The notes beneath the pieces are model-generated. The model saw only the letters and a program-made list of their open reading frames with translations, searched no databases and was not told where the DNA came from. The translations under genes and the position numbers were made by a program. Positions 1 through 35,576 of a stretch of DNA of 35,576 nucleotides are shown here, piece after piece. Within the stretch, counting starts at the first letter, position 1. Each line of letters opens with the position of its first letter. The DNA comes from Clostridia bacterium (lineage in GTDB: Bacteria > Bacillota > Clostridia > Christensenellales > CAG-1252): the NCBI GenBank assembly GCA_017455605.1, contig JAFSZO010000110.1, positions 1 through 35,576 of the forward strand, given 5' to 3'.

Positions 1-2
1 CG

Positions 3-650
3 CCGGACAGCGACTACGACGTGCGTTTCGTCTACGTTCGCCCCCTTGACCATTATCTCCGCCTCGGCAAGACGCGCGACGTGATCGAGTGGCAGTTGGA
101 CGACACCCTTGACATCAACGGATGGGACCTGCAAAAGGCGCTTCGCCTGTTGCATTCCTCCAATCCTACGATCTTCGAATGGTGGCTCTCTCCCATCGTC
201 TACCGCACGAGCGCCGATTGGGAAAGCGTCGCCGAGATCATCGGGAAGTACTACGAAAAGCGCCCGAGTCTCCATCACTATCTGTGTATGGCAAAGCGCA
301 ATTATCGCGAGTTCCTGACGGGAGAGCAGGTCAAGCTGAAAAAGTATTTCTACGTCCTTCGCCCGATCCTCGCCTGTCGGTGGATCCTGTCCGAGGGCAC
401 ACCCCCGCCGATGCTCTTCGACGACCTCGCGGCGCGATGCCTCTCCCCCGAGATCGCCCCCTTCGTGGGCGACCTCCTCGCGAAAAAGCGCGAGACTCCC
501 GAGATCGGCTTGGGTCCCCGCGTCGACGCCTTGAACGACTACCTTCTCGCCGAGATCGAGCGTACGGAGTCTACGATCGCCACGCTTCCGCTCGATCACA
601 CTGCCGATTGGGAGACTCTCGACCGCATCTTTACGAATATTGTGAAATAA
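3..650 (+). CDS. RlaP/YcgL-type nucleotidyltransferase (5' end outside window)
   Basis: Seen: the reading frame is open from the window edge, so the start is missing. The first visible residues read PDSDYDVRFVYVRP, the D-x-D part of a DNA-polymerase-beta-type nucleotidyltransferase active site, normally preceded by a GS motif that would lie upstream. Further on are VIEWQLDD, LDINGWDLQKALRLL and NPTIFEWW, blocks I associate with the COG3541/RlaP family (PF10127, 'RNA repair pathway DNA polymerase beta family'). Known: the family is predicted to transfer nucleotides, possibly in RNA repair; the substrate is not established. About 216 residues are visible, most of a normal ~250-residue protein. 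No RNA ligase or other repair gene is visible after it. Family call fairly sure; role unknown. Confidence 0.8.
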   Translation, partial: PDSDYDVRFVYVRPLDHYLRLGKTRDVIEWQLDDTLDINGWDLQKALRLLHSSNPTIFEWWLSPIVYRTSADWESVAEIIGKYYEKRPSLHHYLCMAKRNYREFLTGEQVKLKKYFYVLRPILACRWILSEGTPPPMLFDDLAARCLSPEIAPFVGDLLAKKRETPEIGLGPRVDALNDYLLAEIERTESTIATLPLDHTADWETLDRIFTNIVK

Positions 651-1004
651 GGGATCGACGCGACGCCTTTCGACGGCGCAGTCACCTCTTGCCTTCCCGC
701 AGCATAGTATGCAGTGTACGAATGATGAGGTCGCACGAGCGGAGCGGGGCGAGCCCCCGCGCGGCGAAGGCGAAGCAGATACCCCTTGAAAAACGTCGGC
801 GCCGACTCGAAGCGTCGCACCCCTCCCTCGAAAGGATGGATGCGGCGCTTTTTAATTTGGGAAACCATAGGTAAACGGATGGGAAGCGCATCCCTCCTGA
901 GGGTGTAGCATCTCTCGCTTTCGATCATTTTTTCTTTTTTTATTGAAATAACGGATATAAAGTGCTAAAATATATAATTAGATTTATACATCGGAGGTCT
1001 CCTT
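651..1004. other. Intergenic region without a gene; inverted repeats and ppa leader
   Basis: No credible gene: the frames open here run antisense to or out of frame from neighbours. Several pairings are visible: CCTTTCGA at 666-673 against TCGAAAGG at 828-835, a GGGGC/GCCCC hairpin at 746-757, and GGATG/CATCC at 877-893. The composition resembles the repeat-rich gaps later in the window, but I cannot match it to one of those families. From about 930 the sequence turns AT-rich and forms the ppa promoter. Confidence 0.5.
943..971 (+). promoter_or_regulatory. Promoter of the ppa operon
   Basis: TTGAAA at 943-948, a 17-nt spacer, and TAAAAT at 966-971. The stretch is the only AT-rich block in this part. 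A ribosome site GGAGGT at 993-998 sits 6 nt before the ppa ATG. The tight gene spacing afterwards suggests this promoter serves everything to 7298. Confidence 0.75.
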
Positions 1005-1538
1005 ATGAATTTGTGGAAAGATATGAACCCCGCGCGCATCAGTCCGCAGGACTTCATCGCGGTCATCGAGATCAGCAAGGGCAGCAAGAACAAGTACGAG
1101 CTGGACAAGGAATCCGGCGCCCTCATCCTTGACCGCGTCCTCTACACTTCCACCCATTACCCCGCGAATTACGGCTTCATTCCGCTGACCTATGCGGATG
1201 ACAAGGACCCCTTGGACGTCCTCGTCCTCTGCAGTGAGCAGATCGCCCCTCTCGCGATCGTGGAGTGCTACCCGATCGGAGTGATGGCGATGATCGACGG
1301 CGGCGCCTTCGACTACAAGATCATCGCGGTGCCCTTCCGCGATCCGACCTACAACGGCTATCGCGACGTCGGCGAACTGCCGCCGCACATCGTGCAGGAG
1401 ATCGCCCACTTCTTCAACGTATACAAGCAACTCGAGCACAAGGAGACCACCGTGATGGAGATCTTCGGCAGGGATCGCGCCCTCGATATCATCACCGAGG
1501 CGATCGCCCTCTATCGGGAGAAATTCGGACTGCAATAA
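1005..1538 (+). CDS. ppa: Inorganic pyrophosphatase, family I
   Basis: Hydrolyses pyrophosphate to two phosphates in the cytoplasm, pulling biosynthetic reactions forward. At 177 residues it has the usual family I length. The signature DDKDPLDVLV (about residues 65-74) carries the metal-binding aspartates, preceded by YPANYGFIPLTY and followed by the conserved DYKIIAVP and a late K-x-x-E region. The start is fixed by GGAGGT at 993-998. It is the first gene after a clear promoter. The next gene starts 1 nt after its stop, so it is co-transcribed with flavoproteins, an arrangement with no obvious metabolic link. Confidence 0.96.
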   Translation: MNLWKDMNPARISPQDFIAVIEISKGSKNKYELDKESGALILDRVLYTSTHYPANYGFIPLTYADDKDPLDVLVLCSEQIAPLAIVECYPIGVMAMIDGGAFDYKIIAVPFRDPTYNGYRDVGELPPHIVQEIAHFFNVYKQLEHKETTVMEIFGRDRALDIITEAIALYREKFGLQ

Positions 1539-1539
1539 T

Positions 1540-2985
1540 ATGGAAAAATACGACGTGATCGTGATCGGCGGCGGCGTGGTCGGCACGGCTGTGCTGCGTA
1601 GCTTGTCCGCCTACAAGGCGAAGGTCCTTCTCCTCGAGAAGTCGAGCGACGTCGCTTCGGGCGCCAGCAGGGCGAACAGCGGCATCGTGCACGCGGGCTA
1701 CGACGCCGAGCCGGGCACAAAGAAGGCATATTTCAACGTAAAAGGCGCGGCGACGTTCCCCTCGCTCACGCGGGAATTGCACGTACCCTACAAAATGACG
1801 GGCTCCCTCGTCGCGGCGCGGGAGGGGGGACTTCCCGCCCTCGAGGAGCTCAAGCGGCGCGCCGATCTCAACGGCGTGAAGGCGGAGATCCTTCCCGCCG
1901 AGAAGGTCCGCGCTCTCGAACCTAACATTTCTCGGGAGATCCTTTACGCCCTCTACGCCCCCGAGGCGGGGGTGGTCTCCCCCTACAAGCTGACGATCGC
2001 GCAGGCGGACCACGCCGTGGTGAACGGCGCCGAGATCCGTCTCGAGGAAAAGGTCGTCGCTCTCTCAAAACGCGGCGACGAGTTTTTCGTCCGCACCGAT
2101 CGGGGCGAATACGCCGCCTCTTACGTCGTCAACGCGGCGGGCGCGGGCGCGGCGGAGGTCAACGGCTTGATCGGGGAAGAGGCTCCCGTCGAGACCCACG
2201 CGGTCGGGGACTATTACATTTTGGACTCTACGGCGGCGGGGATCGTGAATACCGTCGTCTTCCCTCTGCCGGACGAGAAGGGCAAGGGTATCTTGGTCGC
2301 TCCCACCGCGGACGGCAACGTGATCCTCGGTCCCACCTCGCGCAAGGTCCCGCACGACGAGGCGGAACGTTGCGAGGTCACGCCCGAAGGTCTCGCGCTC
2401 GTGCGCGAAGGGGTGCTTCGTCTGATCCCTTCGGTCGACCTCAGGAAGGTCATCCGAGTTTACGCGGGCACCCGCACGGCGGTCGGCGGCGATTTCATCA
2501 TTGAGGAATCCACACGTTTCCCGCGCTACTTTATGTTGCTCGGCATCTGTTCGCCGGGTCTCACCTCTGCTCCCGCCATCGGCGAATACGTCGCGGGCGA
2601 GGCGGCGGCTTCGCTCGGACTCGAGAAAAAGCAGTCTATGTTGCCCCTCCCGCACAAGTTCCGCCTCAGCGAGGCGAGCGCGGAGGAGATCCGAGGCAAA
2701 GTCCTGTCCGATCCCTCCTTCGGTAGGATCGTCTGCCGTTGTGAGAAGGTCACCGAGGGGGAGATCCTCGCGGCGATCCGTTCTCCGCTCCCCGCTCGCA
2801 CCGTCGATGCGGTGAAGAGGAGAGTGCGCGCGGGCATGGGCAGGTGTCAGGGCGGTTTTTGCCGTCCTCGCGTGATGGAGATCTTGTCTCGCGAACTCGG
2901 CGTGCCCCTTTCCGAGATCCGTCTCGGCGACGCGGGCAGCGAGATCGCGCCCTACGAGGTAAAGCAGAATTATGGAAAGATTTGA
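1540..2985 (+). CDS. FAD-dependent oxidoreductase with C-terminal BFD-like [2Fe-2S] domain (GlpA/L-2-hydroxyglutarate oxidase-like)
   Basis: A 481-residue DAO-fold flavoprotein. The N-terminal dinucleotide motif GGGVVG lies at residues 10-15, followed by SGASRANSGIVHAGYD, typical of the glycerol-3-phosphate dehydrogenase/2-hydroxyglutarate oxidase branch. The C-terminal ~90 residues hold cysteines C399, C401, C436 and C441 (CRC and CQGGFC), the pattern of a BFD-like Fer2 domain. Known: in clostridia this gene sits with an NAD-type flavoprotein and DUF1667, as here, and is often labelled anaerobic glycerol-3-phosphate dehydrogenase. Its stop overlaps the next start by 14 bp. The true substrate (glycerol-3-phosphate or another hydroxy acid) cannot be read from sequence. 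Confidence 0.88.
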   Translation: MEKYDVIVIGGGVVGTAVLRSLSAYKAKVLLLEKSSDVASGASRANSGIVHAGYDAEPGTKKAYFNVKGAATFPSLTRELHVPYKMTGSLVAAREGGLPALEELKRRADLNGVKAEILPAEKVRALEPNISREILYALYAPEAGVVSPYKLTIAQADHAVVNGAEIRLEEKVVALSKRGDEFFVRTDRGEYAASYVVNAAGAGAAEVNGLIGEEAPVETHAVGDYYILDSTAAGIVNTVVFPLPDEKGKGILVAPTADGNVILGPTSRKVPHDEAERCEVTPEGLALVREGVLRLIPSVDLRKVIRVYAGTRTAVGGDFIIEESTRFPRYFMLLGICSPGLTSAPAIGEYVAGEAAASLGLEKKQSMLPLPHKFRLSEASAEEIRGKVLSDPSFGRIVCRCEKVTEGEILAAIRSPLPARTVDAVKRRVRAGMGRCQGGFCRPRVMEILSRELGVPLSEIRLGDAGSEIAPYEVKQNYGKI

Positions 2986-4207
2986 CGTAGCGGTGATCGG
3001 CGGCGGTCCCGCCGGAATGGCTGCGGCGCTTGCCGCGCGGGAGAAGGGGGCTACGGTCGCCCTTTTGGAGCGCGACGATCGCCTCGGCGGTATCCTCAAT
3101 CAATGTATCCACAACGGCTTCGGGCTCCACTATTTCGGTGAGGAGCTCACCGGTCCGGAGTACGCCAAGCGTTTCCGCGATAAGGTGCTCGCCGACGCGG
3201 GGATCACCGTCTTTTTGGAGGCGATGGTGCTCTCGCTTACCGAGGATCGGGTCGTGACCGCGCTCTCTCCGACCAAAGGTCTCGTCGAGATCGAGGCGGG
3301 CGCCGTCGTCCTCGCGATGGGATGCCGAGAGCGCAGCGCGGGCGCGATCGCTCTCGCGGGCACTCGTCCCGCGGGTATCTACACGGCGGGCATGGCGCAG
3401 CGCCTCTGCAACGTGGAAGGGTATTTGGTCGGCAAAGAGGTCGTGATCCTCGGCAGCGGCGACATCGGGCTCATCATGGCTCGTCGTATGACCAGCGAAG
3501 GCGCGAAGGTCAAGCTCGTCGCGGAGATCATGCCCTTCAGCAGCGGACTGAAACGCAACATCGTACAATGTCTGAACGACTACGACATTCCTCTCCGTTA
3601 TTCGACGACGGTCACCCGCGTGACGGGCAAAAACCGTCTGACGGGCGTCTACGTCGCTCCCGTGGGGGAGGGCTTGCGTCCCGACCTGTCTCGCGAGGAG
3701 TATATCCCTTGCGACACCCTTCTCTTGTCCGTCGGCTTGATCCCCGAGAACGACCTTTTGACGGGGAGCAGGGTGGAGATGAGCCGTGTGACTTCGGGCG
3801 CGGTCGTGGACGAATATCGGCAGACCTCCGTCCCCGGGATCTTCTCGGCGGGCAACGTCCTGCACGTGCACGATCTCGTGGACAACGTCAGCGAGGAGGC
3901 TCGGATCGCGGGCGCCGCGGCGGCGGACTACGCGCAGGGCGCGCTTTCAGCGGGAGAGACCCTCTCGGTGACCGCGGCGGACGGCGTTCGTTACGCGTTG
4001 CCGCAACGGGTCCATGCGGGCGAAGGAACGGTCAGACTGTATTTCCGCGTGGACAAGGTCTATCGCGGCAGGACGGTGGTCGTCACATCGGGAGGGGAAG
4101 TGATCAAACGCAAGAAGACACTCGTGATGGCTCCCGGTGAAATGCAATACATCGAGGTCGATCGCGCTCTCTTTAAGGGCGACGTGTCGGTCCGTACGGA
4201 GGAATGA
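2972..4207 (+). CDS. NAD(P)/FAD-dependent oxidoreductase, partner subunit
   Basis: A 411-residue two-dinucleotide-fold flavoprotein (Pyr_redox_2 type). The first fold has VIGGGPAGMAAALAA (FAD); the second has VVILGSGDIGLIMARR near residue 155 (NAD(P)H). LNQCIHNGFGLHYFGEELTGPEY is characteristic of the small flavoprotein that accompanies GlpA-like proteins. A further C-terminal block (VYRGRTVVVTSGGEVIKRKK) is probably a small beta domain. Overlap with both neighbours implies a complex: substrate oxidation in the first protein, electrons passed by its FeS domain to this one. The final acceptor is not evident. Confidence 0.87.
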   Translation: MERFDVAVIGGGPAGMAAALAAREKGATVALLERDDRLGGILNQCIHNGFGLHYFGEELTGPEYAKRFRDKVLADAGITVFLEAMVLSLTEDRVVTALSPTKGLVEIEAGAVVLAMGCRERSAGAIALAGTRPAGIYTAGMAQRLCNVEGYLVGKEVVILGSGDIGLIMARRMTSEGAKVKLVAEIMPFSSGLKRNIVQCLNDYDIPLRYSTTVTRVTGKNRLTGVYVAPVGEGLRPDLSREEYIPCDTLLLSVGLIPENDLLTGSRVEMSRVTSGAVVDEYRQTSVPGIFSAGNVLHVHDLVDNVSEEARIAGAAAADYAQGALSAGETLSVTAADGVRYALPQRVHAGEGTVRLYFRVDKVYRGRTVVVTSGGEVIKRKKTLVMAPGEMQYIEVDRALFKGDVSVRTEE

Positions 4208-4551
4208 TGGATACCACGTGCATTATGTGCCCGATGGGGTGCGCCCTGCGGGTCGAGGAAACGGACGGTAAAGTCGTCGTGACGGGCAACGGTTGCCCGC
4301 GCGGCGCGAAATACGGTGAGGCGGAGTTTTTGCACCCCGAGCGGGTCGTGACCACCCTCTTGAAGCACGAACGGGGGGGCGTCGTCAGCGTGAAGACCGA
4401 TCGCCCGATCCCGAAGAGCAAGATCGGAGAGTTCCTCTCTTGGGCGGCGTCCTACCGTGTGAGCGGGGCGGTCGCTACGGGAGACGCACTCGCCGAGGAT
4501 CCCGTCGGGTGCGGCGCAACGGTCGTCGCGACGGCGGACTACGAGGAGTAG
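4207..4551 (+). CDS. DUF1667 cysteine-rich protein
   Basis: 114 residues from the chosen start. CIMCPMGC and NGCPRG give four cysteines, the C-x2-C-x3-C ... C pattern of DUF1667, probably binding iron-sulfur or zinc. Known: DUF1667 is almost always the third gene of this flavoprotein trio and is presumed a small subunit. GGAGG at 4198-4202 is 4 nt from the ATG at 4207 but only 1 nt from the in-frame ATG at 4204, so the later start is preferred. The C-terminal half is poorly conserved in appearance. Confidence 0.85.
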   Translation: MDTTCIMCPMGCALRVEETDGKVVVTGNGCPRGAKYGEAEFLHPERVVTTLLKHERGGVVSVKTDRPIPKSKIGEFLSWAASYRVSGAVATGDALAEDPVGCGATVVATADYEE

Positions 4552-4552
4552 A

Positions 4553-5488
4553 ATGCTGTATTACGACTTCAAAGCGGCGCTTGCGCGCGGAGATATAGCC
4601 CCTCTCTATCGGATCGACGGAGAGGATAAATATTGGTCGGAGCTTGCTTACGCCGACCTTTTGGCGCTCTCTTCCGAGCTCGACACCGAGGTGCTCTCGG
4701 ACGGCGCGCCTGTGGAGGACGCGATCTTTGCTGTGCAGAACTTCCCGATGATGTCGGACAGAAAAGTCGTCGTGATCCGCGACCGCAAACTCAAGGATGC
4801 GGAGATCAAATCGCTCGAGAAATACCTCGCCTCTCCCGCGTCGAGCGGCGTTCTCGTCCTCTATAATACCGAAGGGAAGGTCAAGGGAGAACGCGCCTAT
4901 ACCTTCGAGCCTCTGACCGAGGGGGAACTCACCCCTTACGTCCTTCGTCTCGCGCGGGAGATGGGCGGGTCGATCCGCGATTCCGCGGCGAAGAAACTCA
5001 TCGCCTACACCGAGATGAATATGACCCGCATCAAGAACGAGCTCATCAAGATGATCCCCCTCGGGGAGATCACGGACGAGACGGTCGTCGCCTACGTCGA
5101 GCCGAGCTATTCTTACCGAGTGTTCGACTTCACCGACGCGATCGCACGGGGCAGCTATTCGGGTGCGTACAGCGTGCTGTCCTCGCTCGCGCGGAATCCT
5201 GCCGAGTATTCGCCGTTCTTTACGCAGCTCACCGATTACGTCCGTTTGATGCTGCACGCGAAACTCGCGAAGAACGTCCCCGATGCGGAGCTCGCAAAAG
5301 CGCTCGGCGTGTCGCCGTTCCCCCTCCAAAGGGCGAGGCGCGCGGCGAACGATTATACGCCCAAGCAACTCTTGACCATACTAATGAAGATGTACGGACT
5401 GGAACAGGACTACAAATCGGGGAACATCGGCGTAGAGAACGCGATGGATCTGGCGATCGCCTCGGCGATCGAAGCGAGGCGCAAATGA
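4553..5488 (+). CDS. holA: DNA polymerase III subunit delta
   Basis: The clamp-loader delta subunit, which opens the beta clamp during replication. The protein is 311 residues, slightly short of the usual 330-345. Family marks are an early APLYRIDGEDKYW (delta proteins begin with a Y-L-x-G-x-E motif), FPMMSDRKVVVIRD, a middle ELIKMI region and the C-terminal helical bundle ending NAMDLAIASAIEARR. The ATG is 1 nt after the previous stop, and the stop overlaps the next start (ATGA). Housekeeping gene embedded in an operon with unrelated functions. Confidence 0.92.
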   Translation: MLYYDFKAALARGDIAPLYRIDGEDKYWSELAYADLLALSSELDTEVLSDGAPVEDAIFAVQNFPMMSDRKVVVIRDRKLKDAEIKSLEKYLASPASSGVLVLYNTEGKVKGERAYTFEPLTEGELTPYVLRLAREMGGSIRDSAAKKLIAYTEMNMTRIKNELIKMIPLGEITDETVVAYVEPSYSYRVFDFTDAIARGSYSGAYSVLSSLARNPAEYSPFFTQLTDYVRLMLHAKLAKNVPDAELAKALGVSPFPLQRARRAANDYTPKQLLTILMKMYGLEQDYKSGNIGVENAMDLAIASAIEARRK

Positions 5489-6039
5489 TCGGACTGTTGA
5501 GAAAAGTCAATCGACACGTGATGTATCTGTTGATCGGTGTCGCCGCCACATTTTCTGTCATCAAGGATCTGCTCAAGGTGTCCGTCGCTACGGCGTACGT
5601 CTCGGGGATGGCGACCTCCACGCTCGTCGTGGCGTCGACGATCCTCTCCGTGCTGATCTTCTCCCTCTTCGCGCGTTTGCTCGTGAGTGTCTCCTTCCGC
5701 ATCTGCGGGGCGATCTTCACGAGGAGCAACGGGATGTTCTCTCCTTTCCCCATCGGATTTACAGACTACGAGAGTACGGCGCTCGCCTTCGCGCTCCCGT
5801 GTTTTTTGCTCGGCGGCGTGCTCGTATTGCCCGCCTTGTTCCTGCCCACGCTCTCTGAGGTGCTCGATCCGTTGCGCACGCTGACCAACTGGTCTTTTCT
5901 CGCTCTCGGCGCGGCGTACGGCGTGAAGCGTTACGGTCACGATTATGATCGCAAGTCCCTTGCGATCTCCTTGAGCGTGATCCCGCTCGTGCTGGTGGGG
6001 CTCTCCCTTTTCCTCTTGATCTCGGAGGTGGTGAGATGA
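5485..6039 (+). CDS. Integral membrane protein of unknown function
   Basis: I do not recognise a family. The 184 residues contain about five hydrophobic segments (roughly 11-27, 45-70, 98-121, 134-147 and 158-181), with a basic N-terminus and a charged loop RYGHDYDRKS before the last. Start and stop both overlap the neighbours by 4 bp, so it is translated coupled to holA and to the M28-like gene. Co-translation with a membrane-anchored secreted-side protein suggests a shared envelope role (inference). Confidence 0.7.
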   Translation: MIGLLRKVNRHVMYLLIGVAATFSVIKDLLKVSVATAYVSGMATSTLVVASTILSVLIFSLFARLLVSVSFRICGAIFTRSNGMFSPFPIGFTDYESTALAFALPCFLLGGVLVLPALFLPTLSEVLDPLRTLTNWSFLALGAAYGVKRYGHDYDRKSLAISLSVIPLVLVGLSLFLLISEVVR

Positions 6040-7298
6040 AACGCGCGCTCCTCTTGATCTTGGTCCTTTCACTGATCCTCACCTCTCTTTTGACCCTGCC
6101 CGTTGCTTCGGCGGAGCCGTCCGTTCCGTACGATCTCGCGGTGAGCTTCATCGCAGCCCATTCTCGTCGAGATATCCTTTCCGGCGGAGAAGCCGCCGCC
6201 GCGAAGACCCTCGCGAGTCGTCTCGAATCGCGCGGCTACGTTGTGACCACGCCTTCCGATCGCGTGACCGTCGATACGACTGACCCCAAGGCGGTGACCT
6301 ACGACGTTTCGCACGTGATCGGGTTCAAGGACAACGGCAAGGGGCGCACCTTGCTCGTCGGTTGCTTCTACGGCGGGTACGAACCCACGGACAGCCTCGG
6401 TACCGGAGAGGGAGCGAGCGTCGCTCTCTCGGTCGGATTGCTCCTCTACGTGGCGGACGCTCTCGTCGACCTCCCTCTCGATTACGACCTCGCGATCGCC
6501 TTTTGGGGCGGAGCGGAACTCGGCTCGGACATCGATCTCGACAAGTGCGGCGTCGACCTGTCTCGGCTCGCCCTCTACGTCAACTTCGACTGCGTCGCGG
6601 CAGGCAGCGAGGACTACCTCTATGCCGACGACCTCCCGCGTTCGCAGGAACGCTATTTCCGTGAGATCGCCGCAGAGCAGGGCGCCACGTTTGCCGAGGC
6701 GCCCCTCTACAAGAGTCCCGCGGCGTTCTCTACCGCGAGTGAGGTCTATTCCTCGCTCCATCTCGGGATCCTCGGCGCGAATCGTTCCTTTATGGGCGCG
6801 GACGTCCCCTGCGTGAGCTTCGTCGGCGGCGCGTGGGACTACGACGGCGGTCTGTATCCCTATCGCGGGATGGGAGACGTCGAAGGCACTTCCCTCGACA
6901 CCATTGCGGAGATCGACCGCTTGAACGGCGGCAGAGAGGCGACTTCTTCTCGGTTGCTCGCCACGGCGAAGACCGTGATCGCGGCGCTCTCGGATTCCCG
7001 CCTCACGCCCGTGCTCGACCAAGCCGCAAAGGAGACCTCCTCCGCAGACCTTTACAGTCCTCTGGCTTACTATCTGATCATCGGTATCGGCGCGCTCGCG
7101 ATCATTGCGTTTTTCGTGGTCTTGATCCTGAGGCAGGGCAAGGATAGGCGTGACGTCGAGTGGACTCCGCCCTCCGATCCGCAGTCCTCCGATCGTCAGC
7201 CCCCGACCGGCGACCCGTTCGAGGAGTTTCGTACGACCGACGGAGCGTCTTCGGATGACCCTCCGCAAGGTTCGGACGACGACGTATTCCGTTTTTGA
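6036..7298 (+). CDS. Membrane-anchored M28-peptidase-like protein, probably without zinc ligands
   Basis: 420 residues: a signal peptide or N-terminal anchor (1-26, ending ASA), a domain of M28 aminopeptidase shape (about 27-320), one transmembrane helix (about 345-370) and an acidic, Pro/Ser-rich cytoplasmic tail. The M28 landmarks align by position: GCFYGGYEPTDSLGTGEGAS stands where the family has a H-Y-D-S ... D-N zinc site, FWGGAELGS where it has F-x-x-E-E-x-G, and VNFDCVAAGS where it has N-x-D-M-x-G. The first-shell histidine is absent and the E-E pair is reduced to one glutamate. Likely a non-catalytic binding protein, or an enzyme with altered metal use. It ends the operon. Confidence 0.7.
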   Translation: MKRALLLILVLSLILTSLLTLPVASAEPSVPYDLAVSFIAAHSRRDILSGGEAAAAKTLASRLESRGYVVTTPSDRVTVDTTDPKAVTYDVSHVIGFKDNGKGRTLLVGCFYGGYEPTDSLGTGEGASVALSVGLLLYVADALVDLPLDYDLAIAFWGGAELGSDIDLDKCGVDLSRLALYVNFDCVAAGSEDYLYADDLPRSQERYFREIAAEQGATFAEAPLYKSPAAFSTASEVYSSLHLGILGANRSFMGADVPCVSFVGGAWDYDGGLYPYRGMGDVEGTSLDTIAEIDRLNGGREATSSRLLATAKTVIAALSDSRLTPVLDQAAKETSSADLYSPLAYYLIIGIGALAIIAFFVVLILRQGKDRRDVEWTPPSDPQSSDRQPPTGDPFEEFRTTDGASSDDPPQGSDDDVFRF

Positions 7299-7447
7299 TC
7301 GGCAGGAAAGGTTTTATTTGAGCCATTGGTTTTGCGGAGGCTTGATCAAGCGATATCGAACGATCATTCGCCCGCAGGGCGTCATCACTACATCCTTAAC
7401 TCCACTCTTCACTCTCCACACTCCACTCTCGCGGCGCGTAGCGACCC

Positions 7448-7470
7448 GCAATTCCGCATTCCGCATTAAA
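7448..7470 (+). repeat. Heptamer repeat block (ATTCCGN type)
   Basis: Two to three head-to-tail copies of ATTCCGC followed by ATTAAA. The same heptamers recur at 7663-7736, 13029-13095, 17061-17162, 19844-19920, 20044-20077 and 34825-34850, always between genes. Confidence 0.75.
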
Positions 7471-7488
7471 CGGAGCGTCTGCGACCCG

Positions 7489-7570
7489 CAACTTGTGCCT
7501 TTGGCACAAACTTCGCTACGCAGTAACTTCACACGGCGTCAGCCGTACTTCACTGCGATTGGCTTCACCT
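7489..7570 (-). repeat. Hairpin cassettes with constant AGTGAAGTT-type spacers (inverted copy)
   Basis: On the + strand the constant block reads AACTTCAC or ACTTCACT. Between copies lie small perfect hairpins of unrelated sequence: TTGTGCC-TTT-GGCACAA (7493-7509) and ACGGC-GTCA-GCCGT (7533-7546). The opposite-strand version of the same design is at 34661-34766. Confidence 0.65.
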
Positions 7571-7581
7571 CAATACTCGGC

Positions 7582-7622
7582 GCTCCCTCCGCTACGGTCG
7601 GGATGACAATGATAGTATCATT
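7582..7622 (+). repeat. Repeat with 15-bp palindrome (copy 1)
   Basis: CCTCCGCTACGGTCGGGATGAC leads into the palindrome AATGATA-G-TATCATT (7608-7622). Two opposite-strand copies lie at 19993-20033 and 20095-20136. A piece of the ATTGGGG hairpin repeat follows directly, as it does beside copy 2, so the two parts probably form one composite element. Confidence 0.7.
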
Positions 7623-7662
7623 CGGAACGTTAGCGTTGCATTGGGGCGTGACGGCGTGACCC

Positions 7663-7736
7663 GCAATTCCTAATTCCTCATTCCTAATTCCTAATTAAAA
7701 CGAGCAATTCCGCATTCCGCATTCCGAATTCCGCGT
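7663..7736 (+). repeat. Heptamer repeat block (ATTCCTN then ATTCCGN)
   Basis: A run of ATTCCTA/ATTCCTC heptamers ends in ATTAAAA. After a short non-repeat piece a run of ATTCCGC/ATTCCGA heptamers follows. This two-part order recurs in the other large blocks. Confidence 0.8.
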
Positions 7737-7778
7737 CAAATAGCTTTGCCCGGGTCGCCTCGCGCTTTTCTCGTTATT

Positions 7779-7808
7779 TTGCTTTTCTTTTTTCGCGCGA
7801 CATATTAT
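7779..7808 (+). promoter_or_regulatory. Probable cdaA promoter
   Basis: TTGCTT at 7779-7784 and TATTAT at 7803-7808, spaced 18 nt, in the only AT-rich stretch before cdaA. The -35 is a weak match. Confidence 0.45.
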
Positions 7809-7840
7809 ACTTGTACTTAGTATAAACAGAGGTGACGAAA

Positions 7841-8695
7841 ATGGACAATTTGACGAACTATTTTCAAAACATCGGTTGGCTGTCGATCGTGGATGCGGCG
7901 GTGCTGATCGCGTTTCTCGTCGTGGTCATGGTCTTTTTCTTCCGCAAGAAGAATTATCGCGTCGGCATCTTCTTCGTGCTTTTTACCTTGTTCATGGTCG
8001 GCGTCGACGTCGCGATCTCCTTCTTCGACGTCAAGTCGATCTACTTCACGCGGGAGATCCTCCGTATGCTGGCGATCATCTTCATCGTCGCGAGCGCCGT
8101 GGTCTACCAGTCCGATCTGAAGCTCCTCTTTGCAAAGTTCGGCGGACAGGCGGAGGAGAACGTCTATGCGAAGCTCCACAATTCCCGCAACGAGGACGAC
8201 CTGCGTTACGCCTCGGGTGAGATCGTCAAGGCGTGCCAAAACCTCGCGAAGAACAACATCGGCGCCTTGATCGTCGTCTGCCCGACCATCATCTCTTCCA
8301 ATATGCTGGATACCGGTATCCGTCTGAACAGCGTGCTGTCCGCTCCCTTACTCGAGAGCATTTTCAACCCGCACGCCCCCTTGCACGACGGCGCCGTCAT
8401 TATCAAGAACAATATGGTGCTCGCGGCGGGCTGCTTCCTGCCTCTGTCGCAGAATCCCTCGATCAGCAAGGACCTCGGCACCCGTCACCGCGCCGCCATC
8501 GGCATCACCGAGGAGAGCGACGTGCTGACCATCGTCGTCAGCGAGGAGACGGGCATCATCTCCCTCGTGCAGAACGGCGACATCAAGCGCTACATCACGG
8601 GTGAAAAGCTGATGGACGCCCTCGACACCGCCTTCGGCATCACCGACCTCAGCCGCAGGAGCTCCAGACAGTTCGGGAGGAACGTCAGGAAATAA
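7841..8695 (+). CDS. cdaA: Diadenylate cyclase CdaA
   Basis: Makes the second messenger c-di-AMP from two ATP; it controls potassium and osmolyte uptake and cell-wall balance in Bacillota. The 284 residues have the CdaA layout: three N-terminal membrane helices (about 14-34, 40-60, 76-90) and a DAC domain with catalytic DGA at 183-185 and RHR at 215-217. The ribosome site AGAGGTG at 7828-7834 points to the ATG at 7841, not the in-frame GTG at 7832. Its stop shares a base with the next start (TAATG). The usual partner cdaR is absent; DUF1015 takes that position. Confidence 0.95.
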   Translation: MDNLTNYFQNIGWLSIVDAAVLIAFLVVVMVFFFRKKNYRVGIFFVLFTLFMVGVDVAISFFDVKSIYFTREILRMLAIIFIVASAVVYQSDLKLLFAKFGGQAEENVYAKLHNSRNEDDLRYASGEIVKACQNLAKNNIGALIVVCPTIISSNMLDTGIRLNSVLSAPLLESIFNPHAPLHDGAVIIKNNMVLAAGCFLPLSQNPSISKDLGTRHRAAIGITEESDVLTIVVSEETGIISLVQNGDIKRYITGEKLMDALDTAFGITDLSRRSSRQFGRNVRK

Positions 8696-9921
8696 TGAAA
8701 GACATCGTGAGGATCCCGCGCGTTCTCCTGCCGAAGGAGGGCGTGGATATGAGTAAATGGGCTGTCATCGCCTGCGACCAGTTCACTTCGCAGGGACAGT
8801 ATTGGAATGCATTGCAGGACTATTGCGGCGACGTCTCCGCGCTCAACGTCATTTTCCCCGAGTATTACCTCGACAAGGGGGATATGGAGGCGCGCATCCG
8901 CAGCATCAACGATCACATGACCAAATACCTTTCGGAGGGCGTTTTCCGCGAAGTGGAGGGCGTGATCCTCACCGAGAGGGAGACCGCGTACGGGCACAAG
9001 CGCACCGGCATTTTGCTCGCGCTCGATCTCGAAGAGTACGATTTCCGCACGGGCGTCCGTCCGATGATCCGCGCGACCGAGGCGACGGTCAAGGAGCGTC
9101 TCCCCGTTCGACTGAAGATCCGCGAACACGCTCCCCTCGAGCTCCCGCACGTGCTGATCCTGATCGACGACGAGGACCATACCGTCATCGAGCCTCTCGT
9201 TCGGGAGGCGGAGGCGACCGCGCCCCTCTACGACGCCGATCTCAATATGAACGGCGGGCATATCAAGGGCTATCTGCTCCCGCACCCCGAGCGAGCTGTC
9301 GAGGCGATCCGCGCGCTCTCCTCTGAGGATCGTATGCTCTCGCGTTACGGCGACCGCACACCTTTTCTCTTCGCCGTCGGCGACGGCAACCAGTCCGTAG
9401 CCACCGCGAAACTGATGTGGGAGAGCATCAAACCTACCCTATCCGAGGCGGAGCGGGAGAGCCATCCCGCGCGTTTCGTACTCGCCGAGATCGTGAACCT
9501 TTACGACGAGGACCTCGTCTTTGAGGCGATCCACCGCGTCGTCTTCGGTGTGGGCGAGTCCTTCATCACCGAGATGCAGGCGGCACTCTCCGGCGAGGGA
9601 CACGTCAGCCTGCTTTATCGCGACAAGATGTACGGCGTCTCCGTTCCCCGCGTGGCGGCGGAGGCGGTCAAGGCGGTGCAGAACTTCATCGACCGCTATC
9701 TCGCTACGCACGAGAACGCGTCGGTCGACTACATACACGGCGACGGCTATCTCGCGGAGGTGGCGGCGGCGAAGGACGGCGTCGCGATCTTTATGCCCGT
9801 GATGGAGAAGAGGGACCTGTTTCCCTACGTCGTACGGCACGGATCTCTCCCGCGCAAGACCTTTTCGATGGGGGAGGCGGAGGAGAAACGGTATTACTTA
9901 GAAGCGCGCAAGATCGTTTGA
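8695..9921 (+). CDS. DUF1015 family protein
   Basis: 408 residues matching the DUF1015 pattern from end to end: the N-terminal RIPRVLLP and WAVIACDQFTSQ, a central LILIDDEDHTVIEPL, and DGNQSVATAK where the family normally reads DGNHSxAxAK, so the histidine is replaced by glutamine. Known: DUF1015 is widespread in anaerobes, often beside serine-biosynthesis genes, with no settled biochemical role that I can cite. Translational coupling to cdaA is the only local clue. A family A hairpin element begins inside its last codon. Confidence 0.85.
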   Translation: MKDIVRIPRVLLPKEGVDMSKWAVIACDQFTSQGQYWNALQDYCGDVSALNVIFPEYYLDKGDMEARIRSINDHMTKYLSEGVFREVEGVILTERETAYGHKRTGILLALDLEEYDFRTGVRPMIRATEATVKERLPVRLKIREHAPLELPHVLILIDDEDHTVIEPLVREAEATAPLYDADLNMNGGHIKGYLLPHPERAVEAIRALSSEDRMLSRYGDRTPFLFAVGDGNQSVATAKLMWESIKPTLSEAERESHPARFVLAEIVNLYDEDLVFEAIHRVVFGVGESFITEMQAALSGEGHVSLLYRDKMYGVSVPRVAAEAVKAVQNFIDRYLATHENASVDYIHGDGYLAEVAAAKDGVAIFMPVMEKRDLFPYVVRHGSLPRKTFSMGEAEEKRYYLEARKIV

Positions 9922-10043
9922 GGGCGAATGCATCGCGGAGCTCTTTGTTTCTGACTTCGGCTTGACGAAATCACGTACAAGGAGTACGCTCATTCGCACA
10001 AGCCTTGTCGAGCCTCGATCTCCGCGCGCCTTCGCCCTCAAAC
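9916..10043 (+). repeat. Family A nested-hairpin element, copy 1
   Basis: Nested pairing found by hand: GTTTGAGGGCGAA (9916-9928) with TTCGCCCTCAAAC (10031-10043); CGCGGAG (9934-9940) with CTCCGCG (10020-10026); GGCTTG (9959-9964) with CAAGCC (9999-10004); CGAA (9966-9969) with TTCG (9993-9996); CGTAC (9974-9978) with GTACG (9984-9988), loop AAGGA. Unpaired constant blocks are CTTTGTTTCTG (9943-9953) and TTGTCGAGCCTCG (10005-10017). The outer arm contains the DUF1015 stop codon. No T-tract follows, so it is not a standard terminator. Confidence 0.8.
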
Positions 10044-10190
10044 AGGTGCGAATGCATCGGGTCGTTGCGGAACGAAGGTAAAAAAGCGGATATCATCCGA
10101 CTTCGGCTTGACGAAATCACGTACAAGGAGTACGCTCATTCGCACAAGCCTCGTCGAGCCTCGACCTCCGCGCGCCTTCGCCCTCAAACG
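10044..10190 (+). repeat. Family A element, copy 2 (tandem)
   Basis: Same inner hairpin as copy 1, from GGCTTG at 10105-10110 to CAAGCC at 10145-10150, 146 bp downstream. The 3' half repeats copy 1 almost exactly. The 5' half differs (a GCGGATATCATC block replaces CTTTGTTTCTG), yet GCGAA/TTCGC and GCGG/CCGC can still pair across the inner hairpin. Confidence 0.7.
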
Positions 10191-10335
10191 GGAGCGAATG
10201 CATCGGGTCGTACCGAACGAAGGTAAAAAAGCGGATATCATCTGACTTCGGCTTGACGAAATCACGTACAAGGAGTGCGCTCATTCGCACAAGCCTTGTC
10301 GAGCCTCGACCTCCGCGCGCCTTCGCCCTTAAATC
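10191..10335 (+). repeat. Family A element, copy 3 (tandem)
   Basis: GGCTTG at 10250-10255 to CAAGCC at 10290-10295, 145 bp after copy 2. The tip reads CGTAC-AAGGA-GTGCG, so one A-to-G change converts a T-A pair into a G-T wobble and leaves the stem intact. Elsewhere nearly identical to copy 2, which indicates recent tandem duplication. Confidence 0.7.
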
Positions 10336-10435
10336 GGTGCGTTCGCGTGAGAACGGAAAGTGGCACTGCTTGCGCCGTCAGGCGCACGGAAAGAACGGAA
10401 TGCCGACACGGTCGGCTGAAAGAAAGGAGAACAAA
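10336..10435 (+). other. Leader of the aspartate kinase gene
   Basis: A small hairpin TGCGCC-GTCA-GGCGCA at 10371-10386 is followed by the ribosome site AAGGAG at 10424-10429. I see no lysine riboswitch and no clear -35/-10 pair, so the promoter may lie in or before the repeats. Confidence 0.4.
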
Positions 10436-11749
10436 ATGAAAGTATGTAAATTCGGCGGCAGCAGTATGGCGTCGGCGGAGACCATCCGCCGCGTCGCGGA
10501 GATCATTCGTTCGGATTCGGACAGGCGTTACGTCGTCGTGTCTGCCCCGGGCAAGCGCTTTTCCGCGGATATCAAGATCACGGACAGTTTACTCACCGCG
10601 TATGCCGAGAGCAGGAAGGGCGGCGCGTTGCGTGCTCTCCTCGCCCCCATTCGCGAGCGGTTTGAAGGCATTGCGAAGGATCTCGGCGTAGCGGAAAAGG
10701 TGGACCTTGCCGCGCTCTTTGCCGAGATCGAGAGCGGTATCGCCGCTTCTCCCATTCCCGACTATGCGGCGGCGCAGGGCGAACGCCTCTCCGCGATGCT
10801 CCTCGCGGCGTTTATGGACGCTGTTTTCGTGGATGCGAAGGATATCATCCGTTTTGCGGACAACGGCACTTTCAATGCGGAGTACACCAACGACGTGGCG
10901 CGTAAACGTCTGCTCGCCGAGAGCTCGCTCGTCGTGATCCCCGGCTTTTACGGCAGCACGTCGGCGGGGCAGATCCGCACCTTCAGCCGTGGCGGCAGCG
11001 ACGTCACGGGCGCGATCGTCGCGCGTGCGGTGAAAGCGGACCTCTACGAGAACTGGACCGACGTCAACGGCTTTTTGACCGCCGATCCTCGCATCGTCGA
11101 TCATCCGAAGCCCATACCCGAGCTCTCCTATCGCGAGCTCCGCGAGCTGTCCTATATGGGCGCGAACGTCCTGCACTCCGAGAGCATCTTCCCGGTGCGC
11201 AAGGCGAATATCCCCATCAACATCAAGAACACCTTCGAGCCGACGAACCCCGGCACGATGATCCTGCCGGGCGCCCTGCATCATGATCGCCTCATTACGG
11301 GTATCGCGGGCAAGAAGGGCTTCGTCAGCGTCCTGATCGAGAAGTCGATGATGAACAACGAGATCGGTTTCACGCGCAAGCTGCTCTCCGTCCTCGAGAA
11401 TTTGAATATGAGCTTCGAGCATCTGCCCAGCGGCATCGACACGATGACCCTCATTCTCGCGGACACCGAGATCGGCGGCAAAATGCAGGAGCTCGTCGGT
11501 GGCATCCGTGAGGCGGTCAGCCCCGACAGGCTCGAGATCCAGTCCGATCTCGCCCTCATCGCCACCGTGGGTCACGGCATGGCGTACAAGCCGGGCACCG
11601 CGTCCCGCCTCTTTACCGCGCTCTCGCGCGTGGGGGTCAACATCAAGATGATCGACCAAGGCTCCAGCGAGCTGAATATCATCGTCGCGGTCGCGGGCGA
11701 GGATTACGAGAAGGCGATCAACGCGATCTACGAAGAATTTATCAACTGA
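10436..11749 (+). CDS. lysC: Aspartate kinase
   Basis: Phosphorylates aspartate, the first step toward lysine, methionine and threonine; threonine synthase is encoded at 30.2 kb. 437 residues: kinase domain with KFGGSS at 5-10, a GERLSA motif, TFSRGGSDVTGAI and YENWTDVNGFLTADPR, then two ACT domains (about 300-437) for amino-acid feedback. The monofunctional, ThrA/LysC-III-like layout suits clostridia. The frame is open back to 10253, but AAGGAG at 10424-10429 and the MKVCKFGGSS start fix the ATG at 10436. A ROK kinase follows 17 nt later. Confidence 0.94.
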   Translation: MKVCKFGGSSMASAETIRRVAEIIRSDSDRRYVVVSAPGKRFSADIKITDSLLTAYAESRKGGALRALLAPIRERFEGIAKDLGVAEKVDLAALFAEIESGIAASPIPDYAAAQGERLSAMLLAAFMDAVFVDAKDIIRFADNGTFNAEYTNDVARKRLLAESSLVVIPGFYGSTSAGQIRTFSRGGSDVTGAIVARAVKADLYENWTDVNGFLTADPRIVDHPKPIPELSYRELRELSYMGANVLHSESIFPVRKANIPINIKNTFEPTNPGTMILPGALHHDRLITGIAGKKGFVSVLIEKSMMNNEIGFTRKLLSVLENLNMSFEHLPSGIDTMTLILADTEIGGKMQELVGGIREAVSPDRLEIQSDLALIATVGHGMAYKPGTASRLFTALSRVGVNIKMIDQGSSELNIIVAVAGEDYEKAINAIYEEFIN

Positions 11750-11766
11750 AGACAAGAGGTGAAACT

Positions 11767-12723
11767 ATGATTTATGCAGGTGTGGACGTCGGCGGAATGA
11801 GCATCAAGTGCTGTCTTGCCACCGAGAAGGGCGAAATCCTCGCCAAGGACAGTTTCAAGACGGAGAAGGACCTCACGTGCGCGGGCATGGCAGAGCAGAC
11901 CGCCGCGTGCATCAAGTCCCTCGCCGCGAAGGCTCAGGTCGCCGAGAGCGAGATCGTTGCTGTCGGTATGGGCATCCCCGGTACGGTGGACGGCAAGAAG
12001 GGAATGATCGTCTATAGCAACAACATTCGGATGGATCACGCTCCCATTGTGAAGGAAATGAAGAAACACTTTGCCTGTCCCGTCTACGTTGAGAACGACG
12101 CCAACGCCGCCGCCGTGGGCGAAGCGGTCTTCGGCGCAGCCAAGGGACTGAACGACGTTTTGCTCATCACCCTCGGCACGGGGGTCGGCACGGGCATCAT
12201 CGCGAACGGCAGGATGATCACGGGCAAGGGCGGCACCGGTGCGGAAGGTGGTCACACCATGATCCGCATGAACGGCGAGCCTTGCACCTGCGGCAATCGC
12301 GGCTGCTACGAGGCATACGCCTCCGCCACTGCACTCCTTCGGCAGACCGAGCGGATGGTACAGCGCCGTCCCGACAGTTTGCTCGCTCGCCTCTGGGCGG
12401 AGCGTGGCAGGTCCGGGCGCGTCCCCTTCGACGCGGCGAAAGCGGGCGATCCCGCCGGGCTAAAGGTGGTCCGTGACTACGTGAAATACGTTGCGGCGGG
12501 CTTGCAGGGGATGGTCAACATCTTCCGTCCCGACGTCGTCTTGATCGGCGGCGGCATCAGCAACCAAGGGGACTACTTCATCAGCAGCGTTTCTCGCAGG
12601 CTCAATCACATCGTGTTCGGCGCGGGCATCAATCCGCGCGTGAAGGTGAGGGCGGCGGAGCTGAAGAATGATGCGGGGTTATTGGGCGCAGTAGCCCTCG
12701 CTGTAAAAGGTGCCAACGCATAA
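11767..12723 (+). CDS. ROK family sugar kinase (glucokinase-like)
   Basis: 318 residues. The N-terminal phosphate motif YAGVDVGGMSIK, the PVYVENDANAAAVGE catalytic region (D of END as base), ITLGTGVGTGIIANG, GAEGGH and the zinc motif CTCGNRGCYE are all present, so the protein should be an active ROK kinase rather than a NagC-type repressor (no N-terminal HTH). Glucose is the commonest substrate of this subgroup in Bacillota, but N-acetyl sugars are possible. AGAGGTG ahead of the ATG gives the start. The last 12 nt of the gene form the outer arm of family A copy 4. Confidence 0.9.
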   Translation: MIYAGVDVGGMSIKCCLATEKGEILAKDSFKTEKDLTCAGMAEQTAACIKSLAAKAQVAESEIVAVGMGIPGTVDGKKGMIVYSNNIRMDHAPIVKEMKKHFACPVYVENDANAAAVGEAVFGAAKGLNDVLLITLGTGVGTGIIANGRMITGKGGTGAEGGHTMIRMNGEPCTCGNRGCYEAYASATALLRQTERMVQRRPDSLLARLWAERGRSGRVPFDAAKAGDPAGLKVVRDYVKYVAAGLQGMVNIFRPDVVLIGGGISNQGDYFISSVSRRLNHIVFGAGINPRVKVRAAELKNDAGLLGAVALAVKGANA

Positions 12724-12834
12724 GGCGGCATCTACTTTGTTTCTGCCTGCGGCTTTGCGACATCACGTACAAGGAGTACGCTCAATCGCAAAGCCTTGTC
12801 GAGCCTCGTATCTCCCACCTTTTGCGTTGGCACC
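12709..12834 (+). repeat. Family A nested-hairpin element, copy 4
   Basis: Pairing: GGTGCCAACGCA (12709-12720, the last codons of the ROK gene) with TGCGTTGGCACC (12823-12834), then AAGG (12722-12725) with CCTT (12818-12821), GG (12727-12728) with CC (12815-12816); inner stem GGCTTTGCGA (12751-12760) with TCGCAAAGCC (12786-12795); tip CGTAC-AAGGA-GTACG. Constant blocks CTTTGTTTCTG (12735-12745) and TTGTCGAGCCTCG (12796-12808) match copy 1, while every stem differs from copy 1 outside the tip. Confidence 0.85.
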
Positions 12835-12871
12835 GGTGTGAGTTCGTAGCGCGGCGACCGCGCATAACAGC

Positions 12872-12992
12872 GAGCGCGTATAAGGGCGCATCTGCTTCGT
12901 TTCTGCCTTCGCGTTAGCGAAATCACGTACAATGAGTACGCTCATTCGCTCCCGCTCGTCGAGCCTTGCATCTGCAACCCTTCTCCGCGCTC
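12872..12992 (+). repeat. Family A nested-hairpin element, copy 5
   Basis: Pairing: GAGCGCG (12872-12878) with CGCGCTC (12986-12992); AAGGG (12882-12886) with CCCTT (12978-12982); GCG (12911-12913) with CGC (12953-12955); AGCGAA (12916-12921) with TTCGCT (12945-12950); tip CGTAC-AATGA-GTACG. Constant blocks are CTTCGTTTCTG (12895-12905) and TCGTCGAGCCTTG (12956-12968). A third independent set of stem sequences. A small hairpin GCGCGG-CGA-CCGCGC (12849-12863) separates it from copy 4. Confidence 0.82.
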
Positions 12993-13028
12993 TTTGCATT
13001 AAAAAACGAGCGAAGCGGGTCCTCATGT

Positions 13029-13095
13029 ATTCCGCATTCCGCATTCCGAATTCCGAATTAAGCGGAGCGTAGCGACTCGCCATTCCTAATTAAAA
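13029..13095 (+). repeat. Heptamer repeat block
   Basis: ATTCCGC/ATTCCGA heptamers, a short spacer and one ATTCCTA unit ending ATTAAAA. It abuts the ribosome site (GGGAGG) of the flavodoxin gene. Together with family A copies 4 and 5 it fills the 382-bp gap 12724-13105; I see no gene there. Confidence 0.8.
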
Positions 13096-13105
13096 GGGAG
13101 GCTAT

Positions 13106-13555
13106 ATGAAAACCTTATTCATTTATTATTCCTTCACCGGCAACGGCGACATCGTCGCCGAGAAAATGGTCGAATTGGGGGCGGACGTGCGCAAGGTCGC
13201 GCTCGAGAAGCCTCTGCCTCGGTCCTTCTTTTGGTCCGTGATGACGGGCGGCTTTCTCGCGGGGCTCGGCTACAAGGCACCCCTTAGGGGCTTTGATCCT
13301 TCCCTCGACGGCTACGACCGCGTCGTGATCGGTTCTCCCGTCTGGAACGGGCGTATCAGTTGCCCCATCAATACCGTCCTCGCCACCCTCGACCTCACGG
13401 GCAAAGAGGTCGCATTCGTCCTCTATGCCGGTGGCGGCGCGGCGCCCAAGGCGGTCTCCCGCCTGTCGAAGTCCCATCCCTCCGCCCCCGTCGTCGTCCT
13501 GAAGGAACCGAAAAAATACGCGGACGAACTCGAGAAGTTGGACGGGTTATTCTGA
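13106..13555 (+). CDS. Flavodoxin family protein
   Basis: 149 residues with a flavodoxin fold: an N-terminal FMN phosphate loop YYSFTGNGDIVAEKM, then YDRVVIGSPVWNGRISCPINTVL, where the W stacks on the flavin ring, and VAFVLYAGGGAAPKAV. Known: such single-domain flavodoxins carry electrons in anaerobes or act as small NADPH-dependent reductases. GGGAGG lies 7 nt before the ATG. Convergent with the XRE gene 15 nt downstream. Partner unknown. Confidence 0.85.
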   Translation: MKTLFIYYSFTGNGDIVAEKMVELGADVRKVALEKPLPRSFFWSVMTGGFLAGLGYKAPLRGFDPSLDGYDRVVIGSPVWNGRISCPINTVLATLDLTGKEVAFVLYAGGGAAPKAVSRLSKSHPSAPVVVLKEPKKYADELEKLDGLF

Positions 13556-13570
13556 AACAGATGGATATCG

Positions 13571-13786
13571 TTATTGACTGAATCGTCCCTCGAACCCGAG
13601 CAGATCGTCGGTCGAGACGAGGAAGTATTCGGCGAGCTTTACGAGCTCGTCGCTTTTTATGTCCGAGACGCCGTTCTCCCAGCGGCAGATCGTCGCGTCG
13701 CTGACGCCGATCGCCTTGCCGAGCGCCATAATGGACAGTCCGCTTTCCGCGCGCAGTTCTTTTAGTCTTTCCGCGAACTTTCTCAT
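13571..13786 (-). CDS. XRE-family HTH regulator
   Basis: 71 residues, essentially one Cro/CI helix-turn-helix: FAERLKELRAESGLSIMALGKAIGVSDATICRWENGVSDI, with a short tail. It is transcribed away from the coiled-coil gene at 13890. Between them is an 8+8 bp palindrome inside the promoter of that gene and a half-site over this gene's own -10, so it is probably an autoregulated repressor of the pair (inference). TAAAAT at 13793-13798 ends 6 nt before the ATG and no Shine-Dalgarno is present, which suggests a leaderless mRNA. Confidence 0.87.
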   Translation of the reverse strand: MRKFAERLKELRAESGLSIMALGKAIGVSDATICRWENGVSDIKSDELVKLAEYFLVSTDDLLGFEGRFSQ

Positions 13787-13792
13787 ACTTGC

Positions 13793-13803
13793 ATTTTACT
13801 ACA
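13793..13803 (-). promoter_or_regulatory. XRE gene -10 box overlapping an operator half-site
   Basis: On the minus strand TAAAAT (13793-13798) lies 6 nt before the start codon. ACTACA on the + strand at 13798-13803 repeats the half-site core of the palindrome at 13823-13842. A convincing -35 is not visible. Confidence 0.45.
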
Positions 13804-13819
13804 CAAATGGAATTACATC

Positions 13820-13848
13820 TTGACACTACATAAGTGTAGTGTTATAAT
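13820..13848 (+). promoter_or_regulatory. Perfect consensus promoter with palindromic operator
   Basis: TTGACA (13820-13825), 17-nt spacer, TATAAT (13843-13848): an exact sigma-70/sigma-A consensus. The spacer is filled by ACACTACA-taag-TGTAGTGT (13823-13842), a perfect 8+8 bp inverted repeat that also covers the end of the -35 box. Binding there would block polymerase. The adjacent XRE gene is the obvious candidate. Confidence 0.85.
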
Positions 13849-13889
13849 TCTTATTATTAAACTTTCTGTTTACTTTTGGAGGAAACACT

Positions 13890-15182
13890 ATGGATCAAGG
13901 TATTATTGATAAAAAGAGAGAAACGGTCGGAGATTTGTATTCGATTCGTGCAGGTCTTTCCTATATCAGTGTTTGTGCGGATCGTGTGAAAGCCAATGAT
14001 GAAAAGATCGGTGCTATTGTTCCAAGGATAAAAAAGCGTCAACAGTCGATTGAGGATAGCAAGAAAAGAGTTAGAGAGCAGAGCGGGAAAGCGGACAGGT
14101 TGGAGCACGATTTGTCTGAGACGAAAAACAAATTGTCTGAGACGGAAAGTGTGGTTAACATAGCTCAAAGAAAACTCAAAAACATTTCGCATAAAAGAAT
14201 ATCTTATAAAATAGATTGGGGTTGTTTTGGCTTATGGTTGTTTTCGCTTGTCGTTTTGATAGGGCAAGGAGTCGTTTTTGGATTGTTTATAAAGAACTTT
14301 GATGTCAAAACAGCGGCTGAGGAGTGGTTGTTCATTATTGTTGCAGCCATATTGACTCTGGCGGCGGTTTGTTGGCACATATATCAAGTATATCGACTTG
14401 GAGAGGACATATTGAGTAATAGGCGGCGCGCAAAAGATAATAAGAAACAGGAGATTGATAGTGAAAAGCGTTTTATTGACTCTTGCAATAAAGAAATAAA
14501 GACATATGAGCATAAAATCAAAGAACTATATGACGAGATCCCTAAAGTACAGAGGGAAACTCCGGGTATCATAGAAAAACTGAACGAAAAAATCGAAACA
14601 GAACAAGGTGAGATAGGAAAATGCAATGAAGAAATTGCAATAATAGAAAAAGACAGTTCAGCATTATCCGCAAAGAGTCGTGACGTTTATCAGGCTTTGG
14701 TTGATGCATACGGAGCCTTTTTCCATCCGGATAACTGGAAGCATATTGATAGGGTACTATACTATCTGAATACAGGAAGAGCGGATACTATTCGCGATTC
14801 GTTGAACTTAATGGATCAGAGATTAAACGCGGAACTGATAGCAAATGAGATAAGGCAATCCTCGGAAATGATCTCGGGCGAGATCCGTCGGTCGACGCGT
14901 GAGGTAACAGCAGCGGTTTCCCTTGGAGCGGAGCGTATTCGTGACGCAATGGAACGGGCGGCATCCGCGATAGTGGAGAGCAACAAAGAGATTGCCGCGA
15001 GTAATGATAGGCTCGCGAAACAGACTGCCCATGCAAACTCGATCGCCGCAGCGAATCTCGCGGCCAATCAACGGTTGGTCTCTGCACAGGAATTGAATAA
15101 TTCCCTCCAAAGCAAGGCGAACTCTTCGATGGAACAACTCTTGCGTGACTATCAGGTCGTGAACAATCGTGTGCATTATTGA
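13890..15182 (+). CDS. Two-TM coiled-coil protein of unknown function, AT-rich accessory gene
   Basis: 430 residues. Order: N-terminal coiled coil (about 30-100), two membrane helices (about 111-134 and 146-168), a second coiled coil (about 180-260), the block HPDNWKHIDRVLYYLNTGRADT (279-300) and an Ala/Asn/Ser-rich C-terminus (about 320-430) with long helices. The D-W-x-x-I-D-x-x-x-Y-Y-L-x-T-G-R-A-D pattern recurs in uncharacterised Bacillota proteins; I know no function for it. Base and codon use are clearly more AT-rich than all neighbours (AAA, AGA, ATA common), a sign of transfer. GGAGG precedes the ATG. It is controlled by the strong promoter and palindrome upstream. Confidence 0.8.
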   Translation: MDQGIIDKKRETVGDLYSIRAGLSYISVCADRVKANDEKIGAIVPRIKKRQQSIEDSKKRVREQSGKADRLEHDLSETKNKLSETESVVNIAQRKLKNISHKRISYKIDWGCFGLWLFSLVVLIGQGVVFGLFIKNFDVKTAAEEWLFIIVAAILTLAAVCWHIYQVYRLGEDILSNRRRAKDNKKQEIDSEKRFIDSCNKEIKTYEHKIKELYDEIPKVQRETPGIIEKLNEKIETEQGEIGKCNEEIAIIEKDSSALSAKSRDVYQALVDAYGAFFHPDNWKHIDRVLYYLNTGRADTIRDSLNLMDQRLNAELIANEIRQSSEMISGEIRRSTREVTAAVSLGAERIRDAMERAASAIVESNKEIAASNDRLAKQTAHANSIAAANLAANQRLVSAQELNNSLQSKANSSMEQLLRDYQVVNNRVHY

Positions 15183-15203
15183 TCGTTTGATTGCTTCTAT
15201 TTC

Positions 15204-15240
15204 GGTCACCGTTCCTCTCGGGGCGGTGACCTTTTTCTTT
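15204..15240 (+). terminator. Intrinsic terminator of the coiled-coil gene
   Basis: GGTCACCG (15204-15211) pairs with CGGTGACC (15224-15231), followed by TTTTTCTTT. It closes the accessory unit just before the IS110 transposase. Confidence 0.88.
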
Positions 15241-15247
15241 GCGACTG

Positions 15248-16423
15248 TCACGGCGTCGCCGTCGGTGCCACGTACGCCTTGCCGCTTCGGAGCACAGCGT
15301 AGATGATGCGGGTCATTTTCTTCATGCCGTGAGACAGGGCGACGAAGAAGTGCTTGCCCTCGGCGCGCTTTTTGTCCACGTAGGCGCGCATCACGGGGTC
15401 GAGGACGTAGGCGGCTTTGGTCGCGAGGAAGACGGCGTTCCTGAGGTACTTCGACCCCTTCTTCACCATCGACGTGTGAGTCAGGTTGAATTTGCCCGAC
15501 TGGTAGATCGTCGGCTCCCCGCCTACGAAGGCGAGCAGCTTGGCGTCGCTGTCGAAGTTCTTTACGTTGCCGATCTCGGCGAGGATGGTCGCGCCCGTGC
15601 TGACCCCGATGCCGGGGATGGTCAGGATCGGGCTGTTCAGCCGCTCGAGGATGACCCGCAGTTTCTCCTCCACGAGGGCGAGCTCGTCCTCGAGATAGGT
15701 GATCAGTCGCGAGAGTCGCTTCAGTTCGTAGGCGTCTCCCGCGTTGCCGAATCCGATGCTCTCCTCCGCCGCTTCCACCAGCTCCTCCGCCCGTTTGCCA
15801 TACCGCCCGTAGGACATTTTGTTGAGGTTTTTGACCAGTTGCTCCCGGTTCGACGCGAGGATCTCCCGCGGCGAAGGGTACCTGCCGATCAGTTCGATCG
15901 CGCTGCGGTAATTGACGTTGAAATGCTTCTCGAATTCGGGGAAGACCACTTGGAGCACCCGCCTGTAACGGTTCTTGGTGATCTGTATCGTCCTGAGGAC
16001 GCGGTAACGGTAGCGGGTCAGCGACTTCATCACCCTGAGGTCTTGCAGGACGTATCGTTTCTTGGGCGGCACGGTCTCCGCCGTCACCTCGGCGATGTAG
16101 CGCGCGTCGCTCTTGTCCGTCTTGGTGTTGCGCAGAGATTTCGCCTTGCGGTACAGGCTGACCTTGAGCGGGTTCAGCGCGATCACCTCGCAGTCCAGCG
16201 TCTGCAGATAGGCGTAGATGTTGTGCGAGTAATGCCCCGTGTGCTCCAGCCCGATCTTCACCTCTTCCTTTCGCCGCCTCGACGCGCGGAGCAGGTCGTG
16301 AAAACGGGTGAAGCCTTCGCGCGAATTTTCGAAGGTGTAGTTGTCCACCACCACCTCGCCGTCGTCTCGCATCAGATGGCAGTCGTGCTTGTCCTTGGCT
16401 ACGTCGATCCCTACGTATATCAT
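15248..16423 (-). CDS. IS110-family transposase (RNA-guided recombinase type)
   Basis: 391 residues, full length and unbroken. N-terminal DEDD RuvC-like domain: D7 in YVGIDVAKD, E60 in KIGLEHTGH, D103 and D106 in NTKTDKSDARY. A coiled-coil middle (about 215-262) and a C-terminal Transposase_20 domain (IPGIGVSTGATILAEIG, then GGEPTIYQSGKF, whose S309 is the likely nucleophile). Known: IS110 enzymes recombine target and donor DNA bridged by an element-encoded RNA and make no terminal inverted repeats. GGAGG precedes the start on the minus strand. The non-coding end lies upstream of the gene, as in the IS110 rather than the IS1111 group. Confidence 0.95.
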   Translation of the reverse strand: MIYVGIDVAKDKHDCHLMRDDGEVVVDNYTFENSREGFTRFHDLLRASRRRKEEVKIGLEHTGHYSHNIYAYLQTLDCEVIALNPLKVSLYRKAKSLRNTKTDKSDARYIAEVTAETVPPKKRYVLQDLRVMKSLTRYRYRVLRTIQITKNRYRRVLQVVFPEFEKHFNVNYRSAIELIGRYPSPREILASNREQLVKNLNKMSYGRYGKRAEELVEAAEESIGFGNAGDAYELKRLSRLITYLEDELALVEEKLRVILERLNSPILTIPGIGVSTGATILAEIGNVKNFDSDAKLLAFVGGEPTIYQSGKFNLTHTSMVKKGSKYLRNAVFLATKAAYVLDPVMRAYVDKKRAEGKHFFVALSHGMKKMTRIIYAVLRSGKAYVAPTATP

Positions 16424-16446
16424 AGTTTTCCTCCTAAAATGTAGTC

Positions 16447-16472
16447 AAAAAAATGCGGCGTTTCCGCCGCAT
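16447..16472 (-). terminator. Intrinsic terminator inside the IS110 left end
   Basis: ATGCGGCG/CGCCGCAT with a GAAA tetraloop (16453-16472) followed on the minus strand by seven Ts (to 16447), 24 nt before the transposase start. It would end the guide RNA and limit read-through into the transposase. Confidence 0.8.
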
Positions 16473-16543
16473 ACGCCGCCGAGCCGTATCCTCCCGTAAA
16501 AACGACTGGCGTTAGGCATTGTAAATACCGGTCATCGGGGCGC
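16447..16543 (-). ncRNA. Candidate bridge RNA of the IS110 element
   Basis: Minus strand: a TATACT -10 (16550-16555) lies near the left end, then about 97 nt with local stems (CATTG/CAATG; ATACG/CGTAT), then the hairpin ATGCGGCG-GAAA-CGCCGCAT followed by seven Ts, an intrinsic terminator. Known: in IS110-group elements the left end encodes a bridge RNA whose -35 is supplied by the right end when the element circularises; GTGACA overlapping the transposase stop would suit. The terminator before the transposase is what makes a separate small RNA likely. Loop assignments not attempted. Confidence 0.55.
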
Positions 16544-16597
16544 AATGTCAGTATAGCATAAATTTCCCCTATTTGACAATACGGGCGACTGCGTATA

Positions 16598-16695
16598 GTG
16601 GCGCTTATGCGGCGTTACCGCTTCACTCAAAGGCAGTTACGTACGAGGAGTACGCGCCTGCCTTTTCTTTTGCGGAGCACTTGCCTAAGCACCAC
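16598..16695 (+). repeat. Family A-like nested-hairpin element, copy 6 (divergent)
   Basis: Pairing: GTGGCGCTTA (16598-16607) with TAAGCACCAC (16686-16695), one mismatch; CCGC with GCGG; AAAGGCAG (16629-16636) with CTGCCTTT (16658-16665); tip CGTAC-GAGGA-GTACG (16640-16654). The tip is shared with copies 1-5, the other stems are new, and the constant internal-loop blocks differ, so this is a separate subfamily. Confidence 0.7.
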
Positions 16696-16814
16696 TCTCC
16701 GCAGTCGCAAAAAGGGTTTTATCGCGGAGCGCTCGTCTCCACACCCTTCTCCGCACCTAACACCCCACAAAATTTGCAATTTTGCGTGGACCCCAACGGC
16801 GGCTTCGCAGTCGC

Positions 16815-16880
16815 TTTGCACCCTTTGTAAAGGGGGCTTGATTGCGAGCGCAATCTGCGCTCGGAATGGGGGATTTTAAC
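16815..16880 (+). repeat. AAAGGGGGCTTGATT repeat, copy 1
   Basis: Constant blocks TTTGCACCC, GGGGCTTGATT and AATGGGGGATTT. Between them are variable stems: CCCTTT-gt-AAAGGG, and GAGCGCA-atc-TGCGCTC. The second copy is at 35474-35558 with different stem sequences. Confidence 0.7.
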
Positions 16881-16945
16881 CCTTTCTGCGTTGCCACCTG
16901 TGTGAGTTTTGAGCGCTCGTCTCAAACAGATCATTCGGAGCTGCA

Positions 16946-16997
16946 GCGTCACATTGGGGTTCCCCGAAAAATCGAACAGATTTTTGGGGCGTGACGC
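16946..16997 (+). repeat. ATTGGGG hairpin repeat, copy 1 (tandem)
   Basis: Outer stem GCGTCAC (16946-16952) with GTGACGC (16991-16997). Inner stem CCCC plus AAAAATC with GATTTTT plus GGGG, loop GAACA. Repeated immediately downstream with a 53-bp period. Confidence 0.8.
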
Positions 16998-16998
16998 A

Positions 16999-17050
16999 GC
17001 GTCACATTGGGGTTCCCCGAAAATCGAACAGATTTTTTGGGGCGTGACGC
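16999..17050 (+). repeat. ATTGGGG hairpin repeat, copy 2 (tandem)
   Basis: Same as copy 1 apart from A/T-tract length. GCGTCAC (16999-17005) pairs with GTGACGC (17044-17050). Confidence 0.8.
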
Positions 17051-17060
17051 AGGCGACCCT

Positions 17061-17162
17061 TAATTCCTAATTCCTCATTCCTAATTCCTAATTAAAAAAG
17101 ACTCCCTTCGCTCGACATTGCTTGGCGCTGTCCGCAATTCCGCATTCCGAATTCCGCATTAG
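17061..17162 (+). repeat. Heptamer repeat block
   Basis: ATTCCTA/ATTCCTC run ending ATTAAAA, about 35 bp of other sequence, then an ATTCCGC/ATTCCGA run ending ATTAGA. Same two-part order as at 7663-7736. Confidence 0.8.
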
Positions 17163-17244
17163 AGAATGCTCGACATTACAGAAACTCGTCCACACGCTTC
17201 GCTCTCCACGCATCACTCCCGCCCCGCGGTCGTTTTGTTTCTTC

Positions 17245-17273
17245 TTTACATTCCGTCTCGCGCGTGATATAAT
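17245..17273 (+). promoter_or_regulatory. Promoter of the MDR gene
   Basis: TTTACA (17245-17250), 17-nt spacer, TATAAT (17268-17273). The leader is about 22 nt and carries AGGAAGG before the ATG at 17303. Confidence 0.85.
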
Positions 17274-17302
17274 AAGGACACTTCTATGTAGGAAGGTGCT
17301 TT

Positions 17303-18277
17303 ATGAAAGTATGGAAAGTCGTGGGACCCAAGACCCTCTCGATGGAAGAAGTCCAGGGAGATCTCCGTCCCGACTACGTCAAGGTCAAGGTCAGCCGCCT
17401 CGGATTGACCGGTGCGGACGTCGCGGTCTACGAAGGGCAGACCGACGTGCCTCTGCCCATCGTCCCGGGGCGCATCGCGACGGGCGTCATCAGTGAGGTG
17501 AATCCCGGCAGTCGCTTCCGCAAGGGCGAGCGGGTGCTCCTGTCTCCCTATATGAAGGACAAGAAGGGGCGCCTCTTGACCCGCGGACTGGATATGGACG
17601 GCTATCTCGCGGATTACGTCGTGCTTCCCGAGAGTGCGGTCTACGCCCTCCCCGAGAGCATCACCGAGGATATGGGCGTCTTCGCCGAGTACATCAGCAT
17701 CGCGGCGGGTCTGACGGACAAGCTGGACCTCAAGCACGAACAATACGTGGCGATCCTCGGTGCGAACGCTTTGGGGCTCATCTTCGCCCAGCTCGCGATC
17801 TATTATCAGGCGATCCCCATCATCATCGACCGCTCCGAGAAGAACCTCGAGGAGGCGGCGAACTTCGGCATCTATTATCGTATCAACTCCTCCAAGCAGG
17901 ACGCGGCGAAGCGCATCAAGCAGATCACCTGCGGCAAGATGGCGGACTGCACCGTCTTCGAGTGCCGCTCCTCTCAGCAGCCTCAGCTCGCCTTCTCCCT
18001 GACGGCGGAAGGGGGCAAGGTGGGCATCGTCGGCTACGACAGCTTCGTCAGCAAACTGAATGCGGACATCGCCGCCATCATGGGCAGACAGCTCTCTGTC
18101 GTCGGCATCAACAACGGCGCGGCGGATATGAATGCGGCGATCAACCTCCTCGCGAACGACGTGGTCAAGGTGGACAACATCGCGGACAGGACGGTGGACT
18201 TCCTCGCCGCCCCCGAGGCGTTTACCGCTTCCCGCGACAGCGAAAACAACTACTTGAAGATCCTTATAAAGTGCTGA
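17303..18277 (+). CDS. Zinc-less MDR-superfamily dehydrogenase-like protein
   Basis: 324 residues with the medium-chain dehydrogenase/reductase order: GroES-like N-terminal domain (about 1-130), Rossmann domain (about 140-280) with VAILGANALGLIFAQLA as nucleotide loop. The catalytic zinc site is absent: GICGSD is replaced by GLTGADV and PGHE by PGRIATG. The structural four-cysteine lobe is missing too (KDKKGRLLTRGLDMDGYLADYV). It may be a zinc-independent reductase or a binding protein. Single-gene unit with its own promoter and terminator. Confidence 0.8.
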   Translation: MKVWKVVGPKTLSMEEVQGDLRPDYVKVKVSRLGLTGADVAVYEGQTDVPLPIVPGRIATGVISEVNPGSRFRKGERVLLSPYMKDKKGRLLTRGLDMDGYLADYVVLPESAVYALPESITEDMGVFAEYISIAAGLTDKLDLKHEQYVAILGANALGLIFAQLAIYYQAIPIIIDRSEKNLEEAANFGIYYRINSSKQDAAKRIKQITCGKMADCTVFECRSSQQPQLAFSLTAEGGKVGIVGYDSFVSKLNADIAAIMGRQLSVVGINNGAADMNAAINLLANDVVKVDNIADRTVDFLAAPEAFTASRDSENNYLKILIKC

Positions 18278-18304
18278 TCCGCTTGCTTGAATACCGAAAA
18301 AAAG

Positions 18305-18334
18305 AAATTGCGACCGAGGGGGTCGCAATTTTTA
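18305..18334. terminator. Bidirectional intrinsic terminator
   Basis: AAATTGCGACC-GAGGG-GGTCGCAATTT followed by Ts on the + strand, and preceded by a run of As that gives a T-tract on the minus strand. It serves the MDR gene and the convergent lipoprotein gene. Confidence 0.88.
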
Positions 18335-18406
18335 TAAAGGGTTCGTTTTATGTTTCCGCTTTCCTCGCGTGCGGTGCGCGCCCCGTGGCGGAGCCTCGTG
18401 TAAGGC

Positions 18407-19744
18407 TCAGTACACCCTCGGCAGATATCCGTGCAGATAACTCTCAAAGACCTCGAGCACGTTCGTTGCCACGGCACGTTCGGCGTCGGTGATCCCATCG
18501 GTTGCGTCGTAGGTGAGCGCGGAGGGCAGGGCGGCAAGCAGGTCGTCCAAGGATGCCGCAGGGGCGCCGCTGTCCTCTATGATCGGACGCTCCGTGAGCT
18601 CGGCGACGACGCTCTGATTCTCGGAGAGGATCGCGAAGAGTTCGGGCAGGGCGGCGCGTAAGGCTGTTTTGTCGGAGTCGCCGAGGGCGTTATAGGCGCG
18701 GAAGGCGACGGATAGGCGATAGATGCGATCCGTCCGTTCCTCATCTTCGTCCGTGACGGCGAGGAATAAGCCGTTTACCGTGACGCCCTTTCGGGTCATG
18801 CGGCGTTCGAGGTATTCGTCGTAGTCGCCGCGGTGCGCGAGATAGTCCTCTTTCGTGATCTCCTCGCTGCTTCGATCGGCATAACGGAACCCGTAGTATA
18901 CGGCGACCTCCTGCCTGTCGTATTGCTGTCCGAGCAGGATCCTCGCATCCCCCGCCGAGAGGTATTCCGCCGCGTAGATCAGGGCGAGGTCGTATCGGTC
19001 GCGGAGCCCCGCCACGAGGGAACGCAGCAAGGTCCGCAGACGGAGCAAGGCGGTTTGGGTCTCTTCGGATAGGTCTTCTCCCTCCGAGAGTTCGTCGATC
19101 TTGGCGTTCGCGAAGTCGCAGAGGTAGTCTTTCGCGCCTTGCGTGATCCCCACCGCCTTTCGCAAGGAGGCGGCAAGGGACAGAATGGCGGTATTCGCCT
19201 CCTTCTCGCTCATCGAGAAGGTGCCGCTTTGCGCCGCGTTTTCGAGGATGTTCAGGTCGAACGCCGCGTTCTGCGAGAGGATCAGCGAGGCGAGTTTGCG
19301 GCAATCTTCGAGGGTGTAGGGCAGGTCGGCGTTTTCTTTCTTTGTCGCCGCGTAATAGACGGCGCCCGCCACTTCCGGACTGACTGCGCCCGCGATGGCG
19401 GTGAGGGCGGCGCGATAGGATGCGGCGTGTTCGGCACGCATCACGCCCGCCGTGGCGTCGGTCAAAGCGTATTCGTATTTCATCGGCGCTTCGTCGTCGA
19501 TCAGCGCGAGCAATACGGCGGTCGATTCCGCCTCTTCCAGTCCCGCTTCGGCGAAGAGCGACGGCAGTGCGGTCGCGATCTCGGCGTTGTTTCCGCCCTT
19601 CGGGATCACGGTCTCGACCGCCCGCGCCGATAGCTCTATTAGGGACTCGCGTCCGTTGACGTCCTTGTCTTTGCAGGCAAAAAGCCCGATCGAGACGATC
19701 AGCATCAGTACGACGGATAGGATCGTGAATAGAGTGCGTTTCAT
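18407..19744 (-). CDS. Putative lipoprotein of unknown function
   Basis: 445 residues. The N-terminus MKRTLFTILSVVLMLIVSIGLFAC is a lipoprotein signal with the cysteine as lipidation site. The rest is acidic, mostly helical and cytologically outside the membrane; charged segments (EDLSEETQTALLRLRTLLRS, SSEEITKEDYLAHRGDYDEYLERR) give no recognised family. The frame is open 18 codons further upstream, but the signal peptide and the promoter (-10 at 19752-19757) fix the ATG at 19744. That start is 7 nt from the -10 and has no Shine-Dalgarno, so the mRNA is probably leaderless. Confidence 0.8.
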   Translation of the reverse strand: MKRTLFTILSVVLMLIVSIGLFACKDKDVNGRESLIELSARAVETVIPKGGNNAEIATALPSLFAEAGLEEAESTAVLLALIDDEAPMKYEYALTDATAGVMRAEHAASYRAALTAIAGAVSPEVAGAVYYAATKKENADLPYTLEDCRKLASLILSQNAAFDLNILENAAQSGTFSMSEKEANTAILSLAASLRKAVGITQGAKDYLCDFANAKIDELSEGEDLSEETQTALLRLRTLLRSLVAGLRDRYDLALIYAAEYLSAGDARILLGQQYDRQEVAVYYGFRYADRSSEEITKEDYLAHRGDYDEYLERRMTRKGVTVNGLFLAVTDEDEERTDRIYRLSVAFRAYNALGDSDKTALRAALPELFAILSENQSVVAELTERPIIEDSGAPAASLDDLLAALPSALTYDATDGITDAERAVATNVLEVFESYLHGYLPRVY

Positions 19745-19751
19745 CTGTTTC

Positions 19752-19780
19752 AGTATATCACACGCGTGCGCCCCCGTCAA
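19752..19780 (-). promoter_or_regulatory. Promoter of the lipoprotein gene
   Basis: Minus strand TTGACG (19775-19780), 17-nt spacer, TATACT (19752-19757). The -10 ends 7 nt before the start codon, so transcription should begin at or next to the ATG. Confidence 0.8.
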
Positions 19781-19843
19781 GATGCGGAGGAGCGGCAAAG
19801 CCTGTCAATTCTGAAAAGTGCAATGGTGAATGTGAGGCGCACG

Positions 19844-19920
19844 TTAATTCGGAATGCGGAATTGCGGACGCCGATAGGCGACTTTCCAATTAGGAATTAG
19901 GAATGAGGAATTAGGAATGA
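19844..19920 (-). repeat. Heptamer repeat block (inverted)
   Basis: Minus-strand orientation of the two-part block: ATTCGGAATGCGGA-type units, a spacer carrying GCCGATAGGC, then ATTAGGA/ATGAGGA units. Confidence 0.8.
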
Positions 19921-19930
19921 AGGGTCGCGC

Positions 19931-19982
19931 CGTCGCGCCCCAAAAAATCTGTTCGTTTTTTCGGGGAACCCCAATGCGACGC
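19931..19982 (-). repeat. ATTGGGG hairpin repeat, copy 3
   Basis: On the minus strand the outer stem is GCGTCGC with GCGACG, where copies 1 and 2 have GCGTCAC with GTGACGC: a compensatory A-T to G-C change. The inner stem and loop GAACA are kept. Confidence 0.78.
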
Positions 19983-19992
19983 TAACGCTCTG

Positions 19993-20033
19993 AATGATAC
20001 TATCATTGTCATCCCGACCGTAGCGGAGGGATC
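19993..20033 (-). repeat. Repeat with 15-bp palindrome (copy 2)
   Basis: AATGATA-C-TATCATT (19993-20007), then GTCATCCCGACCGTAGCGG. It is joined to ATTGGGG repeat copy 3 in the same order as near 7.6 kb. Confidence 0.75.
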
Positions 20034-20043
20034 ACCGCGTATT

Positions 20044-20077
20044 TAATGCGGAATTCGGAATTCGGAATGCGGAATAA
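20044..20077 (-). repeat. Heptamer repeat block
   Basis: Four to five ATTCGGA/ATGCGGA units between the two palindrome repeats. Confidence 0.75.
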
Positions 20078-20094
20078 AGGGTCACTTCGTTCCG

Positions 20095-20136
20095 AATGAT
20101 ACTATCATTGTCATCTCGACCGTAGCGGAGGGATCC
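20095..20136 (-). repeat. Repeat with 15-bp palindrome (copy 3)
   Basis: AATGATA-C-TATCATT at 20095-20109 followed by GTCATCTCGACCGTAGCGG. One base differs from copy 2 in the tail. Confidence 0.75.
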
Positions 20137-20440
20137 TATCCGCTTGCGAGCGGAGCGAGCGTTGACGCCCTTAGGGCGCGGAGCGTCCGAAGAAAGGGCG
20201 CGACGCGTTAAGAAAACGGCAAGACCACCCCGAATAATACATATTATTCAGGGACCCCGGGTGCGGCGTTTTTAGCCAAAGCGCGTAAGAGGCTCTGCCT
20301 CGAGCGATCGCAACGGGATGTTATCATTTTGTTGCACCAAACAATTGGGGTGTATCGTTACAACGTTTCTTTAAAGAAAAGTTCAAAAAACCATTTCAGT
20401 GCAAATTGCCTTATGTTTTGTGTTGAGCATACGGGGGTCG

Positions 20441-21385
20441 TCAACTCTCCGTCTTCGGCTGTTTGACAAAGAGTTCCTTGGTCTCGGTGAGGACGATCGC
20501 GACGAGCATCAGCGCGATGCCGATCCACTCGCGCGCGGTCAGCGCTTCGCCGAGTACCAGCATCCCGAAGACGAGGGAAAAGCTCGCTTCGAGGCTCATG
20601 ATGAGAGACGCCGCCGTCGGGTTGGTCCCTTTTTGTCCCACGATTTGGAAGGTGTAGGCGATGCCGCAGGAGCACACGCCCATATACAGGAAAGTCTTGT
20701 AATACGAGAGGATCAGCGCGGCGTCGAAGGCGTCTCGCTCGAAGATCAGCGCGGCGAGGGCGGACAGTGTGCCGCATACGAAGAATTGCAGACAGCTGAG
20801 TTTCACGCCGTCAACGCGGTTGCCGAAGTAGTCCACCACCGTGATGTGTCCCGCGTAGGCGATCGCGCAGAAGATCAGGCACAGGTCGCCCTTGTTGATG
20901 CCGAAAGAGCCTTTGACACAGATCAGATACAGCCCGGCGACGGCGAGAGCGACCGAGATCCAGGTCACGAGCCCGCTCTTTTTGCCGAGAAAGAGTCCGA
21001 TGATGGGCACGAGCACGATGTACATCGCGGTGATAAAGCCCGCCTTACCCGCCTCGAGATTCATCGAGATCCCGAATTGTTGCAGGTTCGCCGCGAGGGC
21101 GATGACCGCACCGCAGACCAGCCCGCCGACGAGGAGGGTCCGACGACCCTTCTTGCGCTCTTCAAGGGAGATCTTAGGGACTTCCTCCTTCTTTTTCCGT
21201 ATCGCGTCCATCACGAGGAAGACGGGGATCAGCACCGCCGCGCCGATGAAGGAACGGGTCGCGGTGAAGGTGAAGGGAGCGATCTCGTTCACCGCTTGCA
21301 CGACGAAAGAGAACCCCCCCAGGATCGCCGCCGCGAAGAGGAAGCCGTACCGTATCGTTTTCGTCTTGTCGATCATGCCTCTCAT
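20441..21385 (-). CDS. EamA/DMT-family transporter
   Basis: 314 residues with about ten membrane helices in two EamA halves (about 10-160 and 165-305), the drug/metabolite transporter fold. Marks are the N-terminal GFLFAAAILGGFSFVVQA, GFITAMYIVLVPIIGLFL at the end of the first half and SLEASFSLVFGMLVLGEALTAREWIGIALML in the second. Substrate unknown; amino-acid or metabolite export is typical. The -10 (21392-21397) ends 6 nt before the ATG at 21385 and no Shine-Dalgarno precedes it, so it is probably leaderless. An alternative ATG lies at 21376. Divergent from ybaK. Confidence 0.9.
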   Translation of the reverse strand: MRGMIDKTKTIRYGFLFAAAILGGFSFVVQAVNEIAPFTFTATRSFIGAAVLIPVFLVMDAIRKKKEEVPKISLEERKKGRRTLLVGGLVCGAVIALAANLQQFGISMNLEAGKAGFITAMYIVLVPIIGLFLGKKSGLVTWISVALAVAGLYLICVKGSFGINKGDLCLIFCAIAYAGHITVVDYFGNRVDGVKLSCLQFFVCGTLSALAALIFERDAFDAALILSYYKTFLYMGVCSCGIAYTFQIVGQKGTNPTAASLIMSLEASFSLVFGMLVLGEALTAREWIGIALMLVAIVLTETKELFVKQPKTES

Positions 21386-21391
21386 ACGGTC

Positions 21392-21421
21392 AGTTTAGGC
21401 GCTTTTTCGCGAAAAAGTCAA
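21392..21421 (-). promoter_or_regulatory. Promoter of the EamA gene
   Basis: Minus strand TTGACT (21416-21421), 18-nt spacer with the palindrome TTTTTCGCGAAAAA, TAAACT (21392-21397), then 6 nt to the ATG. The palindrome could be an operator. Confidence 0.75.
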
Positions 21422-21461
21422 GGACTTTCTCCGTCTCGGGTCCGCGATAAACATCGCGCGA

Positions 21462-21490
21462 TTGACATCTATGACTTTTGAGGCTATAAT
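21462..21490 (+). promoter_or_regulatory. Promoter of ybaK, perfect consensus
   Basis: TTGACA (21462-21467), 17-nt spacer, TATAAT (21485-21490), then 6 nt to the ATG at 21497. Back-to-back with the EamA promoter, with 40 nt between the two -35 boxes. Confidence 0.88.
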
Positions 21491-21496
21491 ACATCT

Positions 21497-21970
21497 ATGG
21501 AAAAATGCGAGAAGACCAACGCAATGCGTATTTTGGAGAGCAAGGGCGAGAACTACGAGCCGATCTACCTCTCCGTGATCCCCTCCGACGGGGTGGATGC
21601 GGCGTCGCGGATGGGCAGGGATCCCGCCTCGGTCTTCAAGACGCTGGTCACGGTCGGCTCGGATCTCGGGCATTACGTCTTCGTGATCCCCGTCGGTGAG
21701 ACGCTCGACCTCAAAAAGGCGGCAAAGGCGGCAGGGGTCAAGAGCGTGGAGATGCTCCCGCAGAAGCAGTTGTTTCCGCTCACGGGATACGTGCACGGCG
21801 GCTGCAGTCCGATCGGGATGAAGAAGGTCTTTCCGACCCTTCTCGACGAGACGGCGATCCTTTACGAGCGGATCGTCACGAGCGCAGGCAAACTCGGCGT
21901 ATTCCTGTCCGTCGCGCCCGGCGCGTTCGAGCGGACGGTGGGGGCGACTTACGCCGATCTGGTGAGGTGA
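21497..21970 (+). CDS. ybaK: YbaK/EbsC-type aminoacyl-tRNA deacylase
   Basis: 157 residues. Removes mischarged amino acids from tRNA(Pro) (Cys-tRNA(Pro) deacylase in characterised members). The family marks are SVFKTLV (residues 46-52, with the conserved lysine), DLKKAAKAAG and GGCSPIGMKK (101-110). The consensus promoter ends 6 nt before the ATG and there is no Shine-Dalgarno, so translation is probably leaderless. The ABC ATPase starts 4 nt after the stop, so read-through would supply the exporter too. Confidence 0.92.
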   Translation: MEKCEKTNAMRILESKGENYEPIYLSVIPSDGVDAASRMGRDPASVFKTLVTVGSDLGHYVFVIPVGETLDLKKAAKAAGVKSVEMLPQKQLFPLTGYVHGGCSPIGMKKVFPTLLDETAILYERIVTSAGKLGVFLSVAPGAFERTVGATYADLVR

Positions 21971-21973
21971 ATT

Positions 21974-22630
21974 ATGTCTGATATCACGGTGTCCGAAATC
22001 ACCAAGAGTTTTGATGACAGGGAGATCCTGCACGGCGTGTCTTTCACGGTGGCGTCGGGGGATTTCCTCTCGATCACGGGCGAGAGCGGCAGCGGCAAAA
22101 GTACCTTGCTCGGCATCATGGGCGGCGTTCTCCGCCCCGACGGCGGCAAGGTGATGATCGGTGACGTCGACGTCGCCTCCCTTCCCGAAAAGGACCTTGC
22201 GAAACTCAGGCGCACCCGCCTCGGTTACGTGTATCAATTCTTTAATCTGATCCCGACGATGACGGTCCGAGAGAATATCCTACTCCCCCTGATCTTGGAC
22301 GGCAAGAAACCCTCTCTGTATCGTGACCGTTTCGACGAATTGACCTCCTTCACCCATTTGACGGCGGTACTGGACGCTTACCCCGAGACCCTCTCGGGCG
22401 GCGAGCAACAGAGGGTGGCGATCCTGCGCGCTCTGATCCACGACCCCGAGGTCATCCTGCTCGACGAACCGACGGGCAACCTCGACAGCGAGAACGCCCG
22501 CGCCGTGATGACCCTTTTGTCCGATCTCAACGCGAAGTACGGCGTGACCGTCGTGCAGGTCACGCACAGCGAGCAGGGCGCGGCGTACGGCAATCGCACG
22601 ATCACGATCAAGGACGGCGCCCTCCTGTGA
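21974..22630 (+). CDS. ABC transporter ATP-binding protein (MacB/LolD type)
   Basis: 218 residues, a complete nucleotide-binding domain: Walker A GESGSGKST (36-44), Q-loop YQFFNLIP, signature LSGGEQQR (140-147), Walker B VILLDEPTGNLD (about 160-171) and H-loop THSEQ. The VYQFFNLIP and DEPTGNLD forms are typical of ATPases that pair with FtsX-like permeases in MacB/LolCDE/BceAB-type systems. The next gene overlaps by 4 bp (GTGA) and encodes such a permease. Confidence 0.94.
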   Translation: MSDITVSEITKSFDDREILHGVSFTVASGDFLSITGESGSGKSTLLGIMGGVLRPDGGKVMIGDVDVASLPEKDLAKLRRTRLGYVYQFFNLIPTMTVRENILLPLILDGKKPSLYRDRFDELTSFTHLTAVLDAYPETLSGGEQQRVAILRALIHDPEVILLDEPTGNLDSENARAVMTLLSDLNAKYGVTVVQVTHSEQGAAYGNRTITIKDGALL

Positions 22631-24963
22631 GCTTTTTAAAGAGCATTCTTCTCGGCTTGCGTCGGAGAATCGGCGAGCCGATCATGATCCTACTGACCGT
22701 GGCGATCTCGGTCGCCATTTTCGTTTCCGCTCTCGCCTTGCGCTCTTCGATCCGCGAGACGTCGATCGCTTCCTACCGCGCCCTATCGGGTGAGGCGACG
22801 CTCGAGGCGAGTTTTTCGGATGAGTACTCCGCCTATTACGTCACCGCGGAGGACGCGGGCTATCGCGCCTTCGTGAAGGAATGCGACCGATACGGCACGC
22901 TCCGCTCCGGCTACCTGTTTTATGCGTCGGTCGGTAGGGATCAAAGGGTCTTCGCCACGATCTACGCGACGGATCGCGAGGCGTTGGCTTTCTACAATCC
23001 CGTCGAGTGCACGTCGGGCGAGCTCACCTATTCCCGCACGGGAGTGGTGCTGTCCGAGTCCTTTGCCGCTCGGATCGGCGCTCGCGTCGGCGATCCCGTC
23101 ACCGCAGCGCGCTACGGCTCATCGCAGACGGCGGTATTGACCGTGACGGGCATCGCGGCGGAGAAGGGCGTCTTTATGAATGCGGACGTCTTGGTCTCCG
23201 AACAGATCGCTTCCCGTCTCCTGTCTCTCGGCGACGATCTGCGCGTTTACAATCGCTTTTTTCTGCAAATATCCGATGAAAAGAATGGTATTCTCGGCTT
23301 GACCGAGTCCGAGATCGCAGGCGCTCTCTCGCAGTCGACCGCGCTCTTCGACGTCGCCTCTCCCGTCAACGACAGGAACGTAGAGGTCACCTTGTCCTAT
23401 CAGAGCACTCTCCTCGTCGTGATCGCGATGATCGTCGCCGCGCTCGGCGCGATCCTTATCTACACCGCCGTGTCTCTCGTGATGAAGAATCGCCTCGCGA
23501 CCGCGGCACTCTTCAAGAGCGTCGGAGCGACGAGCGGCGAATTGACGTTGTATCTCCTCGCGGAGATCCTGCTGTACGGACTCGTCGGCTCTCTGGTCGG
23601 GTTGGGTGGCAGCTATGCCGTCGGCGCGATTTTCGGCGCGATGACGGGCGCCGCCTCGACCTTCTCGGTCGGCGTCGGCACGGCGTTCCTCGGGGTACTG
23701 TTCGGGGTGGCGCTTGTCCTTTTGTCCGCTTTGCTCCCCGTCCTTCGCTTGTCCTTGGCGCCCCTCGCCGATCTGTTGCGCTCCCATTCTCCGATCGTGC
23801 GGAGAAAGGCGATCCCCGCTCTCGTCTCTGCGGCGGTCTTTCTCGCTTTCTTCCTTTGGACGATCTTTGCGGGAGTCTCTTCCGCCTTTACGGTCGGCAT
23901 TTTTACGGCTGTGGCGCTCGTCGCTCTCCTCTTTACCGTGGTCCCCTTTGCCGTCAAAGGGGTTTCCTTCCTCGTCGTTCGCTTTACCGAGGATCGTCCC
24001 CGCGCAGGTCGGCTCCGTCTTGCCGCCGCGGGTGCTCGTTACAATCGTCACGCGCAGTCCGGCGCGCGCCTCTTGGCGATCGCCGTGCTTGCGATCCTTT
24101 CCATCGCGCTGCTTCTCGGCGAGGCGACGGCGCAACTCGGTTCCTTTGACCGTCTGTTCCGCGCGGATATCATGATCTCCGCCGACAGCGCCGAGATCCC
24201 CTCCGTCACCGCCGACGCGCGCGCCGTAGAGGGAGTCTCGGGCGCCTACTACGCTTACGTGGAGACTCGTTGCTCCCTTGAGGGAGAGGAGGGGAACACC
24301 GTTTCCTTCTTCGCCGCCCGCGCGCAGGAATACGAGTCTGTTTTCCGCGCCGCCGAGTTCGGGGTGGACGTCGCCTCGCTCGCGGGTAGCAGACGCGCCG
24401 CGATGGGCGGCGGTCTGGCGCTGAAGCTCGGGTTGGAGATCGGCGACGAATTCGCTTTGACCGTGAACGGCGAGCGTGAGACCTTCGTCCTCGCTTCTCT
24501 GATCGACACGCCGCTTACCGTGGTCTTCGTCGATCTGTCGGGGCTCGGCATTCCGCCGAATCTCTGCTTGGCGGAAGGCACGGACGCCGCCTTTACCCGC
24601 CTTGCCGAGAAATACGCTCTGACCGGCGCGGTCTACCGTGCGGGAGATGCGTTCGGCTACGTTACCACCCTCGCCGAGGACTATATCCGCGTGTTCGCTC
24701 TGTTTGAGGGGTTGGTGTTTCTCTTTGCCTTCGCGGGCTATCTGAACGCCGCGCTCGCCTCGTATCGCGACAGACGGAGAGAGTACGAATTGCTCGCCGC
24801 CGTAGGCGCCGCTCGCTCGGACAGGGTCAAGATCACCGTTTGGGAAAACGCGATCGTGGTGCTGACCGCCGCTTTGATCGGGGCGGCGAGCTCCTTTGCG
24901 CTCCTCTACGTTGTGCAGAATATGCTGAAATCGCTCGGACTTTATTTCACCCTGATCGGGTGA
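22627..24963 (+). CDS. FtsX-like ABC permease
   Basis: 778 residues starting from GTG. One N-terminal helix (about 18-38), an extracellular domain (about 40-255), a cluster of membrane helices (about 258-455, first FtsX block with LFKSVGATSGEL), a helix near 485-500, a second extracellular domain (about 505-685) and two final helices with the second FtsX block (YELLAAVGAARSDRVKI). About ten helices, as in duplicated FtsX permeases. Probably a mechanotransmission exporter or envelope-stress complex with the ATPase before it. No two-component system adjoins it, so substrate is unknown. Confidence 0.88.
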   Translation: MSFLKSILLGLRRRIGEPIMILLTVAISVAIFVSALALRSSIRETSIASYRALSGEATLEASFSDEYSAYYVTAEDAGYRAFVKECDRYGTLRSGYLFYASVGRDQRVFATIYATDREALAFYNPVECTSGELTYSRTGVVLSESFAARIGARVGDPVTAARYGSSQTAVLTVTGIAAEKGVFMNADVLVSEQIASRLLSLGDDLRVYNRFFLQISDEKNGILGLTESEIAGALSQSTALFDVASPVNDRNVEVTLSYQSTLLVVIAMIVAALGAILIYTAVSLVMKNRLATAALFKSVGATSGELTLYLLAEILLYGLVGSLVGLGGSYAVGAIFGAMTGAASTFSVGVGTAFLGVLFGVALVLLSALLPVLRLSLAPLADLLRSHSPIVRRKAIPALVSAAVFLAFFLWTIFAGVSSAFTVGIFTAVALVALLFTVVPFAVKGVSFLVVRFTEDRPRAGRLRLAAAGARYNRHAQSGARLLAIAVLAILSIALLLGEATAQLGSFDRLFRADIMISADSAEIPSVTADARAVEGVSGAYYAYVETRCSLEGEEGNTVSFFAARAQEYESVFRAAEFGVDVASLAGSRRAAMGGGLALKLGLEIGDEFALTVNGERETFVLASLIDTPLTVVFVDLSGLGIPPNLCLAEGTDAAFTRLAEKYALTGAVYRAGDAFGYVTTLAEDYIRVFALFEGLVFLFAFAGYLNAALASYRDRRREYELLAAVGAARSDRVKITVWENAIVVLTAALIGAASSFALLYVVQNMLKSLGLYFTLIG

Positions 24964-25016
24964 CCCTCTTCGGCGTTTTTTTATATAAAAATATGCGATA
25001 TAATACGAAAAAATCG

Positions 25017-25045
25017 TTGACTTGCCTGCGTTCGCCCGTTATAAT
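25017..25045 (+). promoter_or_regulatory. Promoter of rpmE
   Basis: TTGACT (25017-25022), 17-nt spacer, TATAAT (25040-25045). The ribosome site CGAGGTG (25069-25075) follows at normal distance. Confidence 0.85.
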
Positions 25046-25081
25046 AACAGTACATAAGATATTTTCAACGAGGTGAAAATT

Positions 25082-25291
25082 ATGAAAGATTCCATCCATC
25101 CCGAGTACAGAAAGGCGACCGTCGTCTGTGCGTGTGGCAATACGTTTGAAACCGGCACTACCAAAAAGGTCGACGTGATCTCCGTCGATATTTGCTCCAA
25201 GTGCCATCCCTTCTTCACCGGCAAGCAAAAGCTCGTCGATACCGGCGGTAGGGTCGAGAAGTTCAACAAGCGCTTCAACAGAAACAAGTAA
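25082..25291 (+). CDS. rpmE: Ribosomal protein L31 (zinc form)
   Basis: 69 residues. C16, C18, C37 and C40 (VVCACGN and [12 protein letters not shown]) form the zinc site of the C+ type of L31. The C-terminal [11 protein letters not shown] is the usual rRNA-binding end. The in-frame GTG at 25073 overlaps the ribosome site, so the ATG at 25082 is the start. Own promoter and terminator; monocistronic. Confidence 0.96.
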
Positions 25292-25300
25292 TCGGATCGG

Positions 25301-25336
25301 GTGCGTTGTTGAAATAGGCAACGCACTTTTTTGTTT
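25301..25336 (+). terminator. Intrinsic terminator of rpmE
   Basis: GTGCGTTG (25301-25308) pairs with CAACGCAC (25319-25326), followed by TTTTTTGTTT. Confidence 0.92.
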
Positions 25337-25380
25337 GGCGGGCGCGTGCGCGCTCCCGCGCAATCCCGTACAAGGAGCGT

Positions 25381-27183
25381 ATGAGAAAGTTTGTTTCAAA
25401 AATAGGCGGTCAAGCCGTTATGGAGGGCGTGATGATGCGAGGCGAGAGAAGCGTCGCCACCGCAGTACGCACTTCGGACGGTAGGATCGAGCTCGAAACG
25501 TCGAGGATCTCCGAGGAGAAGAAATGGTGGCAGAAGGTCCCTGTTCTTCGCGGGTTCCTGAACTTTTTCGTTATGATGATCATCGGCTCGAAGGTGCTGA
25601 CCCGTTCCGCCGAGCTTTACGGCGAGGACGCGGGTGAGCCCGGCAAATTCGAGAAGTGGCTCGCGGAGAAAAAGCACGTCAGCGCGATGGACGTCGCCAT
25701 CGTGATCGGCGTCATCCTCGGCGTCGCCTTTGCGATCGGGCTCTTCGTTGCATTGCCGCTCGGCATCGTGGCGCTGTTGGAGCGCATCCCGAATTTCGGA
25801 GACATCCACTACGTCTGGCGCAATCTGATCGTCAGCGGCATCCGTCTCATCGTTCTGTTCGCTTATCTCTTCTTGGTCTCGCTCGTGCCCGACATCAAGC
25901 GGGTCTTTATGTACCACGGCGCGGAGCACAAGGTCATCACTTGTTTCGAGCAGGGGGAGGAACTGACGGTGGAGAACGCCCGCAGGATGAGCCGTCTGCA
26001 CGACCGTTGCGGTACGAGTTTTCTCGTCATCACGGTGTTCGTCAGTTTGTTGGCGAGCGCCTTCCTGCCCACCTTTGATGCGATCGGCAATCGCTTCCTC
26101 TCCTTCCTGCTTCGTTTCGCGACCCGTCTCGCGCTTCTGCCCGTCGTGGCAGGCTTTTCCTACGAGGTCTTGAAAGGACTGGCGCGTTTCGACAACGCCT
26201 TCGTCCGCATTTTGAAGAAACCGGGTCTTTGGTTCCAACTGTTGACCACTCGCGAGCCGGACGATTCGATGCTCGAGGTCTCGCTGACCTCCTTCAAAAC
26301 GGTGCAGGCGATGGACGCAGACCCTTCGATCGAGCCGGTCTCTTTTCGGATCAAAAAGGATTTCAAGCTCGCGCGTCTCGAGGTCGAGTCTCTGCTTCGC
26401 GACGGATACGACGAGACCGAGGCGAAGGCGCTTACGGACTGGATCTTCGTCGCCGTTCTCGGCACGTCGAGAGCCTCTTTGGATCTGCTCAAGGACGTCG
26501 ATCGGAAGGATGCGGACCGTGCGAAAGAATACGCGCGTAAAGTCGCGGCGGGCGAGCCGCTCCAATACGTTCTCGGCGAGACCGAGTTTTACGGGTTGAA
26601 ATTGAAATGCGATCCCCGCGCCCTGATCCCCCGAGGGGACACCGAGTTTTTGGTCGAAGCGGCGCTCGATCTCGTTCACGACGGCTCCCGCGTGCTGGAT
26701 CTCTGCACGGGTAGCGGTGCGATCGCGGTTGCGATCGCCTATCATGGCAAGGATCGTTCCGTCTCCGTTCTGGCGACGGATATCGACGAGGACGCGCTCT
26801 CCCTCGCTCGTGAGAACGCGGCGGCGTACGACCTCCCGATCACCTTCTTGCAGAGCGATCTGTTGCAGTCGGTCACGGGCGTCTTCGACCTCGTCACCGT
26901 CAATCCCCCCTATATCCCCACCGGGGACGTTGCGGGACTGGACGCCAACGTGCTCGCCGAGCCCCTTCGGGCGCTGGACGGCGGCGCGGACGGGCTGGAC
27001 TTTTATCGTCGACTCGCCGAGGCGATCCCCCCGCATCTCGCGGATGGGGGCGCGATCCTGCTCGAGATCGGCGCAGACCAAGCGGAGGCGGTCACCGCGC
27101 TGTTTTCCTCCCTCGGTAAGACCGAGGTCATCAAGGACCTCGACGGGCACGACCGCGTCGTGAAGGTGACGAGAGATGTTTGA
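25381..27183 (+). CDS. DUF1385 membrane protein fused to release-factor glutamine methyltransferase PrmC
   Basis: One unbroken 600-residue frame. Residues 1-310 are DUF1385: [13 protein letters not shown] at the start, the hallmark YHGAEHK (178-184) and four to five membrane helices (about 105-133, 148-170, 213-232, 238-260). Residues about 320-600 are PrmC: helical substrate-recognition domain, SAM loop [13 protein letters not shown] (439-451) and catalytic NPPY (508-511). PrmC methylates the glutamine of the GGQ loop in release factors, and prfA follows with an 8-bp overlap. The genes are separate neighbours in many Bacillota. The fusion tethers PrmC to the membrane. ATG follows AAGGAG. Confidence 0.92.
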
Positions 27184-28249
27184 GAAACTCGCCAAGATCA
27201 AGGCTCGCTATCTCGAACTGACAGACCGCCTCGCCGATCCCGCCGTGATCGCGCGGCAGGACGAATGGCAAAAGGTCGCTAAGGAGCATTCCTCCCTCGA
27301 GGAGGTCGTCGCCCGTTACGACGAATACCTCGCCGCCGAGAAGGATCTGAAAGAATGCGAGGAGATCCTCGCCGCGGAGACCGATCCCGATCTGACCGCG
27401 CTCGCGACGGAGGAGAAAGCCGCCGCGGAGAAAACGATGACCGAGCTGAAGGACCATCTCAAGATCCTCCTCCTCCCCAAGGACCCGAACGACGACAAGA
27501 ACGTCGTGATCGAGATCCGCGCGGGGACGGGCGGCGAAGAGGCGAGTTTGTTCGGCGCGGTGCTGATGCGTATGTATATGCGCTTTGCGGAGCGTATGCG
27601 TTGGAAGACCGAGGAGGTGGATATGAATATGACCGACCTCGGCGGCGTCAAGGAAGCGGTCTTTATGATCTCGGGCAAGGGCGCGTACAGCAAGCTGAAA
27701 TACGAGAGCGGCGCGCACCGCGTACAGCGCGTTCCCGCGACCGAGTCGCAGGGCAGGATCCACACCTCGGCGGCGACCGTCGCCGTGCTCCCCGAGGCGG
27801 AGGACGTGGACGCAGAGATCAATGCCGCCGACCTCAAGATAGACACCTATCGCGCGGGAGGCGCGGGCGGGCAGTACGTCAACAAGACCGAGTCCGCGAT
27901 CCGCATCACCCACCTGCCGACGGGGCTCGTCGTGACCTGTCAGGACGAGAAGTCGCAGATCAAGAACAAGGAAAAGGCGATGAAGGTCCTGAAGTCCAAG
28001 CTTTACGACTATTATCGTTCCGCGGCGGACAAGGAGTACGCCGAGAAGAGAAAGGCGCAGGTAGGCAGCGGCGACCGCAGCGAGCGAATCCGCACCTACA
28101 ATTACCCGCAGGGCAGAGTCACCGATCACCGCATCGGCATGACCCTCTACAGCCTCGAACAGTTTCTGGACGGAGATATGCTCGAGATGCTGGACGCCCT
28201 CGCCCTCAACGAACAAAACGAACTTCTCAAAGGCAGTCAGGACGACTGA
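27176..28249 (+). CDS. prfA: Peptide chain release factor 1
   Basis: 357 residues. Recognises UAA and UAG and triggers peptide release. The codon-reading tripeptide PAT is at 187-189 ([14 protein letters not shown]). The catalytic GGQ is at 231-233 in [15 protein letters not shown]; tyrosine replaces the histidine that usually follows GGQ. The glutamine is the target of the preceding PrmC domain, with which it is translationally coupled. The C-terminus [21 protein letters not shown] is typical. Confidence 0.97.
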
Positions 28250-28263
28250 CCGAAGGAGGCACC

Positions 28264-29661
28264 ATGATATTCTACAATACCCACAAACACCTATTGCAGG
28301 AGCAGACCTATTCCTACTCTTTGCAGGACGTCGCCGAGCCGAACCTTTTCCGTGAGTTCTTCGACTACGAGAACGTGCCTCGCACGGCGTTCGACTTCTT
28401 CACCGTGCCGATGAATACGCCCGAGTCGCTGTGGATCACCGATACCACCTTCCGCGACGGACAGCAGTCGATGCACCCCTTCACGGTGGAGCAGATCGTG
28501 GATCTGTTCAAGATGCTCCATCGCCTCGGCGGCAAGAAGGGCATCGTGAAACAGAGTGAGTTTTTCCTCTACAGCGAGAAGGACAGGGCGGCGGTGCGCG
28601 CCTGTCAGGAGCTCGGCTACGAGTTCCCCGAGATCACGAGCTGGATCCGCGCGACCGATTCCGACTTCGAGCTGGTCAAGGAGATGGGGATCAAGGAGAC
28701 GGGCATCCTCGTCAGCTGTTCCGACTACCACATTTTCAACAAGCTGCACCTGACCCGCGCGCAGGCGATGGACAAATATCTCTCCATCGTGAAGAAGGCG
28801 CTGGACAGGGGTATCGTGCCGCGCGCTCACCTCGAGGACATCACCCGCGCCGACTCCTACGGCTACGTCGTTCCCTTCGTGCGCGAACTGATGAAGCTCT
28901 CCAAGGAGAGCGGCATCCCCATCAAGGTCCGCGCCTGCGACACCCTCGGCTACGGCGTGACCTACCCGGGCTCCTCTCTGCCGCGCAGCGTGCCGAGGAC
29001 GATCTACGGTCTGTGGCGTTACGGCGAGGTGCCGAGCGAGCAGATGGAGTGGCACGGTCACAACGATTTCTACAAGGTGGTCACCAACGCCGCCACCGCG
29101 TGGCTGTACGGCTGTTCGGCGGTCAACTGCGCCTTGCTCGGCATCGGCGAGCGCACGGGCAACTGTCCCCTCGAGGCGATGGCGGTCGAGTACACCTCGC
29201 TCAAGGGCACGACGGACGGCATGGACCTCTCGGTCATCACCGAGATCGCCGACTACTTCCGTCGTGAGATCGGCTACAAGATCCCGCCTCGCACCCCCTT
29301 CGTCGGCCGAGACTTCAACGTCACCCGCGCGGGCGTCCACGTGGACGGACTGATGAAGGACGAGGAGATCTATAACATCTTCAACACGACCAAGATCCTG
29401 AATCGTCCCCCGATGGTCTGCGTCGACAACAACAGCGGACTGGCGGGCATCGCCTATTGGATCAACAACCATTATCGCCTGCCCGAGACGGAGAAGGTCG
29501 CGAAGTCCGATCCGATGATCTCGGCGATCAAGGCGCAGGTGGATGAGATGTATGCGAGCGGTCGCGTCCCCGCGATGAGCGACGACGAACTGGACGAGCT
29601 CGTGCGCGAGGCGGACGAGGCTCGCTACAAGAAGTTCCTTCTTCTCGCGGAGAAGGGCTGA
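28264..29661 (+). CDS. DRE-TIM metallolyase, probable Re-citrate synthase
   Basis: 465 residues of the isopropylmalate/homocitrate synthase superfamily. ITDTTFRDGQQS carries the metal and acetyl-CoA residues; EWHGHNDFYKVV the H-x-H metal ligands. RQSEFF-like KQSEFFLYSEKDR, VPRAHLEDITRAD and LLGIGERTGNCPLEAM match the Re-face citrate synthase group known from Clostridium kluyveri and other anaerobes, and it has no C-terminal LeuA allosteric domain. Likely reaction: acetyl-CoA plus oxaloacetate to citrate, feeding glutamate synthesis without the usual Si-citrate synthase. Homocitrate synthase is the alternative. AAGGAGG sits before the ATG. The frame is open back to 27355 only as a shadow of prfA. 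Confidence 0.82.
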   Translation: MIFYNTHKHLLQEQTYSYSLQDVAEPNLFREFFDYENVPRTAFDFFTVPMNTPESLWITDTTFRDGQQSMHPFTVEQIVDLFKMLHRLGGKKGIVKQSEFFLYSEKDRAAVRACQELGYEFPEITSWIRATDSDFELVKEMGIKETGILVSCSDYHIFNKLHLTRAQAMDKYLSIVKKALDRGIVPRAHLEDITRADSYGYVVPFVRELMKLSKESGIPIKVRACDTLGYGVTYPGSSLPRSVPRTIYGLWRYGEVPSEQMEWHGHNDFYKVVTNAATAWLYGCSAVNCALLGIGERTGNCPLEAMAVEYTSLKGTTDGMDLSVITEIADYFRREIGYKIPPRTPFVGRDFNVTRAGVHVDGLMKDEEIYNIFNTTKILNRPPMVCVDNNSGLAGIAYWINNHYRLPETEKVAKSDPMISAIKAQVDEMYASGRVPAMSDDELDELVREADEARYKKFLLLAEKG

Positions 29662-29737
29662 CACGCCAACGTCGCGCACGGCTTAAAGATGTCGCGCGCG
29701 TGCATGGAATATTGAAAAATCTAAGGAGGATTTCACT

Positions 29738-30154
29738 ATGCTAAGGATCATTTACGGCGCAAAAGGCAGCGGCAAGACTTCGAAGCTGATCGACGAAGCC
29801 AACGAGATGATGCAGAAGACTTCGGGCAGCATCGTCTTCATCACCTACGTCGACCGCTACAATTTCGACCTGAATTATCGCATCCGCGTCATCAACGCGG
29901 GCAATTTCGGCGTCGGCACCGAGGAGCAACTCGCGGGCTTCGTGAAGGGCGTGATGGCGTCCAACTCCGGCATCGACATCCTGTATATCGACGGTGCGCA
30001 CCGCATCACGGGCAAACCCGTCGCCGACCTCGAGTACTTCTACAACGAGGTCGCCAAAGCGAGCAAGAACAGCGCGGTGGAGATCGTGCTTTCCGCCAGC
30101 ACCGACACCCTCCCCGACTTCCTCAAAGGGTACGAAAACGAGAAGGTGGAATAG
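29738..30154 (+). CDS. Small P-loop ATP-binding protein
   Basis: 138 residues. Walker A GAKGSGKT at residues 7-14 directly after the first strand, and a Walker B-like DILYIDGAHR about residue 80. No helicase or kinase motifs follow. Similar short P-loop proteins occur in clostridia without assigned function. A strong AAGGAGG precedes the ATG. It sits 6 nt before thrC, but no functional link is evident. Confidence 0.75.
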   Translation: MLRIIYGAKGSGKTSKLIDEANEMMQKTSGSIVFITYVDRYNFDLNYRIRVINAGNFGVGTEEQLAGFVKGVMASNSGIDILYIDGAHRITGKPVADLEYFYNEVAKASKNSAVEIVLSASTDTLPDFLKGYENEKVE

Positions 30155-30160
30155 TCCTCG

Positions 30161-31642
30161 ATGAAATACGTCAGCACACGCAACTCGTCGCTCTCCGTTA
30201 CGGGCAGCGAAGCTATCTTGATGGGCATCAGCCCCGAAGGCGGACTCTTCGTCCCCGAGTCATTCCCTCGCTTCTCCCTTCAGGAGATCGGCGCGATGGG
30301 GGAGATGGACTATGCGGAGCGTTCCGCTACGGTGATGAGCCGCTATTTGGACGAGTTCACCTACGACGAACTCCTTGCGATCGCGCGTCGCGCCTACTCC
30401 CGTTTCGATGAGGAGGACGCCTGTCCCCTCGTAAAGCTGGACGAGGATCTCTATATCCTCGAACTGTGGCACGGTCCGACCTTCGCGTTCAAGGACGTCG
30501 CGCTCACCGTCCTGCCCCAACTGATCTCCGCCTGCCGCGCAAAGAAGGGCGAGACCGACAAGACCCTCGTCCTCGTCGCCACCAGCGGCGATACGGGCAA
30601 GGCGGCGCTCGAAGGGTTCAAGGACGTCGACGGCACCGAGATCATGGTCTTCTATCCGAGCGAAGGGGTCAGCTATATGCAGAAGCTGCAGATGACCACC
30701 ACGGGCGGCGCGAATACCTACGTCGCGGGCATCAAAGGCAACTTTGACGACGCTCAAAGCGCGGTGAAGCAGGTCTTCACCGACCCCGAGGTCCGCGCAA
30801 AGCTCAAAGAGGGCGGCTACGTGATGAGCTCGGCGAACAGCATCAACTGGGGCAGGCTCCTGCCGCAGGTCGCCTACTACTTCTCTGCTTACGTCGACCT
30901 CGTGACGAGCGAGGAGATCACCCTCGGCGACGCGATCGACTTCGTCGTCCCGACGGGCAATTTCGGCGATATTCTCGCGGGCTACTACGCGATGCGGATG
31001 GGGCTCCCCGTCAGGAAGCTCGTCTGCGCGTCCAACATCAACAACGTCTTGACCGACTTCTTCGAGAGCGGCGTCTACGACCTCGGTCGTGAGTTTCACA
31101 AGACCATCTCTCCCTCGATGGACATCCTGATCTCCAGCAATCTGGAGCGTCTCGTGTTCGAGATCGAGGGCAGGGACTCCGCGGCGACCCTTGCCTTGAT
31201 GACCGCGCTGAAGCAGGAGGGCAAATACGCCATCGACCTCTCCCTCCTTCGGGACAAAGCGGGCGCCTTCGCGGCGGGCTTTGCGGATGAGGAGGAGACC
31301 AAGGACACCATCGCGGACGTCTTCGACGAGTACGGGTATCTGATCGATCCGCATACCGCCGTCGCGGTCGCCGTCAACGGGGATCGCTACGAGGAAGGCG
31401 AGGAGCTCGTGCCCACCGTGGTACTCTCCACCGCCAACCCCTACAAGTTCACGCAGGACGTGCTGTCCGCCCTGGGCGAGGAGCAGAAGGCAGACCCCTT
31501 CGAGGCGGTCAAAGCCCTCACCCTCGAGAGCGGCGTCGAGCCGCCCGAAGGCATCACCCGCCTGGAAAAGGCGGAGGTCCGTTTTCGCGACGTACTCGCA
31601 GCGGACGAGATCAAACAGATCGTACTCAAAAAGGCAAAATGA
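30161..31642 (+). CDS. thrC: Threonine synthase
   Basis: 493 residues. PLP enzyme converting O-phosphohomoserine to threonine, the end of the pathway begun by the aspartate kinase at 10.4 kb. The N-terminus MKYVSTRN is typical. The PLP lysine is K111 in HGPTFAFKDVAL, SGDTGKAALE binds phosphate, and PTGNFGDILAGYYA lies in the cofactor domain. The length fits the bacterial E. coli/clostridial class. Stop overlaps the possible upstream ATG of trpS. Confidence 0.96.
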   Translation: MKYVSTRNSSLSVTGSEAILMGISPEGGLFVPESFPRFSLQEIGAMGEMDYAERSATVMSRYLDEFTYDELLAIARRAYSRFDEEDACPLVKLDEDLYILELWHGPTFAFKDVALTVLPQLISACRAKKGETDKTLVLVATSGDTGKAALEGFKDVDGTEIMVFYPSEGVSYMQKLQMTTTGGANTYVAGIKGNFDDAQSAVKQVFTDPEVRAKLKEGGYVMSSANSINWGRLLPQVAYYFSAYVDLVTSEEITLGDAIDFVVPTGNFGDILAGYYAMRMGLPVRKLVCASNINNVLTDFFESGVYDLGREFHKTISPSMDILISSNLERLVFEIEGRDSAATLALMTALKQEGKYAIDLSLLRDKAGAFAAGFADEEETKDTIADVFDEYGYLIDPHTAVAVAVNGDRYEEGEELVPTVVLSTANPYKFTQDVLSALGEEQKADPFEAVKALTLESGVEPPEGITRLEKAEVRFRDVLAADEIKQIVLKKAK

Positions 31643-31653
31643 AAGGGAACACG

Positions 31654-32640
31654 ATGAGAATTTACAGCGCTATACAACCCACCGGGTGCATCACGATCGG
31701 CAATTACATCGGCGCGGTCAAAAATTGGATCGCCTTGCAGAATGACAACGAATGTCTGTTCTCCATTGCGAATGAGCACGCTTTGACCGTTCGGCAGGAC
31801 CCCGAGGCGTTCCGCGAGAGGACGACGTCCTTTTTCGCGCAGTTCCTCGCCTGCGGGCTCGACCCCGAGAAGAGCGTCCTCTACGTGCAGTCCAACGTGC
31901 CGGAGCACAGCGAACTGCAATGGATCCTCTCCTGCATGGCTTACGTCGGCGAGCTGGATCGTATGACCCAGTTCAAGGATAAATCGCGCAAAAACGAGGA
32001 TAATATCAATGCGGGTCTCTTGACCTATCCCGTTCTGATGGCGGCGGATATCTTGCTGTATCGCGCCGACCTCGTTCCTGTCGGAAAGGATCAAAAGCAA
32101 CATTTGGAGCTGACGCGCGACCTCGCGATCCGTTTCAACAATCGCTTCGGCGACACCTTCGTCGTCCCCGAGCCGTACATCCCTCCGCAGGGCGCGAAGA
32201 TCACCAGTCTGCAAAAGCCGACGGACAAGATGAGCAAGTCCGATCCGGACGGGAAAGCCACGGTGTCCATCATCGAGCCGCGCGACGCGATCTTGAAGAA
32301 GTTCAAGTGCGCGGTGACTGACTGTGACAATTCGATCCGCTTCGATCCCGAGGCGAAGCCGGGCATCTCCAACCTCCTCTCGATCTATTCCGCCTTTTCG
32401 GGCGAGACGGTCGAGGCGGCGGTGCAGCGCTTTGACGGCAAGGGGTACGGTACATTCAAGATGGCGGTCGGCGAGACCGTTGCGGACGCCCTCGCCCCGA
32501 TCCGAGAAAGGTACGAGCAATATCTTGCGAATAAGGACGAGCTGGCGCGCCTGATGAAGGACGGCGCCGCCAAGGCGCACGCCATCGCCGCCGAAACCAT
32601 GAAGGACGTCAAGGCGAAGATCGGATTCGTAGCGGACTGA
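31654..32640 (+). CDS. trpS: Tryptophanyl-tRNA synthetase
   Basis: 328 residues, class I synthetase charging tRNA(Trp). The HIGH-like motif is TIGN in QPTGCITIGNYIGAVKNW. The KMSKS signature is DKMSKSDP in the second half. The start at 31654 has AAAGGG 6 nt upstream and gives the family N-terminus MRIYSAIQPTG; the ATG at 31639 overlapping thrC would add five residues and has no ribosome site. The last base is shared with the next ATG. No T-box leader is seen, as the gene is internal to an operon. Confidence 0.95.
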   Translation: MRIYSAIQPTGCITIGNYIGAVKNWIALQNDNECLFSIANEHALTVRQDPEAFRERTTSFFAQFLACGLDPEKSVLYVQSNVPEHSELQWILSCMAYVGELDRMTQFKDKSRKNEDNINAGLLTYPVLMAADILLYRADLVPVGKDQKQHLELTRDLAIRFNNRFGDTFVVPEPYIPPQGAKITSLQKPTDKMSKSDPDGKATVSIIEPRDAILKKFKCAVTDCDNSIRFDPEAKPGISNLLSIYSAFSGETVEAAVQRFDGKGYGTFKMAVGETVADALAPIRERYEQYLANKDELARLMKDGAAKAHAIAAETMKDVKAKIGFVAD

Positions 32641-33500
32641 TGTTTGGATACGTGACCCCCGACAAGCCCAATATGTATATGCGCGATTACGTCCTGTTTC
32701 GCGCCTATTATTGCGGGCTGTGTCATACGATGAAGAAGGAGAGCGGGCAGCTCGCCCGCCTGAGTGTCAACTACGACGCCGCCTTCCTCGCCGCTTTCTT
32801 TCACGACTTGACGGGGGAGAAGCGCGAGATCGTGCAGAAAGGGTGCGTCCTCAATCCTCGCAAGCGTCCCGTGATCGCCGAGACCCCGCTGATGCGGGAG
32901 ATCGCGCGGCTGAACCTGATCCTCGCGGGGATGAAGCTCGCGGACGACAAGGCTGACGGCGAGTCGAATCTCTTTCGGAGGATGGCGCTCTCCTGCCGTA
33001 TCAAACGCGCGCGTCGGCGCGCCCCCGACCTCGCCGCGATGGCGGACGAATGCCTCGCGCGGCAGCTCGCAGAGGAGCAGAGCGGCGCCTTTTTGAACGC
33101 GGCGGCGGAGCCGTTCGCCGATCTGATGAAAAGGGTCTTTCGCCGTTTCGCGGGGGATCGGACTTCCGAGGCGGTGGAGCGCATCGGCTACCTGCTCGGC
33201 AAATACGTTTATTTTATCGACGCCCTCGACGATTACGACGAGGACGTGAAGAGGGGGCGATTCAACCCCTTTAGGAGGACCTTCGGCGCGGATTCCTTCG
33301 CGGCGCTGAAGCAGGAGAAAGGCGACGAACTCGCCTTTATTATGGAGGACCTCGTCAAGGGCGTGGAAAACGCCTATCGCGAGGTGGCTATGGGCGAGAA
33401 CGAGGGCGTGGTCACGAACACGTTGTGGTACGGGCTGCGCAGTCGCATCGCCACGGTATTAGACAGGGAGGACGGCAAATGCACAAGGATCCGTTTGTAG
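32640..33500 (+). CDS. DUF5685 family protein
   Basis: 286 residues beginning MFGYVTPDKPNMYMRDYVLFRAYYCGLCHTMKK, the recognisable DUF5685 start with a C-x-x-C pair. A helical protein; IDALDDYDEDVKRGRFNPF (about 197-215) is an acidic cluster reminiscent of prenyl-synthase aspartate motifs, although true homology is unproven. Known: DUF5685 is usually followed by a J-domain-like gene, as here, and its function is unassigned. Overlaps trpS by 1 nt and the next gene by 22 nt. Confidence 0.85.
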   Translation: MFGYVTPDKPNMYMRDYVLFRAYYCGLCHTMKKESGQLARLSVNYDAAFLAAFFHDLTGEKREIVQKGCVLNPRKRPVIAETPLMREIARLNLILAGMKLADDKADGESNLFRRMALSCRIKRARRRAPDLAAMADECLARQLAEEQSGAFLNAAAEPFADLMKRVFRRFAGDRTSEAVERIGYLLGKYVYFIDALDDYDEDVKRGRFNPFRRTFGADSFAALKQEKGDELAFIMEDLVKGVENAYREVAMGENEGVVTNTLWYGLRSRIATVLDREDGKCTRIRL

Positions 33501-34108
33501 TGCTCGGCGTGGACGAAAACGCCACGCAAGCAGAGGTCAGGGACGCTTACGAGAGGCTCCGCGAGGAGTATCGGATGCAGATCCACGTGGAGGGCGAGGA
33601 CGGCAAACGCGCGGCGAAAAAGCTCTCCGAGCTCGAGGACGCCTATCGCGAGGCGATGGAGCGCCTGTCCGCAGGGTCGGAGATCAAGGGCGTCTATACC
33701 CACGTCGCCGAGCTCCTGCGTGCGAAAAACTACGACGCGGCGCAGTCCGCGCTCGACAAGGTCTCGGAGCGGGACGCCGAATGGCACTATTATCAGTCCG
33801 CCGTCTATCACGGCAAGGGGTGGACTTACGAGGCGAAAGCTCAGCTCGAGATGGCGATCAACATGGACCCCGACAACCAAAAGTATAAGGACACGCTAGA
33901 GCGGATGAAGGGCCACGAGTCCGATTCCTTCGGGAACGGCGGCGCGGGCGCTTCGAGCGGCGAGAGCGCGGGTCCGCGTAGCTACGACACCTACGAGAAT
34001 ATGCGGGGCAGGCGGCAGGGCGCCACGGCGGGCGACTGCTGTGCGAGCTTGATCTGCGCCGACTGCTGCTGCGAGTGTATGGGCGGCGACCTGATCCGTT
34101 GCTGCTGA
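33479..34108 (+). CDS. J-domain-like protein without HPD, cysteine-rich C-terminus
   Basis: 209 residues from the ATG preceded by AGGGAGG. Residues 1-60 follow the J-domain pattern (DPFVVLGVDENATQAEVRDAYERLREEY ... LEDAYREAME), but the HPD that activates Hsp70 is missing (EYRMQI instead). Residues about 70-140 resemble tetratricopeptide helices (AINMDPDNQKYKDTLERM). After a Gly/Ser linker the protein ends with ten cysteines in about 25 residues, including CCCECMGGDL. Paired with DUF5685, so the two probably act together; metal binding or membrane attachment of the tail is inferred. Confidence 0.8.
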   Translation: MHKDPFVVLGVDENATQAEVRDAYERLREEYRMQIHVEGEDGKRAAKKLSELEDAYREAMERLSAGSEIKGVYTHVAELLRAKNYDAAQSALDKVSERDAEWHYYQSAVYHGKGWTYEAKAQLEMAINMDPDNQKYKDTLERMKGHESDSFGNGGAGASSGESAGPRSYDTYENMRGRRQGATAGDCCASLICADCCCECMGGDLIRCC

Positions 34109-34109
34109 G

Positions 34110-34640
34110 ATGAAGAAAATAACGGCGAAGGAGATAGCGCTGTCAGGTCTTACCGCGGCTCTCGCCGTCATCACGGTGGTGCTCTCTCACTTCGTGGGGG
34201 TCATGACCTTGACCTTCCTCGCCCTCTCCTCGGTCGTGCTGACCCTGCCGATGATGGGCGGCAGCTTGCGCGGGGCGGTGCTCGCCTACGTCGCGGCGGC
34301 GGGGCTCTCCTTCCTCTTCGTCGGGTACGTCCCCGTGATGCCCTTCGTGATTCTCTTCGGACCCTATCCCATTTTGGACCATCTTTTACGGAAATATCTG
34401 AAAAAACGCCTTTTGTATCTCCCGATCGAGATCGCCTTTGCGATCGGCGCGTTCGTCGCCTGTTACTTCGCGATCGGACTGACCCTCGCGGACTTTCCTC
34501 TCGTCGACACCCTTCCCACCGCAGGCAAGTGGGCGGTGATCCTCGTCTTGCTGACCGCGGTCTTCGTGATCTTTCACTTCGCATTCACGCTCCTCTATGA
34601 TACCCTCGAACGCCGCCTCGGCAAAGTGCTGAAGAGGTGA
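34110..34640 (+). CDS. Integral membrane protein, ECF S-component-like
   Basis: 176 residues, five to six hydrophobic helices (about 10-32, 35-50, 53-75, 76-92, 105-130, 140-165). The start KKITAKEIALSGLTAALAVI resembles substrate-binding (S) subunits of ECF vitamin transporters, which commonly begin with a basic stretch and an alanine-rich helix, but no substrate-specific motif is seen. It starts 1 nt after the J-like gene and ends the operon. No EcfA or EcfT gene is nearby. Confidence 0.65.
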   Translation: MKKITAKEIALSGLTAALAVITVVLSHFVGVMTLTFLALSSVVLTLPMMGGSLRGAVLAYVAAAGLSFLFVGYVPVMPFVILFGPYPILDHLLRKYLKKRLLYLPIEIAFAIGAFVACYFAIGLTLADFPLVDTLPTAGKWAVILVLLTAVFVIFHFAFTLLYDTLERRLGKVLKR

Positions 34641-34660
34641 TGACGCATTTCGCCCTCTGA

Positions 34661-34766
34661 GGTGAAGTTGCTCGCTTATGCGAGCAGTGAAGTTATACGC
34701 CGAGCGTATAGTGAAGTTTTGCTCGCCTTGCTCGCAGAGTGAAGTTGCTTGCGTTCGCTCGCAGGT
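34661..34766 (+). repeat. Hairpin cassettes with constant AGTGAAGTT spacers
   Basis: GTGAAGTT occurs four times (34662, 34687, 34711, 34739), 24-28 nt apart. Between copies: GCTCGC-TTAT-GCGAGC (34670-34685), ATACGC-CGA-GCGTAT (34695-34709), a decayed GCTCGC unit (34720-34736) and CTTGCG/CGCAGG (34748-34764). Same design as 7489-7570 in opposite orientation. It starts right after the operon's last gene. Confidence 0.75.
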
Positions 34767-34824
34767 GCGGATAAATAGAATCCTTTTGGAGAAGAAGACT
34801 TTGTATTGCTTTATCTTTCTGCGT

Positions 34825-34850
34825 CCGCAATTCCGCATTCTGCATTAAAC
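34825..34850 (+). repeat. Short heptamer repeat block
   Basis: Two to three ATTCCGC-like units ending ATTAAA, just beyond the 3' end of the small membrane-protein gene. Confidence 0.65.
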
Positions 34851-34860
34851 AAGATTTCAC

Positions 34861-35028
34861 TTAGTTCCCGTTTCCGCACCCGCATCTGCTTCCTTCTTGG
34901 TTGCCGGCTACCAGGAAGGAGAGCGCCAGCACGATCAGCGTCAGGTTTTCGGTGGTCAGGCTTCCGCTGCCTCCGAAGGTGTAGATCAATAGGAGTAGCA
35001 ACATTAAGAGCATTCCGCCGTTTAGCAT
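34861..35028 (-). CDS. Small 55-residue membrane protein
   Basis: Translated by hand from the minus strand: MLNGGMLLMLLLLLIYTFGG, then a polar turn with GSLTTEN, a second hydrophobic stretch LTLIVLALSFLVAG and a glycine/cysteine tail with RCGCGNGN. AGGAGG (35035-35040) lies 6 nt before the ATG, which supports a real gene. Two hydrophobic segments imply membrane insertion; the C-G-C tail could bind metal. Divergent from an ArsR regulator 85 nt away, so metal-dependent control is a reasonable guess. No family recognised. Confidence 0.72.
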   Translation of the reverse strand: MLNGGMLLMLLLLLIYTFGGSGSLTTENLTLIVLALSFLVAGNQEGSRCGCGNGN

Positions 35029-35042
35029 ACCTTTCCTCCTTT

Positions 35043-35060
35043 TTCGGCGATCATTCGCCG
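35043..35060. promoter_or_regulatory. Palindrome in the arsR/small-protein divergent region
   Basis: TCGGCGA-TCAT-TCGCCGA is a perfect 7+7 bp inverted repeat between the small-protein ribosome site and the arsR -35. It could be an operator for the ArsR protein or a leader hairpin of the small gene. Confidence 0.45.
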
Positions 35061-35080
35061 AGAGTCGCGGTTCTTCGCCG

Positions 35081-35110
35081 TTGACAATGCTTTTATATGT
35101 CCGCTATGAT
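35081..35110 (+). promoter_or_regulatory. Promoter of arsR
   Basis: TTGACA (35081-35086), 18-nt spacer, TATGAT (35105-35110). Its position rules out the in-frame TTG at 35081 as start codon. Confidence 0.8.
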
Positions 35111-35113
35111 GAA

Positions 35114-35464
35114 ATGGTGAATAGCTGCCGCACCCCGCTCGTCCTGTCGGAGCACGACGAAAGCGTCGTCCGCTACTACCTGCCGAAGAATGACGTCGCC
35201 GCCGATCTCGCGGACTTTTTCGCCGTTTTTGCGGATGCCACGCGCGTGCGCATCCTTTCCTCTCTTGCCATCACCGAGATGTGCGTGACCGACCTGTGCC
35301 TGATGCTTGGGCAGATCCAGAGCACCGTCTCCCACCAGCTGGCGCTCCTGCGATCCCTTCGCCTCGTCCGCACCCGCCGCCGAGGCAAGATCGTCTATTA
35401 CTCCCTCGCGAGTCCCTACGTGGAGAAGACTCTCGAGGTCGGTTTTCGGTTTTTGAAACGATGA
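35114..35464 (+). CDS. ArsR/SmtB-family transcriptional regulator
   Basis: 116 residues from the ATG at 35114. A winged helix with LADFFAVFADATRVRILSSLA, the recognition region IQSTVSHQLALLRSLRLVRTRR and the wing RGKIVYYSL. TEMCVTDLCLML corresponds to the ELCVCDL metal-sensing helix, with two cysteines, so thiol-coordinated metal sensing is likely. The promoter's -10 ends 3 nt before this ATG and 6 nt before the next codon, GTG at 35117; with no Shine-Dalgarno, the transcript is probably leaderless and GTG could be the true start. Confidence 0.9.
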   Translation: MVNSCRTPLVLSEHDESVVRYYLPKNDVAADLADFFAVFADATRVRILSSLAITEMCVTDLCLMLGQIQSTVSHQLALLRSLRLVRTRRRGKIVYYSLASPYVEKTLEVGFRFLKR

Positions 35465-35473
35465 AAATGGCGT

Positions 35474-35558
35474 TTTGCACCCTTTAGTGAGCGTAGCGAA
35501 CGGAAAAAGGGGGCTTGATTTTTTCGAGTGGAACGAGAAAAAATGGGGGATTTATAAC
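35474..35558 (+). repeat. AAAGGGGGCTTGATT repeat, copy 2
   Basis: Same constant blocks as at 16815-16880 (TTTGCACCC, GGGGCTTGATT, AATGGGGGATTT). The variable stems are different: CCCTTT with AAAGGG around a longer insert, and TTTTTTC with GAAAAAA-like sequence. It follows the arsR stop directly. I see nothing else to the window end. Confidence 0.7.
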
Positions 35559-35576
35559 TTAGTTTAACGATTTTTC

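Follow-up and report, generated by a model that had tools for sequence, protein, structure and literature searches.

Hairpin repeats with variable, self-paired base stems at gene 3′ ends in a genus of Clostridia

Inverted gene ends in the window

The 35,576-nucleotide stretch of Clostridia bacterium DNA analysed here (contig JAFSZO010000110.1 of GenBank assembly GCA_017455605.1; hereafter the window) contains two genes whose 3′ ends recur a short distance downstream as inverted copies, which raises the question of why the arms of a repeat should match the end of the gene that precedes it. A preliminary description made from the sequence alone offered two answers: either the 3′ arm had been templated from the gene end, or the arm had evolved to sequester each stop region. 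The features concerned are the following.

8695..9921, + strand: DUF1015 gene (ORF list, Pfam PF06245), whose last codon and TGA lie within the left arm of copy 1
9916..10043, + strand: copy 1 of the repeat, with perfect 13-bp arms (sequence, arm search)
10090..10189, + strand: copy 2, a tandem duplicate without the left arm, core near 10118 (direct repeat D1, sequence)
10236..10334, + strand: copy 3, a tandem duplicate without the left arm, core near 10264 (direct repeat D1, sequence)
11767..12723, + strand: ROK-family gene (ORF list, Pfam PF00480, orthologue panel), with its stop TAA at 12721–12723
12709..12834, + strand: copy 4, full hairpin (sequence, repeat search, folding)
12709..12720, + strand: left outer arm of copy 4, GGTGCCAACGCA, made up of the final four codons of the ROK ORF (sequence)
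12823..12834, + strand: right outer arm of copy 4, TGCGTTGGCACC (sequence)
about 12869..12995, + strand: copy 5, distant from a gene end (direct repeat D2, genome search, arm search)

Both matches that drew attention to this locus are borne out by the sequence. In copy 4, TGCGTTGGCACC is the perfect complement of GGTGCCAACGCA, from which it is separated by 102 nt, and the stop of the ROK gene is a conserved TAA that belongs to the repeat. When copy 4 is folded as single-stranded DNA, its stability corresponds to z = −6.95 relative to shuffles. In copy 1, the left arm GTTTGAGGGCGAA (9916–9928) covers the last codon and TGA of DUF1015, and the right arm TTCGCCCTCAAAC lies at 10031–10043. Copy 2 keeps TTCGCCCTCAAAC (10177–10189) and copy 3 carries a diverged version, TTCGCCCTTAAAT (10322–10334), with no gene end preceding either of them. 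The arms of copy 5 are shorter, at 7 bp (GAGCGCG, 12872–12878; CGCGCTC, 12986–12992).

The explanation in which we place somewhat better than even confidence is that a hairpin repeat, which would bring its own base stem, resides at gene 3′ ends and has its arms rewritten by DNA-templated correction. The match between gene and arm would then reflect a stop region that falls within the arm; it would not mean that the gene had served as the source of the arm.

A family of hairpin repeats

The ~127-bp hairpin repeat is a previously undescribed family, non-coding and interspersed, of a REP- or MITE-like kind. The 1.26-Mb assembly to which the window belongs contains 48 matches at E ≤ 10, many of them weak, and 39 strict apex matches (~40 copies). 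Within the genus, the repeat is present in 12 of 13 genomes, G005 having no copy; in other genera of the family it is nearly absent. With a core pattern, 88 stretches were recovered from named MAGs; every one of these MAGs is labelled Clostridia, Clostridiales, or Christensenella, and many come from rumen. Copies occur in at least 10 related MAGs. Counts throughout derive from apex patterns, by which divergent copies are missed, and from fragmented MAGs with simple ORFs as gene calls, in which related copies are not independent samples.

Folded individually, each copy forms a single long hairpin. A stem of ~10 bp closes its base; above this lie internal stems and a middle stem that covaries, and ATCA and CTCA flank the apex, CGTAC-N5-GTACG. 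The CGTAC/GTACG apex is invariant, partly by construction because it served as the search pattern. Application of the structure from one copy to 36 equal-register copies gave 86% pairing, 250 doubly changed cells (versus 78 in shuffles), and a covariation of 0.42 (versus 0.15 in shuffles and 0.08–0.11 for slid structures); all 10 pairs of the base stem show changes on both sides. A known RNA family was rejected as the identity of the repeat since Rfam gave no hit above gathering and just two weak, unrelated E-value hits. A phage or plasmid origin was likewise rejected for want of a match, the IMG/VR matches being confined to four short contigs.

Copies are anchored at stop codons

Where a copy has an ORF upstream of it (88 copies), the stop codon mostly ends between −6 and +18 relative to the left end of the repeat (64 copies). 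In 48 copies the stop marks the arm's outer end, and in 16 the gene reads across the left arm and stops at a TAA or TAG of the repeat body. The repeat-encoded C-termini (SDCV*, ADCV*, HDDV*, HDGV*, VEGV*, and GANA*; pattern DCV*, DDV*, DGV*) are found in unrelated families that include, by Pfam, Mur ligase, HAD hydrolase, tetrapyrrole methylase, an FAD-dependent protein, rubrerythrin, and ROK; NadE, identified from sequence, also ends in repeat-encoded codons. Outside predicted genes, 54 copies are oriented with the upstream gene and 13 opposite to it, according to simple ORF calls. In most cases, the gene end falls inside, or abuts, the repeat's own arm.

Gene orientation and stop anchoring, both established by this comparison, are also features that might be expected if pairing were kept purely by selection on RNA structure, as a terminator or a stop-sequestering element, through ordinary compensatory mutations. 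The strong covariation and the replacement of terminators (see below) likewise favor this alternative, which we nevertheless regard as unlikely given the behavior of the arms.

The arms vary together at a nearly fixed length

The base stem is perfect or near-perfect in 102 of 170 copies, and its sequence differs from copy to copy while its length is nearly fixed. Arms of at least 8 bp are present in 55% of 137 copies from many genomes, versus 1.9% of chimeras in which the left and right halves come from different copies. The inverted arms of copies 1 and 4 are genuine, far above chance. Pairing begins sharply at −58/−57 and is at chance level at −59 and outward. Of 49 copies paired through −58, 48 extend 0–2 bases further, which is near the swapped controls. 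The sole exception is L093, whose pairing extends 11 bases beyond −58 into the coding sequence for GGFGGRR* to give a 20-bp arm covering 13 nt of coding sequence plus TGA.

These lengths bear on the proposal that the gene end acted as template for the 3′ arm, either during insertion or later, through hairpin-primed copying or strand switching. Such copying should give variable arm lengths, and therefore the near-fixed length in copies other than L093 counts against it, whereas the long arm of L093 favors it and weighs against our own explanation. Also contrary to gene templating, unrelated genes flank identical arms. Near-identical bodies at unrelated loci share arms in L010/L012 (AACGACTGCG), L071/L101, and L076/L092, and share the left arm in L004/L005; in other such cases, the arms often differ at a few compensated positions. 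The earlier view that the arms match each host gene consequently holds in part: the arms are copy-specific, self-paired, and overlap or abut stops, but near-identical copies can share them. What does not hold in general is that the arm is an inverted copy of the gene end, since unrelated genes share repeat-encoded ends and unrelated loci can share arms. The same description took copies with arms of equal length away from gene ends as evidence against itself, and that evidence is largely present.

For 31 near-identical pairs, bodies differ at 6.3% of positions and arms at 32–34%, or about five times more, and 81% of the left-arm differences are compensated. The arms therefore change jointly against a conserved body. 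Their consensus, CGANNGCG, is weak (0.1–1.4 bits per position), a single arm pair can be seen as CG, GC, AT, and TA, and swaps from C-G to G-C are frequent with no G-U path between them. Interior mismatches number 20 in 1105 arm cells of 102 copies (5 G-T, 4 A-C, and 11 other), and the middle stem has 8 G-T versus 12 A-C. Because selection at the RNA level should favor G-U, and G-T is not favored over A-C, we infer that pairing is maintained at the DNA level. The five-fold excess of arm differences and the like behavior of a second repeat located away from stops (described below) are further points against selection on RNA alone. In contrast, some positions in the inner helices alternate U-G with C-G, which is in keeping with RNA-level selection and counts against our explanation.

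If DNA-templated correction is responsible, template switching in an extruded hairpin may rebuild one arm on the sequence of the other, a process that would allow the arms to drift fast yet stay matched with no G-U steps. According to published reports, a single template-switching event can both generate and repair a hairpin stem (PMC8794818), and template switching can lengthen the stretch of identity shared by the arms of an imperfect palindrome (PMC3820800).

Orthologue comparisons

Five orthologue panels were compared (DUF1015, ROK, Spo0A, NadE, and DTD, the last three named from sequence). The DUF1015 gene carries the repeat in six congeners; in the seven that lack it, the next gene, whose sequence reads as an aspartokinase, lies close downstream. 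The repeat's arms covary across species (GGGCGAA/TTCGCCC, GGGCATA/TATGCCC, and GGGCACGATC/GATCGTGCCC). The ROK gene carries the repeat in nine genomes, in several forms, lacks it in three, and retains a remnant in one, and here too both arms change jointly across species. At the ROK end in G011 (L128), a second repeat is apparently nested in the ROK-end repeat, replacing its middle and leaving its outer right arm. In eight species, the repeat immediately follows the spo0A stop with eight different self-paired arms, and the LIECA* terminus is constant. Between G009 and G012, which are 91–94% identical around other genes, nadE matches up to the arm and then encodes FKDEK* in one and YSDDV* in the other, each with a matching right arm.

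The preliminary description had asked whether the gene end predates the element. The element-free DTD gene of G011 ends in TACGATAACGTATAA, which is nearly the arm of G009, so the G009 arm is partly ancestral coding sequence; this finding supports gene templating and stands against our explanation. A conserved Gly codon (GGY) of ROK that falls within the arm is a further point for templating. However, the last codons of nadE vary jointly with the arm, and the spo0A arms, different in every species, lie after the stop. Given these two panels, the stem length set by the repeat, and the shared arms, templating from the gene end is not general, and we consider it improbable as the explanation for the family; for L093 and DTD, true copying of a gene end may have occurred. 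Of the two original proposals, that of an arm evolving as a unit around the stop is nearer to the data, stop sequestration itself being one form of the RNA-level alternative.

Clean empty sites and target duplications were not seen. Comparison of G009 with G012 yielded replaced elements and a deletion remnant; the latter, at site A, had been considered as an empty site and was rejected. That no empty site was found counts against our explanation. Coupled changes are clustered at G009/G012 sites, but with recombination between neighbouring copies. At two loci (L163/L164 and L160/L161), these genomes are 98–100% identical across the repeat and its flank but only 88–94% identical in the neighbouring sequence, which suggests strong constraint, exchange, or recent transfer.

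Terminators and possible function

A T-tailed terminator within 100 nt of the stop was present in 10 of 12 element-free orthologues versus 0 of 19 element-bearing orthologues of DTD, spo0A, and ROK, a count from which a DTD deletion remnant and a truncated contig were omitted. DUF1015 and NadE have no terminator with or without the repeat. At DTD, spo0A, and ROK, the repeat thus occupies the place of the terminator, a pattern consistent with its having either displaced the terminator or assumed that role. T tracts 3′ of the right arm are enriched, though not general (17/45 versus 7/45 in background). At the DTD end in G002 (L263), a loop of ~23 nt lies between perfect 8-bp arms GAGGGCAT/ATGCCCTC and is followed by T6; this deletion remnant of the repeat could pass for an ordinary intrinsic terminator.

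The missing terminators and the T tracts could also be understood if the host already had a hairpin at the site, for example a terminator, and the repeat inserted into its loop, the arms being the host stem; IS1272 is known to target stem-loops (PMC5678879). This account is very unlikely. None of 41 host terminators in G012 starts before the end of the stop codon in a simple scan, whereas the arms often overlap the stop; by inspection, the arm palindrome is in no element-free orthologue of the five panels; the CGACTGCG/CGCAGTCG palindrome, uninterrupted by the repeat, was not found in the genome containing the window; and the arms travel along with the repeat.

Under our preferred explanation of a repeat whose arms are corrected at the DNA level, the repeat would spread or be exchanged at 3′-end hairpin sites, displacing the host terminator, and in mRNA it would serve as the gene's 3′-end hairpin, either a terminator or a translation-coupled structure. 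A more far-reaching version, in which a self-spreading 3′-end cassette seizes the host stop and terminator and its base stem is then template-switched to fit each site, is doubtful. Ribosome stalling has been reported for REPs that lie within 15 nt of a stop (PMC12306157), an observation that favors RNA-level selection and makes stalling a further possible effect of a stop-anchored repeat.

Comparison with known systems

REP and REPIN elements with RAYT (PMC12306157, PMC3733652, PMC3116915) are dispersed extragenic hairpin palindromes often less than 20 nt from a gene 3′ end, and the present repeat, with 64 of 88 copies at a stop codon, is similarly placed. Unlike REPs and REPINs (20–40 bp), it measures ~127 bp, its base lacks a GTAG/CGTC tag, its base stems are copy-specific, and no Y1 transposase is linked to it. 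Y1 transposases (PF01797) are present in 4 of the 13 genomes, where they are unlinked to the repeat and share no ends with it, and were not detected in the 75% complete genome that contains the window. Y1/RAYT was therefore rejected as the mobiliser. No mobilising enzyme was found, which is another point against our explanation.

MITEs and small repeats such as RUP and BOX (PMC3049150) are also short, non-coding, and present in many copies with inverted ends; however, MITE ends are fixed and recognised by a transposase, whereas the ends here vary, with pairing alone kept and no target duplication seen. The repeat can be likened to IS1272, which targets gene 3′-end hairpins and replaces them (PMC5678879), in that terminators are missing where it is present, albeit with no before/after pair among the loci compared; unlike IS1272, which has its own transposase and inverted repeats, it is a non-coding hairpin with a variable base. 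Intrinsic terminators resemble it as hairpins after a stop codon, particularly the L263 remnant, but the repeat has a loop of ~100 nt and a T tract in a minority of copies. A parallel to the arms is template-switch or quasi-palindrome correction (PMC8794818, PMC3820800), which gives perfectly paired arms and multi-base compensated changes in one event; changes from one Watson-Crick pair to another with no G-U intermediates are indeed seen in the arms. Published descriptions treat that process as a source of mutations in RNA genes and in reporter assays, and not as what drives the variable ends of a dispersed repeat family.

If our explanation is correct, the family constitutes a natural genome-wide experiment on template switching, comprising more than 100 hairpins in a dozen related species, in which the body is conserved and the arms, though matched, vary freely. 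Unrelated core genes such as nadE would also owe to it their stop codons, their final amino acids, and probably their terminators; at spo0A, it follows the gene directly. Part of the sequence at gene ends in these bacteria would in that case derive from a mobile element, with consequences for annotation and for studies of 3′-end regulation.

A second hairpin repeat and other repeats

A second small hairpin repeat occurs in the window (16930–17049 and 19931–19998) and at L030, L125, L041, and L120, with types GGGGTTCCCCGAAAAATC...GATTTTTGGGG and, in other copies, CCCCAAAGAAT...ATTCTTCGGGGA. It is distant from stop codons and sometimes nested within the first repeat. Its arms are matched in each case (CGTCAC/GTGACG, CGTCGC/GCGACG, GCTGCC/GGCAGC, and CCCGCC/GGCGGG; also GCGTCAC, TCCCGCC, and AGCCGC with their partners), and arms of at least 6 bp are present in 10 of 16 copies, a small number, versus 10.6% in controls. 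Within the limits of this sample, the matched and varying arms suggest that a general DNA-level process may be at work.

Two other kinds of repeat were observed. Tandem-like repeats of the ATTCCGCATTCCGAATTCC type (7446–7741, 13024–13063, 17055–17164, 19844–20076, and 34825–34850 of the window) occupy many intergenic regions in both orientations, often adjoining other repeats. A repeat of 46–48 bases, GAATGATACTATCATTGTCATCCCGACCGTAGCGGAGGGATC, is present in direct and inverted copies that are 94–98% identical (7584–7629, 19986–20033, and 20088–20135).
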